Shown: positions 1-64,000 of the stretch, one piece after another
Layout: each line of letters opens with the position of its first letter
How positions within the stretch are numbered: position 1 is the first letter of the stretch
DNA from: Saprospiraceae bacterium
GTDB taxonomy: Bacteria > Bacteroidota > Bacteroidia > Chitinophagales > Saprospiraceae
Reading direction: 5' to 3'
Assembly (NCBI GenBank): GCA_028279185.1
Contig: JANQSS010000169.1
Location: forward strand, 1 to 64,000
DNA: 64,000 nt
The notes under the pieces: model-generated
Databases searched by the model: none
What the model saw: only the letters and a program-made list of their open reading frames with translations
Told to the model about the DNA's origin: nothing
Made by a program: the position numbers and the translations under genes

Positions 1-655
1 CTTGCTCCAACAACGATTAAATGCTCTTCATGCTCAAATGAATCCGCATTTTTTATTCAATGCGTTACAATCTCTTCAATACTACATAAGTAAAAATGAC
101 ACGAAACGTACCAATACATATCTTTCCACGTTCGCTACATTGGTTCGAAAGACATTGGAAAGCTCTGCTCAAGAGTATATTTTACTTAAGGATGAGGTTG
201 ATTATTTGACGAGCTATCTGGAAATGGAAAAAGAAAAACTTGATGGAAATCTTCTGTATACTTTTGTTTGTAATGATAGCTTAAAGAGATCGAAAATGAT
301 ACCAACGATGATCATTCAACCTTTTGTCGAAAACTCGATCGTCCATGGGTTCGGTTCTCGATCGACAAGTAATCTTATCCAAATCTCCTTTGAACAAACG
401 ACTTCGAAAGAAGTCCGATGTGAAATTACGGACAATGGCACCTTCAAAGTCCCACATACGTCCAAAACTGAACATAAATCTTTCTCAAGTAAAGCGGTTG
501 AAAACCGCATTAAGTTGCTATATCAACTGCATGAAACTTCATCTTCAAGGAATAAAACTGCCATTCAAATTTTATCAAATGTGGCTGCTGGATCCATATT
601 TGAAGAGGGCACAACCGTGCGACTTACAATACCCTGCATTCAGGCGTCAACATGA
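1..655 (+). CDS. LytS-type sensor histidine kinase, C-terminal part (5' end outside window)
   Basis: This is the catalytic end of a membrane histidine kinase of the His_kinase/LytS family (PF06580 type) that would phosphorylate a LytTR response regulator. The reading frame is open from the first base, so the sensor and membrane part lie upstream of the window. Visible are the H-box NPHFLFNALQ (phospho-acceptor His at bases 47-49), the conserved YLEMEKEKLDG segment and the N-box QPFVENSIVHGF. The protein closely parallels the end of the kinase at 908-3805; bases 2-51 are identical to 3146-3195, so the two are recent paralogues. Unlike that gene, no response regulator follows: the stop overlaps an ATG that opens only a 12-codon frame. 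The family call is firm; the signal sensed is unknown. Confidence 0.9.
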   Translation, partial: LLQQRLNALHAQMNPHFLFNALQSLQYYISKNDTKRTNTYLSTFATLVRKTLESSAQEYILLKDEVDYLTSYLEMEKEKLDGNLLYTFVCNDSLKRSKMIPTMIIQPFVENSIVHGFGSRSTSNLIQISFEQTTSKEVRCEITDNGTFKVPHTSKTEHKSFSSKAVENRIKLLYQLHETSSSRNKTAIQILSNVAAGSIFEEGTTVRLTIPCIQAST

Positions 656-690
656 TTAAGAAAAAGTGCAGTATCGAAGTTTATTTATAA
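652..690 (+). pseudogene. possible vestige of a response-regulator start
   Basis: An ATG overlapping the kinase stop (ATGA) opens a 12-codon frame, MIKKKCSIEVYL, then TAA. In the paralogous pair at 3802 the same ATGA overlap starts the response regulator (MISLSCIIVDD). Position and residue pattern resemble the first beta strand of a receiver domain cut short. It may also be a chance frame; bases 691-907 show nothing further that is recognisable. Confidence 0.25.
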
Positions 691-907
691 ATTAGATTTC
701 TGTGGCCGGAACATAATCCTACGCCACAAAAACCCAATTTGCGCTTGTTAATAAGAATTCTGCTGGTGTCGGCCTCTGAATATATTAGGTGTTTTCGTGC
801 GCACCTCAAAAATGCATAAAACCCCATTTTCAAAAAGCTAAAACTGCCGAATTTAGCCTTATACTGTCCGAATCCAAGTAATCCTTGTCCGAAACATAAA
901 GTAGATC

Positions 908-3805
908 TTGATGATTCTTTTTTTTACTTTTATCAGTGTGAGAAAGCGCCATACTAACCTTCCTTTCATGCGGACACTCCTGAAGTTGTGTTCCATAATC
1001 ATACTTATATGCAATACCAGTTATCTGGTTAGAGCGCAGGGGACGTCACATTATTTAAATTACACAGTTCAAGATGGCCTGCCATCGAATTTAGTTTATA
1101 CCATACTCGAAGATAATGAGGGATATATATATGTGGGCACTGACAAGGGTTTATGTAAGTTTGACGGCCATTCATTTGAATGTTTCGGAATTAAAGATGG
1201 CCTTCCTAATTTAGAAGTGCTAGGGTTATATCAAGGCACTGAGGAGCGAATTTGGATCAGTACATTCAGCAAACAGCCAATATACCTAGAGAATGGAAAA
1301 CTGCACTTTTTGGAGACAATACCCAAAAAAAGAACACCTTCAATATTTAGCTATGGATTTATTAACCCGGATACGCTGGTTGCTTATACAAGATCTCACG
1401 CTCACTACTTCAATTGTGAAACGTTGGCATATCTACGGACAATAAAACTGAATCCAGGACTCTTAGGCATGAGGAACACTTTGGCCACTTATAGTTTTAT
1501 AAATAATAACCGAAGAATAAATATGCGGCTTAATAACACCCATCTCTTATATTACGACCCAATGTTCGGTTTTTGCGTTGTTTCGCCTAATATCTTGGGT
1601 CCAAGAACGATGTTTCAATTCCAAGAATTGCATACTTATCATAAAAAGTATGGGCCTTTTAAAAAAGGTCATTGCATAGAGAATGATTCTCTAATATTCG
1701 CTAGATCTCCAAATGGCCTTTTCACATTTAACTTAAACAAGAAAAGGTTTTCAAAAGTCTACCTTGAACATGCCGATATTTTTGGCCTTGAGCGAGATAG
1801 AAAGAACAGATTGTGGGTTGGAACCAATAATAATGGTTTATACGTCATAGAAAACAATCTTCTTCAAAGTGAGCAATACGCCTCAAAAGATTCTAAACTC
1901 GATGGTGTGCATTTGATTAAAGATGATCCTATGTCAAAATCATCAATTATTGTCTTCAATAAAAAAAGTGAATTTCTTTACATGGACCAGCAAAATGACT
2001 CAATTGAAACTATTTCTGAAATCCCTGAGTCATACAAGTTTGTTTCCGACTTTACAATTCGTGATTTCAAACCTCATCTGATGATAGTTTCGTCAATTCT
2101 GTACAGATTAGGTCCAAACAGCGTATGGAAAGAAATAGAAAAGTTTGTTCAAGGGGATATCCCAAAGAAAATAGTTGAAATAGACCCAGATCGCTTTTAT
2201 GTCTTTACTCACCGCATACTTAGGTTCGAAAAAGATGAATGCGTGGACACTATCATCTACTCCCCAGACGTGCGTACATATTGTGTTGAACACCTAAATG
2301 ATTCAATTATAATGGTAGGAACTTTAGCCGGAATGCATTTCTTCAAACATGGCACCTCGAATTCAACAAACTATATACAACAATCCATACTTAATGAACC
2401 AATTTCAGACATCCTAAAAATTGAAAAAAATATGTTCTGCGTTTCATCTGAAACTTTTGGAATCAATTGCTATAAGTATAAAGAGAATGAAGTAATCGAA
2501 CTTGGTAATTGGCAGCCTATTGATGATATTATCAAGCATCTTTCATTGGATGATGGTACAATTTTAGCGTTGGCCAATAAAGGGTTATATCGACTGTCAA
2601 TTCCACAACTTGAATTTCAGGATTACATTTCGGTCAATGGACACCAAAGCATACAATACATAGCGAAAAAGAATGGCGAACTAATCGTATTTGGGAAAAA
2701 TAGAGTACAATCTTATAATCAAAAAGTCACTTCACAAGAAGAACTGGCCAAATTACACGTCATGAATGTATCGTTTAACAACGTAACTGTAGATCCGTCA
2801 AAATTATCCTCCTTTCAAACCAATTTGGACATCAAATTAAGTATCCCTTATTTTTCACAAAAACCTCCTTCTATTCATTACAAATTGGAGGGCACCGATG
2901 AAAACGATTTCATAACAAACGATAGGGTGATCAGACTTCGAAATTTACCTTCAGGGAGCTATTCATTTTCCGCCCAGGCCTTTATTGGGGCAAGACCCAT
3001 TTCACAAAGAGTAACACTACCTATTAATCTTCCGCCTGTATTCTGGAAAAACTGGTGGTTTATTACTTTGGTAATACTATTCTTTACAGGCATACTCTAC
3101 TATTATTTTTTACAGTCGCGTAATAGACAAAAGGCCAGAACAGATTTGCTCCAACAACGATTAAATGCTCTTCATGCTCAAATGAATCCGCATTTCATTT
3201 TTAATGCTCTACAATCACTCCAATATTACATAAATAAAAACGATAAAACAAAAGCCAATACGTACCTGACCACTTTTGCTAACCTAGTTCGTCGTACATT
3301 GGAAAGTTCTTCAAATGACTACATTCTCATAGAAGATGAAGTGGACTATCTCACAAGTTTCTTAGAAATGGAGAAAGAAAAACTTGATGGGCACCTTTCT
3401 TATTCAATCGACTATGTACAGGAAGAATTAGAAGCAATAAGCATACCATCGATGATTTTACAACCATTTGTAGAAAATGCCGCTATCCATGCCTTCAAAC
3501 CTGGGGATACAAATCGCCAAATACACATTTCCTTCAGTAAAACAAACAAGAGCGAACTATTGTGTCGAGTCAGTGACAATGGCAATGGCATCTTGGCCAA
3601 CAGCACCTTGAAAGGTCATAAATCGTTCGCTTCGAACGCTGTAAAAAATAAGCTTAATCTAATAAATCAGATCCATACACAAAGAGCACGTTCGACTGAT
3701 GTCGGTGTTCGTATATTTGACCATACAAAGGAAGCACATGAAACATTCAATTCTGGAACAACGGTTGAAATTATCTTACCCATAATAATTGAACAACAAC
3801 TATGA
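908..3805 (+). CDS. beta-propeller/Y_Y_Y sensor histidine kinase (LytS family)
   Basis: This hybrid-type sensor kinase has an exported N-terminus, a long periplasmic region with propeller blades (for example WVGTNNNGLYVI), and a Y_Y_Y-like domain at about residues 650-710 (YKLEGTDENDF...LPSGSYSF). One membrane span follows at about 717-737 (WWFITLVILFFTG), then a cytoplasmic His_kinase domain with His762 in NPHFIFNALQ and the N-box QPFVENAAIHAF. An internal ATG at 968 gives a cleaner signal peptide (MRTLLKLCSIIILICNTSYLVRAQ) and may be the true start. The stop overlaps the downstream response-regulator ATG by four bases, so the two are translationally coupled. The ligand is not deducible. The catalytic domain is a paralogue of the kinase at the window start. 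Confidence 0.92.
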   Translation: MMILFFTFISVRKRHTNLPFMRTLLKLCSIIILICNTSYLVRAQGTSHYLNYTVQDGLPSNLVYTILEDNEGYIYVGTDKGLCKFDGHSFECFGIKDGLPNLEVLGLYQGTEERIWISTFSKQPIYLENGKLHFLETIPKKRTPSIFSYGFINPDTLVAYTRSHAHYFNCETLAYLRTIKLNPGLLGMRNTLATYSFINNNRRINMRLNNTHLLYYDPMFGFCVVSPNILGPRTMFQFQELHTYHKKYGPFKKGHCIENDSLIFARSPNGLFTFNLNKKRFSKVYLEHADIFGLERDRKNRLWVGTNNNGLYVIENNLLQSEQYASKDSKLDGVHLIKDDPMSKSSIIVFNKKSEFLYMDQQNDSIETISEIPESYKFVSDFTIRDFKPHLMIVSSILYRLGPNSVWKEIEKFVQGDIPKKIVEIDPDRFYVFTHRILRFEKDECVDTIIYSPDVRTYCVEHLNDSIIMVGTLAGMHFFKHGTSNSTNYIQQSILNEPISDILKIEKNMFCVSSETFGINCYKYKENEVIELGNWQPIDDIIKHLSLDDGTILALANKGLYRLSIPQLEFQDYISVNGHQSIQYIAKKNGELIVFGKNRVQSYNQKVTSQEELAKLHVMNVSFNNVTVDPSKLSSFQTNLDIKLSIPYFSQKPPSIHYKLEGTDENDFITNDRVIRLRNLPSGSYSFSAQAFIGARPISQRVTLPINLPPVFWKNWWFITLVILFFTGILYYYFLQSRNRQKARTDLLQQRLNALHAQMNPHFIFNALQSLQYYINKNDKTKANTYLTTFANLVRRTLESSSNDYILIEDEVDYLTSFLEMEKEKLDGHLSYSIDYVQEELEAISIPSMILQPFVENAAIHAFKPGDTNRQIHISFSKTNKSELLCRVSDNGNGILANSTLKGHKSFASNAVKNKLNLINQIHTQRARSTDVGVRIFDHTKEAHETFNSGTTVEIILPIIIEQQL

Positions 3806-4554
3806 TATCCTTATCCTGCATAATAGTAGATGATCAACGAAAAGCGAGAGAAATGTTGGCGCATCACTTAGAAAATCTTAGGCCCACAATTAAAATCCTC
3901 GATTCATTTGATCACCCGGCAAAGGCGGCTAACTTTCTAAATAGTAATAACGTCGAACTCGTTTTTCTTGATGTTGAAATGGGTTCCGTGACAGGATTTG
4001 ATTTATTCAAAAGCCTTGCACCTAAAAAGAGTCTGCCGCTATTCATTTTCGTAACAGCGCACCAAGATTATGCAATTGATGCGATAAAGGCGGATGCTTT
4101 TGACTATGTACTGAAGCCCATCAATTCAGATGAATTAAAAGTCGTTCTCGGAAAGGCTGAGCAAAAAATTGAAGAAATCACTTTCCAGGATCGAATTCAA
4201 CAGTTGTTTTTGCATCAGCCTAAGGATACAGGCCAATTGCAAGTATTGGTGTCTGGAGGCGTTGAATTTATCAGGGCTGCCAATATTATTTATTTAAAAG
4301 CCGCACGAAACTACACGGAAATTTACCTAAAAGGAGGCAAGCAGATTATTGCGAGCAAACCTCTGGCTCATTTCGAACCGCAATTGGAGTCTTCAATTTT
4401 TCTTCGCTGCCATCGCTCATATATTGTCAATATAAAAGAAATTCGAGCTTTTAGAACATCTGAAGGTGGTTATTTGGAATTAACCGAAAATCATAGAGCA
4501 AGCATTACACAGGCGAATAAGGAAACATTGATGGATCGTATGCGGGCCCTCTAA
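3802..4554 (+). CDS. LytTR-family response regulator
   Basis: The cytoplasmic DNA-binding regulator partner of the upstream kinase. It has an N-terminal receiver domain (acidic pocket VDDQ, phospho-acceptor Asp57 in LVFLDVEMG, the T of FVTAHQ, Lys of YVLKPI) and a C-terminal LytTR domain at about residues 145-248 (IYLKAARNYTEIYL, FLRCHRSYIVNI). Length 250 aa is typical. The start overlaps the kinase stop (ATGA). It ends six bases before the convergent gene at 4561, with no hairpin between them. Target promoters are unknown; the surface-protein genes downstream are plausible candidates. Confidence 0.93.
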   Translation: MISLSCIIVDDQRKAREMLAHHLENLRPTIKILDSFDHPAKAANFLNSNNVELVFLDVEMGSVTGFDLFKSLAPKKSLPLFIFVTAHQDYAIDAIKADAFDYVLKPINSDELKVVLGKAEQKIEEITFQDRIQQLFLHQPKDTGQLQVLVSGGVEFIRAANIIYLKAARNYTEIYLKGGKQIIASKPLAHFEPQLESSIFLRCHRSYIVNIKEIRAFRTSEGGYLELTENHRASITQANKETLMDRMRAL

Positions 4555-4560
4555 ACAACA

Positions 4561-5307
4561 TCAGTCTCGCTCATCTTTCAATTGAGACATGATGTCGCTT
4601 ACCTTCTTACCTATGGATGCATGGGAGGTTTGATTTTTAAGTTTAGCACCCAATCGATCAATCGTCTCGGTGTCATTGTTATGCACGGCCAGCAAAAATA
4701 AGTACCACTCAGATGGTCGACCATATTTTTTTGACGTAGCCAGATTAGAAAAAAGCTCATACGACCGGTCCCTATTATCCAATAGAAGATAACTAACCGC
4801 ATCATAAAAAAGAATGTCCTCGTTCATTTCGTCTTTTGTAATTTGCGAAAATAACTCAATGGCCTTTTCGTAGTCTCCCTGTTCGTAGGCGAACATAGCT
4901 TTTTCATCTAATGATAAAAGCTCTGTAGATCTGGATACTGGTTTATAAATATTCTTATAAGGTTGTAAATACGTGGTGAACAATTTATGTTGATCAGTAG
5001 TATTCACTTTTTTTATCGAAATAAAATAGAGTATCGATAAAAGGGTAAAAACCAATAATAAAATCCATATTAAGAGTCGTTTGGAAAGACCCGACTTAGT
5101 AGTCTTTGCGCTTTTCTCCCACTGCGCTAATTTATCCCTGAATTCTAACGTTCTTATGGACCCTATTACTTCTCCTACATCTCGTCCGATCTCCGCTAAA
5201 TCGCTAAACTCCTCTAATTCCATGTATTGGTCGAACTCTTTTCGCTCATCATCGGTCAACATCCCATTATGATATCGATCAAGTATATATAATTGTCTAT
5301 CTGTCAT
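4561..5307 (-). CDS. single-span membrane protein with anti-sigma-like N-terminus and periplasmic TPR region
   Basis: A 248-residue protein. Residues 1-75 are cytoplasmic and follow the pattern of Bacteroidota anti-sigma-like proteins (YHNGMLTDDERKEFDQYM..., ending LRDKLAQWE-like). A positively charged stretch precedes a membrane span at about 78-98 (LLIWILLLVFTLLSILYF), so the C-terminal half should be periplasmic. That half has TPR-like helices (AMFAYEQGDYEKAIELFSQI). Its start overlaps the end of the sigma-factor gene by 11 bases, the classic sigma/anti-sigma arrangement. The anti-sigma role is inferred from context; no zinc-binding motif is seen. A second pair with the same layout is at 26681-27984. 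Confidence 0.8.
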   Translation of the reverse strand: MTDRQLYILDRYHNGMLTDDERKEFDQYMELEEFSDLAEIGRDVGEVIGSIRTLEFRDKLAQWEKSAKTTKSGLSKRLLIWILLLVFTLLSILYFISIKKVNTTDQHKLFTTYLQPYKNIYKPVSRSTELLSLDEKAMFAYEQGDYEKAIELFSQITKDEMNEDILFYDAVSYLLLDNRDRSYELFSNLATSKKYGRPSEWYLFLLAVHNNDTETIDRLGAKLKNQTSHASIGKKVSDIMSQLKDERD

Positions 5308-5860
5308 TTTTTACCTTATTCTCTTGTGCTACAAGGGCACGAAGTTGTTTGAGACACTTATATTTCTTTGTTCGAACAACTTCTTCCGAATTAAAACCCA
5401 TCTCATGCATAATGGCATCAATTGCAAAATTTTTATAATAGAATAGTGTTAATAATTCCTGGCAGCCTTTTTGCAATTTGGCCAAGCAGTACTTCACGCT
5501 TTCCTGTCGAGGAGAAAGGGCTTTAAGGTTTCCCCAATCTGAACTGATCAATTCATCCGGAAACTCATCCGTATACTTCGTTCGCTTTTGCTCATCAAAT
5601 TTTCTTCGCAGTAGGTTTTTTCCAACTGCAAACAAATATGTCTTCAAGGAAGCATTTATAATGTTCAACTCATTTGAGTCAATTTTGCGATGCAACAATA
5701 CTATGGCTTCCTGAAATGCTTCAACGCTATCCTCCTCCTCGCAAGCAAAAGACCTATGTGCCCAATGAACAAATTCATTGCGATGATTCGTGTACAGCTC
5801 CGCAAATAGGTTATCTCCTCGTTCACGATATAGCTTCTGCAAATCAATACCTTTCGACAT
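5297..5860 (-). CDS. ECF-type RNA polymerase sigma factor
   Basis: A 187-residue sigma-70 family factor with only regions 2 and 4. Region 2 lies at about residues 20-90 (HRNEFVHWAHRSFACEEEDSVEAFQEAIVLLHRKI) and region 4 at about 125-175 (CQELLTLFYYKNFAIDAIMHEMGFNSEEVVRTKKYKCLKQLR). It should redirect RNA polymerase to a small regulon. It is cotranscribed with the overlapping anti-sigma-like gene and divergent from the CHAT protease gene at 6022, which has its own primary-type promoter in the 161-base gap. The family is clear; the regulon is not. Confidence 0.9.
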   Translation of the reverse strand: MSKGIDLQKLYRERGDNLFAELYTNHRNEFVHWAHRSFACEEEDSVEAFQEAIVLLHRKIDSNELNIINASLKTYLFAVGKNLLRRKFDEQKRTKYTDEFPDELISSDWGNLKALSPRQESVKYCLAKLQKGCQELLTLFYYKNFAIDAIMHEMGFNSEEVVRTKKYKCLKQLRALVAQENKVKNDR

Positions 5861-5891
5861 AAATGCTTACATTAGTCGGTGTAAGATAAGC

Positions 5892-5922
5892 TTTGTGACC
5901 TGTACGCTAAAAAATATTTTTG
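5892..5922 (+). promoter_or_regulatory. Bacteroidota-type promoter for the CHAT gene
   Basis: TTTG at 5892-5895, then exactly 19 bases, then TATTTTTG at 5915-5922, matches the Bacteroidota primary promoter (-33 TTTG, -7 TAnnTTTG). Transcription would start near 5928, giving a leader of roughly 90 bases before the ATG at 6022. Confidence 0.6.
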
Positions 5923-6021
5923 CATACGACAGGCAACAATTCGACAACCTCTTTAACTTTGATTTTTCGTACTCCTGCGTGACATTCGTGAAGGAAGAAT
6001 TGAAGTAAGTGCAAATTCATT

Positions 6022-9000
6022 ATGAAAAAGCTGTTTTTTAATTTTTTCTTTTCATCTCACTTTCTTGCAATTTTCTTTCATTGTCAACAAAGCAGGTTGT
6101 CTGCCCAGCCATCATCTGCTATCTTGATAAAGGCTGATAGTCTCTTTGTAGCTGGAAATAAAGATGAGGCCAAAGCAAAATTTGCCTTTCTCTTGTCTTC
6201 GAGTTCACCAGTACAACTTGCAGATTCAACAATTGCACACTGCTATTACAGTTATTTGAGATGTCTAAACCGGGGCGATCAAAAAGAAATAGACTCTTTA
6301 AGTTCCATTCTCATGGACGTTATAGAAAATGGTAAATCTATAACATATGAGCAGAAAGTGGACTTATACTCCAAGGCTGTTTACTACGGTACGAAAAGTA
6401 AATGGCCCAAAAATCTTTTAGAAAAGGCGCTTATTAATTGTGGCGAAATGCTTGAACTGGAAGAGATATCAGCCACTGCAAAAGCATATTTTCATTATGC
6501 GCATTACTATTTTCTCAATAAACATTCAAACACAAACTCGGCGAATAAGGAATTGATAAAATCCCTGGATCTGATAGAAAAATATAACGTATCCAAGTCC
6601 GCACTAACGTACAACGTTTTTTTGAAAATGGGCTACTACCATGCAAGAAAAAACAACAACAACCTTGCTTTAAATTTTTTGAATCGTGCTCTGGCGATAT
6701 ACGAAAAAGGTGAAAGCGGCATTTCGTCTTTTTCAGCGTCCATGACGGCCTATGAAGGGTCCATTATTGCATGGAATATATATGATATGGATAATGCTCG
6801 ATCTTTATTGCAAAAGGCTGAAAATATTCTTCGAACCCAATCATCTCCTAATGCAAATATGTTGTATTTGATATTGTCTGCAAGAGCTAAAGCCTGCGCC
6901 GCTGCCAATGATCGCGTAAATGCGCTAAAAATTGATAGTATTATCACCTATCAAATAAACAACAATATAAATTCCATTTCACATGTATTCAGCCAAATAG
7001 CGAATAACCGCAGTCACATGTATGATATTTTAGGCGATTCGGAAGAGTCGCTTACTATAAGTCGCGAGGCTTACGATATAGTACGAGCCCTCTATCCTGG
7101 AGAAGCGAAGAGACAAAATGCTGAAATGAAAGCGCACGCGGCGGGATTGCTTGGAGAAAAATTGTTTAACGATAAACAATACCATGAAGCCATTAAATAT
7201 CTGAATGAGTCAATCTCAGTAAAATCGACCTTATCCGCAAAACTTTTTTTAGCCTCTTGCCATCTCAGACTCGGAAAGTCAACTAAGGCAAGTCAATTGT
7301 TAATGGGGGTAGATAGTCTGTTATTGGCCCGACCAATCAAGGATGCCTATGACATCAGTTTAAACATCTATTACATCAACGCTCTATCGGAGATGGTGAG
7401 CCTTTCCAAGGATGAGGTTGAGCTTGAGCGGCTTAAAAATTTTCTAGAGAATCGAAATTTGAATTTAGAGACAAAAGCTATTATTCAATCCTTAAGCGTA
7501 GATGACTTAATCAATGATCTCGTCATTTATGCAGAGAACTTATTGAATATCTCAAGTCAATTAAATATTCTTTCAAACGATGAAATTTATTCTTTATTCG
7601 AGCATTATAGAAGTTTTGAATTGGAACGCACAAACCAAGAAAATCAATATTGGCGAGACCAGGCAGTCAACCCGAAACATATAGACATTCGCCAAGCACT
7701 TAAACAAGAGGTATATCGATTAAAAAAAATAATTCAGGATGATTTATTGCATGAAAACAGCGACTCACTTTTTAGTAGGTTGGATAAAGCCAGATATAGA
7801 CTTGACTCATTTGAACGGTTCGTGCTAAATGGAATCTACGAAGTCACGTCGTACCAGGATGAAGAACACGACCTTCAATTTCTGCAAAATGTTCTGAAGA
7901 CCGATGAAATGGTGCTCATGTATTTAATAGGACGAAAGACGCTCCATGCCGTTGGAATTTATACCGACACATTGGTCAAACATAGATACTCGTTAAAAGA
8001 CGTTGATCGTCTGCTGATCTCACATCGTGATCATGCCACGTCGATGGACAACATATTTGATGAGAAGGTTGCACAACAATTATACTCGCTTCTCGTCGAA
8101 CCGTTGATAATACCAAGCAAGTCCATTAATAAAATGTATGTCGTACCCGATGGTGAGCTGAACCAATTGGCCTTTGAAACACTCCGAGACCAAAATAACG
8201 ACTATTTAGTATCGAGCTATTCAATCTCCTATCAACATTCTGGCTACCTACTGGCAAAACGACATTCCGAATACAGTGACACGAGCTCTAAATTGCTTTG
8301 CGGAGTATCGTTGACTCAAACCAGGCCGACGTCCACAAAGCATATAATTCCACATCTCGTAATAAGAAATAGAAATGGATATTTACAAGGCGCTCAGAGA
8401 GAGTGCGAAATAATTTGTAGATCCTGGCCTGGGCACCATGAAATGACCAGTCAACTCAACACGGATAAACTACAAAATATTTTAGAAAAATACGATATTA
8501 TTCACCTCGCCATGCATGCGGAAGTTGATCATCAAAATATCTATAATTCGGCCTTACTATCGGGTACTGATCCTGATGACCGTATTTTGATCAGTGACAT
8601 ACTTGCAATCGATCACCAATCGGATTTAATTACATTAGGAGCTTGTCAAACAGGTATTGGAAATTTTGAGCCCGGTTTACTCAATAAATCGCTAGCCAGT
8701 GCATTTTTATTTTCAGGTTCTAAATCCGTTTTAATGTCACTTTGGAATGTTCCTGATGAATCAACTTCTGAAATCATGACTACGTTTTACAATTATTTGG
8801 CAGAAGGTTACAGTAAAGATGTATCGTTGCAAAAATCAAAGCTCAACTATATAAATTCCGTTGAAGATCCTTCATTAGCTCATCCATATTACTGGGCTGG
8901 TTTTGTACTTATAGGTGACACCGCCTGTCTTCAACCACCAAGTTCGCATTCATGGTTGATGTTCTTAGTAGGAATAATGTTCATACTGGCATTGGCCTTT

Positions 9001-9027
9001 CTCATTCGCAAGCTTCGTCAGCGGTAA
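6022..9027 (+). CDS. exported TPR-CHAT caspase-like protease with C-terminal membrane anchor
   Basis: A 1001-residue protein. A signal peptide (about 1-30, ending RLSAQ) leads to helical TPR-like repeats over about 35-450 and a linker. A C-terminal CHAT domain spans about 690-965, opening with the typical KMYVVPDGELNQLAFETL. Both members of the peptidase dyad are present: His832 in HLAMHAE and Cys875 in GACQTGIG. The domain closes with HPYYWAGFVLIGD. A membrane span at about 977-995 and a basic tail end the protein, so the TPR and CHAT parts should face the periplasm. Families of this clan (separase/caspase-like) cleave proteins after specific residues; the substrate is unknown. It is divergent from the sigma/anti-sigma pair. 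A paralogue is at 21590. Confidence 0.9.
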   Translation: MKKLFFNFFFSSHFLAIFFHCQQSRLSAQPSSAILIKADSLFVAGNKDEAKAKFAFLLSSSSPVQLADSTIAHCYYSYLRCLNRGDQKEIDSLSSILMDVIENGKSITYEQKVDLYSKAVYYGTKSKWPKNLLEKALINCGEMLELEEISATAKAYFHYAHYYFLNKHSNTNSANKELIKSLDLIEKYNVSKSALTYNVFLKMGYYHARKNNNNLALNFLNRALAIYEKGESGISSFSASMTAYEGSIIAWNIYDMDNARSLLQKAENILRTQSSPNANMLYLILSARAKACAAANDRVNALKIDSIITYQINNNINSISHVFSQIANNRSHMYDILGDSEESLTISREAYDIVRALYPGEAKRQNAEMKAHAAGLLGEKLFNDKQYHEAIKYLNESISVKSTLSAKLFLASCHLRLGKSTKASQLLMGVDSLLLARPIKDAYDISLNIYYINALSEMVSLSKDEVELERLKNFLENRNLNLETKAIIQSLSVDDLINDLVIYAENLLNISSQLNILSNDEIYSLFEHYRSFELERTNQENQYWRDQAVNPKHIDIRQALKQEVYRLKKIIQDDLLHENSDSLFSRLDKARYRLDSFERFVLNGIYEVTSYQDEEHDLQFLQNVLKTDEMVLMYLIGRKTLHAVGIYTDTLVKHRYSLKDVDRLLISHRDHATSMDNIFDEKVAQQLYSLLVEPLIIPSKSINKMYVVPDGELNQLAFETLRDQNNDYLVSSYSISYQHSGYLLAKRHSEYSDTSSKLLCGVSLTQTRPTSTKHIIPHLVIRNRNGYLQGAQRECEIICRSWPGHHEMTSQLNTDKLQNILEKYDIIHLAMHAEVDHQNIYNSALLSGTDPDDRILISDILAIDHQSDLITLGACQTGIGNFEPGLLNKSLASAFLFSGSKSVLMSLWNVPDESTSEIMTTFYNYLAEGYSKDVSLQKSKLNYINSVEDPSLAHPYYWAGFVLIGDTACLQPPSSHSWLMFLVGIMFILALAFLIRKLRQR

Positions 9028-9187
9028 TTGTACTTGAGCTGTCTTTGCAACGACATTCCTTTGGAAAATTGAATTAGCACATCATTTATGTAATATGACA
9101 TCTTTCTTGATTCGCAAGTATAGGCTGTTTAGACACATCTCATTGATTCATTTTACCTGGATAATTTTACTAGATGCCATGCACTTG

Positions 9188-9238
9188 GTGACCAGAGTCC
9201 GCATGTGATTATCAAAAAAAAATTCGGATACCGGTCAC
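9188..9238. promoter_or_regulatory. inverted repeat upstream of the LytTR gene
   Basis: GTGACC-N4-TCCG (9188-9201) is mirrored by CGGA-N4-GGTCAC (9225-9238), ten matching pairs in 14, separated by 23 mostly A-rich bases. It lies 51 bases before the LytTR gene start. It could be an operator or a transcript hairpin; no canonical promoter was recognised in the 9028-9289 gap. Confidence 0.3.
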
Positions 9239-9289
9239 AAAGATCGAATTAAACTGATTAAGGGTGGTTTTGAAACAAAAACTAATCGC

Positions 9290-9721
9290 ATGTCACAAAT
9301 ACAAAAGCTACGTCCTGCGACATCAAATTTGACGCAACTCCGTATCGCAAATAGACCGTATGAGCGCGTAAAGTCCCACGATTACAAAAGTTTTGATCAC
9401 ATTTATGTTGGCCAACAAAACAATATTCATCGATTTGAATTCAATGAAATTGTCCACTTCCAAGCCCATGGCAATTACACATACATGTTCCTGTCAAACT
9501 CTGAAAAAATGGTCATTACGAAAACTATTAAAAATGTAATGGCTCACCTCCCTCATTCCCGATTTATTCGCATTCATCAGTCACACATCATTAATGTCAG
9601 CCACATTCAACACATACTAAACATGAAATGTATCGCGCTAAAAAATAAGACAGTTGTTCCCATTTCGAGAAAATACAAAATTGGTGTAAAACAATGGGTA
9701 CAGGCCTTTCCAAATCTATAA
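9290..9721 (+). CDS. stand-alone LytTR DNA-binding protein
   Basis: A 143-residue protein with no receiver domain. Residues about 40-140 form a LytTR domain (IVHFQAHGNYTYMFL, RFIRIHQSHIINVSHI, VVPISRKYKIGVKQW). Such proteins bind DNA as transcriptional regulators without phosphorylation control. The gene ends 14 bases before the adhesin-like gene at 9736, so the two probably share a transcript, and it may regulate that surface-protein operon. The basic N-terminal 35 residues have no recognised fold. Confidence 0.88.
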   Translation: MSQIQKLRPATSNLTQLRIANRPYERVKSHDYKSFDHIYVGQQNNIHRFEFNEIVHFQAHGNYTYMFLSNSEKMVITKTIKNVMAHLPHSRFIRIHQSHIINVSHIQHILNMKCIALKNKTVVPISRKYKIGVKQWVQAFPNL

Positions 9722-9735
9722 TTTAATAATAAATC

Positions 9736-11730
9736 ATGAAAACATGTTACAAATTAATCTTCATTGTTCTGCTATGTAATTCTTCAGGACAATTATATGC
9801 TCAGGATCCTTCTGCTATATCTGAGTTTGAGAGCACGACGCAAGGTATATTAATTCCACGTATGTTGGAATCAGAAAGATTGGCCATTGCCATGCCAGCC
9901 ACTGGTCTGCTTGTATACCAAACTGATAATTCCGCCGGCTTTTACTTTAATTTTGGAAATGCGCTATCACCAAATTGGCGATTACTAGGTGAAGATGCAG
10001 ACGCAGATCCAACTAATGAAATTCAAACCTGGTCAACACTGGGCGGCATCCCTTCAGGATTTAGTGACAACGTGGATGATGTCAACGACGGGGACAGCGA
10101 TCCAACCAATGAAATTGAATTACCAGCAGGCGGAATTACCGGCCAAGTGCTTACGAAGGATGGAACATCAAGTATATGGCAAGATGTTCAAGCATCAGAG
10201 ATTGTCGATATAGATGGAGATACAAAGATTGAAGCCAACGACCAAACTGGGTCTAAAGATTATATATCGATGCAAATAAATGGTCAGGAAGTTGGAAGAT
10301 TTCTGAGCCCGGCATCCAATATTTTGCGAATGACAACACCGACATCTTCCTCCCTTTATTTCGGCAACAATGCTGGTTTGTCTGATACTTTTTCTACACA
10401 AAATATCGGCATCGGAAATAATGCGTTGAGCAGTCTGGACCCAACTGGCGGCTCACCGTCGGTTGCCTCTAAATTTAATGTGGCCATAGGTACCTCTGCG
10501 GGTTTTAAATTAAGTCGTGGATTTAGAAATTCGTTGATCGGCTATCGTTCAGGGGTATTACTTACCACCGGAAATTTTAATGTTATGATCGGAGGCAATG
10601 CCGGTTCTCAAATAGAAACTGGTGGAGGAAACACCATCTTAGGGCACTACAGTTTTCTGACGCCTGAGGGCTCGCACAATGTATACCTCGGAGCTGATGC
10701 AGGTACCATGGGTGCCATTCCACAAACCAGCCGCACAGGTTCTGTTTTCATCGGACCATCAGCACAAACGAATGACACATCAGATCATTTACTCGTCATC
10801 GACCATTACTTATCTAGCGAACCGCTTTTATTCGGAAAATTCACAGATCAATATTTACAAGTCGGCGGCGAATTGAATATTGCAGGAGAATATTCTTTCC
10901 CAATTACAGATGGCACACTTGGGCAAATCTTGTCAACGGATGGAAGTGGTGCTGTGCATTGGATTACGCCAGTCGACAATGTCATTGATGCGGATAGCGA
11001 CCCAACGAATGAAATCGAATTGCCTACCGGAGGATCCAATGGCCAGATATTACAGACCGATGGTGTGGGAATCGTGTCCTGGGTGGATGCGCCGGCACCT
11101 GTTTTAATTCCCAATCTAGGTATCGGAACGACAAACCCTCAAAGTGAGGTACATATCCAGGGAACAGATTCACACAATCAACTCATTCTCGAACCAACTG
11201 GAGGCACCAATGATACCTCCAGTATATTTTTGAGTGAGGCGTCAAGTGGACAGCATGGTGCCATCCTTATGTACGACGGAGTTGAAAACCAATTCCAAAT
11301 ACAAGGTAAATTAAACGGTAATATTACAGGGACTCATTTTCAACTTGATCGAACCAATGGTTCGGCAGGATTTGGGGCACTTGCTACCGGTAATAAAATA
11401 AATGTCGAAGGTGATGCAAGAATCTCGGATTACACGCAGCTCGGATCGGATGCTCCGAAAATAAAAATGAAAAAACTGGTTGGAACCACACAGCCTGGAG
11501 TTGGTGACATAGCATTCATTTCTCACGGAATAGCAGATCACACAAAAATTTTAGGACTGGATGTGCGAATAGAAACAGCAGGTGGTCTTCTAATATTCCC
11601 CCATGGCAACGGGACTTCCAACCAATTTGACAAGTATTTAGATTCAAGTTTTGTGTATATAAATCCCGGACCTTCAGCAACGAACTTGGTGAGTCGCCCT
11701 TATACCATCCTACTCACCTATGAAGAATAG
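9736..11730 (+). CDS. secreted adhesin-like protein with YadA-head/tail-fibre-type repeats
   Basis: A 664-residue exported protein (signal peptide about 1-22, ending QLYAQ). It starts with the segment common to Bacteroidota fibre proteins (STTQGILIPRMLESERLAI...GLLVYQTD). It carries three acidic DxDxDPTNEI repeats (near residues 90, 125 and 420), two of them followed by ELPxGG-type spacers. Between them is a run of trimeric-autotransporter head-like units (NIGIGNNAL, NVAIGTSAG, NSLIGYRSG, NVMIGGNAG, NTILGHYSF, NVYLGADAG) at about 215-330. No T9SS domain or membrane anchor is visible at the C-terminus. It is probably a fibrous surface protein. It follows the LytTR gene by 14 bases and precedes the LRR gene at 11793. 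Confidence 0.75.
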   Translation: MKTCYKLIFIVLLCNSSGQLYAQDPSAISEFESTTQGILIPRMLESERLAIAMPATGLLVYQTDNSAGFYFNFGNALSPNWRLLGEDADADPTNEIQTWSTLGGIPSGFSDNVDDVNDGDSDPTNEIELPAGGITGQVLTKDGTSSIWQDVQASEIVDIDGDTKIEANDQTGSKDYISMQINGQEVGRFLSPASNILRMTTPTSSSLYFGNNAGLSDTFSTQNIGIGNNALSSLDPTGGSPSVASKFNVAIGTSAGFKLSRGFRNSLIGYRSGVLLTTGNFNVMIGGNAGSQIETGGGNTILGHYSFLTPEGSHNVYLGADAGTMGAIPQTSRTGSVFIGPSAQTNDTSDHLLVIDHYLSSEPLLFGKFTDQYLQVGGELNIAGEYSFPITDGTLGQILSTDGSGAVHWITPVDNVIDADSDPTNEIELPTGGSNGQILQTDGVGIVSWVDAPAPVLIPNLGIGTTNPQSEVHIQGTDSHNQLILEPTGGTNDTSSIFLSEASSGQHGAILMYDGVENQFQIQGKLNGNITGTHFQLDRTNGSAGFGALATGNKINVEGDARISDYTQLGSDAPKIKMKKLVGTTQPGVGDIAFISHGIADHTKILGLDVRIETAGGLLIFPHGNGTSNQFDKYLDSSFVYINPGPSATNLVSRPYTILLTYEE

Positions 11731-11792
11731 ATAAAATTTCTAATTCCTTACCTGCTTTTGAAATTTATCAGTTATTAATAATTATTTAAAAA

Positions 11793-13580
11793 ATGAAACA
11801 TTTAATAAGCTTTTTATTTATCGTGCCTTGCCTCATATTTAGTGCTGATTTATATAGTCAATGCGACACAGACGATTACAGAGGACTACGTGCGCTATAT
11901 CTCAGCACGAATGGTCCAATTGGGTCACCGGTAACCAATGGCTGGGATAATGCCGCAGATTGGCAAGCCTTTGATTGGTCTAGCCCAACTACCCCACCTC
12001 CGGGTTGCGATCTTTGTTCCCTCAACGGAATTACTTGCACCAGTGGTCGTGTGACGCAGATCCATTTGTCCAATACAATGCCTGAACCACCGATCACAGA
12101 CCTCAGTGGTTCATTGCCAATTGAGATTGGCTTGCTTACGGAGTTGACAAATTTTAATATCGGCAATAGTACGCAGTCTATTAATCCCTGGCCCAAAAAC
12201 AACGTGAGCGGAGCAATACCCGCCGAATTTGAAGATTGTACGCAATTGTTGCAAATTGGAATGAATGGAAATGATTTATCCGGGACCATCCCAGATGAAA
12301 TTTACAATCTTTCAAACCTCACTCACCTTAATTTGAGTGCCAACGAATTGACCGGTGGTCTATCAAATTTGGTTAGCGGCTTGACAAAACTTATTTCACT
12401 AAGTCTAGGCTATAACACAACGTTTGGTGGTGGTATACCTACAACAATAGATGCATTAACCAATCTTCGGGTCTTAAATATGGAAAATTGTGGTCTGAAT
12501 GCAGGACCCATACCCAATCAACTGGGCTCTTGTGATAGCCTCGTCCAATTTATTATTCGTAATAACCCCGACTATTCTGGGGAAATTCCGGCATCCATGA
12601 ATTCACTTCCAATACTTGAAGTATTTTGGGGAAATAATTGTGATTTTAATGGAAATATTCCAACATTTAGTGATTGTCCTGAGTTAAGACGTATTCATTT
12701 AAGTCAAAATGACTATCCCGGAAAATCGTTGCCAACGAGTTGGGCTAGTCTGTCCAATTTAACTTTAATAGGAGCCGGGAGTTGTGGCCTGACAGGTGTC
12801 ATTCCACCTACATTTGGAAATTTGAACAATTTAGAACAATTTAGTATTCCTAATAATAATATTTCTGGTATGCTGCCCACTGGATTTTCAATGAGCAGTG
12901 GTATGAAAATATTTAATGTTGAAAATAATCCGGCGCTTACCGGAAACTTGCATTCAGGATACGATTCCTGGACACAGCTTACTCGATTCAATGCCAATGG
13001 GTGTAATTTTATCGGAACCGTACCTTCGTCCTATTCGAATTGGACGAATTGTACTTATTTTGAAATTGGCGGGAATGCCCTCAGTGGAGATGTTCCGGAC
13101 ATTTTTGGAAATATGACCAATTTATTTATAGTCCATCTGGACAGTAACAATTTTATTGGTTCCATGCCGTCTTCATTGGCCTCTCCTGATTCACTAAAGC
13201 ATTTATTTATCCAAGAATGCGGACTGACCGGATGCTTCGCGGACACCTTACAATATCTATGTGGCACACTGGAAACGTATAATATAGACACTGGAAATGA
13301 CTTCGATGCCACCTGGGCTAATTTTTGCATGAGTGGTGACGGTGCATGTCCCCCGCAGTCCGCCAATCCTGTCGTCTGTACTTTTTCTAACGGCTTGCCT
13401 GTCAATATGGATGTACATGGCAATGCCTGTGTCCATGGCATGATTAATGTGGCTGAAGCTGTGCACATTACTCCTTTGACGACACCGCCGTCTGACCCCG
13501 AAGCCGGTACGCTCTATTTTGATGCGAACACGGCGAAATTGCGTGTCTGGGACGGCGGACAATGGCGAGATTGTTGGTAG
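11793..13580 (+). CDS. secreted leucine-rich-repeat protein
   Basis: A 595-residue exported protein with a signal peptide (about 1-22), a Cys-containing N-terminal cap (CDTDDYRGLRALYLSTNGP...CDLCSLNGITC) and about 14 plant-type LRR units of about 24 residues (L..L..L.L..N.LsG.IP). The cysteine-containing tail ends AGTLYFDANTAKLRVWDGGQWRDCW. The tail is nearly the same in the paralogue at 19390, but neither protein has a T9SS domain. LRR proteins of this type usually bind protein or glycan partners; no enzymatic motif is present. The gene ends just before a strong hairpin shared with the convergent DsbA-family gene. Confidence 0.85.
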   Translation: MKHLISFLFIVPCLIFSADLYSQCDTDDYRGLRALYLSTNGPIGSPVTNGWDNAADWQAFDWSSPTTPPPGCDLCSLNGITCTSGRVTQIHLSNTMPEPPITDLSGSLPIEIGLLTELTNFNIGNSTQSINPWPKNNVSGAIPAEFEDCTQLLQIGMNGNDLSGTIPDEIYNLSNLTHLNLSANELTGGLSNLVSGLTKLISLSLGYNTTFGGGIPTTIDALTNLRVLNMENCGLNAGPIPNQLGSCDSLVQFIIRNNPDYSGEIPASMNSLPILEVFWGNNCDFNGNIPTFSDCPELRRIHLSQNDYPGKSLPTSWASLSNLTLIGAGSCGLTGVIPPTFGNLNNLEQFSIPNNNISGMLPTGFSMSSGMKIFNVENNPALTGNLHSGYDSWTQLTRFNANGCNFIGTVPSSYSNWTNCTYFEIGGNALSGDVPDIFGNMTNLFIVHLDSNNFIGSMPSSLASPDSLKHLFIQECGLTGCFADTLQYLCGTLETYNIDTGNDFDATWANFCMSGDGACPPQSANPVVCTFSNGLPVNMDVHGNACVHGMINVAEAVHITPLTTPPSDPEAGTLYFDANTAKLRVWDGGQWRDCW

Positions 13581-13587
13581 AAATGAG

Positions 13588-13633
13588 TCGAATTCTCGAT
13601 ATGCCTACCACAATACGTATATCGAGAATTCAT
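13588..13633. terminator. bidirectional hairpin between convergent genes
   Basis: GAATTCTCGATAT at 13590-13602 is perfectly complementary to 13619-13631. One G-T and one C-G pair extend it inward to a 15-bp stem with a 12-base loop. It sits between the stop codons of two convergent genes. No long T-run follows, so its role as a terminator is inferred from position and stem strength. Confidence 0.6.
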
Positions 13634-13678
13634 TTGTCAAGATCTTACAAACACCAACACTGCCAGTACCTGATATTT

Positions 13679-14362
13679 CTAATCCAGGTTTTGCAAGTAC
13701 TTGTCCAAAGTACGTTGCATATCATCTGACCGAGTAAAACCAGCCGCTATGAGATAATATTCACCATTTTTTCTTAGCAACACGGTCGGAAATGATGAAA
13801 TGCCTAACTGCTGAGCTTTTAAAAATTCAGTTTTCGTTTTTCGCTTTGATTCCTCCGAATTAAATTTATTGGAAAAGGTTATAAAACTCATTCCTAAACC
13901 TTCGCATATTGACTTGTAAAAGTCCACATCTTTCGGATCTTCATTGTCGAAGTAGAATTTTTTTTGAGTCCTTTTAAAAAATGAAAAAGCTAACCGTTTA
14001 TCTAAATCCATAGCTACAACTACCGCTCGACAAGCAGGCTCCGTATTATAGTCAAATTCGTCTTTTTCCAATAAGTCATATGAAAATTTCATGCCCGTTT
14101 GATGTCCGATCTCTTCCCAATGCTCGTGCAAAAACTGCTTAAACGCTTGATTCCATTCTTCTCCTCCTCCATCTCGTAAGCCTCCAACAATAATTTCGAA
14201 TGGCAGTTGGGGATTTGATTCTTTGAGCACCTGTAATTCTTCAGAAACTCCGTAGCACCAGGAACACATAGGATCACCCACGTATATAATGGCTTCTTCT
14301 TGTGCGCACATAGATGTAATTACTGTCAGTAAGGCTATACCTATCATGATTTTTTTCAACAT
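13679..14362 (-). CDS. exported DsbA-family thiol oxidoreductase
   Basis: A 227-residue thioredoxin-fold protein of the DsbA/FrnE-like family. Residues 1-21 form a signal peptide. The active site is Cys33-Ser-Trp-Cys36 (DPMCSWCYG), and the cis-proline loop is SSFPTVLL near the C-terminus. The helical insertion between them is typical of DsbA proteins. It should act in the periplasm in disulfide exchange. Both neighbouring LRR proteins carry conserved cysteines, so they are conceivable clients (inference). It stands alone, with no DsbB-like partner nearby. Confidence 0.85.
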   Translation of the reverse strand: MLKKIMIGIALLTVITSMCAQEEAIIYVGDPMCSWCYGVSEELQVLKESNPQLPFEIIVGGLRDGGGEEWNQAFKQFLHEHWEEIGHQTGMKFSYDLLEKDEFDYNTEPACRAVVVAMDLDKRLAFSFFKRTQKKFYFDNEDPKDVDFYKSICEGLGMSFITFSNKFNSEESKRKTKTEFLKAQQLGISSFPTVLLRKNGEYYLIAAGFTRSDDMQRTLDKYLQNLD

Positions 14363-14432
14363 AAGACTAAGGTAAGGTATAGAATTAACAAAATCGATGA
14401 GAATTATTACATCAATTCATATAGACATTGAT

Positions 14433-15188
14433 TCACATGTTTTTAAGGCGTCTCAAGCATTCCTCTTTTTTACGTTTTGAAACCGGAATCGTTTTTCCAT
14501 CTTCCAAAACCAAATATCCACCGTCCTTTTTAATATATTTATCGACATACTCAAGTCGAATAATATGTGACTGATGACATCTAAAAAAACCCGCATATTC
14601 TAACAGACTCTCCAAGTCCTTGAGTGTTTTTGCCAATAATATTGATTTTCCGTTAATTAAAAATACTTCAGAATAATTACTATCCGCTTCACATCGGCAA
14701 ATATCACCAACAGGCACAAACTGTAGCCCATCGCGAGTAGGTAGGGCCACTTTTAGTTTTTCTCGACTATTTGCTGCCTCCAGGTTGTTCACCAACGTTT
14801 TTACTTGACCCACAATTGATACTGGGCTTTTTCTTTCTAAAACTCTTTCTACTGCTTGAACTAAATCTTCACACACAATGGGCTTTAACAAATAGTCAAT
14901 AGCTGCCAGTCGAAATGCTTTTATCGCATATTGATCATATGCAGTAACAAAAATGATTGCGAAATCAATCTTATCAATTCTATTTACCATTTCAATTCCG
15001 CTCATCCCAGGCATTTCAATATCCAAAAACACCAAATCCGGCTGATGCTCAGATATTGATTTCATACCCTGTTCGGCCGACAAACACATATCTACTACTT
15101 CAACCTGCGGGCAGTTTCGCTTCAGTTCGAAGTTCAATGTTTGATTACAGTGATTTTCATCGTCAATGAGTATTGCCTGTAGTTTCAT
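14433..15188 (-). CDS. LytTR-family response regulator
   Basis: A 251-residue regulator with an N-terminal receiver domain (IDDEN pocket, phospho-acceptor Asp56 in LVFLDIEMPGMSG, FVTAYDQYAIKAF, YLLKPI). Its C-terminal LytTR domain covers about residues 150-250 (FFRCHQSHIIRLEYVDKYIKKDGGYLVLEDG, IPVSKRKKEE). Its start codon overlaps the stop of the upstream kinase by four bases. It is likely the cognate regulator of that kinase and a transcription factor for nearby surface genes (inference). Confidence 0.93.
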   Translation of the reverse strand: MKLQAILIDDENHCNQTLNFELKRNCPQVEVVDMCLSAEQGMKSISEHQPDLVFLDIEMPGMSGIEMVNRIDKIDFAIIFVTAYDQYAIKAFRLAAIDYLLKPIVCEDLVQAVERVLERKSPVSIVGQVKTLVNNLEAANSREKLKVALPTRDGLQFVPVGDICRCEADSNYSEVFLINGKSILLAKTLKDLESLLEYAGFFRCHQSHIIRLEYVDKYIKKDGGYLVLEDGKTIPVSKRKKEECLRRLKNM

Positions 15189-17359
15189 GATTTTGCCTCA
15201 GATATTAGTGGAATTTCAATAATTACTCGCGTACCACACGCTTCATTTTTTGAATTAGTCAAATCTACAATATTTATTGACGTTTTAATTCCGTACACAT
15301 CATGAATCAAACTGATTCGGTCTGCTGTAATTTGCATACCCATGGATGTTTTTCTATGCGTTCTTCCCTGATTTATTTCTCGTGCTGCTCTCCTACCAAT
15401 TCCATTGTCCTCCACAAGACATTGGATTATATCGCCCATATTCTTAATAACGATTTTCAATGTTCCCTTACCCCTTTTATTCATTAGACCATGCCAAATC
15501 GCATTTTCAACATATGGTTGAAAAATCATCGGAGGCACGCGGACATCGAGCGTATCAATAGATTCATCCACCTCTAAGAAAAAGTCAAATTTGTCTTCCA
15601 GTCTTATATTTTCTATCTCAACATACAGTTTCATGGCTTCCAGCTCTTCTAACAATGCCACAGTATGGGATTTGGAATTATTCAATATCGTCCGTACGAG
15701 TAAAGCAAACTTGGAAAGGTAGTCCGCGGTCTCTTCCCGGGATTTGGAAATAGCATAATATTTTATTGAATTAAGGCAATTAAATAAAAAATGTGGATTC
15801 ATCTGCGCTCTCAACGCTTGTAGTTGTACTTCGTTTAATCTGTTGGCAAAAGATGCTTTTAATCTTTCTTCTTTTTTGACCTGTAATACCAAGTATCGAT
15901 TCAATAGGATTAACGATCCGACTGTGAACAGACCGATCACAATTCGAAACCATAAATACTCTATTAATTTTTTTTCGGCCGTGACATTAATGACGGTAGT
16001 AGTCGTCCACTCGCCTTCTCCATCACGTGCGCGAAGCTTTAATTTATACCTTCCCCCTGGTAGTCTTGGATATCGCACACTTCGTTGATCAGAGGAATAA
16101 AACACATCATCAAAACCCTCTAATTTAATTTCATAGGTCACTTGCTGCGGATGCAGTGGATTCGGAAGTACATAATTGAACGTAACATCTCTTTGGTCAA
16201 CATTTAAATATATCGAGTCGTGAATCAGAAGTGGTCTTTTTTCTGCTTCCAGATCTATATTTGTTTGATAAGACAGACAGACAACTTGTGGTGGCTTGCT
16301 CGGTAAAGTGGGCAAGGCGCATGGGTCTTTTGAAAACTGCACACCTAACCTGGATGCAATCCAGAGCCTTCCATGCCGATCACCGAACAATGCACGGTAC
16401 AATCCAATTGGAAACAAGCCATCTTTATTAGCAGGTTGGTGGCTCAAGCAACTCGCAGTTCTTGTCGATTCTTCAAATTGACACACTTCATTTGAAGTCG
16501 CGACCCAAATGCGCCCTGTATCACTGAAATACAGATTTGTTATCTCGCCATATTCCTTTTGCACCACACTGGACAGTCTCATGTCCGTCCATTCATCTTT
16601 AATTACATCGTAATTAAATAATTGCCCTGAAGTTGTGGCAACGTATAAACTACTATCCGAATCAAATTCAATGTCATAAATAAAATAATTGTTATGATCT
16701 GGAGAAAATCTTTGATAAATCCTATTTTGCTTATTATATTTAAAGAGGTTTTTTTCTGTTGCCAACCACAACGTATTTTCATCTAACCGATCATTCAAAA
16801 TGACCATTGGGTGCTTGCCCGCATTTGACTCCAAGGCTTTCAACCAATACATCGTATCTCGTTCAGCTGGTATTCTTCCAAGTCCATATAAACTCCCCAC
16901 GTAAATGGACCCTTTTTGGTCTAAACAAATTGACTCGATATAGCTGCATTCAATACTCGGTAAAGTTCGAACTTGATTAGCCCATTGTTCAATGTCTCCG
17001 GTAATTAAATTGATAATCGACAACCCTCCATGGGTACCTACATATGCAAATCCATCACCCGGTGTGTGGACAGAATTGATGCGATTACTTGTTAGTGAAC
17101 TATTTAAATCGTCCGGATCTACCACAAATGATTTCAAATTATATCCATCATACCGGTACAATCCGCCTCCATCCCAGCTACCAAACCACATAAAACCATA
17201 TTCGTCTTGAGCGAGGCAATTATAACTTGAAGACAGGAGGTCATCATCCCGCTGTAAGTGATAAAAATCTATATTGAAGTTTTGAGTCATACCAACCTGG
17301 ACATTCACCATCCAACCCAGAAGGATAAGTGTAAGCACGAGCTGCTTTATATGTAGCAT
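15185..17359 (-). CDS. beta-propeller/Y_Y_Y sensor histidine kinase (LytS family)
   Basis: A 724-residue sensor kinase. A signal peptide (about 1-25) is followed by propeller repeats (YGFMWFGSWDGGGLYRYDGYNL, GRIWVATSNEV, GRLWIASRLGV). A Y_Y_Y domain lies at about 400-460 (YEIKLEGFDDVFYSS...LPGGRYKLKLRARD), and one membrane span at about 468-490. The His_kinase domain has His523 in NPHFLFNCLNS and the N-box QPYVENAIWHGL. It is coupled by a four-base overlap to the LytTR regulator gene. The propeller is shorter than in the kinase at 908. The divergent gene at 17669 encodes a surface-type repeat protein. Confidence 0.93.
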   Translation of the reverse strand: MLHIKQLVLTLILLGWMVNVQVGMTQNFNIDFYHLQRDDDLLSSSYNCLAQDEYGFMWFGSWDGGGLYRYDGYNLKSFVVDPDDLNSSLTSNRINSVHTPGDGFAYVGTHGGLSIINLITGDIEQWANQVRTLPSIECSYIESICLDQKGSIYVGSLYGLGRIPAERDTMYWLKALESNAGKHPMVILNDRLDENTLWLATEKNLFKYNKQNRIYQRFSPDHNNYFIYDIEFDSDSSLYVATTSGQLFNYDVIKDEWTDMRLSSVVQKEYGEITNLYFSDTGRIWVATSNEVCQFEESTRTASCLSHQPANKDGLFPIGLYRALFGDRHGRLWIASRLGVQFSKDPCALPTLPSKPPQVVCLSYQTNIDLEAEKRPLLIHDSIYLNVDQRDVTFNYVLPNPLHPQQVTYEIKLEGFDDVFYSSDQRSVRYPRLPGGRYKLKLRARDGEGEWTTTTVINVTAEKKLIEYLWFRIVIGLFTVGSLILLNRYLVLQVKKEERLKASFANRLNEVQLQALRAQMNPHFLFNCLNSIKYYAISKSREETADYLSKFALLVRTILNNSKSHTVALLEELEAMKLYVEIENIRLEDKFDFFLEVDESIDTLDVRVPPMIFQPYVENAIWHGLMNKRGKGTLKIVIKNMGDIIQCLVEDNGIGRRAAREINQGRTHRKTSMGMQITADRISLIHDVYGIKTSINIVDLTNSKNEACGTRVIIEIPLISEAKS

Positions 17360-17668
17360 GGCATGAACTTTTCTTTACGTTATTTGATGGTTCCTTTCGC
17401 CTATTGGTCCTTGGTATAAAGCTACAACTTCCTATTAGCAACCTTGTAGGTGTTTTATTAAAAACCGGTTTCTACTTAGTATTTGAATATGCTGTGAAAT
17501 GCAAAGATTACGTTATAGCCCACGCATCGTGGAACTCATCAAGATATCAAAATTCAAGAACTAAGCGAGAATTAAGTTCTACTAAACAACATCGCTTGAA
17601 TACTCAGTTACTGATGAATGAGCACGTGTATCGCATTACATTTAAGAATATTTAAAAGGTGTTTAAAA
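17360..17668. other. divergent intergenic region
   Basis: About 309 bases between the kinase gene (minus) and the solenoid gene (plus). It must hold both promoters, but no clear TTTG/TAnnTTTG pair, hairpin or RNA gene was recognised. Confidence 0.5.
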
Positions 17669-19297
17669 ATGAAAACTTTACTGTTTTTTCTTCTCTCACT
17701 CTTAGCAACTCATTCACTCTTTGCCCAACAGATCATAGCTGACGGAGGAAACACCCAAGTTGGCATTCGAATAGAAAACGCTAATCATACTGGACTGCAA
17801 GTGCTTAATTCTTTTAACGGAATCGACATCAACAATATGATTTACAGCGGAATTTCAATACATTCCGTCGGATCAAGCGGAATAGATATCCATAATCCAG
17901 GATTAAGTGGCATATATATTAACGATGCCGGAATTGATGGAATCGGTATTTATAATTCCGCAGAAGATGGCATCTTCATTCATGCAGCCGGAGAAATAGG
18001 CTTAAACGTTTTTGCATCGGGAGAAGATGGCATATTTGTGGACCAGGCAGGAAATAATGGCATCTTCGTCCAAAACTCCACCTTAGCCGGATTCAGAAGT
18101 ACTGGAAGTACTACCGGTCTGGACATAGATCATCCCTTAGGTTACGGAATTGATATTTTTAACCCCGGTACCGATGGCATCTATATTTATGGTGCTGGCC
18201 ACGACGGTTTGTATATCGATAATGCGTCAGATGATGGAATTGAAATCCATGAGGCTGCTAACCATGGAATAGAAATAACAAATAGTGCCAGTGGCACTGG
18301 TATGGAAATATCCGATGGCCTTCATGGAATAAAAATAAATAGTCCAGCACTTTATGGGATCGATGTTCGAACTACCGGTAGTATTGCAGTGGCTGCACAA
18401 TTTGTTAGTTCTGATTTTTCATTTACGCCTGCAGTCATTATTGACCACGAAAGTGACTTTGCCATAGACTTAGATATTGGTGGGCAGGCCAACATACGAT
18501 CCGGAAAGGGATACAGATTGTATGTGAACGACGACGGTTCTGGATTACCCGCATTTAAAATACATGGAAGTACTCCAAACCCAATACTCGAACTCTCTCA
18601 TCAGGGCGAACTTACCTTAGGTCATGTCGATGATGGCAATAATGCGGAAATATCACTACAGGGCGACGGTGTCATTGAATGTCAAAAATGGGGGCACATT
18701 CAAATCGACCAGGATTCCAATGCTACTTTCTCCTATCTTGATATTGAAGATGGAGCAGATGAAGATATATTTTACATAAATGAAGTCGGTACTACCTGGA
18801 CAAAGGCAAATGCCCATGTAAATGGAATGCTATCCAAGGGCAGTGGATCTTTCAAAATCGACCACCCACTCGATCCCGAAAATAAATATCTCTACCATTC
18901 ATTCGTGGAAAGCCCTGATATGATGAACATATACAACGGGAATGCAACTTTAAATGAAAATGGAGAAGCTGTGGTTCAACTCAAGGAATGGTTCGACGCC
19001 CTCAATTCAGACTTTCGATATCAATTGACCGCGGTAGATGCGCCAGGTCCCAATTTATTTATCAAAGAAGAATTACAGGACAATCAATTTACGATAGCCG
19101 GGGGGCAACCGGGGTCTAAAGTTTCCTGGCAGATTACAGGAATACGAAAAGATCCGTATGCCAAACAAAACAGAATTCCTGTAGAAGTGGAAAAAGAAGA
19201 ATATAATAAAGGAAAATACCTACATCCTGAAGCATGGGAAAATAATAGTGATCGAAAAAATTTAATCCGTGTAAACAGTAAACCTCCTAAAATTTAA
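17669..19297 (+). CDS. secreted solenoid protein with about 21 decapeptide repeats
   Basis: The ATG at 17669 is chosen because it begins a standard signal peptide (MKTLLFFLLSLLATHSLFAQ); a longer frame from 17618 adds 17 unlikely residues. Residues about 32-240 (bases 17762-18388) consist of about 21 head-to-tail units of 10 residues with consensus GI-x-I-x-N-x-G-x-D/S, for example GIDIHNPGLS and GIYINDAGID. This pattern suggests a beta-solenoid. The C-terminal half contains FKIDHPLDPENKYLYHSFVES and LNSDFRYQLTAVDAPGPNLFI, a module I recall from other secreted bacterial proteins. There is no T9SS domain or anchor. The function is unknown; a surface or fibre role is likely. Confidence 0.75.
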   Translation: MKTLLFFLLSLLATHSLFAQQIIADGGNTQVGIRIENANHTGLQVLNSFNGIDINNMIYSGISIHSVGSSGIDIHNPGLSGIYINDAGIDGIGIYNSAEDGIFIHAAGEIGLNVFASGEDGIFVDQAGNNGIFVQNSTLAGFRSTGSTTGLDIDHPLGYGIDIFNPGTDGIYIYGAGHDGLYIDNASDDGIEIHEAANHGIEITNSASGTGMEISDGLHGIKINSPALYGIDVRTTGSIAVAAQFVSSDFSFTPAVIIDHESDFAIDLDIGGQANIRSGKGYRLYVNDDGSGLPAFKIHGSTPNPILELSHQGELTLGHVDDGNNAEISLQGDGVIECQKWGHIQIDQDSNATFSYLDIEDGADEDIFYINEVGTTWTKANAHVNGMLSKGSGSFKIDHPLDPENKYLYHSFVESPDMMNIYNGNATLNENGEAVVQLKEWFDALNSDFRYQLTAVDAPGPNLFIKEELQDNQFTIAGGQPGSKVSWQITGIRKDPYAKQNRIPVEVEKEEYNKGKYLHPEAWENNSDRKNLIRVNSKPPKI

Positions 19298-19389
19298 TCA
19301 CAGGGCATAATTTCGGTGAAAACAATACTTATTGCAATACCTATATCACTAAGACATTTTATTTAACTTAATATACCCATTCACATTTC

Positions 19390-21150
19390 ATGAAACGTAA
19401 TTACTTAGCGGCTGGCATTTTTCTACTCATAAGCACTTTCCAACTCAGTTTTAGTCAGTGCCATGCCGACGATTATGAGGCTTTACACCAGCTATACATG
19501 TCCACCAATGGTCCAACGGACTGGGCCAATGCTTCATCCTGGTCCATGATGTCCAATCCAATACCACCCCCAGGATGCGATCTGAGCACATTAAAAGGAA
19601 TCACCTTGACGGCCGGGCGTGTCACGCGCATTCATTTATCGAATACGGATTTACCGGGAAGCCCTATATCGGGATTATCCGGAATTTTGCCCACAGAAAT
19701 AGGTCTCTTAACCGAATTGATCGAATTAAATTTAGGAAATAATACCATTGCTTCTCTCGCCATTCCCGGCCTTCCGGAAAATAACATTGGAGGGCCAATT
19801 CCAAGCCAAATCGATCAATGCTCTAATTTGGAACTATTAATATTAAACAATAACAATTTTAGCGGCTCTATTCCATCTGAAATAACCAACCTCACCTCGT
19901 TGCAAGAACTAGTTTTTTCGGTTAATCAATTCACTGGTGGCATTCCTGCCAATATTGGAAATCTCGGCAATTTAAAAAAATTGTTGTTGTCTCAAAATAA
20001 TAGTTTGGGCGGGACAATTCCCACGAGCATAGGATTGTGCACGCAATTGGAGCAATTTAATGTTGAATCTTGTTCTATTACAGGAACCATCCCGACGACC
20101 ATTGGTGATTGTGATTCGCTGAAGATTTTTACAATTCGATTAAACAGTGGAATTACAGGTACTATACCTACCTCATTGAACAATTTGGCCTCCCTGGAGA
20201 TATTTTGGGTTGAGCATTGTGATCTTTCTGGAAATCTTCCAAGTCTTTCCGGAAACATGTCATTACGTTGGATATTAGCCAATAACAACAACTTCACAGG
20301 AGATCTGCCAACATCATGGGGAAACTTATCACAGTTGGAAAAAATAAATGTCGGAAATAATAATATTCAGTCCACCATTCCGACAACGTATGGGGCGCTG
20401 ACCAATCTTGAAGATTTTCGTGTTAAAAATAATCAGTTGTTCGGATCACTTCCTGCGGAACTCGGAAATTGTGTGAGCATGTTGCGATTTGAAGTACAGG
20501 ATAACATTGGACTATCCGGTAATTTTCCTGTCCAGTATCAAAATTTTACAGACATAATCCTTTTTACAGCAAGTAACTGTAGCTTTTTCGGAGGCATACC
20601 TGTGATGTATTCGTCCTGGACGATGTGCGAAGAATTCGACGTGTCCAATAATTCGCTTTCAGGTTTGGCCCCCGATATATTTAGTAGCATGAGTAATTTA
20701 CACACGGTGCGATTTAATGATAATAGTTTTTTTGGAAATATGCCCGAATCACTGGCTGGACCGGATTCGCTTAAGACCTTATACATCGAAAATAATTCCT
20801 TGTCGGGGTGCTTCCCTTCTTCATTAAATCAACTCTGCAATACATTATTAAACTTCAATATCGATGATGGCAATAGCTTTGATGTTCCTTGGAACAGCTT
20901 TTGCCTCAGTGGCGCTGGTGAATGTATTGACATAGACCCGGTAGTTTGCGAATTCCATAATGGGCGCCAACTCAACTTGGATATTAGGGGTAATGCCTGC
21001 ATCCGCGGCATGGTGAACATTTCAGAAGCCATGCATTTAACGCCAACTTCAACTCCTCCACCTACACCTGAGGCTGGCACCATGTATTTTGATGCCAACA
21101 CAGCAAAATTGCGTGTGTGGGATGGTGGACAATGGCGAGAATGTTGGTAA
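19390..21150 (+). CDS. secreted leucine-rich-repeat protein, paralogue of 11793-13580
   Basis: A 586-residue exported protein with a signal peptide (about 1-22), cap (CHADDYEALHQLYMSTNGPTDWANASSW...CDLSTLKGIT), about 14 LRR units (SGSIPSEITNLTSLQELVFS, TGTIPTTIGDCDSLKIF) and a Cys-containing tail. The tail VCEFHNGRQLNLDIRGNACIRGMVNISEA...AGTMYFDANTAKLRVWDGGQWRECW is nearly the same as in the first LRR protein. The cap lacks one of the cysteines of the other protein (CDLS against CDLC). A perfect 12-bp hairpin follows the stop codon. Confidence 0.85.
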   Translation: MKRNYLAAGIFLLISTFQLSFSQCHADDYEALHQLYMSTNGPTDWANASSWSMMSNPIPPPGCDLSTLKGITLTAGRVTRIHLSNTDLPGSPISGLSGILPTEIGLLTELIELNLGNNTIASLAIPGLPENNIGGPIPSQIDQCSNLELLILNNNNFSGSIPSEITNLTSLQELVFSVNQFTGGIPANIGNLGNLKKLLLSQNNSLGGTIPTSIGLCTQLEQFNVESCSITGTIPTTIGDCDSLKIFTIRLNSGITGTIPTSLNNLASLEIFWVEHCDLSGNLPSLSGNMSLRWILANNNNFTGDLPTSWGNLSQLEKINVGNNNIQSTIPTTYGALTNLEDFRVKNNQLFGSLPAELGNCVSMLRFEVQDNIGLSGNFPVQYQNFTDIILFTASNCSFFGGIPVMYSSWTMCEEFDVSNNSLSGLAPDIFSSMSNLHTVRFNDNSFFGNMPESLAGPDSLKTLYIENNSLSGCFPSSLNQLCNTLLNFNIDDGNSFDVPWNSFCLSGAGECIDIDPVVCEFHNGRQLNLDIRGNACIRGMVNISEAMHLTPTSTPPPTPEAGTMYFDANTAKLRVWDGGQWRECW

Positions 21151-21167
21151 TTTGGAACAGTAATTTA

Positions 21168-21207
21168 TTAACGAAAAAACAAATTGAGTACTTATTTTTT
21201 TCGTTAA
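21168..21207 (+). terminator. hairpin downstream of the second LRR gene
   Basis: TTAACGAAAAAA (21168-21179) pairs perfectly with TTTTTTCGTTAA (21196-21207) across a 16-base loop, starting 17 bases after the LRR stop codon. The T-rich 3' arm fits a factor-independent terminator. Confidence 0.6.
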
Positions 21208-21589
21208 AATTTTAAGTCGTTTTATTCGCATTTCAATTTTACTATTTTCATATTGTTCTATTAGTAATATTTTCTTGTATAAAAAGACTGATACTCTAAG
21301 TTGTAATGCCACCTTCGGAAGTCCTTGGATCGCTTGAAAATCCACACATATTATCTTTAGCAACCAGCCTTATGAACTGAATATTTATCGATATTATTCC
21401 AGATTTAATACTCAATTGAGGTGAGTAGATTACCACTAGGACAGCTATCTAATCCCAGTACAAAGCTCCACTTATAACACTTCCAAAAGATTGAATTCTT
21501 CTTGAGCTGTAGGTTAAGAAGGCATTAGTCTACTCACCACAATATTTTTCCTTACCTTCCTAGACGTTATACAACTACTTATATATAAA
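21208..21589. other. intergenic region without a recognised gene
   Basis: About 380 bases between the LRR terminator and the CHAT gene. No convincing frame, RNA gene, repeat or canonical promoter was seen. Confidence 0.5.
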
Positions 21590-24500
21590 ATGGGGGTTAC
21601 AGAGAAAGCGAAGAACAAAATATTGTCCACTGCAATATTCTGCTTTTTATTTATAACGATGTCTTTCACCAACAGCTTTGGACAATCTGCCAAGGATATT
21701 CTATTGAAGGGAAACACTTATTACAATAATATCGAACAACGAGACAGTGCGATATTATTTATGGAACAAGCACTGTCATTGTATGCAGATGAAGCAAAAC
21801 ATGATACGATAATGGAAGCCGCCTTTAGTATAGGTCAATTTCTGAATACTGAACGTGGTCCAAAAGCGGCGATTTCCTGGTTAACAGAATTTAAAAAACA
21901 ACATGAAGACAAACTACCACCTTCCCATGGACACTGGCTTTATATCAATTATCAATTTGCCAATGCGCATAACATTCTGAATAATTTCGATAGTGTATTC
22001 CATTATATCGACATCAGTAAGAAAATAATTGCTGAATCGAAAGCACCTGTCAGCATGATTATTCGAATCTATAATATGGATGCCTGGTCGGCGCTAAACC
22101 GAAGGATGTACAATCGTGGTATCACATCGGCAAAAAGTTCGTTCAATTGGGCCGCCAAAACATATGCCGACACGCATTACCTCGCAAATGCAGCTCTGCA
22201 CACCTGGGCTTGTCTATTGCACTATGCATCCAAACAAGACAGTGCCCTTCAAATCGCTGAATGGCATCATACTTTAACTGGAAATATCGATGGAATCAAT
22301 AGCACTCAATACGCTGCTTCACATAATTTGCTCGGTGCCATATTCGAAAAAATGCACAATTATGAGCAAGCCATGCATCATTATAAAGAGGCTGAAGCTA
22401 TATATCAAAATGATTTTGAACGAACAGGTCAACTCTATGACCTCAGCATAGTACTGGGCAACATTGGCCTGCTCTATTTTCAAAATCACGAATATATTCT
22501 TGCTGAAAAATATTGTTTAAAATCACTGGAAGTCGGCAAGGGCCTTTACGACGTATATAATTTAAATTTTCTATACGACCATGGTCACTTGGCACAAATA
22601 TATGCCGCATTAGACCGTCCACATAAAGCACGACATCATGCCGAAGCACTTATAACAATTCTTGATGCCAATCCAACGGCCACCTTAACGACAAAAGCGC
22701 AGTACTACAACCTTGTAGGATTTGTATACAGACAGTTGAATGAGTATCAGTCTGCTATAAAATATTTAAGTCTTAGTCATGAATATTACCAATCTTCAGG
22801 TGAGGAGGCAACCAATTTTTTTGTAGCACCATTAGTAACACTCGGAAATGTATATGGTCTTAAGAATGATCGGATTACAGCAAGAACTTATTACCGAAAG
22901 GCTTTACAACAATACGAGAATTTGAATACAACAAAAAAGGTCGGATTGTCGGACGTGTATACAGCTCTAGCGTCGTCTTATTTCGAAGAAAGTAATGAAC
23001 AACGAGCGAATGAGCTCATCGATTCAGCCATAGCGGTTTTAAACGACTATGCTTCACTGGATTTTTTATCAAATTTGAAAAACATCACCTGGCATTCAAA
23101 ATTATTTGAAATTGTAAATATTAAATTGGACATATTATCGAGGAGTTCTTTACAAAATTATGATCAACTCCATTCCATTGTCACAGCTTTTGACAACAAG
23201 CTTGTGGATTATTTACCCTTCATTCGCTCCGAATATCGGTTGCAAGAAGTGCAAGAACTGGCAAAAAAAATTTATAATCATTACATCGAAATTGCCTTAG
23301 AACATAATAAGATTGCAGAGGCGCTCTATTATGCCGAACGGACTCGGGCACTGACTGTCAAATTAGCCTTACAGGGCATTGAAGTCGCCCGAACCAGCGA
23401 TCTGCCAAATGACATGGTCGACAAATTGCTTCTAAGTAAAGCACGTGTACGTGAAGAACTAAACAACCAATTCGTCGGCGTGTCAAACGATTCGGCTCAG
23501 GCCAAACATGTGTCATCTTCCGTCGAAGCACATCAACAATTGAAATTAAAATTGCAATCTAAATATCCCCACTTTTACGAACAAATATTCAGTTTGACTG
23601 ACTTTCCAACGCACGAAGTCTTTACTTCTCTACAAGACGAAGAAGTGATTCTGGTATTCCATGAGTTGGACGAAAACATGGTTGTATTCATAATACACCA
23701 TGAAGGATTATTTTATCACAACTACCAACAATCTCTTTCAGAAGAATTAATCAGTCAAGGTGTTGAAAAAATGATGACACTCCAGGACATCGATCTTGAA
23801 TACAAAAATTTATATAACGTTATTTTATACCCTATTAAATCTTACATTAAAAATAAAAAACTCGTAATTGTTCCGGATGGAAAGCTCCACTATCTCAGCT
23901 TTGAGGCGCTGATAGATCAAAGCGGTAAGTATTTGATATATTCAAATGAAATTCTTTATGCGCTGTCAGTTGAATTAGCATTGAATAAATTTGACAATCC
24001 AAGTCAACAAGCCTATGTATTTGCCCCGGGTTTTATTTTCAATGAAAGCAAAAGGAATCCATCTAAATCTATGGGCTCGGATTCGATACACAGTTTAGTT
24101 TCCCAACAACCTCATGCATTGGGTTTGGCCAAAGCTTTAGGTAAACAAAATTGGACTGAAAGCTTTGTGGGTGAATCTGCAACAGAGGAGCAGTTTTATA
24201 AGGTTGCGGACAATGCTAATATACTCGTAATAGCCTCACATGCATTTATTGATGATGACCAGCCCTTGCTATCAAAAATATTATTTGCCGCCCCTGACGA
24301 TTCTACATCCGAACAAGATGGGATGCTTCACACATATGAAATATACAATCAACCCATTCATGCCGACCTGACTATATTAACAGCTTGCAATACGGGCATG
24401 GGACAATTTCACAGCGGAGAAGGTATGTTGTCCCTTGCCCATGCATTTTCCTATAGTGGATGTCCAAACATCATTTCTACGAAATGGAGTGTTGATGAAT

Positions 24501-24769
24501 TAACTTCAATTGATATTATCCGAAGATTCATGCGTGCTGACATTGGATCGTCTTCGTTCGCCTCTTCGCTTCGTCAAGCCAAAATCAATTTTCTGAATAT
24601 TTCTCCTCCTGAATTGCAACATCCGTATTATTGGGCCGGGCTTACCATTACAGGCGCTTTGCACCAAGAACACCAAATCAACTATTGGATTTATTTCGTC
24701 TTAATGTTGATTTTATTTACATTTTTTGCCATACTTCTTAAGCGTTTAAAAAGCATACTCAGAAAATAA
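21590..24769 (+). CDS. exported TPR-CHAT caspase-like protease with C-terminal membrane anchor
   Basis: A 1059-residue paralogue of the protein at 6022. A signal peptide covers about 1-32 (ending TNSFGQ). TPR units span about 35-470 (AALHTWACLLHYA, YEQAMHHYKEAEAIYQ, YILAEKYCLKSLEVG, YQSAIKYLSLSHEYYQ), followed by a helical linker. The CHAT domain covers about 745-1020 (KLVIVPDGKLHYLSFEALI). The dyad is intact: His884 in VIASHAF and Cys933 in LTACNTGMG. A membrane span at about 1030-1050 and a basic tail end the protein. The proteolytic part should be periplasmic. In this copy the sigma/anti-sigma pair lies 1.9 kb downstream, beyond one opposite-strand gene. Confidence 0.9.
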   Translation: MGVTEKAKNKILSTAIFCFLFITMSFTNSFGQSAKDILLKGNTYYNNIEQRDSAILFMEQALSLYADEAKHDTIMEAAFSIGQFLNTERGPKAAISWLTEFKKQHEDKLPPSHGHWLYINYQFANAHNILNNFDSVFHYIDISKKIIAESKAPVSMIIRIYNMDAWSALNRRMYNRGITSAKSSFNWAAKTYADTHYLANAALHTWACLLHYASKQDSALQIAEWHHTLTGNIDGINSTQYAASHNLLGAIFEKMHNYEQAMHHYKEAEAIYQNDFERTGQLYDLSIVLGNIGLLYFQNHEYILAEKYCLKSLEVGKGLYDVYNLNFLYDHGHLAQIYAALDRPHKARHHAEALITILDANPTATLTTKAQYYNLVGFVYRQLNEYQSAIKYLSLSHEYYQSSGEEATNFFVAPLVTLGNVYGLKNDRITARTYYRKALQQYENLNTTKKVGLSDVYTALASSYFEESNEQRANELIDSAIAVLNDYASLDFLSNLKNITWHSKLFEIVNIKLDILSRSSLQNYDQLHSIVTAFDNKLVDYLPFIRSEYRLQEVQELAKKIYNHYIEIALEHNKIAEALYYAERTRALTVKLALQGIEVARTSDLPNDMVDKLLLSKARVREELNNQFVGVSNDSAQAKHVSSSVEAHQQLKLKLQSKYPHFYEQIFSLTDFPTHEVFTSLQDEEVILVFHELDENMVVFIIHHEGLFYHNYQQSLSEELISQGVEKMMTLQDIDLEYKNLYNVILYPIKSYIKNKKLVIVPDGKLHYLSFEALIDQSGKYLIYSNEILYALSVELALNKFDNPSQQAYVFAPGFIFNESKRNPSKSMGSDSIHSLVSQQPHALGLAKALGKQNWTESFVGESATEEQFYKVADNANILVIASHAFIDDDQPLLSKILFAAPDDSTSEQDGMLHTYEIYNQPIHADLTILTACNTGMGQFHSGEGMLSLAHAFSYSGCPNIISTKWSVDELTSIDIIRRFMRADIGSSSFASSLRQAKINFLNISPPELQHPYYWAGLTITGALHQEHQINYWIYFVLMLILFTFFAILLKRLKSILRK

Positions 24770-24880
24770 ATTTTCATGAGTGTTAGGACTTATTGTATGC
24801 GGGAAAAGTTAATATTGTTCATTGCATCGTTTTAATATTTATTATATCAGATCAATAAGCTCCTGTATATATCATTCTTA

Positions 24881-26578
24881 TTAATTGCATCCATCATTAT
24901 TTATTTCAAACAGTTCTCCCTGAGGCGAATCAAACAAGGGCGAAACTAATACCTCAGGCGCACTGATGACGGCATCTTCTTCAACATGGCAATTAATTAA
25001 AGTTATACTTTGCTCTGCAGATCGATTCCCTGCGATTGCTGTATTTTTAATCGTCAAATGATCGGGACAAGCATCTAATGTAATCGCATAAGTTTTGTTC
25101 TGATTGTGGTCCGCATTGTTTACTTCGATGAAGTATTCATCACTTGCCGGGACAATAAATTGATAATTGAGTTGCTGGCCAGAGCCTACAAAAACGGACG
25201 AAATAAAACCAGCTAGATTTTGTCGATGTATGTAAAATGTTGCCCAATTTGATATTTCCAAAAGCATATCTAGAGTATCGCCGGTATCATAGTAACCGAT
25301 GTTAATAAAGTCCGTGTTGTCTTCATTACCAAGAAAATCCACACAGCCTCTAATGGTCTGTCCTAAATCATTTGGTATGTATGCGGACGACTTATCGTCG
25401 TTTGGTTCTGGGTCGCACGATAGAGAAGCGTTTTGATCAATATCCACTGAATACTCTCCAGGACCATTTGGCCAAACACCACTTGTTCTGATATAATATC
25501 GATCATTCCAAGGGGCTACAAAATATCCTGTAGTCGATGTATTGGTCAGATCCCAGGTTTTCAACGCACTCGCCCACCCTTGCCTGTACAATTGGTATAC
25601 CACGCGTGTGGTATTGTCGAGATACAATGTAATCGAGTCGCCATAATTCAATGAGTCCAGTCTAAACCAGTCAATATTATCCCCACTATAAGGATAGCGC
25701 AAACATCCCGTAAACGGATCGTACATATCACTCAAATCTGTGGCTTCAACTTGCGTATCATTAATTTCAGCGTCGCAAGGTACTGGCGTATTGAACTCTA
25801 GCCTGAACGAATAATACACACATCCTGCAGGCCAAAATCCTGTAGCACTCAGAAAATATTCGTCATCCCATTGTGATACAAAATGGTGCTCGACGCTAGC
25901 AATGGTATTAACATCCCAACTGACAATAGCATTAGGGTCACCAGACCTGTAAAGCGAATAAACGATGCGTGCGTCCTGATCAAAATGGAAACTGACAGAA
26001 TCACCGACCTTGAAGGAATCTAACGCGAAATAGTCTATATTATCTAATATCGGGCCTCCACTTTGCCAAAATCTCAAGCATCCTGTTGTCGTATCAGTCA
26101 CTATTGGAACTGGGGTAGCCACAGATATTGAGTTATTGTCGCCGGAATCACAAATTGGATCCGGAGTAAAATCAAGAGTAAAGTTATAGGTGCCACCAAG
26201 CCCCTGAAAAAGTAGCTTGACTGTATCACCTTCCTGAACACAGGTTGATCCATCCGTGAATATCCCAGGGCCTGTATGCCACCCAGATCCAACAAATACG
26301 CCCAATGAATAATTAAATAAGCCAACGGAATGATTGTAATCCCAGGGGATTCCACAGCAAATCAATGTTGTCGTCATCAAAGTGGCCGTAAATGTGACAG
26401 CTCCGTCCGCCGGCACCACGAATGAATAGATATCTTCCGGATTTGTTTGAACATGGCACGCTGGCTCACCACAACCGCTAGAACTCGTATTATAATTTAT
26501 TATTTCTCCGCTTCCACTGTATTGAGCAAATAGGGATATATTAAGGAACAACAAGAAGATAAGTATTAATCGTTTCAT
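24881..26578 (-). CDS. secreted protein with three PPC-like repeats and a C-terminal coathanger-like segment
   Basis: The ATG at 26578 is preferred because it opens a signal peptide (MKRLILIFLLFLNISLFAQ); a frame from 26602 adds eight residues. After an N-terminal beta domain come three repeats of about 110 residues, each with Cys, an E/D-N-D motif and a GC segment followed by a D-x-D/F-F-x-L-like stretch (CDSGDNN...TGCLRF, CDAEIND...TGCLRY, CDPEPND...RGCVDF). This is the pattern of bacterial pre-peptidase C-terminal (PPC-like) domains. The last 60 residues (IAGNRSAEQSITLINCHVEEDAVISAPEV) resemble the 3-coathanger stack found in Bacteroidota secreted proteins. No enzymatic domain is seen. It sits between the second CHAT gene and its sigma factor. 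Confidence 0.65.
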   Translation of the reverse strand: MKRLILIFLLFLNISLFAQYSGSGEIINYNTSSSGCGEPACHVQTNPEDIYSFVVPADGAVTFTATLMTTTLICCGIPWDYNHSVGLFNYSLGVFVGSGWHTGPGIFTDGSTCVQEGDTVKLLFQGLGGTYNFTLDFTPDPICDSGDNNSISVATPVPIVTDTTTGCLRFWQSGGPILDNIDYFALDSFKVGDSVSFHFDQDARIVYSLYRSGDPNAIVSWDVNTIASVEHHFVSQWDDEYFLSATGFWPAGCVYYSFRLEFNTPVPCDAEINDTQVEATDLSDMYDPFTGCLRYPYSGDNIDWFRLDSLNYGDSITLYLDNTTRVVYQLYRQGWASALKTWDLTNTSTTGYFVAPWNDRYYIRTSGVWPNGPGEYSVDIDQNASLSCDPEPNDDKSSAYIPNDLGQTIRGCVDFLGNEDNTDFINIGYYDTGDTLDMLLEISNWATFYIHRQNLAGFISSVFVGSGQQLNYQFIVPASDEYFIEVNNADHNQNKTYAITLDACPDHLTIKNTAIAGNRSAEQSITLINCHVEEDAVISAPEVLVSPLFDSPQGELFEINNDGCN

Positions 26579-26680
26579 GACTGTTGGTTTATTAATTTTC
26601 AAACACTTTTCATATCATTATGTCATAAAGCCTATTGAGGTGAGCATGTACATCAAAATGTCCTCCTTGGTATAGATATT

Positions 26681-27253
26681 ATGGCCAAGACGAATAAAGA
26701 AACAAACCAAATCATCGTTGATGCATTTTTAGAGAAGAATGAGCGAGTAATGGCACATTTCTATCAAACCCAATGGCCTATTACGCTTCGTATACTTAAG
26801 ACAGCGGGATGTTCAGAATCCGAGGCAAAGGATATCATGCAAAGGTCCTTCATCACATTGTATGATAAAATCAGAAATGGAAAATATGAAAATCGACAAG
26901 AGGCATCAATTTCTACTTATTTTCAAAAAATATGTCGATTCAGTATGTTAAACCATCGTCGTGCTGCTCACAAATCAAGAACGAGTTACATTGATATATT
27001 AGAGATAGAACTTCCCAACCATGGAAAGAACGATAATTTTGAATTTTTTGATTCAGAAAATGAATCCCGTTGTCAAAAACTTCTCAACGAAATAGGGGAA
27101 AAATGCCGGAAGATTCTGATTGCCTTTTATTGGGATAACAGAAGTATTGAAGAAATAGCCACCATGCAACAACTTACCTATGAGTCGGCTAAAAATGCCA
27201 AGTACCGATGTTTGGCTCGAATGAAAAAAATGATGACAAATAATAACGTATGA
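26681..27253 (+). CDS. ECF-type RNA polymerase sigma factor
   Basis: A 190-residue sigma-70 family protein. Region 2 lies at about residues 20-95 (YQTQWPITLRILKTAGCSESEAKDIMQRSFITLYDKI) and region 4 at about 135-185 (CRKILIAFYWDNRSIEEIATMQQLTYESAKNAKYRCLARMKKMM). The stop overlaps the start of the downstream TPR membrane gene (ATGA), so the two are coupled. It is a paralogue in kind and arrangement of the sigma factor at 5297-5860. The likely regulon includes the adjacent CHAT/surface genes, which is inference. Confidence 0.9.
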   Translation: MAKTNKETNQIIVDAFLEKNERVMAHFYQTQWPITLRILKTAGCSESEAKDIMQRSFITLYDKIRNGKYENRQEASISTYFQKICRFSMLNHRRAAHKSRTSYIDILEIELPNHGKNDNFEFFDSENESRCQKLLNEIGEKCRKILIAFYWDNRSIEEIATMQQLTYESAKNAKYRCLARMKKMMTNNNV

Positions 27254-27984
27254 ACACCTCTGAAGAAACTGTAATTCTTTTCAATCTATATCTGAGAGGT
27301 GAAATGACTTCCGAAGAACGAAGTCAATTTGAATCGAAACTTTCCTCCGATCCGAAGTTTCATGCGTCTTTCCTACTCCATCAAGAGGTCGTGGAATCTA
27401 TCGAAAATTATACTCTAAAAGCTAAAATGCAAGAATGGCACCCTGATTCTACACCTCAACCAAAAAACTATTCTATTTGGATTAAGCCAGCAATTGGCGC
27501 CCTAATACTCCTGGGGCTATATGTTATCTTTAATTTAATTAAGCCGCAAAAGGTAAGTGAAAGTCCCACATTATTTACAAAATACTATTATGCTGACCCG
27601 GGCTTGCCGATAACAATGGGAAATTCGAATTTGCTCTCATTAGAAAAAGGTATGCAGGCTTATAAGCTTGGTGATTATGATGCTGCACTTGATGAATGGA
27701 ATGTGTTGGTGGCTAGCGGAATAGGTAATGACACAGTAAAATACTACGTCGGGTCGGCGTACTTGGCACTCGATGAACAATCTACAGCCATTCATTGGTT
27801 TGAGCAAGTTCCCCGTTTTTCCATTTATTACGAAAAAGCACTTTGGTACATTTTATTGGCCCAACTAAAGGATGAAAATATGGAAGCAGCTATGCGCACG
27901 CATAAGATGCTACTGTCGACCGACCCAAAGTTTCACAAAAAAGAATTGAATGAACTCAAGGATTTTTTAGACTTAAACGAATAA
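27250..27984 (+). CDS. single-span membrane protein with anti-sigma-like N-terminus and periplasmic TPR region
   Basis: A 244-residue protein overlapping the sigma gene by four bases. The cytoplasmic N-terminus (NLYLRGEMTSEERSQFESKLSSDPKFHASFLLHQEVVESI...KAKMQEW) has the form of Bacteroidota anti-sigma proteins. A membrane span lies at about 76-96 (IWIKPAIGALILLGLYVIFNLI), followed by TPR-like helices outside (GMQAYKLGDYDAALDEWNVLV, YVGSAYLALDEQSTAIHWFEQV). It matches the product of 4561-5307 in size, topology and partner. The anti-sigma role is inferred. Confidence 0.8.
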   Translation: MNTSEETVILFNLYLRGEMTSEERSQFESKLSSDPKFHASFLLHQEVVESIENYTLKAKMQEWHPDSTPQPKNYSIWIKPAIGALILLGLYVIFNLIKPQKVSESPTLFTKYYYADPGLPITMGNSNLLSLEKGMQAYKLGDYDAALDEWNVLVASGIGNDTVKYYVGSAYLALDEQSTAIHWFEQVPRFSIYYEKALWYILLAQLKDENMEAAMRTHKMLLSTDPKFHKKELNELKDFLDLNE

Positions 27985-28390
27985 AAGCTTTGATCTTCGA
28001 AATCCACTAAATCTGAGAGATATGCGTGAATTAGTTGTGCAAGGCATTTTTATAAAAAATTTCTACAGTCCTGAGAAAGTGTATTCTTATCATGTTGCCC
28101 TCCCGAAAATATAATGGGGCTCACCAAATGTTATATTATATCGCAATCAACAAGTGATACAGCATCGATATCTGGCTTTAACTCAGTCCTTTAAATCGCG
28201 CGTATACAAGGTAAATCCGAATTAAGTTCAAGATCGGAGTTAGCCTGTGCAAATGTAAATTCGGAGATTTCTTTAACGCTTGCTCCAGGCTTTTTGGGAT
28301 AAAAAGATTGTCCCAACGAGATCATTCTCAAGACCGATTGATCTTCGGTTTTCACGGTGGATAAAAAAACTAATTTAGCCAAATGAGCCT
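27985..28390. other. intergenic region between two convergent units
   Basis: About 400 bases. A 63-codon minus-strand frame with a TTG start (28191-28382) begins eight bases after atpG, but it has no recognised family and is not called as a gene. No tRNA, terminator hairpin or repeat was identified. Confidence 0.45.
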
Positions 28391-29287
28391 CTACCCTTCC
28401 AGAGCTGCAGCACCGCCAACGATCTCTGATAACTCTTTGGTAATAGCTTCCTGGCGTGCTTTATTGTAGGAAATTTTCAAATCCTTAACCAATTCTTCGG
28501 CATTTTCTGTGGCTTTGTCCATAGCTGTCATCCGTGCACCGTGCTCTGATGCATGGGTATCAAGCAAATACCGCTGAAATTGGATCTGAAGAATTGATGG
28601 AATCAACTCATTAAGAAGCGTTTCTTCATCTGGTTCAAAAATGTAATCCGCCCGATGCCCACTTGCTGGGTTATCACCTGTCGTTTCTATTTTTTTAACC
28701 GGTAAAAATTGTTCCGCCTCCGGAAATTGTTGCGCCGCATTCTTGAATCGCCCGAAAACTACATGAACACGATCGTATCGTTTTTCAGCAAATCGATCCA
28801 TAATAAGTTGTGATACAGGAGAAATATTTTCATATGATAAATCAGAAAATAAATCCATGTGGTCGGTAACGATTTTCAAGTCTGCATATCGCCGTTTCAA
28901 GTAGTCGTATCCTTTTTTACCGATCATCGCAAGTGTTATTCCCTTACTTGTGCGTAGATGAGCGTAATCTTCTTCTATGAGGCGCGCTGCTTCTTTTGAA
29001 ATATTCGCATTGAAAGCACCGGCCAATCCGCGATTGGATGTAACAACAACAATTAAAACATTTTGCACTTCCCGATCATCACTAAATGAAGTAACGCCAG
29101 ATCCATCCGTATTGCTCAAAATATTGCGAAGCATGTCGTTCAACTTCATCGCATACGGACGTAAACTTACAATCGCATCTTGTGCACGGCGAAGTTTCGC
29201 AGCGGAAACCATTTTCATCGCCTTGGTTATCTGCTGCGTCGATTGCACCGATTTTATTCTATCCCGTACTTCTTTTAGACTTCCCAT
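28391..29287 (-). CDS. atpG: ATP synthase F1 subunit gamma
   Basis: A 298-residue central-stalk subunit that rotates inside the alpha/beta hexamer and couples proton flow to ATP synthesis. The N-terminal helix MGSLKEVRDRIKSVQSTQQITKAMKMVSAAKLRRAQ and C-terminal helix ARMTAMDKATENAEELVKDLKISYNKARQEAITKELSEIVGGAAALE are diagnostic. It is the last gene of the operon. The beta and epsilon genes (atpD, atpC) are not in this window, as is usual in Bacteroidota, where they lie elsewhere. The 541-base gap to atpA is abnormal and holds an inserted pseudogene. Confidence 0.98.
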   Translation of the reverse strand: MGSLKEVRDRIKSVQSTQQITKAMKMVSAAKLRRAQDAIVSLRPYAMKLNDMLRNILSNTDGSGVTSFSDDREVQNVLIVVVTSNRGLAGAFNANISKEAARLIEEDYAHLRTSKGITLAMIGKKGYDYLKRRYADLKIVTDHMDLFSDLSYENISPVSQLIMDRFAEKRYDRVHVVFGRFKNAAQQFPEAEQFLPVKKIETTGDNPASGHRADYIFEPDEETLLNELIPSILQIQFQRYLLDTHASEHGARMTAMDKATENAEELVKDLKISYNKARQEAITKELSEIVGGAAALEG

Positions 29288-29301
29288 TTTTAATTATTTT
29301 C

Positions 29302-29810
29302 AATGCGGTAATGAGACAATATGGCAATTTGATAATTAACTATTTCGTTTAACGGTCCCAATAATCGCACTTAATATTTTTCCAATTTCAATATTCTTTT
29401 CAACAAGATCTCCTGGATCAGGTAACACTTCCGAAGATTCGCACAGCTTCAACCAATAACCCGTCTCTCTACTCTCCTTATCCGCTATTTTCAACTTATG
29501 AACAAAATCAGCTTTACTCTCAGGACTCTGAGCCTCGTGCACGTTTGCTCCAATCGACGTTCCACAACGAAATAATTGCGACGATAATTCAAAATGCTTC
29601 TCTTAACGCAACTTCTGAGTAAAATTGATAATATCGAGCGCAAACAAAAATGTTTTATCCAGTATAGGGTTTCCAGAATCCACTTAAAATGAACTTTTTA
29701 CTAGATTTATCAATTAACTGATTTTCCGAATTCGGCTTTACAGTACCTCCTAACTATCCATTTCCTGATTTTATCATTGTCATATTGACACATTTTCACA
29801 TTACCGCATT
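29302..29810. mobile_element. insert between atpA and atpG with short inverted terminal repeats
   Basis: AATGCGGTAATGAG at 29302-29315 and its inverted near-copy at 29797-29810 (13 of 14 matching) bound a segment containing the four-helix-bundle pseudogene. Inside each repeat a second similar block follows (ACAATATGGCAATTTGATAA; TCAATATGACAATGATAA on the other strand). The right end carries extra TGTGAAAATG-type units. No transposase is present. Calling it a mobile insert is inference from the repeats and the broken operon spacing. Confidence 0.45.
29336..29683 (-). pseudogene. four-helix-bundle protein (IVS/23S rRNA intervening-sequence type), interrupted by one stop
   Basis: Reading from a GTG at 29683 gives 26 codons (MDSGNPILDKTFLFALDIIN...KLR), then TAA at 29605-29603. 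The same frame then continues EKHFELSSQLFRCGTSIGANVHEAQSPESKADF and ESRETGYWLKL to the stop at 29336. The total, 115 codons before the final stop, is the normal length of this family, whose hallmarks are S-x-Q-L-x-R-x-G-T-S-I-G-A-N and SRETxYWL. A start at an internal GTG (29542) would leave only 68 residues. The single in-frame stop makes this a recent pseudogene or, less likely, a truncated functional form. Confidence 0.8.
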
Positions 29811-29828
29811 TTCACATTGCCACATTAA

Positions 29829-31412
29829 TCAAGAAAATTGTCTTGATAGTTCAGCTCCCAGTGCTTCTACAGCACTAATCGCCTCATCGGTCAATTTACC
29901 AGATTTAAAATCTGCCAATGCCTCCGGATGCCTTTGCTCCAGCGTAGTTAAGAAGGTTTCTTCAAATTCCTTCATTTTATTAACCGGTACATCTTTTACC
30001 AGACCTTTAGATCCGAGATAAATGATGGCTACTTGTTTTTCTACGGATACCGGAGAATATTGCGCTTGTTTTAGGATTTCGACGTTGCGCTCTCCCTTGT
30101 CCAGGACAGCTTGCGTCGCAGCGTCCAGATCAGAACCAAATTTTGCGAAGGCCTCCAATTCGCGATATTGCGCTTGATCGAGTTTTAATGTACCCGATAC
30201 TTTTTTCATGGACTTAATTTGAGCATTACCCCCTACCCGTGATACAGAAATACCCACATTAATAGCAGGGCGTACACCGGCATTAAATAAGTTTGACTCA
30301 AGGAAAATTTGCCCATCCGTAATCGAAATTACATTTGTTGGAATGTAAGCCGAAACGTCACCCGCTTGCGTTTCGATAATGGGTAATGCCGTCAAAGAAC
30401 CACCACCTCGAACGATACCTGCATTTTTTAAGGACACGGGCAAATCGTTCATATCATTGGCAATGCTATCGTTATTAATAACTTTTGCAGCGCGCTCCAA
30501 CAGACGTGAGTGCAGGTAAAACACATCACCAGGATAAGCTTCACGACCTGGAGGACGTCGGAGTAGTAGCGACACCTCGCGGTATGCCACGGCTTGTTTA
30601 GACAAATCATCATAGACGATCAATGCTGGGCGTCCGGTGTCTCGGAAAAATTCACCAATTGCGGCGCCCGAAAGTGGCGCATAGAATTGAAGAGGCGCAG
30701 GATCCGAGGCAGACGCAGACACGATGACGGTGTAATCCATTGCTCCATTCTCCTCCAACGTCTTTGCAATTTGAGCTACGGTAGATGCCTTTTGGCCTGA
30801 AGCAACATATATACAGAAAACAGGTTCTCCCCGCTCGTAGAATTCCTTTTGATTCAAGATCGTATCGATGGCAATAGCTGTTTTGCCAACCTGACGATCA
30901 CCGATAATTAGCTCACGTTGTCCGCGACCGATTGGAATCATTGCATCAATGGCCTTGATTCCAGTCTGAAGGGGTTCACTAACCGGTTCGCGATAAATTA
31001 CACCAGGGGCCTTACGCTCAATTGGCATTTCATAGAGATCACCCGTAATTGGACCACGGCCGTCAATTGGTTGACCAAGTGTATTTACAACACGGCCCAA
31101 CATGCCTTCACCAACATTGATTGAGGCAATCTTTCCCGTACGTCTTACTGTTGCACCTTCGCGAATCCCTTTTCCGGATCCCAGAAGTACCACACCTACA
31201 TTGTCCTCTTCAAGGTTAAGTGCAATGGCTTGCACCCCATTTTCGAACTCAACAAGCTCTCCGGCCTGTGTTTTCGAAAGTCCATAAACGCGAGCGATTC
31301 CATCACCCACTTGCAGGACCGTGCCAATTTCTTCTAATTCTGCTTCAGTTTTAAATCCGGATAATTCTTGTTTTATTATCGCGGATATTTCATCTGGTTT
31401 TACATCTACCAT
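29829..31412 (-). CDS. atpA: ATP synthase F1 subunit alpha
   Basis: A 527-residue non-catalytic nucleotide-binding subunit of the F1 hexamer. It has the Walker A motif [11 protein letters not shown], the alpha-type N-terminus ([14 protein letters not shown]...ELVEFENG), the signature [17 protein letters not shown] and the C-terminal helical domain. Length is slightly above the E. coli protein (513 aa). It lies 18 bases downstream of atpH in the operon. Confidence 0.99.
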
Positions 31413-31430
31413 GATCGTCTATTTAAAAAA

Positions 31431-31970
31431 TTAAGCGCTAAATGTTTTTCTAATATTTTCTAGTTGGTGTTTGACACTTGCGTCATACCGTTTGTCCTCA
31501 TATTCCAGGACAAAACCACCGAGCAAACTATCATCTTGTCGTACTTCCAGGTTAATGTTTTTACCCTGTCCGATGATGCCTTGCACTTGGGCTTTTATTG
31601 TTTCCAGCGAACGTTGATCCATATTCGAAACGGTGATCAAAATCACATCAACAATTCCCTTTTTATCATTGTACTGTCCTGTAAAGGCGGTTACCATTTC
31701 AGGTATAATCGACTCTCGTCCTTTCTTTATCACGCGTGAAAGGAATAATAGTGTGAGATGGGAAACATTGTTATTGAATATTTTTGAAAAAATATCCAAT
31801 TTTTTGCCTTTATTGATGATTGGGCTTTTTATCAAATTGTATAAATCCCGGTTTTGAAAAGCCTGACGTAAAAAATCCATATCCTGATGAATCTGTGGCA
31901 ATTGATTTTGCTCAACAGCCAGATCAAGAATTGATTTTGCATATCTATTGGCTATTCGTATATCAGACAT
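31431..31970 (-). CDS. atpH: ATP synthase F1 subunit delta
   Basis: A 179-residue peripheral-stalk connector joining F1 to subunit b. The N-terminal six-helix domain starts IANRYAKSILDLAVEQNQLPQIHQDMDFL, and the conserved C-terminal segment is NINLEVRQDDSLLGGFVLEYEDKRYDASVKHQLENI. It lies between atpF and atpA, the standard order. The gap to atpF is 43 bases. Confidence 0.97.
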   Translation of the reverse strand: MSDIRIANRYAKSILDLAVEQNQLPQIHQDMDFLRQAFQNRDLYNLIKSPIINKGKKLDIFSKIFNNNVSHLTLLFLSRVIKKGRESIIPEMVTAFTGQYNDKKGIVDVILITVSNMDQRSLETIKAQVQGIIGQGKNINLEVRQDDSLLGGFVLEYEDKRYDASVKHQLENIRKTFSA

Positions 31971-32013
31971 ATTATTACTTTTGGCTACTAGCCTTTAGCT
32001 TGTTGGCTAGTTT

Positions 32014-32526
32014 TTAGTTTAAGTTCATGTCATCGACCATGCGCTGCACATAGTCCGCATTAGCTTGATCTCCTGACAATTCTTTTTTCAAAATATTTTC
32101 TGCAATAGTAACGGCCATGCTGCCTACCTGCGATTTTATATCACGTAAAGCAGCTTGTTTTTGGCTTTCGATTTCTCGACTGGCATTGGCTATAATCCCG
32201 TTTGCTTCGTCTTTAGCCTTGTCTTTTGCTTCTCGCACGACGCGCTCCGCCGTTTCTTTTGCCTCGCGTAAGACTTGAATTCGTTCTTCCTGGGCTTTTT
32301 TCAATAATTCATCATTTTCCGATTTCATCGCGGCCACTTCTCGTCGTGCTTCTTCTGCACTGTCTAATGCATTTTTAATATCGGTTTCCCGATTTTTCAA
32401 TGCATCTTTAATTGGACGAAATGCTAATTTTCCGATCAACCCCCAAAAAATTAGGAAGAATACGGTCGACCATAAAATAAGTCCGATATCGGGTTTAATT
32501 ACACTAAAGTCTGCTAAAAATATCAT
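32014..32526 (-). CDS. atpF: ATP synthase F0 subunit b
   Basis: A peripheral-stalk subunit of 170 residues from the chosen ATG at 32526. A longer frame from 32574 adds 16 residues that do not fit the family. The single N-terminal span is IGLILWSTVFFLIFWGLIGKLAF, followed by RPIKDALKNRETDIKNALDSAEEARRE and a long charged helix. It dimerises and holds the F1 stator. It lies between atpE and atpH. Confidence 0.97.
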   Translation of the reverse strand: MIFLADFSVIKPDIGLILWSTVFFLIFWGLIGKLAFRPIKDALKNRETDIKNALDSAEEARREVAAMKSENDELLKKAQEERIQVLREAKETAERVVREAKDKAKDEANGIIANASREIESQKQAALRDIKSQVGSMAVTIAENILKKELSGDQANADYVQRMVDDMNLN

Positions 32527-32611
32527 AGCTTTAATTAATTCAGAATTTGAAAAAGGTAAGAAGGTAGCGACCAATCGTCGTCACCTTCCTACGTATTGTT
32601 TTATCGTTGGA

Positions 32612-32830
<219 letters not shown>

Positions 32831-34003
32831 TTAATGATGTTCTTCTGTTGCCGCTCCGATATACGAAGCTGTCAATATCGTAAATACAAATGCCTGAATC
32901 AATGCCACGACCAATTCAATAGCCATCATAAATAAAGTCAATGGCAACGACCCAATGATTCCTCCTATCGACCCCATCAAACTTTCACCGGCATTTCCGA
33001 AAATAAATATCAAGCTAACAAAGCTTATTATAACAATATGCCCAGCACTTATATTCGCAAAAAGCCGAAGCATCAATGTGAAGGGCTTAATAAATATACC
33101 TAATACTTCCACTGGAGTCAAAATAACTTTAATCCAAGCCGGAACACCAGGCATCCAAAAAATATGTTCCCAATAATGTTTGTTTCCATTTATTGTCGTA
33201 ACGATGAAAGCGATTATAGCTAACACCATTGTGAAGGCAAAATTTCCAGTTACATTCGACCCGCCAAAAAATGGAATTTGGCCGAAAAGATTCAGCGCGA
33301 GAATAAAAAAGAAAATGGCCATCAAGTACGGTGTAAAGCGTTCCCAGTGTTTTCCCAAAAAGGGTTTTGCGACTTCATCCTGTATAAAAACAAAAATCGG
33401 CTCGATGAACGATTGAATTCCTTTTGGTTCCTTGCCCACCCGTTCTTTATACATACGAGCAATTTTCAAGAACATCCAACTCAAGAATAGAAACACCAAG
33501 AACATGGAGACCACATTTTTGGTAATCGAAAAATCATAATATGACGTGATACCCCCACCGAACATGCCGAAATCAGCTGTGCTTTTATTGTGTGTCACAA
33601 AGTCCTTTCCATGATATTTTACATGAATCACTTCCTTACCATCCACATCTTTTGCATAAACACATTCCACTTCCGTCTTTTCTTTCGGAAAAGATCGATC
33701 GACGATTCGTCTCACTGTACCTTCGTAAAGCACATAACCTTTGTACGCATAGTGCCCGGTACCGTGGTGACCAATACCAAATTTCCCACTAGAAAACATA
33801 TCGAACCCCTCATCAGGCGCGTAAAGCATACATGGTAAGGGAATATTCCAGGGTCCAATCGAATAGACATTAGCATCACCAATGTGGTGATAAGCCGTAT
33901 TTGTTGGATCATAACCCTGACTTTCTTCACCACATCCGCCTCCGCCGGCGAAGCTTACAGAAAGGGAAAAAACGGAAAAAAGAATGATTATTAGATACCT
34001 CAT
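32831..34003 (-). CDS. atpB: ATP synthase F0 subunit a
   Basis: A membrane proton-channel subunit of 390 residues from the ATG at 34003. That start gives a signal peptide (MRYLIIILFSVFSLSVSFA); the frame from 34027 adds eight residues. A periplasmic extension of about 150 residues, usual in Bacteroidota, precedes the membrane core. Helix 4 holds the essential arginine in PFTLMLRLFANISAGHIV, and the C-terminus has ELVVALIQAFVFTILTASYIG. It is the first gene of the atp operon and has its own promoter element upstream. Confidence 0.96.
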   Translation of the reverse strand: MRYLIIILFSVFSLSVSFAGGGGCGEESQGYDPTNTAYHHIGDANVYSIGPWNIPLPCMLYAPDEGFDMFSSGKFGIGHHGTGHYAYKGYVLYEGTVRRIVDRSFPKEKTEVECVYAKDVDGKEVIHVKYHGKDFVTHNKSTADFGMFGGGITSYYDFSITKNVVSMFLVFLFLSWMFLKIARMYKERVGKEPKGIQSFIEPIFVFIQDEVAKPFLGKHWERFTPYLMAIFFFILALNLFGQIPFFGGSNVTGNFAFTMVLAIIAFIVTTINGNKHYWEHIFWMPGVPAWIKVILTPVEVLGIFIKPFTLMLRLFANISAGHIVIISFVSLIFIFGNAGESLMGSIGGIIGSLPLTLFMMAIELVVALIQAFVFTILTASYIGAATEEHH

Positions 34004-34026
34004 GGAACACCTCTCAAAATTCGCCA

Positions 34027-34034
34027 CAAATGTA
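34027..34034 (-). promoter_or_regulatory. -7 box upstream of the atp operon
   Basis: On the minus strand TACATTTG matches TAnnTTTG, 23 bases before the atpB ATG, which implies a very short leader. A TTTG lies only 14 bases upstream rather than 19, so the -33 element is weak. Confidence 0.45.
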
Positions 34035-34128
34035 GAAAAATAAGGCTACAAAACAGCCTATTTATAAGGTTTTTTACCGGTTTTGGATTGGGTCAGAAAA
34101 GTTGTGGATTTGCGATTATTTTACAGGT

Positions 34129-34162
34129 AAAAAAATGGCCGTACAAATATCTTGTACGACCA
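34129..34162 (-). terminator. factor-independent terminator of rny
   Basis: In the minus direction TGGTCGTACAA pairs with TTGTACGGCCA (10 of 11 pairs, loop of five) and is followed at once by seven T. It lies 35 bases beyond the rny stop and separates rny from the atp operon. Confidence 0.85.
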
Positions 34163-34196
34163 TGGAATATACTGTTTTTGTTAGGCGATGCGGGCC

Positions 34197-35858
34197 TTAT
34201 CTGGCATAAGATGTTGCCCTTTTTTCGCGTATCACGGTCACTTTTATTTGTCCGGGATACTGCATTTCATTTTGGATTTTCTCTGAAATCATGAATGACA
34301 GGTCATCTGCATACTGATCGCTTACTTTTTCGCTCTCCAATATTACGCGTAGCTCACGACCCGCTTGAAGAGCAAACGCTTTTTGGACACCGTCATATCC
34401 CATAGCAAGCTCCTCCAGTTCGCCAATCCGTTCTAAATAACTTTCCAGGATCTCTCTGCGCGCGCCTGGACGAGCACCCGATATTGCATCACATGCCTGG
34501 ACAATAGGCGATACAATACTGGTCATCTCCATCTCATCGTGATGTGCGCCAACGGCGTTACAAACCGCGTCTGACTCGCCGTACTTCTTGCACAGTTTTT
34601 CACCGAGTAAAGCGTGCGATAATTCCGTTTCTTCTTCTCCTACTTTACCAATATCATGGAGTAGACCTCCGCGTTTGGCGAGTTTGACAAGCTTTTGACT
34701 AAGTCCAAGTTCGGAGGCCATGATAGCACACAAATTGGCTGTTTCCATTGAGTGCTTAAGCAAGTTTTGGCCATATGAAGAGCGGAATCGCATACGTCCG
34801 ACCATTTTAACAAGATACGGGTCAAGCCCATGAATATCCAGTTCGATGACCGTACGTTCCCCTATTTCAACAATTTGCTCATCAAGCTGCTTACGAACTT
34901 TGTTGACCACTTCTTCAATTCTAGCCGGATGAATACGTCCATCAGCTACTAGCCTTTTTAATGACAAGCGGCATACTTCGCGTCGAATTGGATCAAAACT
35001 CGAAATCACTATTGTCTCTGGTGTATCATCGACGACTATCTCAGCGCCTGTAGCAGCCTCAAGTGCGCGAATATTTCGACCTTCCCTCCCGATGATTTGA
35101 CCTTTGACATCGTCAGAAGGTAGGTTGAATACCGATACCGTATTCTCAATTGTATATTCAGCACACATGCGCTGAATGCTCTGTATGACAATTTTCTTTG
35201 CTTCTTTTTTAGCGCTATTCTTGGCGTCATTCAGCGTTTTCTTCACAAGCGCCATCGCATCTGTTTCGGCTTTGGCTTTGATTGCCTCCAACAAATGATC
35301 TTTCGCTTCTTGCTCAGACATTTGTGCAATGTTTTCGAGATCAGTGATCAGCCGTTCATTTTGTGCCTCAACTTCCTCACGTTTTTTATTTACGATTTTA
35401 AGTTGCTTATCGAGATTTTCTCGGATAGTCTTGATATCCGCTTCTTGAGATAAGATTCCTTCTTCTTTTTCTTCGAGCTTTTTGAGCTTATGCTGAAAGT
35501 CCTTTTCCTTTCCAACGACTTCCATTTCGCGTTGTTTCATATCGACTTTGTGCTGCGCTTTGTAGCTCTGATAGTCCGCCTTTAGTTTGGCATATTTTTC
35601 TTTAGCCTCTGAGATCTTGCGTTGTTTGATCGTTTCATTCTTACTTTCTGCCTGCGCTGTAATTTTCTCCGCTTTTGTCTCCGATTCATCGAGTTTGCGC
35701 TGAGCCGTCATCCGGGCACGTTCGAGTTCAAGGTCGGCTTTTTTTTGTGCCTCATCCAAGAGACTTGCCGCTTTCTTTTTACCCAGAGCGTTGACAATAA
35801 AATAGCCAACGAGTGCACCCAAGACCAGCCCAATCACACCTCCTACTAATCCTTCCAT
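34197..35858 (-). CDS. rny: ribonuclease Y
   Basis: A 553-residue membrane-bound endoribonuclease that starts mRNA decay. An N-terminal anchor (about 3-25, [18 protein letters not shown]) is followed by a long coiled coil (about 30-200), a KH domain with [15 protein letters not shown], and an HD domain with His401-Asp402 in [13 protein letters not shown]. The C-terminus [15 protein letters not shown] is diagnostic. It lies downstream of zapA, a neighbourhood I recall from other Bacteroidota, and ends at a strong terminator. Confidence 0.98.
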
Positions 35859-35948
35859 GGTGTATATGATTGATATATGATAAAATTGCCCGCTTACTAC
35901 CTCTAACGGGTCATTAGCGAACGAGTTAATATGACACAGAAATCCTCT

Positions 35949-36248
35949 TTAGGAAGTCTGCATATACTGGTCTAGAAGTTCATCGAGTCGAGTCAACTCA
36001 GGAGAGGTCAGCCCGTCATCACTTACTTGTCCGGACTTAAATTTATTCAGATCGACGGCATACGTCAAGAGTACCATTGAGAGGCATTCCCTCAAATCTT
36101 TTGACTTGTATGTGTTTTGGAATTCCAACACTTTGCGGTTGATTTCGGCAACAATATTTTGAATTTGCTGGACTTCGTCTGCAGAGACTTTAAGTGGAAA
36201 GCTTCGCCCACTTATGGTCACATTGATTTTCTTCTTCTCCTCGTTCAT
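35949..36248 (-). CDS. zapA: cell division protein ZapA
   Basis: About 99 residues from the ATG at 36248. That start gives MNEEKKKINVTISGRSFPLKV, the usual ZapA opening; a frame from 36272 adds eight residues. The globular head (ISGRSFPLKVSADEVQQIQNIVAEINRKV) and C-terminal coiled coil match the FtsZ-ring-associated family. The stop of the upstream coiled-coil gene and this start are separated by one base (TAGTATG), implying coupled translation. Confidence 0.9.
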   Translation of the reverse strand: MNEEKKKINVTISGRSFPLKVSADEVQQIQNIVAEINRKVLEFQNTYKSKDLRECLSMVLLTYAVDLNKFKSGQVSDDGLTSPELTRLDELLDQYMQTS

Positions 36249-36249
36249 A

Positions 36250-36519
36250 CTATATCTGTTTGACCATATCAATACAGTGCTCTACCTCATTGATATACTT
36301 GCCCAGCTCCTTTTTAATAGAATCGATCTGATCTGACTTCATACCTCCTTGATGTCTAGTCGTATCATCAATGATATTCTCCAGATCAGCATTTTTATTT
36401 TTTAATGCATTTATTTCTTCTTGCAATGCAGCATTGTTCGTTCGAGCGGCTTGTAGCTGCTCTCCTAACGCTCTAATCTTCTCTTCAATGCTTGTCAGCA
36501 AACTTCCACGTTCACCCAT
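36250..36519 (-). CDS. small coiled-coil protein upstream of zapA
   Basis: An 89-residue, mostly helical protein with strong heptads (IEEKIRALGEQLQAARTNNAALQEEINALKNKNADLENII). It has no signal or membrane segment. Its stop codon nearly touches the zapA start. By position and shape it is a candidate divisome partner analogous to ZapB, but no sequence family is recognised with certainty. Confidence 0.75.
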   Translation of the reverse strand: MGERGSLLTSIEEKIRALGEQLQAARTNNAALQEEINALKNKNADLENIIDDTTRHQGGMKSDQIDSIKKELGKYINEVEHCIDMVKQI

Positions 36520-36645
36520 GGGCGTAAAGATATGAATTAAGAATTTCTAGATGTTTAAAGATTGATTATTTAGATCCCGAAATCCATCGTCTATCTTTTT
36601 AATTTAACCAAAATATATTTTTAGTCTAGCCTAATAATTATTATA

Positions 36646-36653
36646 TATCTTTG
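36646..36653 (+). promoter_or_regulatory. -7 box immediately before the permease-DtxR gene
   Basis: TATCTTTG fits TAnnTTTG and ends four bases before the GTG start at 36658. Transcription from it would begin at or next to the start codon, implying a leaderless mRNA. No good -33 TTTG was found. Confidence 0.4.
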
Positions 36654-36657
36654 TACT

Positions 36658-37920
36658 GTGGGACTTCTAGAAATATTTCAGTATGAATCATTCACGCGTG
36701 CACTCATAGCCTCATGCTCAGTGGGCATCCTTTGCGGAATGTTAGGACCTTTTGTTGTTCTTCGAAATATGTCACTTATAGGAGATGCCCTTTCTCACGC
36801 AGTCTTACCCGGAGTTGTTTTGTCCTTTGTGCTGTTTGACTATAACACATTCGCATTCTTTCTAGGTGCTGTTGGTGCCGGTATGCTTAGTGCACTGTGT
36901 ATAACATGGATTCAGCAGCACCTGCCAACAAAAAATGATGCCGCCATTGGAATTATATATACGGTCATGTTTGCTTTGGGTGTAATGGGTATATCCAAAC
37001 TCAGTAGGGATCATGGCGCCCACATTGACTTAAAAGATTTTCTATTGGGAAATGTACTCGGTGTATCCGACAGTGACTTATTGATGATAGTCACCATCAC
37101 GATACTCGTTATGTTGGCCATATATATCTTATACAGACCTCTATTTCTTAGCACGTTTCAGCCGACTATTGCGCGCGCAATGGGTGTTCGGACTAAGTCA
37201 CTACACTACTTTTTAATGTTGCTATTATCCTTTGCAGTTGTCGCTTCTTTACAAACTGTTGGAGTCATTTTAGTTGTAGCTCTATTGATTGCCCCTACTT
37301 CCACGGCTTTATTATTTACGGATAGACTGCACAAAGTCATTTTCCTTTCAACGGCCCTCGGATTGGTTTCATCGATACTTGGTTTATACGGGTCCATTCA
37401 GCTGGAAACAACATCGGGTCCAGCGATGGCGGTCGTAGCGGGTATTTTGTTTCTATTGGGCTCTTTGTTTGCACCAACGCACGGTCTAATCTTCAAACAA
37501 ATTCAACGTTACAATTTGAAAAACAAGATTGTGGAAGAAGATGTGATGAAACAAGCATTGAAAGTTGATGGATTGATGTCAATCGATCAAATTAGCGAGC
37601 GATTAGATGTCACTAATTGGCGGTTGAAACAAGTTCTTCGCAAACTATCAGCACGTGGATTGGTGTTGCTGCAACCGGATAATTTTTTCGACTTGACAAA
37701 AGATGGGGAAGTTCAAGCACAGCGCCTTGTTCGGGCACACCGATTGTGGGAAACCTATCTTGTTAATCAGGTCGGATTAAACGAATCACAAATACACGAA
37801 GACGCGGAGCGCTTCGAGCATTTTTTGACAAATGAAGTCTTAGATGAAGTTGATCAAGAACTCGGCTTTCCGTCTACAGACCCACATGGTTCCCCCATTC
37901 CGTCCAAGCCGGATAAATGA
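36658..37920 (+). CDS. metal ABC transporter permease fused to a DtxR/MntR-type regulator
   Basis: A 420-residue fusion. Residues about 1-275 form the multi-span permease of the Mn/Zn/Fe (TroC/ZnuB) family (GMLGPFVVLRNMSLIGDALSHAVLPGVV; VGVILVVALLIAPTSTALL). Residues about 295-415 form a DtxR-like regulator: a winged helix (MSIDQISERLDVTNWRLKQVLRKLSARGLV) and a dimer/metal domain. The metal ligands of the DtxR family are all in place: His361, Glu365, His380, Glu384 (where DtxR has Cys and MntR has an acidic ligand), Glu387 and His388, with the 19-residue His-His spacing of DtxR. Chlamydial YtgCR has the same architecture. The ATPase and binding-protein genes are not adjacent. The start is GTG. 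Confidence 0.93.
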   Translation: MGLLEIFQYESFTRALIASCSVGILCGMLGPFVVLRNMSLIGDALSHAVLPGVVLSFVLFDYNTFAFFLGAVGAGMLSALCITWIQQHLPTKNDAAIGIIYTVMFALGVMGISKLSRDHGAHIDLKDFLLGNVLGVSDSDLLMIVTITILVMLAIYILYRPLFLSTFQPTIARAMGVRTKSLHYFLMLLLSFAVVASLQTVGVILVVALLIAPTSTALLFTDRLHKVIFLSTALGLVSSILGLYGSIQLETTSGPAMAVVAGILFLLGSLFAPTHGLIFKQIQRYNLKNKIVEEDVMKQALKVDGLMSIDQISERLDVTNWRLKQVLRKLSARGLVLLQPDNFFDLTKDGEVQAQRLVRAHRLWETYLVNQVGLNESQIHEDAERFEHFLTNEVLDEVDQELGFPSTDPHGSPIPSKPDK

Positions 37921-37952
37921 AGCCGAGCCGGTAGTTAATTTTGATGTTTCTA

Positions 37953-38324
37953 TTATTCTTCCTCTCCCATTTGCTTTTCATCGTGCAGTCGATCAAATAA
38001 CGCATTCAAGCGATACATTTCATCCAATGTGTCATCCATAAAAAACTCTAATTCAGGTATACGACGCATTTTTTTTCGAAGCCTCGAGCCTAGTGCCTGC
38101 CTCAGACGTCCATACTCTTGTTCCATTTGCAAGATGACGGCTTGTTTATTTTCTGTATTATAAATGGAACAATAAATTCGGGCAAGTCCTAAATCCGATG
38201 ACATTTTTACCCGTGTCACGGTTACGAACGCATCCCCATATATATAGTTTCCTTCCGATTGCAAAACCGCTCCAAAGTTTCTTTTAACGAGTTCTGCTAT
38301 TTGTTGTTGACGAATACTTTCCAT
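37953..38324 (-). CDS. rbfA: ribosome-binding factor A
   Basis: A 123-residue KH-type 30S maturation factor. It opens with the usual RQQQIAELVKRNFGAVLQSE and contains VTVTRVKMSSDLGLARIYCSIY and LRKKMRRIPELEFFMDDTLDEMYRLNALFDRL, the typical order of the family. It acts late in 16S rRNA 5'-end processing. It converges with the permease gene across 32 bases and is divergent from recG. Confidence 0.95.
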   Translation of the reverse strand: MESIRQQQIAELVKRNFGAVLQSEGNYIYGDAFVTVTRVKMSSDLGLARIYCSIYNTENKQAVILQMEQEYGRLRQALGSRLRKKMRRIPELEFFMDDTLDEMYRLNALFDRLHDEKQMGEEE

Positions 38325-38475
38325 GGACCTCGATTCTTGTATAATCCAAATAAAAATTACCGGTAAAGATAATCGCTGTCGAACAATGCCGACTGCGACA
38401 TTTCACACAATGGGCAAATAGATGATCATATTAGACTTATTTCCATCTAGTGGCATTACTTACATTTGCAAGAAG

Positions 38476-40578
38476 ATGTCTCGTTATCTTGAAACTTCAA
38501 TAGAGTATTTGAAAGGCGTTGGCCCGGTTAAAGGCGATTTGCTAAAAAAAGAAAAATCAATCTTCACGTTCGAAGATCTACTTTTCGATTTTCCCTTTCG
38601 CTATGTTGATAAAACAAAAACCATAAAAATTTCAAATATTCGTTCGGGGTTTGATCCGGTCCTCATCAAGGGTCAATTAATCGCTCTTCACAAAAAATCC
38701 GCCGGACGACGAAAGCGATTACACGGAATTTTGGATGATGAAAGTGGTCAAATTGAACTTGTCTGGTTTCAAGGCGTATCCTTTATTGAAAAATCCTTGC
38801 ATGTTGGAGGCTCATATATGTGTTACGGAAAAGTCTCGTACCACCAAGGGAAGAAGAGCATTGCTCATCCTGAACTCGAACGAATTGAATCTGATAGCAA
38901 CCAAATTCGGGGTCAACTTTCTCCTGTTTATTCAACAACTGAAAAGCTTAATCAACGCGGGCTAAATTCAAAAGGACTAATACGTCTTAAAAAAAACCTG
39001 ATCAGCAATTTATCATCACATGATCTTCCCGATCCAGTGCCACTTTATATCCTTGATCGATTAAAATTAATTTCGAAGTATGATGCGCATCGAATTATTC
39101 ATTTTCCACAAAATCAAAAGGAGCTAGATGCCGCTATAAAAAGAATTAAATTTGACGAATTCTTTTTTATGCAATTGCGCCTATGGAAAAGATATCAAAG
39201 CCGTAAAAATATTATTAGCTATAGTTTTGATAAAATTGGAAATTTGTTCAACGATTTTTATGGCGACAAACTTCCATTTGAATTGACGGCTGCTCAAAAA
39301 CGTGTCGTTAAGGAAATACGAAAAGACATCGGATCTGGTCGTCAAATGAATCGGTTATTACAAGGAGACGTGGGAAGCGGAAAGACGATTGTTGCCCTCC
39401 TCACAATTCTAATTGCTGCGGATAATGGTTTTCAATCATGCCTGATGGCTCCAACTGAAATCCTGGCAAATCAGCACTATACCGGCCTGGTGGAGTTATT
39501 GGAAGGAACGAACATTCAGTTAGCACTGTTGACCGGATCCATAAAAGGAAGTCGTCGAAAAAAAATACTTGCCGATCTCAAATCCGGCGTCCTTACTTTT
39601 ATTGTGGGTACCCATGCCTTAATTGAAGATCCTGTTATTTTTCATCGACTCGGTCTCGCCATCACCGATGAGCAACACCGCTTTGGGGTTCAACAACGAG
39701 CAAAACTTTGGAAAAAAGCCAACCCCTACCCACCGCATATTCTGGTTATGACCGCCACACCGATACCACGTACACTTGCGATGACCGTATATGGTGATCT
39801 AGATGTTTCGATTATCGATGAATTACCTCCTGGCCGTAAAAAAGTTATGACATATGTCATTCGGGACAGAAAACGAGGTCAAATGATCGAGTTTATTAAA
39901 AAAGAAATTGAAAAGGGAAGGCAAATTTATATTGTCTATCCGCTTATCGAAGAATCGGAAAAATTAGATCTCGCTAATTTGGATCAAGGCTATGAATATT
40001 TACTAAGCCAATTACCTCGACCTCAATACCAGATTAGCATTGTGCATGGGCGTATGAAGGCACAAGACAAAGAATTAGAAATGAATCAATTCGTTTCAGG
40101 TCGGTCTCAAATTCTTGTGGCTACAACTGTTATCGAAGTAGGCGTGAATGTTCCGAATGCTTCCGTAATGATTATCGAAAATGCCGAGCGGTTTGGCTTG
40201 TCACAACTTCACCAATTACGTGGCCGTGTTGGCCGTGGAAATGAACAGGCCTACTGTATCCTAATGGCTGGTAATAAATTAAGCAAAGAGGGCAAAGAGC
40301 GGCTGCGCGTTATGTGTGAAACGAATGATGGATTTAAAATTGCCGAAGCCGATTTAAAACTTCGAGGTCCGGGCGATATTGAAGGCCTTCGCCAATCCGG
40401 TGAATTGGCTTTAAATTTGGCAAATCCAATATCCGATCAGGATATGTTGGAGTCAACCCGAAATATCGTGCAGATGATTCTAAACGACGACGAGAACCTC
40501 GAAAAAAGCATTAATAAGCGGCTTCGAAATTATTTAATTAAAACAAAGGAAAAATTCAGGTGGAGTTTCATCGGATAG
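38476..40578 (+). CDS. recG: ATP-dependent DNA helicase RecG
   Basis: About 700 residues from the ATG at 38476 (MSRYLETSIEYLKGVGPVKGDLL, the usual opening); a frame from 38422 adds 18 residues. An N-terminal wedge/OB domain (GQLIALHKKSAGRRKRLHGILDDESGQIELVWF) precedes the SF2 motor with Walker A GDVGSGKT, DEQH box in ITDEQHRFGV, TATPIPRTLA and the C-terminal QLRGRVGRG motif. It remodels stalled forks and Holliday junctions. It stands as a single gene. Confidence 0.98.
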   Translation: MSRYLETSIEYLKGVGPVKGDLLKKEKSIFTFEDLLFDFPFRYVDKTKTIKISNIRSGFDPVLIKGQLIALHKKSAGRRKRLHGILDDESGQIELVWFQGVSFIEKSLHVGGSYMCYGKVSYHQGKKSIAHPELERIESDSNQIRGQLSPVYSTTEKLNQRGLNSKGLIRLKKNLISNLSSHDLPDPVPLYILDRLKLISKYDAHRIIHFPQNQKELDAAIKRIKFDEFFFMQLRLWKRYQSRKNIISYSFDKIGNLFNDFYGDKLPFELTAAQKRVVKEIRKDIGSGRQMNRLLQGDVGSGKTIVALLTILIAADNGFQSCLMAPTEILANQHYTGLVELLEGTNIQLALLTGSIKGSRRKKILADLKSGVLTFIVGTHALIEDPVIFHRLGLAITDEQHRFGVQQRAKLWKKANPYPPHILVMTATPIPRTLAMTVYGDLDVSIIDELPPGRKKVMTYVIRDRKRGQMIEFIKKEIEKGRQIYIVYPLIEESEKLDLANLDQGYEYLLSQLPRPQYQISIVHGRMKAQDKELEMNQFVSGRSQILVATTVIEVGVNVPNASVMIIENAERFGLSQLHQLRGRVGRGNEQAYCILMAGNKLSKEGKERLRVMCETNDGFKIAEADLKLRGPGDIEGLRQSGELALNLANPISDQDMLESTRNIVQMILNDDENLEKSINKRLRNYLIKTKEKFRWSFIG

Positions 40579-40653
40579 TTAATTAAACAAAATTACTCTT
40601 CCAACATTATGCTTGATTTGTCGATAAAATAGGTTAGTTGAATGCATCTGTAT

Positions 40654-40661
40654 TATATTTG
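40654..40661 (+). promoter_or_regulatory. -7 box upstream of the small membrane coiled-coil gene
   Basis: TATATTTG fits TAnnTTTG, 17 bases before the ATG at 40679; no well-placed -33 TTTG was seen. Confidence 0.35.
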
Positions 40662-40678
40662 AAACAAAGACATAATTC

Positions 40679-40975
40679 ATGACTCGTAAGAAATACAAAG
40701 CCACGGGATGTGCACGTTTTTTACTCGTATTACTTATACTCATTCCTGCTGCTTACTTTGGCGCGAAGGCTATCCGGGGAGGTGAAGGTATACCTGTAAT
40801 CGACAATTTTATTGACTCCGTATTTAAGACCGATGAACAAGGTGCCGTGAAATCTATTGATGATACGATGAACGATAAAATTGAAAAATTACAAGAGGAA
40901 AATCGTGAATTAAAAAAACGTATCGAAGAATTGGAACGTCAATTGAAAGCGGAAGAGGCGTCTCCAGTAAACTGA
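40679..40975 (+). CDS. small membrane-anchored coiled-coil protein
   Basis: A 98-residue protein with a basic N-terminus, one hydrophobic span at about 11-30 (CARFLLVLLILIPAAYFGAKAI) and a C-terminal charged coiled coil at about 64-93 (DKIEKLQEENRELKKRIEELERQLKAEE). No family is recognised. It has its own -7 box and is separated from recG by 100 bases. The codon pattern and composition look genuinely coding. Confidence 0.7.
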   Translation: MTRKKYKATGCARFLLVLLILIPAAYFGAKAIRGGEGIPVIDNFIDSVFKTDEQGAVKSIDDTMNDKIEKLQEENRELKKRIEELERQLKAEEASPVN

Positions 40976-41320
40976 TAGTGATAACTTAAATCATTGGTTT
41001 GAGCGATGCTTTCTCTGTCTAAACGCTCCATTCGAAGAGCCGGTCGAACGAATATCATATCATGTAACCCGTAAAAGTCTTACCAAGACATACCAAACTG
41101 TCAAGCTCGACCTTGTCCCCAGTTGCCGGCCATTTTGAAAATCGAATTTGCGTATCGGCAGAACTTAAGGACTCTGTTCTATTGTACTGTGTTGCGTCAT
41201 TTATAAAAGGTGATAGGTCAAATTAGATTTGGTTCTTTCACTTTACCGTGGAAGAACTCAAGTCCGTTTTTTCGTTATTTGTCATAAAATAACTCTAATA
41301 TTGCGGCCAAATTCAATAAT
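40976..41320. other. intergenic region upstream of serA
   Basis: About 345 bases with no frame longer than chance, no RNA gene and no clear hairpin. A serA promoter must lie here but no TAnnTTTG box was found. Confidence 0.5.
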
Positions 41321-42283
41321 ATGTTAAGGATTCTGGCCAATGATGGCATTCATGCCGATGGCAAATTAAAAATGGAACAAGCGGGTATCACCGTTGACAC
41401 AAATAAGATTGCCCAAGAAGATTTGCCGACCCAGTTGCAAAATTACGATGGCATTGTCGTCCGTTCAGCGACTAAAGTGCGAAAGGAATTAATCGACGCT
41501 TGCCCTAATTTGAAAGTTATTGCCCGCGGCGGAGTGGGCCTTGACAATATCGATGTTGAATATGCCAAAAGCAAAGGAATACCCGTTTTCAATACGCCAG
41601 CAGCTTCCTCGAATTCCGTAGCTGAATTGGCGCTCGCTCACATGATGAATTTATCACGATTCCTTCATCGATCTAACCGCATAATGCCCACTGAGGGCGT
41701 TGAAAATTTCAAAAGCTTAAAAAAATCCTATGCTAAAGGCTCAGAACTAGCTGGAAAGACACTTGGAATTATCGGATTGGGTCGCATAGGTCAGGAAATG
41801 GCACGTATAGCCCTGGCACTTCGTATGAAAGTCCTACCGGTAGATCCGATGGTAAGTGAAGCAATCATCAACATTGACCTCTATTCTACCGAAGATGTCG
41901 GTTTGTCCATCAAACTTAAGACGGTCAATATGTCAGATATGCTGACACAAGCCGATTATTTAACCATCCATGTACCATTTGCCGGAGGGAAGTCGATTAT
42001 CGGCAAAGACGAAATTGCCAAGATGAAAAAAGGTGCTTTCATCATAAACACATCACGAGGAGGTGTCGTAGAAGAAAACGCATTGATTGAGGCACTTGAA
42101 AGCGGTCATCTCGGTGGTGCCGGGTTAGACGTCTTCGAGAACGAACCCACACCGGATTCGCGTTTACTCAATATGGAGACTATTTCCATATCGCCTCACA
42201 TTGGGGCATCGACCAACGAAGCCCAGCGCAATATTGGACTTGAGTTGGCCGATAAATTAATTAATTACCTGGTTAAAAATTAA
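41321..42283 (+). CDS. serA: D-3-phosphoglycerate dehydrogenase
   Basis: A 320-residue member of the D-isomer 2-hydroxyacid dehydrogenase family that oxidises 3-phosphoglycerate to phosphohydroxypyruvate, the first step of serine synthesis. It has the NAD-binding GLGRIGQEMARIAL, the substrate-domain VRSATKVRKELIDACPNLKVIARGGVGLDNID, the catalytic Arg in NTSRGGVVEE, Glu in DVFENEP and His in ISPHIGAST. It is the short type without a C-terminal ACT domain. The exact substrate rests on family resemblance; serC is not adjacent. Confidence 0.88.
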   Translation: MLRILANDGIHADGKLKMEQAGITVDTNKIAQEDLPTQLQNYDGIVVRSATKVRKELIDACPNLKVIARGGVGLDNIDVEYAKSKGIPVFNTPAASSNSVAELALAHMMNLSRFLHRSNRIMPTEGVENFKSLKKSYAKGSELAGKTLGIIGLGRIGQEMARIALALRMKVLPVDPMVSEAIINIDLYSTEDVGLSIKLKTVNMSDMLTQADYLTIHVPFAGGKSIIGKDEIAKMKKGAFIINTSRGGVVEENALIEALESGHLGGAGLDVFENEPTPDSRLLNMETISISPHIGASTNEAQRNIGLELADKLINYLVKN

Positions 42284-42309
42284 ATCCAGCGCACACGGGC
42301 ACTTCTCGA

Positions 42310-45015
42310 CTAGTTTGTAAACCTATAGGTAGCTTTAATTAAAAAAGTATTTACAAGGGAGTCATTCCACAAGTTGGCATCTAATGCGTCAAATATGGAT
42401 CCGGATACCCGATTTTGGAATACTGATGAGCCTTGTGACCAGACTAAAAATAATTCGGATCCCGGAATGTACTCCCATCGTAACACGAGGTTTGAGCGAA
42501 ATTGAACGAAATCAAAATTTGGATTGCTTATTGTATAGTCCACAATGCCATTTTCATTTTCATCAATTTCAAATCCATCCAATTCGTGGTTAAATATAAT
42601 TTGGTTTGAATTGAAAGCAGGAATTCGTTCATTGACATCTTGTGCCAGTGGTTGATTGACAAACTTTATATCAGAATAAATCCCCCGTGATATAAATGGT
42701 TGCCCATAATACTGCAAGGTCAGGTCCGGTGTAATATTGTAATTTCCTCTGACTGTAAAACTCAATGTTTTTCTCAATATTTCGCCAACTATATATCGTT
42801 TTTCATCATCGGATACAAGTGTAGTTATATATTGATCTTCCCGATGCGCTCGATTAAAACTTCCACCGATCGAAAAGCTTAGCCCATCGGAAGCCTGAAT
42901 ACTCGTAGTCGTTCCGACACGTAAACTGTAAACACTTCCATCAAATGATCGACCGCCATTCATATTTAGGTTTTGCCTAATTTTCTTTCGCGTATCTGTT
43001 CCAAGGTTGAGGAAACCACCAAGGCCTTGTGGCTTTCGGAATGACGGCCCTGAACGAAGCCATGTATTCGAAACATCATTAAATTCAATTGTTAAGCCTC
43101 CACCCAAGGACCAAAAATTCTTTAAATTCGAAAACATATCTATACTCACACTTTGGTAAAGTGATTGTCCACTAAAATCCCATCGAGAATTCTGCTTAAA
43201 ATTGAATCCTAAGTTTCTAAAAATTGACACGGGTTCGAGCCAACGATATCGCGCCCATAAATATTGATTAATTTCATCGGCATTGCGCAAAAAACCAATA
43301 TCATTTAATTCCAGCCCTGGTGATCGATATGTGCCACCTAATTGAATCTGAAATCTTCTGCCCAATCTTCGGATGCTTAAATCAGCACCTGTGCCACTCA
43401 GTGAGGTAGCCGTAGAATCAATTTCAATGTGATCCGCATCAGGTCGACCAAAACCATGGCCGAAGCTACTTTGAGTTCGCGTTATAGCATTCGCAGAACC
43501 TGAAACTCGACTTCCTACGAACCGGGCGTTCAGCTGCCATCTTCTATCATTCCAACGGTGCAATACATCCATTCCACCTGAAAAAGCTTTTTGGTGAAGA
43601 AACGTCAACGACGCATCGTCAATATCACGAACAACGCCCGTTCCAATTAACCCAATGACCGTATTTCCCTCATCAAAATCTTGAATTAGACGTAAGACAT
43701 TATAGTTAGTCAGAGGCTCAACAGGCCGCTTTTCCTCCGTATTATTCGTACGCACATTTGCATATTCATCCTGTGTAACCGATTCTAATATTCCTATAGA
43801 AAATCCACTCTTCGTCTTTCCACTAAATTTGGCTGCGCCCAGAATACTCGAAAAATCTGGTTGATCGACATAAATGGCCTGTGCCGGGTCATCAAAAATG
43901 CGAACATGCGGTCGTGCTCCTATTCTTCTCGAGTAAAACAAATTATCTCCATTGAATGGCCCACCTCCACGGGCAGATGTAATATTGTAATTAAATAAAT
44001 TTCGATTTTCAACAAAAAATGGTCGTCTTTCTTCAAAAAATATTTCAAACCCATCTAAATTTAATGCCGAAGGATCAGCTTCCACCTGACCAAAATCTGG
44101 ATTGATTGTAAAGTCCAATGTCAGATCATTCGTAACGCCTATTTTTCCATCCAAGCCAACGGATAAATTGGCTTCACTTCCATCACGAAAGGGGTGATTT
44201 TCTATTTTTTCTGACGTTTCGTATTTTCCTACGACGTAGGGTTGAATTTCAATTTGTCTTTTCGGCTTAATATTATTTAGTCCATGCAATTCACCAAATC
44301 CACTCACCCAGTAGCCAGAGTTTTGAGGAATGTATTGCCAATTTGATCGACTTTCATTTCGAAAATCCCGTCGTGTGACCTGAAAACCCCATATCTTCTC
44401 TGTCGACTTGTCAAATCGTAATTGACTCAAAGGGATTGCAATTTCTGCAATCCACCCAGCACTATCGATAGATGTCTTGAAGTTCCAAATCGGATTCCAG
44501 CTCGAATCCCAATCGTTTCCATCGCGCGAAACGAGTTCGTCACCCTTTACGCCCGATACAGATGCAGTAAACGAAAAGGCTGTTCGCATGTCGTGATAGG
44601 AATCGATATTGACTTCAACCCAATCTCCATCAAATCCGTCTCGTCGGGACATGCGCTTAACTATATTATCGGGCTCAGCATCATAACACCGTGCCGCAAT
44701 AAAAACGTATCGATCATTGTACAAAACCTTGAAGGCCGTCTCGGAGGTCGGCTGCCCGCCGTCTACCGGTTCGCGCTGTGTAAATGCACTAGACCATTTA
44801 ACGGTACTCCAGGCTTTATCACTGATTAGTCCATCAATTTGCGGTGGATTTTGGGTAAATGCTGTCGTGTAAATGCGTTTTTGACTAAGCGGATCGACTT
44901 CAATATCGGCGGGTTGGGAAGATGCGACTAAAGATGAGAATAACGACAGGCCACAAAAGATCGTTGCGACCAATACTCTTAAAATTAACGATCGTGATAA
45001 ATAGACAGCCGTCAT
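42310..45015 (-). CDS. DUF5916 outer-membrane beta-barrel protein with N-terminal CBM9-like domain
   Basis: A 901-residue exported protein with a signal peptide (about 1-34). A carbohydrate-binding family 9-like domain covers about 45-220 (PPQIDGLISDKAWSTVKWSSAFTQREPVDGGQPTSETAFKVLYNDRYVFIAARCYD; FPWEWN-type core, here WNPIWNFKT). The DUF5916 region follows (DLTLDFTINPDFGQVEADPSALNLDGFEIFFEERRPFFVENRNLF). The C-terminal half alternates beta strands and ends with an aromatic-rich strand (LIKATYRFTN), as expected for a porin-like barrel. The substrate is unknown. It is divergent from the cyclase gene. Confidence 0.85.
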   Translation of the reverse strand: MTAVYLSRSLILRVLVATIFCGLSLFSSLVASSQPADIEVDPLSQKRIYTTAFTQNPPQIDGLISDKAWSTVKWSSAFTQREPVDGGQPTSETAFKVLYNDRYVFIAARCYDAEPDNIVKRMSRRDGFDGDWVEVNIDSYHDMRTAFSFTASVSGVKGDELVSRDGNDWDSSWNPIWNFKTSIDSAGWIAEIAIPLSQLRFDKSTEKIWGFQVTRRDFRNESRSNWQYIPQNSGYWVSGFGELHGLNNIKPKRQIEIQPYVVGKYETSEKIENHPFRDGSEANLSVGLDGKIGVTNDLTLDFTINPDFGQVEADPSALNLDGFEIFFEERRPFFVENRNLFNYNITSARGGGPFNGDNLFYSRRIGARPHVRIFDDPAQAIYVDQPDFSSILGAAKFSGKTKSGFSIGILESVTQDEYANVRTNNTEEKRPVEPLTNYNVLRLIQDFDEGNTVIGLIGTGVVRDIDDASLTFLHQKAFSGGMDVLHRWNDRRWQLNARFVGSRVSGSANAITRTQSSFGHGFGRPDADHIEIDSTATSLSGTGADLSIRRLGRRFQIQLGGTYRSPGLELNDIGFLRNADEINQYLWARYRWLEPVSIFRNLGFNFKQNSRWDFSGQSLYQSVSIDMFSNLKNFWSLGGGLTIEFNDVSNTWLRSGPSFRKPQGLGGFLNLGTDTRKKIRQNLNMNGGRSFDGSVYSLRVGTTTSIQASDGLSFSIGGSFNRAHREDQYITTLVSDDEKRYIVGEILRKTLSFTVRGNYNITPDLTLQYYGQPFISRGIYSDIKFVNQPLAQDVNERIPAFNSNQIIFNHELDGFEIDENENGIVDYTISNPNFDFVQFRSNLVLRWEYIPGSELFLVWSQGSSVFQNRVSGSIFDALDANLWNDSLVNTFLIKATYRFTN

Positions 45016-45221
45016 ACCAATAGTTCAAATCTCATCCGGGTTTCGCTATAAAGATACGAGAATTGATAGAGCCAAATTTGTAAATATGAAACTTGTGTAT
45101 AAATAGGACAACTTAACCAGCATGTGTAAATTGGACTGCAATAATTAATTGAAGGGCATTAGCCGTCAAAAAATTTAGAATGATTTATGGGCTAGTGCTG
45201 ATTATTTAAACATAGATTGAC

Positions 45222-47636
45222 ATGATCAATTTCTTAAATTTAAGCCTTTCAACATTCAGTTTCACTATGGCGTTTAGGTCTATTATCATTTGTTTGCTTT
45301 GGGTTTTATTCAACATATTGCCTAGAAGTTGCTATAGTCAGTTGATAGAATATGACAGTTTACATGCCGTACTCGAAGATGCGACCCTGCCCGATTTAAA
45401 GAAGGCTCAAATTCATTTTAAATTATGCCGGAATAAACAGAGTCAGGAATGGACGAAGGTCATAAAACACTGTGATTCAGTTGAAATTTTTTTAAGCCGA
45501 GCCAGACTAAATGACGCTCATTATCAGAAGGATAAAGCAGAGGATTATATTGCTAAAGCTCGGAACGAATGTGGTGGCATATTGAGCACGAAAAACATGC
45601 ATAAGGCTGCACTGAAAGCTTTCGATAGGGCCCTCGAAAAATGTCGCCAAAAAAATTCGCCACTACTTGCAACCATTCATAGCAATTTGGGGTATACGTA
45701 TTTAAATTTAGATAGTCTGGAACAAGCCATGTTGCATTCGATGAAGGCTGTTCATCTCCGCGACAGCCTTGGGTTATACGAAAGCTTACCCACGCCTCTG
45801 AGACTCTTGGCCGAAATTTATAGTAAAATGCAGCTAGCAGATAGTGTTATGCTATTTTATTATCGCGCTATAGCCTCGGCATTAAAATCGGGCGACACCT
45901 CACAAATATCCGACATGCATAACTTTACGGGCAAGGAATTTAAGAAAAGAGGTCAACTTGATTCAGCTTACCTCTATTATATGAAAGCAATAGAATTTAA
46001 TCAACTTTCTGGCGACACATCTGACATGATGGCCTCTTTGTTCAATTTATTCATATTAAAAAAGCAATTGGGCGATATACCTCAAGCACTTGATCATTTG
46101 CACCACGTGCAACAATTGGCGGAAAAAACACGCGATAAAAAAATGGAGGCCGCCGCGCTTAACAGTATTGGATTGAATCATTTAGATCGAGGGGATTTTG
46201 CCCTTTCATTGACATATTTTAATAAGGCACTTCGATTGAGAAAAGCCATTAACCATATGAAGGGTGTAACCTCGACGGTTAGCAATATCGGAATGGCTTA
46301 CCAGCGTCTTGGACGGCCAGATTCTGCTTTGATTTGTTTTAACACGAGCCTGAAAATGGCAGAAAAAATAAATGACAAGCGTCGCATTCGTTTCGCGCTC
46401 AGTAATCTGGCATACGTAAACCGGGAACTCGGAAATTATCGGCAAGCTGAAGCGCAATATAGACGATGTTTACTACTATATAAATTAATAATGCACCGTG
46501 CTGATCTGGCACGTACGCATACAGGTCTTGGAAATGTCTTGCTGAATCAACGTAAATATCATGAGGCGATTACGAATTTGAAAATTGGTTTTGAGATTTT
46601 TGAGGAACTTGATTATCCGGAATTGGCCAGTCGTGCTTCTCAGCTATTAAGTGAAGCGTATGAAGCTGTTCATAATCCTTCGTCCGCCCTGAAATACCAT
46701 AAAATTGCTGTCGCCAGACGTGACTCCGTAAATAATGAGGAAGCGCAGCGAGCAACAGCACAACGCGAAGCCCAGTATACATACGAAAAACAAAAAATAA
46801 TTGATGACGCCAATCATCAACAACAATTGGCCATCGAGCAAGAAAAAAAAGAAAAACAGCGAATCTTCACCTTTTTTATGGCCGGTGGATTCATCTTGGT
46901 TGCACTCTTTTTAATCTTCGTATTCAATCAATTAAAAAAGACGAAACGTCAAAATCTAATTATTGAAAATCAAAAAGCCGAAGTTGAAATGGAGCATGAA
47001 CGTTCTGATCAACTTTTACGCAATATATTGCCAAATGAAACCGCTCAAGAATTAAAAACATCCGGCACAACAAAAGCACGATTTTATAATGAAGCGACTG
47101 TATTATTCACAGATTTTCAATCATTCACAGAAATCGCTGCATCGATGAATCCTACTGACTTGGTTCAAGGTCTTCATGCACACTTTTCAACATTTGACAC
47201 CATAGTTGAAAAATACAAGATTGAAAAAATAAAAACGATCGGTGATGCCTACATGGCCGTGTGTGGTGTTCCAAATCGCATAGCGAACCATGCAGAACGG
47301 ATCATATTAGCAGGTTTGGAATTTCAACAATATATAAATACTCAAAAGCAAGGCGATTCAAAAATTCCATTCAATGCAATGCGAATAGGCATACATACTG
47401 GACCTGTAGTTGCTGGTGTTGTTGGAACACGCAAATTTCAATATGACATCTGGGGTGACACGGTGAATACCGCAAGTAGAATGGAAAAACATGGAGAAAT
47501 TAATCGTGTGAATATTAGTCAATCAACCTATGACATGGTTAAAGATTCCAAACATTTACGATTTGAATTCCGCGGCAGTATAGAAGCAAAAGGAAAAGGC
47601 GAAATGGGGATGTACTTTGTGGAACGCAAAGGTTGA
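45222..47636 (+). CDS. TPR-containing class III adenylate cyclase
   Basis: An 804-residue membrane protein. The signal-type N-terminus may start at the internal ATG 45267 (MAFRSIIICLLWVLF). Tandem TPRs span about 85-480 and should be periplasmic; a membrane span lies at about 547-566 (FTFFMAGGFILVALFLIFVF). The cyclase domain covers about 615-800. The two metal aspartates (Asp631 in LFTDFQSF, Asp675 in TIGDAYMA) and transition-state residues Asn749 and Arg753 are present. Lys671 and Asp742 (YDIWGDTVN) are the adenine-selecting pair, so cAMP is the predicted product. No cAMP receptor gene is nearby. Confidence 0.9.
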   Translation: MINFLNLSLSTFSFTMAFRSIIICLLWVLFNILPRSCYSQLIEYDSLHAVLEDATLPDLKKAQIHFKLCRNKQSQEWTKVIKHCDSVEIFLSRARLNDAHYQKDKAEDYIAKARNECGGILSTKNMHKAALKAFDRALEKCRQKNSPLLATIHSNLGYTYLNLDSLEQAMLHSMKAVHLRDSLGLYESLPTPLRLLAEIYSKMQLADSVMLFYYRAIASALKSGDTSQISDMHNFTGKEFKKRGQLDSAYLYYMKAIEFNQLSGDTSDMMASLFNLFILKKQLGDIPQALDHLHHVQQLAEKTRDKKMEAAALNSIGLNHLDRGDFALSLTYFNKALRLRKAINHMKGVTSTVSNIGMAYQRLGRPDSALICFNTSLKMAEKINDKRRIRFALSNLAYVNRELGNYRQAEAQYRRCLLLYKLIMHRADLARTHTGLGNVLLNQRKYHEAITNLKIGFEIFEELDYPELASRASQLLSEAYEAVHNPSSALKYHKIAVARRDSVNNEEAQRATAQREAQYTYEKQKIIDDANHQQQLAIEQEKKEKQRIFTFFMAGGFILVALFLIFVFNQLKKTKRQNLIIENQKAEVEMEHERSDQLLRNILPNETAQELKTSGTTKARFYNEATVLFTDFQSFTEIAASMNPTDLVQGLHAHFSTFDTIVEKYKIEKIKTIGDAYMAVCGVPNRIANHAERIILAGLEFQQYINTQKQGDSKIPFNAMRIGIHTGPVVAGVVGTRKFQYDIWGDTVNTASRMEKHGEINRVNISQSTYDMVKDSKHLRFEFRGSIEAKGKGEMGMYFVERKG

Positions 47637-47664
47637 CTTATGCACGTGATTCGATTTAAGTCAA
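47633..47664 (+). terminator. possible hairpin at the end of the cyclase gene
   Basis: TTGACTTA (47633-47640) pairs with TAAGTCAA (47657-47664) around a 16-base loop, overlapping the stop codon. No T-run follows, so the terminator role is uncertain. Confidence 0.3.
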
Positions 47665-48311
47665 TAGTTGAAAAAGCATGCATACTACGTAAGCTATAAC
47701 ATCCTGTTTGCATTTCATGTCCTAGCAGTTCCAGAATTGTTCTGAATTTCAAAAGATATATAGAAATGGCTTACCTCAAATGGGGAATATAGCTGTGGAA
47801 GGCTAAGTCCTAAATTGACGAGCTGACTTAAATTCACCTCAAAATTTTGAGATAGCAATTCACTCATCAACTGGTAGAGAATGGGGGCAATATCTGATAC
47901 ATTAAAACTTAAATAGGAAGTATAGCACTAGACGTGATACATGAAATATTGTCAATATGAATACTGGATAAGGTACATAACCGTTTGGTGGTCAATTAAA
48001 TGTAATAATGCGGGAGGCCCGACAAATTAGGGTGCTGCGAGCCGCCATGCGCGTTGGCTTTTAATTCGTCTTGACTTTTTTTGGTTCTGTTTTTTGTGTC
48101 AAGACAAAAAATGAACATCCCCTCAAGCAGAAGAACAAAGCCAAACACGAAATACCGGTGCTGTAGCGCATCAAAATAAGTCTTAGCCCTGTAGAAGGCG
48201 ATACATACCGATCCGCGACATTTGAAAGTCATAAAATGACCGTATTCAGACAAAAGCCTAGGGTAATTGGTGTCTGTAATTTTAACATAATATCGCTAAG
48301 AAATCATGACC
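47665..48311. other. long non-coding region between the cyclase and iron operon
   Basis: About 650 bases without a convincing gene. It contains a perfect 14-bp palindrome CTCAAAATTTTGAG (47838-47851) and a hairpin GTCTTGAC/GTCAAGAC (48068-48075 / 48098-48105) with a T-rich 22-base loop. The segment around 48040-48120 resembles a short intergenic sequence I recall as recurring in Bacteroidota genomes; that recollection is unverified. An 85-codon minus frame (47996-48253) covers it and is judged non-coding. Confidence 0.35.
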
Positions 48312-48373
48312 TGATGCTTGCATCAATTTAAAATTTTCGTTTAGATTTGTCGCTTAATTATATTTAATCTAAA
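48312..48373 (+). promoter_or_regulatory. promoter and candidate operators of the imelysin/TonB operon
   Basis: A -7 box TAGATTTG (48342-48349) lies 21 bases after a TTG at 48318-48320. The TTG sits inside a perfect 6+6 palindrome TGATGC-TT-GCATCA (48312-48325). A second inverted repeat, TTTAGATT (48340-48347) and AATCTAAA (48366-48373), overlaps the -7 box and runs towards the ATG. Repressor binding, perhaps by an iron regulator, is inferred from position. Confidence 0.45.
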
Positions 48374-48380
48374 TTAAAAT

Positions 48381-49598
48381 ATGAAAATGACGTACAAATT
48401 TCGGCTTTTGCTCATTTTGATGAGCGGCTGGTGCTTAGTGGCGTGCTCGGACGACGAGATGCCAGATATTGTGATCGATAATCCTGCGGAGTATGATTTC
48501 GTACGAGACGGAAGCTCTACTGTATCCTTTAGCGGTCAAAGCACTAGAATCGCTATGGCCACGGAATTGATTAATGCCATGAAAGATTTCAATGCAAGTA
48601 GCCAGTTAATGTTGGAAATGTATGCGAACGAAACGTCCTCCGGAGGTGACGCCGACCCATATAGTGACCCAGCTTTGAATGCATCCACGAAGAGTGTAAA
48701 ATCCAAAGTTGCGGCCTCTTCTGATTTCTTCTCATCAAACACTGCAGAATCTGCAATCATTAAAGCGGAGATCGAATCTTGGATAATAAGTCAAGTATCG
48801 GAAGTATTTCCTCGTAAAGATAACCTCGCCGAAAAAGGACTAGCGGGTCAAATAGCGGACGGTTCATCTGTACGCTACGTCAATGCTGATGGGTTGGAGT
48901 ATAATCAAGCGGTCAATAAATCTCTCATCGGTGCACTAATGCTTGATCAAATGTGTAACAACTATCTGAGTACATCTGTTCTGGATGCTGGAGAGAATAG
49001 AGTAGATAATGACGCCGGTACACTTGTGGATGGTAAAGCGTATACCAACATGGAACATAAGTGGGACGAAGCGTACGGCTACCTATTTGGGGCCGCTTCA
49101 AATACGAAAAATCCGATTCCACAACTTGGAGAAGACAGCTTTCTTAACAAATATCTCAAAAGAGTAAATGATGATACGGATTTCGCAGGAATAGCCGATG
49201 ACATTTTCGAGGCGTTCAAATTAGGGAGAGCGGCAATTGTCGCTAAAGATTACAATGTTCGCGATCAGCAAGCCGAAATTCTAAGAGAAAAGCTGTCGAC
49301 AATTGTTGCGGTGCGTGCCATCTTCTATCTTCAAAACGGAAAAATCGCACTGGAAAACGATGACTTCGGTGGGGCATTTCATGATCTTTCAGAAGGGTTC
49401 GGATTCGTCTATAGTTTGCGATTTGCGAGAAAGGCAAATAGTGCGGATCCGTATTTTACAAAGGCCGAAGTTGATACGATGATTGGTCAATTGACGGCTG
49501 GTGATGGTTTTTGGGATTTGACCTCAACAACCCTGGACCAGCTATCGGAAACGATTGCCTCTAAATTCAATTTCACCGTAGCTCAAGCTGGAAGCTAA
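48381..49598 (+). CDS. DUF4856-family surface lipoprotein
   Basis: A 405-residue lipoprotein with lipobox LVAC (lipidated Cys22). The acidic SDDE after the cysteine resembles the surface-export signal of Bacteroidota lipoproteins. The mature part (YDFVRDGSSTVSFSGQSTRIAMATELINAM...HKWDEAYGYLFGA) has the pattern of the DUF4856 family, which accompanies imelysin-like proteins. It is the first gene of a four-gene operon, 13 bases before the imelysin-like gene. The molecular role is unknown; context suggests iron or haem acquisition. Confidence 0.85.
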   Translation: MKMTYKFRLLLILMSGWCLVACSDDEMPDIVIDNPAEYDFVRDGSSTVSFSGQSTRIAMATELINAMKDFNASSQLMLEMYANETSSGGDADPYSDPALNASTKSVKSKVAASSDFFSSNTAESAIIKAEIESWIISQVSEVFPRKDNLAEKGLAGQIADGSSVRYVNADGLEYNQAVNKSLIGALMLDQMCNNYLSTSVLDAGENRVDNDAGTLVDGKAYTNMEHKWDEAYGYLFGAASNTKNPIPQLGEDSFLNKYLKRVNDDTDFAGIADDIFEAFKLGRAAIVAKDYNVRDQQAEILREKLSTIVAVRAIFYLQNGKIALENDDFGGAFHDLSEGFGFVYSLRFARKANSADPYFTKAEVDTMIGQLTAGDGFWDLTSTTLDQLSETIASKFNFTVAQAGS

Positions 49599-49611
49599 TC
49601 AAGATCTAATC

Positions 49612-50727
49612 ATGCGTTCTATAATCAGGTCACTAATTATCCTTGCTTTACCGATAGCCGTCTTGTGGTCGTGCACAGATGATGACAACAGTGAAGGGAA
49701 AAATGTTCAGGATACGTTTAATCGTCAAATGATGCTCACTGGAATTGCAGATGAAATAATCATTCCTTCCTTTGAACATTATGTAAGTAAACTTGAGGGT
49801 TTTCGGGTAGCAGGTGACCAATTCTCTTTGGAAGCCAGCATGCCAACACTTGAACAATTAAGATTAACTTACTTATCTGCTTATAAAGCCTGGCAACATG
49901 TGTCTATGTTCGACATTGGAAAAGCGGAGGAGACAAAGCTTCGAAACTATACCAACATATATCCTACTGATCCAAATGTAATTGAAGGAAACATCAGCAA
50001 TCAAAATTATAATTTATTGCTTCCATCAAATTACGTAGCTCAAGGTTTTCCAGCGTTGGATTATTTATTGTACGGTGTCGGACAGAATGATGCCGATATC
50101 CTTTCAATATTAGAGTCGAATGCGTATAGATCTTACTTGTCAGAGTTGATTAATCGCCTGCATGATATTGGCAAAGATGTATTGGATGACTGGAAGTCAG
50201 AATTCAGAACTACATTTATAAACAATAATGGCTCGTCCGCTACGGCTTCTGTTGATAAACTTGTAAACGATTATCTTTTTTATTACGAGAAGTTTTTTCG
50301 TGCCGGGAAAATAGGAATTCCGGCGGGTGTATTTTCCGGCACACCAATCTCTACATCCGTTGAAGCACCATATAGTAATCGGTATTCGAAAGAACTGTTT
50401 CAAGAGAGCTTTGTTGCTGTTCAAAATTTATTCAGGGGAATAAGTTTTGATGGAAGCACAACCGTCAGCAGTCTGGAAGATTACTTACAACACATTCAGG
50501 AATTGAACCAGACAGAGGATGTCGCTCAAAAAATACTTGATCAGTGGTCCCTTGCCGAGGCTCAGGTGAACTCATTGTCAAATAGCTTTAAAGAACAGGT
50601 CGAAACGGATAATATAAAAATGCTGGAAGTATACGATGAAATCCAGCGAGCAGTGGTTCTATTAAAAGTAGATATGTTGTGTTCATTTAATATACAAGTG
50701 GACTACATAGATGCAGATGGGGATTAG
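49612..50727 (+). CDS. imelysin-like (M75 family) lipoprotein
   Basis: A 371-residue lipoprotein with lipidated Cys21 in VLWSC followed by TDDD, an acidic surface-export-like signal. The imelysin fold is indicated by LEQLRLTYLSAYKAWQHVSMFDIG and the family motif region QGFPALDYLLYGVGQND, where the classical GxHxxE motif is replaced by GFPALD as in many Bacteroidota members. So no peptidase or classical metal site is predicted. Members of this family bind iron or iron complexes at the cell surface. The stop overlaps the HTTM gene start by one base. Confidence 0.87.
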   Translation: MRSIIRSLIILALPIAVLWSCTDDDNSEGKNVQDTFNRQMMLTGIADEIIIPSFEHYVSKLEGFRVAGDQFSLEASMPTLEQLRLTYLSAYKAWQHVSMFDIGKAEETKLRNYTNIYPTDPNVIEGNISNQNYNLLLPSNYVAQGFPALDYLLYGVGQNDADILSILESNAYRSYLSELINRLHDIGKDVLDDWKSEFRTTFINNNGSSATASVDKLVNDYLFYYEKFFRAGKIGIPAGVFSGTPISTSVEAPYSNRYSKELFQESFVAVQNLFRGISFDGSTTVSSLEDYLQHIQELNQTEDVAQKILDQWSLAEAQVNSLSNSFKEQVETDNIKMLEVYDEIQRAVVLLKVDMLCSFNIQVDYIDADGD

Positions 50728-52235
50728 TGCACCAAGAATTAAATAATTTGTACCCAAAACTTGATCTTTTGCCCAATCTCAGCGTCAGAGAACCGACTAT
50801 GATAGCTACGGCTATCAGACCGAACCTTTTTCTTGATCTTAAGCAAAATCTACGGCGTTTTAGAAAGCAACATTTTAGTTCTTGGTGCCCTAATTCTGGG
50901 CTGACACAATATTTGAATAAAAACACAAAGGCTGCTCCATTGGCAGTCTTTCGTATTTTATTTGGTTTATTAATGTTGATCGCCGTTATTCGATTTTGGT
51001 ACAATGGATGGATAGAGAAATTATACATTGACCCTTTATTTCATTTTCACTATTCTGGATTTAGTTTTATAGATGCATCCTCCAGTCCTGTTTATCTCCT
51101 ATTTGTTCTTAGTGGTATCTCTGCTGCATTTGTATGTTTCGGTTACAAATATCGAATAGCAATAATCGTATTCTTCTTCTCCTTTACCTGGATTGAATTG
51201 CTGGATAAAACAACATACTTGAATCATTATTATTTTGTTTCGGTCATTGCTTTTATTCTGATGTTTTTACCAGCGCACTGCACCTTTTCTATTGATGCGT
51301 TTCGCCATGATGATCTTAGGTATGAATTTATTCCTTCATGGAATATTGACATATTAAAACTAATGTTGGCCATAGTCTATATATACGCCGGACTGGCCAA
51401 GCTGAATAGCGACTGGATGTTCCATGCGATGCCCTTGTCTTTGTGGCTGCCTTCCAAATTTGAAGTTCCGTTACTGGGATCCTGGATGCACGAAAAATGG
51501 ATGCACTATCTATTTAGTTGGGCAGGAGCAATTTATGACATTTTCATTGTCGCTTTACTACTTTGTAAGTCTACCCGTCTCTTCGGATTTGCCGCTGTTG
51601 TTATATTTCATCTACTTACGCGTGTACTATTTCCTATCGGTATGTTCCCTTATATCATGATAGCAGCCAGCCTCATTTTTTTTAGTCCTTCCTGGCATTT
51701 GCGTATTTTGAATAAGCTAACTACTCTATTTGGCATAAATGGAGATGTATTCAGCAATGGGAAGAGGACTTCCTTTGGCCGTCCTCCTTCGATTAGTTTG
51801 ATACTTTTGAGTGCCTTTATGTGTTTTCAACTGATATTTCCACTCAGACATTTTATTTTTCCCGGAAATGTGTATTGGACGGAAAGAGGATATAGGTTTT
51901 CCTGGAGAGTTATGTTAATGGAAAAAACAGGGTACGCTAATTTTAAAATTGTTAATGGTGTGACGGGCAATCGATTTTACATACAAAATGGTGACTTTTT
52001 GACAGCGTTTCAAGAAAAGCAAATGGCCACGCAACCTGATTTCATTCTAGAGTATGGAAAGTTCCTGGGAAAGCACTTTGCTGAGCAGGGACATGAACAT
52101 GTAGAGGTCTATGTTGAAAGTTATGTCGCATTAAATGGAAGGGCGAGCCAACCCTACGTGCGATCCGACGTAGACTTGATGAAAACGACATATACGAAAT
52201 TATGCAACCAATATCTAACACCATTCAATGAATAG
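50727..52235 (+). CDS. HTTM-domain integral membrane protein
   Basis: A 502-residue protein with an HTTM (vitamin K-dependent gamma-carboxylase-related) membrane core at about residues 60-340 (APLAVFRILFGLLMLIAVIRFWYNGWIEKLYI; FSFTWIELLDKTTYLNHYYFVSVIAFILMFLPAHCTFSID). A soluble C-terminal part follows (HFIFPGNVYWTERGYRFSWRVMLMEKTGYANFKI). The GTG at 50727 overlaps the previous stop by one base; an ATG at 50799 is an alternative, since the first 50 residues fit the family poorly. Its role in these iron loci is not known. It overlaps the receptor gene by eight bases. Confidence 0.87.
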   Translation: MHQELNNLYPKLDLLPNLSVREPTMIATAIRPNLFLDLKQNLRRFRKQHFSSWCPNSGLTQYLNKNTKAAPLAVFRILFGLLMLIAVIRFWYNGWIEKLYIDPLFHFHYSGFSFIDASSSPVYLLFVLSGISAAFVCFGYKYRIAIIVFFFSFTWIELLDKTTYLNHYYFVSVIAFILMFLPAHCTFSIDAFRHDDLRYEFIPSWNIDILKLMLAIVYIYAGLAKLNSDWMFHAMPLSLWLPSKFEVPLLGSWMHEKWMHYLFSWAGAIYDIFIVALLLCKSTRLFGFAAVVIFHLLTRVLFPIGMFPYIMIAASLIFFSPSWHLRILNKLTTLFGINGDVFSNGKRTSFGRPPSISLILLSAFMCFQLIFPLRHFIFPGNVYWTERGYRFSWRVMLMEKTGYANFKIVNGVTGNRFYIQNGDFLTAFQEKQMATQPDFILEYGKFLGKHFAEQGHEHVEVYVESYVALNGRASQPYVRSDVDLMKTTYTKLCNQYLTPFNE

Positions 52236-54711
52236 GTATTCGATACATATTATATGCATTTTAACCCTCTGTTTGAATGGCCGTTTATGCGCTCAAATCA
52301 ATTTTTCTGGCACGGTTGTTAATAATTTTGACAGTCTGCCTTTAGAGCGTGTGGAAATATTTAATCAAAATTCGGGCTCCATTCAAATATCGGATGCCAA
52401 TGGAAAATTTATATTCCAAAATTTAGATACCGGACTTCACTTTTTTACAGCTTACGCAGAAGGTTTCGAAACGTGTGTCGATTCATTTATTTTAGAGCGA
52501 GATCATATTACTAAAATTGGCTTGTCGAAGTTGAAATATAAATTGTCTGGTGTAGAAATTCTTGCGCGCAGAGAAGAACTATTTGCCATAAAACAACTCA
52601 AAGACATTGATGGCACATCGGTATTTGCCGGAAAAAAAACGGAGGTCGTGATAATGGATCTTGTCAAAGGAAATCTTCCTCAAAATAATAGTCGGCAAGT
52701 ATATGCACAGGTGTCAGGACTTAATATTTATGAAGGAAGTGATGGTGGTCTTCAATTAAATATCGGTGGAAGGGGACTGGACCCCAATAGAACATCGAAC
52801 TTTAATACGCGTCAAAACGGGTATGACATCAGCGCCGATGTACTTGGATACCCTGAAAGTTATTATACACCTCCGTCGGAAGCTCTTTCAGAAATACGCA
52901 TTCTTAGAGGAGCAAGTTCATTGCAATATGGCACCCAATTTGGAGGGCTGATTGATTTCAGAATAAGGAAACTACCTACCTTTAAAAGGCTTGAAGTTCG
53001 CAGCAACCAAACGCTTGGGTCATTTAATTCTTTTAATTCATTCAACTCCATCGGATTTAACAACCGTAAGTTTTCCATCAATGCGTTTTATAACTTTAAA
53101 AAAGGAGATGGGTTTCGACAAAATTCTGAGTACAATTCACATACTGGCTTTATTTCCTTCAATCATCACCTCGGTTCAAAATCATCGTTGACTGCGGAGG
53201 TAACATATTTCACGTATCTAGCAAAGCAGGCCGGTGGACTTACTGATCAACAATTCCAAACAGACGTTCGAATGAGTACACGTGAGCGGAATTGGTTTAG
53301 CGTCGATTGGAAATTGTTTAACATCTACTTCACCCATAAAATTTCCAAATCAACTACCCTATCATTGAGCGCCTTCCACCTTAATGCAGAGCGAAAAGCC
53401 GTTGGTTTTAGGGGAAACCCGATCAATCTAAATGAGAATCCGATCACGGCTTTAGATGAAAAAGATGGCAACGGGGATTTTATTCTTCCAAGAGATCTCA
53501 TTTTGGGCTCCTTTAGAAATTTTGGATTTGAAATCAAGTCACTGAGTCATTATAAAATAAAATCAAAAGAGTCGGTCTTTTTGGCTGGAGCTAAATATTA
53601 CAATGCGAATAATACCAGTGTGCAAGGTGCTGGCTCCAGTGGTAGTAATGCAGACTTCGATCTATACACGCTTGATCATCCTGATTATGCCAATCAATCA
53701 AACTTTACATTCCCAAATCTCAATATTGCTTTTTTTAGTGAGAACATATTTTATCTGTCAAAACGCCTTTCCGTAACGCCTGGTTTGCGATTTGAGCATA
53801 TCGTGACAAAAAGTAATGGCGTCTATAATCAGGTGCTGTTTGACATTGCCGGAAACCCAATTGCGAACAACCGGTTAACGGAAAATAGGGAATTGGAGCG
53901 GCGGTTTTTGTTGTTGGGTTTAGGCATCAGTTATAAAACAAGCGATAGATTTAAATTGAATGCCAATATATCTCAGAATTATCGTTCCGTTACCTTTAGC
54001 GATATTCGAGTAGTGAGCCCTACATTCATTATTGATCCGGACATTCGCGATGAAAAAGGATTAAGTGCAGATATCGGTTTACTAGGGCGGCTAGGCAAAA
54101 TTGCTTCATATGAATTGACAACCTATGCTGTCCTGTACGATGACCGAATTGGGATTATTCTTGATGATCGAGCAAATCGGGTTCGTAAGAATGTGGGCAA
54201 GGCGATTATTTCTGGTGCAGAGTCTTTGTTTAACCTCAATATCGGTCGTTGGGCATCGCCTGATGCAAGAAAGATCGAATGCGATGTATTCCTGAACACG
54301 GCCTATACGTTTTCCGAGTACATAGCGTCTGAAGAAAATAATGTCGTTGGTAAGCAGGTGGAATTTGTACCGGCCATGACAGTAAAAAGTGGTTTTAATG
54401 TTGGAATTAAACAAATAGAATTGTCGTTTCAATACTCCTTTGTTTCCCGACAATACACGGACGTACAAAATTCAGGAAAAGCGGTGGCTGGTGATATTAG
54501 AAGCGGAATCATCGGCCCCATAGACGCCTATGATATTGCGGATATAACGATGTCATATTCATTTGATCAATGGAAATTGACAGCCGGAGTAAATAATTTA
54601 TTCAATAGCCAATATTTTACACGCCGTGCAACAGGCTATCCTGGTCCGGGCATCATCCCGTCAGATACCAGATCATTTTTTGTTACTTTGTCTTTTCTGT
54701 GGAGCAATTGA
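52228..54711 (+). CDS. TonB-dependent outer-membrane receptor (FecA-like)
   Basis: An 827-residue receptor with a signal peptide (about 1-24), a CarboxypepD_reg-like domain at about 25-105 (NFSGTVVNNFDSLPLERVEIFNQNSG), a plug domain at about 130-240 (NNSRQVYAQVSGLNIYEGSDGGLQLNIGGRGLDPNRTSNFNTRQNGYDI; IRILRGASSLQYGTQFGGLIDFRIRK) and a 22-strand-type barrel ending VTLSFLWSN. The plug resembles that of ferric citrate receptors. It is the last gene of the DUF4856-imelysin-HTTM operon and probably imports an iron chelate; the ligand is inferred. Confidence 0.92.
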   Translation: MNRYSIHIICILTLCLNGRLCAQINFSGTVVNNFDSLPLERVEIFNQNSGSIQISDANGKFIFQNLDTGLHFFTAYAEGFETCVDSFILERDHITKIGLSKLKYKLSGVEILARREELFAIKQLKDIDGTSVFAGKKTEVVIMDLVKGNLPQNNSRQVYAQVSGLNIYEGSDGGLQLNIGGRGLDPNRTSNFNTRQNGYDISADVLGYPESYYTPPSEALSEIRILRGASSLQYGTQFGGLIDFRIRKLPTFKRLEVRSNQTLGSFNSFNSFNSIGFNNRKFSINAFYNFKKGDGFRQNSEYNSHTGFISFNHHLGSKSSLTAEVTYFTYLAKQAGGLTDQQFQTDVRMSTRERNWFSVDWKLFNIYFTHKISKSTTLSLSAFHLNAERKAVGFRGNPINLNENPITALDEKDGNGDFILPRDLILGSFRNFGFEIKSLSHYKIKSKESVFLAGAKYYNANNTSVQGAGSSGSNADFDLYTLDHPDYANQSNFTFPNLNIAFFSENIFYLSKRLSVTPGLRFEHIVTKSNGVYNQVLFDIAGNPIANNRLTENRELERRFLLLGLGISYKTSDRFKLNANISQNYRSVTFSDIRVVSPTFIIDPDIRDEKGLSADIGLLGRLGKIASYELTTYAVLYDDRIGIILDDRANRVRKNVGKAIISGAESLFNLNIGRWASPDARKIECDVFLNTAYTFSEYIASEENNVVGKQVEFVPAMTVKSGFNVGIKQIELSFQYSFVSRQYTDVQNSGKAVAGDIRSGIIGPIDAYDIADITMSYSFDQWKLTAGVNNLFNSQYFTRRATGYPGPGIIPSDTRSFFVTLSFLWSN

Positions 54712-55051
54712 TTACCTTTTATTAAATAACTTCATATTTATCGGAATTATAATTCTGCTGCATATAAATAAAATCGCAATGCGTGTATCACGTGCGTTCA
54801 CTTCATGTGCGTACATCGCGTAGCCAGGCCAGACACAATAATGACAGCTACATGTGAGACAACACGGAAAGCAGTTCAATCATTAAAACCACGTCAACCG
54901 GCCCGGAATAGCACACTCATATTTAGGCAATGTAAAAACGAAAAAAATATTGACCTCTAAGTATGTGCATTGGAATAATATTGAACATGTCTCGGAAGAG
55001 TCTTTTAAATTCATTTCTCGAAATGGGTTTACTATCTAAGTATATGATTCC
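54712..55051. other. intergenic region between convergent operons
   Basis: About 340 bases between the receptor and the end of the DnaE gene. No gene, RNA, T-run hairpin or long repeat was recognised. Confidence 0.5.
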
Positions 55052-58048
55052 TCAATGCGCCTCCATCTCCATCGAAAACCTTGCATCTTCCATGTATGAC
55101 ATGCGTGTCATACCCATAACTTCAATTGTATAAAAGCCAAACTCCTCGACTACCTTACCTTCGAGCTGATAGATGCCCTTTCCTCTAAAGGGATTACGTT
55201 TAGCCACAGGAGGAAAATGCACTGTATCTATCCAATCTCCTGAATAATCTAAAAATGTACCAAATTGCATCCGCTTATTTCCCGATGTATTTGTGTTCTT
55301 AATTGTGACCAGGTAACCATAAATTGAAACGATTTTGTTTTGATACCGATTTAAATCTTTCGCTAAAAGTATATCATCAGTACCCAACAATGTTTCCTTT
55401 AATAATAAAAAGGGATGGCATAACGGAAATCCCAACAGTTCCATCTCATCAAAAGCATTCTCCAATGTGCGTATTTCAAATTTAGGTAGCTTATACGATT
55501 GCTTTGTTGTATACGTAAATAAAACTGGCTGATTATTTTGATATCGGGTTTTATTCAAATAGAAACTTGCCTTCCATAGTAATGTTCTTTTATCTACACC
55601 GGTAAATCTAAACGCATTGATCCTTATGAGGATACTCAGCTGTTCAATTGATATCGGAACTCTTTGCAGAAAATCATCCATTGATAAAAAAGGACCATTC
55701 TCCTTTCGTTCTGCCACAATCCGTTGTGCAACATTACTTTCCAGGCCATTCAAAAGATGAAATCCTAGATAAATATCCTTGCTATAAAGCCATGTGTAAT
55801 AAAAACTTTTATTCATACAGGGAGCATGGACTGTGCCTCCTGACTTTCGTGCTTCATGCACATATAACTCCGTACGATAGAACCCGCCCCCATTATTGAT
55901 GACGGCTACCATATATTCGAGCGGAAAATAGGTTTTTAAATAAAGGCTTTGATAGCTTTCTACGGCATAGGAAGCGCTATGCCCTTTGGCGAAAGCATAT
56001 CCGGCAAAACTTTCAATTTGCTTCCATATTTCGTATATCGTTTCTTCTTCGTACCCTTTTTCTTTACAATTTGAAATAAATTTTTGTCGTACCTTTTCAA
56101 ACTCTTCCCGCGATCTATATTTGCCACTCATTCCTCTGCGTAGCACATCTGATTCTGCCAGATCCAGGCCTGCAAAGTGGTGAGCCACTTTGATGACATC
56201 TTCCTGATAGACCATAATTCCGTAGGTATCCGGCATAATGTTTTGTAGGATCGGGTGCGCCTTTTTCCTTCTCTCCGGGTTTTTATGTCGTAAAATATAT
56301 TCTCGCATCATCCCACTTTTGGCTACACCAGGACGTATGATCGAGCTTGCCGCTACCAATCCTAAATAATTATCTACTGCCAGTTTTCTGAGAAGCATGC
56401 GCATGGCAGGCGATTCTACATAAAAACATCCTATGCATTTAGCTTGACTAATCAGTCGATTGATATTGGAGTCCTTAAAGAAAGGTTCTGCGTTGTGAAT
56501 ATTAATACTGGAAACATCGGGTTGATTTACGCTAATAAGCTCTAAGGCATCTTTTATTTTACCTAACCCTCTTTGACCAAGTATATCGTATTTATACAGC
56601 CCGATATCTTCAGCAACCACCATATCAAATTGAGTAGTTGGAAAGCCTTTAGGAGGAAGATCAGTAGCGGTATAGTAATGTATTGGTTTTTCGGATATAA
56701 TAATACCTCCCGCATGAATGCTTAAGTAATTGGGCATTCCTTCCAATCTTTTTGCATAGTTAATAACCAATCGAGAAAGTTCATCCAACGTATTAAGGTT
56801 AAATTTTCCCTGACTTAATTTGTCTATCTCCTCTTTGGGAAGTCCAAATACTTTTCCTAATTCTCGGACTGCTGCACTGTGCTTGAATGTATTATATGTA
56901 GCTAATAAAGCAACCTGATTATCACCACCGAAACGCTCAAAAATATATCGTGTAACATCTTCGCGATCTCGTGAAGAAAAATCAATATCAAAGTCTGGTG
57001 GACTTGCTCGGTAGAGGTTCATAAATCGTTCAAAATATAAATCGAGTTGCACTGGATCTACATCTGTAATCCCTAATAAGTATGCGACGATACTATTTGC
57101 TCCACTACCTCTGCCCACATGATAATACCCCATACGCTTAGCATAATCGATAATATCCCAATTGATCAGGAAAAACGGAACAAAATTCATTTTTTTTATT
57201 ATGTCAAGCTCCTTTCGTAATCGAATTTTTATTTCCGGCGTGCTATTTTCATATCGATATTTTAGCCCTTCTTCGCATAATTTGTAAATAAGTTTTTCAT
57301 CTTCGATTCTACTTCCTGTATAACTTTTTTTGTTTTGATGTGATTTATTCTTGGAAAAATTAAAGTGAATATTGCATTGTTCGATTATTTTATTGGTGTT
57401 TTCACCGATACATGTAAGTTGATCAAATTTTTCTTTGAGTATTGCATAAGGCAGCATTATTTCACCGCCGTTAGCATGGTCTGTTGGACTTAGCTTGCTT
57501 AACAACGTATTATTGTCTATAGCTCTAAGAAGGCGATGCGTATTAAAATCCTTTTTGTTCCTAAATGTTACTGTTTGCAAGACAACCATCTTTTTTGTAA
57601 GATGTGATAGCTCTGAAAATTGAATTTTTTGTAACTCTTGCCAACTCACACCGATATATTCATTAGGTAAAAATTGTTTCTTTTTAAGTTTCAGTGCTTG
57701 CTTTAAAGGATAAATGATAAAAACGTCTTCGATCGCTGGTGCCTCATTCGGGATCGGAATTTTGTGATGGGAGTAATATGACAAGAATTGGTTAAGGGCG
57801 AGAAAACCATCATTGTTTTGAGCCAAACTTACAAACTGTTGATGGGCACCATTTCTGAAGTCAATTCCTATAATAGGTTTTATATTGTATTTTGGAGCAA
57901 GTCGAATAAAATTTAAACACGCCGATGTATTATTAATATCTGTCAAGGCAATGCTCTTGTATTTTCTTGCTTCAGCTAGTTTCAACAATTCTTCTTCCGA
58001 GAAGACGCCGTATCGTAATGAATAATAAGAGTGATTATTTAAGAGCAT
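55052..58048 (-). CDS. DnaE-type DNA polymerase III alpha subunit, short (error-prone cassette type)
   Basis: A 998-residue C-family polymerase, shorter than the replicative DnaE (about 1160-1450 aa). The N-terminal PHP domain begins NNHSYYSLRYGVFSEEEL. The catalytic aspartates are Asp352 and Asp354 (PDFDIDF) and Asp488 (YKYDILGQRGLGK). The finger region has FAGYAFAKGHSASYAVESYQSLYLK. A C-terminal OB-like domain ends the protein, with no beta-binding or tau-binding tail evident. It is the third gene of a dinB-DUF72-dnaE transcript opposite a LexA-like repressor. That context and size suggest a translesion role like DnaE2 (ImuC) rather than bulk replication. Confidence 0.9.
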   Translation of the reverse strand: MLLNNHSYYSLRYGVFSEEELLKLAEARKYKSIALTDINNTSACLNFIRLAPKYNIKPIIGIDFRNGAHQQFVSLAQNNDGFLALNQFLSYYSHHKIPIPNEAPAIEDVFIIYPLKQALKLKKKQFLPNEYIGVSWQELQKIQFSELSHLTKKMVVLQTVTFRNKKDFNTHRLLRAIDNNTLLSKLSPTDHANGGEIMLPYAILKEKFDQLTCIGENTNKIIEQCNIHFNFSKNKSHQNKKSYTGSRIEDEKLIYKLCEEGLKYRYENSTPEIKIRLRKELDIIKKMNFVPFFLINWDIIDYAKRMGYYHVGRGSGANSIVAYLLGITDVDPVQLDLYFERFMNLYRASPPDFDIDFSSRDREDVTRYIFERFGGDNQVALLATYNTFKHSAAVRELGKVFGLPKEEIDKLSQGKFNLNTLDELSRLVINYAKRLEGMPNYLSIHAGGIIISEKPIHYYTATDLPPKGFPTTQFDMVVAEDIGLYKYDILGQRGLGKIKDALELISVNQPDVSSINIHNAEPFFKDSNINRLISQAKCIGCFYVESPAMRMLLRKLAVDNYLGLVAASSIIRPGVAKSGMMREYILRHKNPERRKKAHPILQNIMPDTYGIMVYQEDVIKVAHHFAGLDLAESDVLRRGMSGKYRSREEFEKVRQKFISNCKEKGYEEETIYEIWKQIESFAGYAFAKGHSASYAVESYQSLYLKTYFPLEYMVAVINNGGGFYRTELYVHEARKSGGTVHAPCMNKSFYYTWLYSKDIYLGFHLLNGLESNVAQRIVAERKENGPFLSMDDFLQRVPISIEQLSILIRINAFRFTGVDKRTLLWKASFYLNKTRYQNNQPVLFTYTTKQSYKLPKFEIRTLENAFDEMELLGFPLCHPFLLLKETLLGTDDILLAKDLNRYQNKIVSIYGYLVTIKNTNTSGNKRMQFGTFLDYSGDWIDTVHFPPVAKRNPFRGKGIYQLEGKVVEEFGFYTIEVMGMTRMSYMEDARFSMEMEAH

Positions 58049-58948
58049 TCAAAACAGCTTGAGTTGACTTTTCTCACCAGGCAGGATAGCTGGGATCGTC
58101 AAGTTGGCATTGCACATTTCATTAAGTTTTTTACTTATGTGTGCGGCTAGTAACGGAGACTCTTTTTCTTCGTTTTGATGTACGAAAAAATTAATTTGTT
58201 CTATTCCGTTTTCTTTCCAGGTTCCTAAGCGATTTGCCCAATCATCGAGGCGTATATAATCACTACTATGGTTTGCTCCTGTAAACCGTACAAAGCATTT
58301 TGGCGTAGTGAGTTGCATATGTATTAAGTCTCTTCTACCGGCTGTGTCCGTTATAACATGTGTCATTTCGTGTGATTCTAAGAGCGAACACAAATCTCCA
58401 GAAATAATTTTGTCTTCATACCAGTTCTCATGTCTTAGCTCAACAGCTAAGCTAATACTACTAGGCCAAAATCTTAAAAATTTCTCAAGGTCACGAAATG
58501 ACTTTGGAGAAAAACTGGGCCCCATCTGTAGAAAACACATACCCAATTTTTCTTCAAAGTGGATAATAGAATCGATGAATTTATTCAACTGATATTCAAT
58601 GTTTTTAAGTTTTTTAGTATGGCTGATAATCCTAGGAACCTTAGGGAAAAATTTAAAATTATCTCCAGTTTTCTCTTTCCATATTGCAACCCGTTCGGAT
58701 GAAGGTATATTATGAAAAGACGTGTTTAGCTCTATCGAATTAAATTGAGTAGCATAGTATGAAAGCTCATCTTTCGTACCTCTGGGATAAAAGTTTTTTA
58801 GATCCTGGCGATTCCATTTAGCACACCCTATGCATATTTCAAAGTTGTCATTTTTTGTCTTTCCCTGAAGTAATGCTGAGGTTTCAGGAGCATCATCCGG
58901 TAAGGTAAAATCTATGTTTTCAGGATTATTTACTTTTCCAAATTTCAT
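58049..58948 (-). CDS. DUF72 (YecE-like) protein in the SOS operon
   Basis: A 299-residue TIM-barrel-like protein of the DUF72/COG1801 family. Typical segments are ICIGCAKWNRQDLKNFYPRG, YYATQFNSIELNTSFHNIPSSERVAIWKEKTGDNFKFFPKVPRIISH, CFLQMGPSFSPKSFRDLEKFL, LAVELRHENWYED and CFVRFTGANH. No biochemical role is established for the family. The stop codon directly abuts the DnaE start (TGA-ATG) and the gene starts 25 bases after dinB ends, so it is firmly inside the polymerase operon. Confidence 0.92.
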   Translation of the reverse strand: MKFGKVNNPENIDFTLPDDAPETSALLQGKTKNDNFEICIGCAKWNRQDLKNFYPRGTKDELSYYATQFNSIELNTSFHNIPSSERVAIWKEKTGDNFKFFPKVPRIISHTKKLKNIEYQLNKFIDSIIHFEEKLGMCFLQMGPSFSPKSFRDLEKFLRFWPSSISLAVELRHENWYEDKIISGDLCSLLESHEMTHVITDTAGRRDLIHMQLTTPKCFVRFTGANHSSDYIRLDDWANRLGTWKENGIEQINFFVHQNEEKESPLLAAHISKKLNEMCNANLTIPAILPGEKSQLKLF

Positions 58949-58973
58949 ATTCTAATTTTCCAAAAAGTTAAAA

Positions 58974-60185
58974 TTATTGCGTACGGTGTGCTAAGACAAT
59001 AGGTGGTTCGCCATTAAAAGGATTCATCATACTACCGATTGTTTTAGCCCCAAAAGTAGATGCTCTATATACACTTCTGCTTCCATATTTATTGCGAATG
59101 GCATCCATGGCTTGATACAAATTAGCGGTTTTTTGGGTATCTTCAAACAAGCTCATTTGGTAATTACCTGACACTAGGCTACTGAACCTTACGCCTACTA
59201 GTCGAATTAATAACCGCTTGTTGTATAAGTTGTCGAATAGCTCTAACACTTTAGGTATCAAGTTATGATCTGCAGCTGTGTAAGCTATTTTAGCTTGTTT
59301 GGTATATGTATTGAAGTCTGAATAGCGAATCTTTACCGTTACACATGATGTCAATTTTTGACCATTGCGAAGTTGAAAAGCCAAATTTTCCGCCATTGCT
59401 CGGATAATCGTTTTTAGCTTATGTATATCCGTAGTGTCTTTACCAAAGGTACGTTCGCTGGATATAGATTTTCGCTCATGGTATTGTACGAGCTCTCTAT
59501 TATCTATGCCGTTGCATTTTAGCCATATTGTCCTACCGTGTTTCCCAAAAACAGACTCCATCATTTCGACAGGCATTTGTTGCACGGTGCCCACCTTTTT
59601 TATTCCTAAATGACAGAGGGACTGAAAGGTCTTGCCACCTACAGAAGGTACTTTTTTAATTGAAAGCGGAGCTAAAAATGACTTTTCAAAACCATTATCT
59701 ATCTTAATCTGGTTATTTGGTTTGGCTTCACCGGTAGCCACTTTAGAAACCGTTTTATTGACAGATAATCCAAAGGAAATAGGAAGTCCTGTTTCTTTAA
59801 TAATTTTTGCTCTTAACTCAGACGCAAACTTGTAGCAGCCAAAGTACTTATCCAGCCCTGTTAGGTCGGCATAAAATTCATCAATACTGGCTTTTTCTAA
59901 AACAGGTACATCATTTTTCAGTATTTCTGTAACGGCCTTGGAATACTGCGTATACGTGCCTGCATTGCCTTTAATAACGACAGCCTCCGGACATAGTACC
60001 CTAGCCATTTTCATCGACATACCTGAATGTACTCCAAATGGCCTGGCTTCATAACTCGCCGCTGACACGACACCCCTATCTCCCGTCCCTCCAACAAGAA
60101 TAGGTCGCCCATTAAGCCTGCTATCAAGCAATCGCTCCACTGAGACAAAGAATGTATCCAGATCGAGATGTAAGATTGATCTCAT
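58974..60185 (-). CDS. dinB: Y-family DNA polymerase (Pol IV/UmuC type)
   Basis: A 403-residue translesion polymerase. The palm motifs are LHLDLDTFFVSVE (Asp8, metal ligand) and ASIDEFYADLTG (Asp102, Glu103). The fingers have GVVSAASYEARPFGVHSGMSM, the thumb helix-hairpin-helix is KKVPSVGGKTFQSLCHLGI, and the little finger starts after SISSERTFGKD. The C-terminus has RLVGVRFSSLVSGNYQMSLFED, where QMSLFED is a good beta-clamp-binding peptide. It is the first gene of the cassette and is divergent from the S24 repressor across the 19-bp repeat array. DinB against UmuC naming is a judgement. Confidence 0.92.
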   Translation of the reverse strand: MRSILHLDLDTFFVSVERLLDSRLNGRPILVGGTGDRGVVSAASYEARPFGVHSGMSMKMARVLCPEAVVIKGNAGTYTQYSKAVTEILKNDVPVLEKASIDEFYADLTGLDKYFGCYKFASELRAKIIKETGLPISFGLSVNKTVSKVATGEAKPNNQIKIDNGFEKSFLAPLSIKKVPSVGGKTFQSLCHLGIKKVGTVQQMPVEMMESVFGKHGRTIWLKCNGIDNRELVQYHERKSISSERTFGKDTTDIHKLKTIIRAMAENLAFQLRNGQKLTSCVTVKIRYSDFNTYTKQAKIAYTAADHNLIPKVLELFDNLYNKRLLIRLVGVRFSSLVSGNYQMSLFEDTQKTANLYQAMDAIRNKYGSRSVYRASTFGAKTIGSMMNPFNGEPPIVLAHRTQ

Positions 60186-60216
60186 ACTTACCTGGTGTTT
60201 TAAAGCATAAAGCTGT

Positions 60217-60292
60217 AATTTTTACCAAATGTAGGAATTTTTACTAAATTTAGGAATAATTACGAAAAATAGTTATTTTTACCGCAACTAAC
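60217..60292. promoter_or_regulatory. four tandem 19-bp repeats in the dinB/repressor promoter
   Basis: Four contiguous 19-bp units fill 60217-60235, 60236-60254, 60255-60273 and 60274-60292: AATTTTTACCAAATGTAGG, AATTTTTACTAAATTTAGG, AATAATTACGAAAAATAGT, TATTTTTACCGCAACTAAC. Positions 2-3, 6-9, 13, 16 and 17 (AT, TTAC, A, TA) are invariant. The array ends nine bases before the repressor ATG and starts 31 bases from the dinB ATG, so it is the likely operator for both genes. Confidence 0.65.
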
Positions 60293-60301
60293 CTATTACG
60301 C

Positions 60302-61081
60302 ATGACATTACCGATACACTGTAGAAGACTAAAGCAGTTGAGAGAAGAGCTTAATTTAACGCAGGTGGCTTTTGCCAAAACGCTTGGAATAGGTAGCACA
60401 ACCACAGAATACGAGCGGGGGCGAACTAAGTTGACAGGTGAAATCGTGTGGCGGTTGTACAACATGTATAATATCAACCCCGATTGGCTATACGGAGAAA
60501 GCGAGCAAAAACACGTTGAAGACAAAAGTTTAACGAAGGAGCTGGCCCCAAGTGTAGTCACAGTTGAAAATTCAGGGTTTGAAAATATTTTAATGGTCAG
60601 TCATAAAGCTGCAGCTGGGTATGCCGGTAATTTAAATAATCAAGAGTTTTACGAGCAGTTACCTGCATTCTCCTTTCCTATTCCAGAATATAGGAATGCC
60701 ACATATAGATGCTTCCAGGTTGAGGGTCAGAGCATGATGCCTACCATTCATCCACATGACTGGGTAATAACGAAGGCTATTGAAAATTTAGATCAAATAA
60801 AAAACAACAATATTTATGTAGTTGTTGATGATGAAGGAATACGCATCAAACGAGTATATAACGAAAAAAAAGCACGTTGCTTATTTCTCCTATCAATCAA
60901 TACTGCATTTGAACAAGAAACTGTAAAGTATGATAACGTCATCGAAGTATGGGAGTTTCATAGTAAATTGACTAAAGAATTAATAGCAGATTCGCAAGAA
61001 TTTAAGCTCGACACGATATATAAGGATATTAAACAAATCAAGAAAAAATTATCTGACGCTTTTCCCGCCGAAAACGTATAA
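60302..61081 (+). CDS. LexA/UmuD-like S24 repressor with XRE helix-turn-helix
   Basis: A 259-residue regulator. An N-terminal Cro/CI-type helix-turn-helix lies at about residues 8-65 (LKQLREELNLTQVAFAKTLGIGSTTTEYERGR). A C-terminal S24 domain covers about 95-225, with the catalytic Ser144 (VEGQSMMPTI) and Lys183 (GIRIKRV). Ala105-Gly106 in KAAAGYAG is a good self-cleavage site, so RecA-stimulated autoproteolysis is expected. A helical C-terminal tail follows. It probably represses itself and the divergent dinB-DUF72-dnaE operon through the 19-bp repeats. Confidence 0.9.
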   Translation: MTLPIHCRRLKQLREELNLTQVAFAKTLGIGSTTTEYERGRTKLTGEIVWRLYNMYNINPDWLYGESEQKHVEDKSLTKELAPSVVTVENSGFENILMVSHKAAAGYAGNLNNQEFYEQLPAFSFPIPEYRNATYRCFQVEGQSMMPTIHPHDWVITKAIENLDQIKNNNIYVVVDDEGIRIKRVYNEKKARCLFLLSINTAFEQETVKYDNVIEVWEFHSKLTKELIADSQEFKLDTIYKDIKQIKKKLSDAFPAENV

Positions 61082-61355
61082 TTAGTAATGATCTATGAAG
61101 GGAGTACTTTTTTTAAATATTCCTGCAGCCATCGATATACGAGTCATACCTACTCTACAAATCTTCCATCTCCATGCTCCAATTGTACAATTCAGGTTTA
61201 ATCATTGGAAATTTGAAGATGAATTGCCTTCCTTAATACCTGTATGCCAGCCTTATGATCAAGCGCTTCGCCGGATGAACTCTATACTGAAATCATGAGC
61301 TCAAATACAACAGTTATGCGTCATATAATGACAGGATTATTATCATCAAATGATA
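61082..61355. other. gap after the repressor gene with one doubtful small ORF
   Basis: A 67-codon plus frame (61095-61298, MKGVLFLNIPAAIDIRVIP...) starts 14 bases after the repressor and ends in an ATGA overlap with a 36-codon frame that runs into the terminator hairpin. The spacing looks operon-like, but no family is recognised and the composition is not convincing, so neither is called as a gene. Confidence 0.3.
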
Positions 61356-61390
61356 TTGCCAGTCATACCAAACAAAGGTATAACTGGCAA
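61356..61390. terminator. bidirectional terminator hairpin
   Basis: TTGCCAGTCATACC pairs with GGTATAACTGGCAA (13 of 14) around the loop AAACAAA. An AT-rich tail follows on the plus side. It separates the repressor unit from the convergent T9SS protein gene. Confidence 0.8.
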
Positions 61391-61415
61391 TTTATAATAT
61401 ATTAAAAATTTAAGC

Positions 61416-64000
61416 TTACTTGATCACAATCAATGATTTGATCACATATTCTTGTGTATGCGTCTTCATATGAACAAAGTACATACCAGGAGCCCAATCA
61501 CTCACATCAATCATTAAATCTCCCTTTTGCTGAACATGAATCCTACCTACCTGTTGACCAAAGTCATTGTAAATTTCAATGTCCTTTAGCTTTTCAATGT
61601 CCTTTGAAGAAATTATGAAATTTGTCATAGTTGGATTCGGAGCAAGGAGAAATGCATTTTCATGAATGTTCTCCTCAGCAGCTACTCTAAAACCAGATCC
61701 ACCACCAGAAGTATTTGCTTCCCAACAAGGATCGACACAAGAGTAACCTGAGACTTCCGAGCCATCGTTATCCACCGTCACATCTGAGCTGACATTTAAT
61801 GGATTGTACGGGTAATTCGAAAACCCTACCTCATAAACTATAGGAACATCAGATTCAATGTCATAGTTGAGGTATTCGTCCCCCATTGCATGATCCCATT
61901 GATTTCCCGTATAAGTTTGAATTGGCATTGGATTATTTACATAAAAAATACCCCAATCTCCTCGTCCCTTGAATGTATTACTCTCTAATGTCAGTGGTTG
62001 CATTGACGACCTAAATGCAATGGCATTTCCTTGATAAAAGATATTACAAGTGACATAGATATCCTGGGAACTTTCAGCGGTGAACCCAAAGGCATCCCTA
62101 CAATCTCTATCCAAATGAACCGAATTTTCATTAAAGGTTACATTCTCTGATACAAAACCCTCTGTTTGATTATAGAGTTCGTTGCATTCGATATCAACGT
62201 TTTGTGTATTCTGCATATAAATTGAATAATTGCAACACTCCGCTTGGATCAAGTTGTTAAAAATTTCAGCATTTGCCGATGTTGTCTCGGATTCTCGTCC
62301 TTCTATTTGGATTCCCGTATTAAGCGTCGTCGAGCGATGTAATGTATTAGATTCTATGGTATAGGCGTTGCTTGCTTCCTCAAGATCAAGAAAGATTCCA
62401 AAACGACTGAGTCCGAGTATAAATTCATTGTCCTTAATATTGATATTGCAATTATAAGCCTCAGGATTGACAACCATAGCCCAGCCTCCTACAAGTTCAC
62501 ACTGATTTAAATCAAAAAAGGAGCTATTACGTACTAGGATATTAAAACTACTTTGGGCGTAATTCGTACAGATTAATTTACTTCGTCTACATGTGACATC
62601 TCCGCGACTATTCATACAGTAGAAACTGGCTTCTACATCGGCACCGTCTATATTACATTTAGTGTCTTCGAAAGTATATCCTCTAGTGGCATTTCGAATC
62701 ACATCGCTGACTAAGTTGTCTGAATTATTCGCTATAGTGTTAAATAATTCGGCATTGTAAAATTCGTACACATGATCTACATTAACAAAGGTATTATGAA
62801 ATGACCTAAAATGCACTTTCCGTTTGACAGTATGTGGAGAAATATAAATTCCTTTAATGCCTTGTTCAATGCAATTGTATAGTAGTCTATGTCGATGATC
62901 GTTACTAGTAGTAGTATGAGATTGATCGGAATCAAATTTAATCAGTGTTTCAAAATTTCTTATATAATTTAATTGGATAAGTGCCTTCGTTCGTTCTTTA
63001 AATACGATACCGTTCCATGAATCATTGGTGCATGAGACGATCTGATTACCGGACAGCACAATTCCCTGATCGTCCAACACAATTATTTCAGCATTAGGCA
63101 TCATGATTATTTTGCTATTACGAATGTCCAGTGGTACATCTACCGTAAGTGTACCTGTAATTTTGAAACACTTATTATTAAAAAAATTAGGTGACCCGTT
63201 ATCGGCGAGGACTTCGCTCCAAAGTTCATTGTCTATTTCGATGCAAGGTGCAATGGTATTACAGTCGATGCACGATGTTAGCTGCAACTGTGTACTATAT
63301 TCCGTATCCCCGGTAATACATGTGGTTTGAGAAGACAGACCAAGAATAATCTTATGTCGTATAGGACAGGCATATACTTTTGGGTCAATTGTCAAGTCGA
63401 CAGTGGCACATCCACCTGCCGGTACAATTACAGACGATGGCAGTGAAACAAGACCAATTGGTATTTGGCTGCCAAATTGACCTGTGAGCCATGCATGTAG
63501 GTCGATAGTAATTGGGCTGTTGGCGTCTGAACAAATAGTATATGTGATAATAATATTGCCCTCACGACAAGGCGTGTCTTGCGTATTAGTGACTGTAATG
63601 TCTGGTGGCTGGATACTTCCAGGTCCTGGGAGCGTATCACAATAAGTATCCGAACAACCAAGGTAATTAGTTACAGTCAGACAGAGTTCGCCACCGGCCG
63701 AAAGATTAACAATGTCATACGGATGGCAAGGTAAGACCGGTCCAGTCAAGAAATAGGGAATGGACTCTGAAGTAAACGTTTGACAATTATACGTCCACTC
63801 ATAGGACATAATAGAGGTGCCTTCTCCGGGGTCACTAGTGCTGCAAATATATCCGATGGAAGTTTGCTGACCTGAGGGTTCACATGTTATAATTTCAGTA
63901 TCATCGCAACTATTGAATTCAAACATAGCTGTCGGCAGAAATGTTGTATCACAGCCACCACATGTTTGACCTGTTGAGAGGCCTACTGAAAAAATCAGAA
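61416..64000 (-). CDS. T9SS-secreted right-handed beta-helix protein (5' end outside window)
   Basis: The frame has an ATG at 63926 but stays open upstream to the window edge, reading LIFSVGLSTGQTCGGCDTTFLPTAMFEF. This looks like the end of a signal peptide and the mature N-terminus, so the true start lies beyond 64000. At least 860 residues are visible. PKD/CARDB-like beta domains come first (SYEWTYNCQTF, HKIILGLSSQT), then parallel beta-helix repeats at about residues 270-700 (SWNGIVFKERTKALI, NTGIQIEGRESE, FNNLIQAECCNYSIYMQNTQNVDIECN). The C-terminus is a type A sorting domain (LLAPNPTMTNFIIS...IYNDFGQQVGRI...WAPGMYFVHMKT...VIKSLIVIK). No catalytic motif is seen; a glycan-binding or adhesive role is possible. 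Confidence 0.88.
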   Translation of the reverse strand, partial: LIFSVGLSTGQTCGGCDTTFLPTAMFEFNSCDDTEIITCEPSGQQTSIGYICSTSDPGEGTSIMSYEWTYNCQTFTSESIPYFLTGPVLPCHPYDIVNLSAGGELCLTVTNYLGCSDTYCDTLPGPGSIQPPDITVTNTQDTPCREGNIIITYTICSDANSPITIDLHAWLTGQFGSQIPIGLVSLPSSVIVPAGGCATVDLTIDPKVYACPIRHKIILGLSSQTTCITGDTEYSTQLQLTSCIDCNTIAPCIEIDNELWSEVLADNGSPNFFNNKCFKITGTLTVDVPLDIRNSKIIMMPNAEIIVLDDQGIVLSGNQIVSCTNDSWNGIVFKERTKALIQLNYIRNFETLIKFDSDQSHTTTSNDHRHRLLYNCIEQGIKGIYISPHTVKRKVHFRSFHNTFVNVDHVYEFYNAELFNTIANNSDNLVSDVIRNATRGYTFEDTKCNIDGADVEASFYCMNSRGDVTCRRSKLICTNYAQSSFNILVRNSSFFDLNQCELVGGWAMVVNPEAYNCNINIKDNEFILGLSRFGIFLDLEEASNAYTIESNTLHRSTTLNTGIQIEGRESETTSANAEIFNNLIQAECCNYSIYMQNTQNVDIECNELYNQTEGFVSENVTFNENSVHLDRDCRDAFGFTAESSQDIYVTCNIFYQGNAIAFRSSMQPLTLESNTFKGRGDWGIFYVNNPMPIQTYTGNQWDHAMGDEYLNYDIESDVPIVYEVGFSNYPYNPLNVSSDVTVDNDGSEVSGYSCVDPCWEANTSGGGSGFRVAAEENIHENAFLLAPNPTMTNFIISSKDIEKLKDIEIYNDFGQQVGRIHVQQKGDLMIDVSDWAPGMYFVHMKTHTQEYVIKSLIVIK

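Follow-up and report, generated by a model that had tools for sequence, protein, structure and literature searches.

A decayed PF05635 four-helix-bundle gene between inverted octamer arms in the atpA-atpG spacer of a Saprospiraceae bacterium, a candidate copy of a compact mobile element

The window, i.e., the whole 64,000-nt stretch of a Saprospiraceae genome that was analysed, contains a dead four-helix-bundle gene between the ATP synthase genes atpA and atpG, bordered on both sides by inverted arrays of degenerate octamers. On balance, we favour the interpretation of this site as the decayed remnant of a compact mobile element, composed of inverted arrays of 7- or 8-nt units and one PF05635/S23 gene, whose spread is driven by the encoded protein. 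Elements of this type are ~450-600 bp in size and encode a four-helix-bundle protein of ~120 residues. The features of the site are:

28391..29287, minus strand: atpG, the downstream neighbour, on the same strand as the pseudogene
29302..29336, plus strand: downstream arm (relative to the gene), ~4 degenerate octamers, AATGCGGT, AATGAGAC, AATATGGC, AATTTGAT
29336..29683, minus strand: PF05635 (S23, four-helix-bundle) pseudogene with a GTG start and a TAA at codon 27 (29605-29603)
29770..29826, minus strand: upstream arm, 7 degenerate octamers in the opposite orientation to those of the downstream arm, 2 nt past the atpA stop
29829..31412, minus strand: atpA, the upstream neighbour, on the same strand as the pseudogene

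The pseudogene frame (29683-29336) comprises 115 codons plus a stop, with a single internal TAA. With X placed at this stop, it matches the PF05635 profile (23S_rRNA_IVP; E=3e-22), covering positions 5-105 of the 106 in the profile. This confirms the first-pass annotation, which had read a GTG-started four-helix-bundle frame with one TAA at codon 27, and had placed it inside the ATP synthase operon. The same copy, with one TAA, is also recovered by a PF05635 search of the whole genome. The TAA is known from one genome and is either a true stop or an assembly error. The unit had been described as decayed and non-autonomous. The window copy is decayed, but PF05635 copies mostly carry an open frame, and thus the class need not be non-autonomous.

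The core of the arm pair (29302-29336 and 29776-29810) is 35 nt long and 83% complementary, a match equalled by none of 5000 dinucleotide shuffles. The right arm extends to 29826 and reads, on the coding strand, AATGTGGC, AATGTGAA, AATGCGGT, AATGTGAA, AATGTGTC, AATATGAC, AATGATAA. In both arms, lag 8 is the best among lags 4-12, which 17 and 37 of 5000 shuffles also achieved. The downstream arm stops 14 nt short of the atpG start and the upstream arm follows directly after the atpA stop. The 14-bp inverted repeat recognized at first is real, but it represents only two units of these longer octamer arms. The idea of a fixed 14-bp terminal repeat has to be replaced by that of period-7/8 arrays, in which each copy has its own unit. 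The single Rfam match (16 bits, relative to a gathering score of 45) lies outside the element and was taken as chance.

The space between atpA and atpG measures 541 nt in the window, compared with 6-207 nt, too short for the gene, in 29 relatives, of which 27 belong to the same family and two to the same order. The comparison of this junction in sister species, which had been proposed as a check, thus yielded a gene-free site, and by this comparison of sequences the arrangement in the window is the derived state. By eye, gene-less octamer arrays were identified in the gap of two relatives, L142 (GATTAAGT/ACTTAATC) and L150 (GTTGAATC/GATTCAAC), and gene-less 7/8-mer arrays in that of L139, L144 and L146. 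The L150 unit GTTGAATC recurs in the upstream arm of a gene copy (L320) in the same genome. The presence of gene-less arrays in the spacer of several relatives suggests that it has been invaded repeatedly.

PF05635 was found in 126 of the 150 genomes sampled from the window's family. At 54 of 75 Saprospiraceae PF05635 loci, the gene has its own inverted arms (above the cross-locus 95th percentile), compared with 7 of 66 controls (p=3e-14). The latter include 3 of 23 PF05973 loci, 3 of 23 GIY-YIG loci and 1 of 20 segment pairs 1.65-2 kb away. Thus, the pairing of repeats around four-helix-bundle genes, for which a search had been suggested, does recur. The best self-match is at lag 7, 8, 14 or 16 in 112 of the 150 flanks of these 75 loci and in 37 of 132 control flanks. 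Clear arms are missing at about a quarter of PF05635 loci. The unit differs from locus to locus (e.g., TCAGGTG, TTAGATN, TTAGTAT, AGACCTG, TTTGGCTG). GIY-YIG genes were considered as a second cargo of the arrays and rejected, given arms at only 3 of 23 loci. A second four-helix-bundle gene in the window's genome (L004, G000:C38:35484-35795) is located, by eye, between tRNA-Ile- and tRNA-Ala-like genes, the neighbours usual in an rRNA operon spacer.

Lags 7 and 8 also prevail in other Bacteroidota (n=50 loci) and at ten loci of other phyla or unnamed bacteria, where inverted arms outnumber direct ones 10 to 0; the 80 named loci partly overlap the first set, and some of the other-phyla loci are from MAGs, so that binning errors are possible. 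Cyanobacterial PF05635 loci likewise have tandem heptamer arms. Two strong arms are present at 54 of 174 distinct loci, and they match better inverted at 46 and better direct at 8. Polarity relative to the gene is nearly constant, with a G-rich upstream and a C-rich downstream arm in 38 cases and the reverse in 4 (38/42). Arms of five units are the most frequent, followed by those of four. The gene is in sense orientation with both neighbours in 111 cases and antisense in 20 (raw counts). Phages were searched as carriers with one query against 50,697 records, and no match was found.

Filled and empty sites can be compared in cyanobacterial plasmids. In Picosynechococcus PCC 7003, the gene lies with short arms between cas10 and cmr3; PCC 7002, which is 91% identical, has a 12-nt spacer there and lacks the gene. 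Synechocystis records matching both cas10 and cmr3 list no four-helix-bundle gene. Nostoc edaphicum has the arrangement (AGTAGGG)n-gene-(CCCTACT)n between nrdB and nrdA, where Calothrix NIES-4105 (84% identical) has 40 nt, and the alignment breaks at the arm limits. At these two junctions, no target duplication is visible at 91% and 84% identity, and the empty spacer includes 11-13 nt that match nothing at the filled site. In Anabaena sp. 90, a copy flanked by heptamer arms separates cas6 from cas4. Dolichospermum UHCC 0315A, which is 99.0% identical over the matched parts, has neither the gene nor the arms at this position, and its spacer (L292:2620-2880) contains a different inverted repeat, GTAGGTTGGGTTG...CAACCCAACCTAC. 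Together with the gene-free site in the 29 relatives and the recurrence of arms, these strain-level empty sites give good support to the earlier suggestion of a small mobile unit. Compared as sequences, gene and arms form one unit, present or absent together and tied to the dispersed arrays described below. Three cyanobacterial plasmid copies are inside CRISPR-cas operons (L277, L279 and L280), two of them between cas6 and cas4 and one between cas10 and cmr3. For the Anabaena sp. 90 copy, the heptamer arm on the downstream side falls within the annotated cas4 start, and the upstream arm (L280:3630-3990) has grown to >300 bp of mixed GGTGACA and GGGAACA heptamers.

Arm sequence and period are also linked to the protein. 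Arm sequence is shared (score at least 22) in 31% of locus pairs at 50-70% protein identity and in 5-10% at 30-50% identity, although the overall rank correlation of unit and protein is weak (0.10). The repeat period follows the protein phylogeny: period (7, 8 or 9) changes 11 times on the protein tree, compared with a mean of 17.6 and a minimum of 12 in 500 shuffles. The same pattern would result if gene and arms were inherited together, and by itself it is no proof of recognition.

Arrays without the gene are scattered through genomes that carry it. The mean number of TYAG array matches is 0.3 in the 24 genomes without the gene, and 9, 15, 17 and 86 in genomes with 1, 2-3, 4-6 and at least 7 copies, respectively; these are pattern searches with four heptamers, in which overlapping matches and gene-copy arms are also counted. 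Across 150 genomes, array number correlates with PF05635 copy number (rho 0.56, p=1.5e-13; 0.49 as a partial correlation for genome size), with a p-value that ignores relatedness and thus treats related genomes as independent. A permissive genome may favour both gene copies and arrays. Arrays occur on many contigs of G021 and G029, compared with three and two gene copies, respectively. Sequences matching the arm of locus L041 occur at about 20 other places in G119, and at a few in G012, a genome without PF05635. When a 6.3-kb query from G119 was compared with its genus partner, the flanks aligned too little to show an empty site, but scattered matches to the arm came to light. A Nostoc plasmid contains gene-less arrays of TCAGGAG, the unit of its gene copy, two of them as an inverted pair at most 1 kb from the gene. 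In four genomes, picked because a gene copy and arrays were both at hand, the unit of the gene copy is that of the dispersed arrays (best of 24 assignments). Repeats unlinked to the gene, which the first-pass annotation had named as evidence against a mobile unit, thus do exist, but in the genomes compared their unit is that of the gene copy, and they look like gene-less derivatives of it.

A second array of octamers, AATGTGGT, was identified at C207 of the window's genome. The possibility that arrays are a background of these genomes was rejected on a scan of 464 kb of the window's genome. Outside a masked region, it revealed no other strong array at any lag, with a threshold too high for the arms in the window as well.

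The element is explained neither by reverse transcriptase nor by Y1 transposase. Avd, the accessory protein of diversity-generating retroelements, is a small pentameric four-helix-bundle protein, but unlike those systems the window's genome has no match to a reverse transcriptase (RVT_1), and array-rich genomes without RVT_1 exist (e.g., G014 and G023). REP/RAYT systems (Y1) similarly associate a single gene with dispersed gene-less repeats. They differ in that the element described here has no Y1 domain and has period-7/8 arrays, and Y1 genes do not track the arrays, as Y1 transposases are present in array-free genomes (e.g., G064, G066 and G073).

The closest known relative is the intervening sequence (IVS) of 23S rRNA with an S23/PF05635 ORF, as in Coxiella burnetii (PMC4990558), which resembles the window element in protein family, complementary termini and small size. 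The Coxiella IVS has three tandem GACAGAT heptamers upstream of the S23 ORF, variable between strains, and IVS function and origin were called unclear >25 years after discovery (PMC4990558). The window element differs from it in its position in a protein operon, its octamer unit, its decayed gene and the dispersed gene-less arrays. We call it a putative variant of the IVS kind, and not a classical IVS, because the PF05635 family and complementary termini match whereas the location outside 23S/16S rRNA does not. Arrays of TAACTGA were described from Beggiatoaceae, Cyanobacteria and Bacteroidetes without an apparent mechanism (MacGregor 2015, PMC4679880), and a search of that paper found no mention of a four-helix-bundle gene. 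Like the cyanobacterial heptamers, they are tandem 7-mers in intergenic spacers, as at cyanobacterial PF05635 loci, and TAACTGA is the complement of TCAGTTA, a unit found in PF05635 arms. Both these and the cyanobacterial heptamer repeats (STRR type) were described without link to a gene, and the unit in the window is, by difference, an octamer. In the open-access literature, with subscription papers mostly outside the scope, we found no paper linking the IVS/S23 gene to heptamer repeats. The anatomy of a widespread element and its link to orphan heptamer repeats thus appear to be undescribed so far.

How such an element might move can be outlined. The protein, probably a pentamer, would bind its own repeat; two solved relatives (2gsc and 2rld) are each listed with five chains. 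One repeat unit per pentamer subunit is a suggestion that the modal arm length of 4-5 units would fit, and the pentamer idea draws on the chain counts and the arm-length histogram only. Repeat binding would drive the spread of gene-bearing copies between intergenic spacers, and that of gene-less copies in trans. Because no nuclease or transposase family includes the protein, movement is probably through host enzymes. On this model, the 23S rRNA intervening sequence would have arisen when a member of the class inserted into an rRNA operon, and gene-less derivatives would account for at least some of the cyanobacterial and TAACTGA-type heptamer repeats. More tentatively, we propose a transposase-free mobile class, in which a pentameric protein reads 7/8-nt arrays, sets their spacing and mobilises gene-less arrays in trans, and which could be a source of heptamers in Bacteroidota, Cyanobacteria and others, with the rRNA IVS as one outpost. 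Linking IVS elements to dispersed heptamer repeats provides a candidate cause for repeats of so far unexplained origin; gene-less copies of mirrored 7/8-letter runs may explain scattered short repeats, with the element found across several bacterial phyla. If true, it would also explain why the annotation 'four helix bundle protein' turns up in odd places, such as an essential operon or CRISPR-cas operons. According to its authors, the Coxiella S23 protein is probably not made (PMC4990558), which counts against this model.

Alternatively, the gene could be a passenger, with 7/8-mer arrays spreading by slippage and recombination and genes inserting into or surviving beside them. Gene-less arrays can indeed outnumber gene copies (G029, G021), and a few occur in G012 without any PF05635 gene. 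Yet the 24 gene-free genomes average only 0.3 TYAG arrays, within this bacterial family arms do not accompany other small genes, the arms have the same polarity with respect to the gene in 38 of 42 cases, and period follows the protein tree. We therefore regard this explanation as unlikely, although it is the one that merits most attention after protein-driven spread.

The arms could instead be an RNA device that forms a stem in the transcript, from which RNase III cuts the gene out of the operon or rRNA message, spread being rare and incidental. Consistent with this, RNase III has been reported to excise the Coxiella IVS (PMC4990558), most copies share the orientation of both neighbours (111, compared with 20 in antisense), and the window arms pair in the predicted fold. 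The fold energy of the whole window element is, however, no better than that of shuffles (z -0.41), and a stem needs neither a 7/8-nt period nor dispersed single arrays. We consider this improbable as the full explanation, but the arms could serve as an RNA device and still belong to a mobile element. A conventional MITE or insertion sequence derivative with a captured gene, moved in trans by a host transposase, would likewise have inverted ends, a small size, intergenic positions and copies without the gene. Its ends would not be expected to be degenerate period-7/8 arrays with a unit that differs per copy and no fixed terminal repeat; moreover, no target duplication is visible at the two junctions, at 84% and 91% identity, and Y1 transposases occur in array-free genomes (G064, G066, G073). 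This origin seems very improbable, and a protein-driven element remains our preferred reading.

Also present in the window, at 26681-27984, are two adjoining frames that by eye resemble a sigma-factor-like small protein and a membrane protein with repeats.
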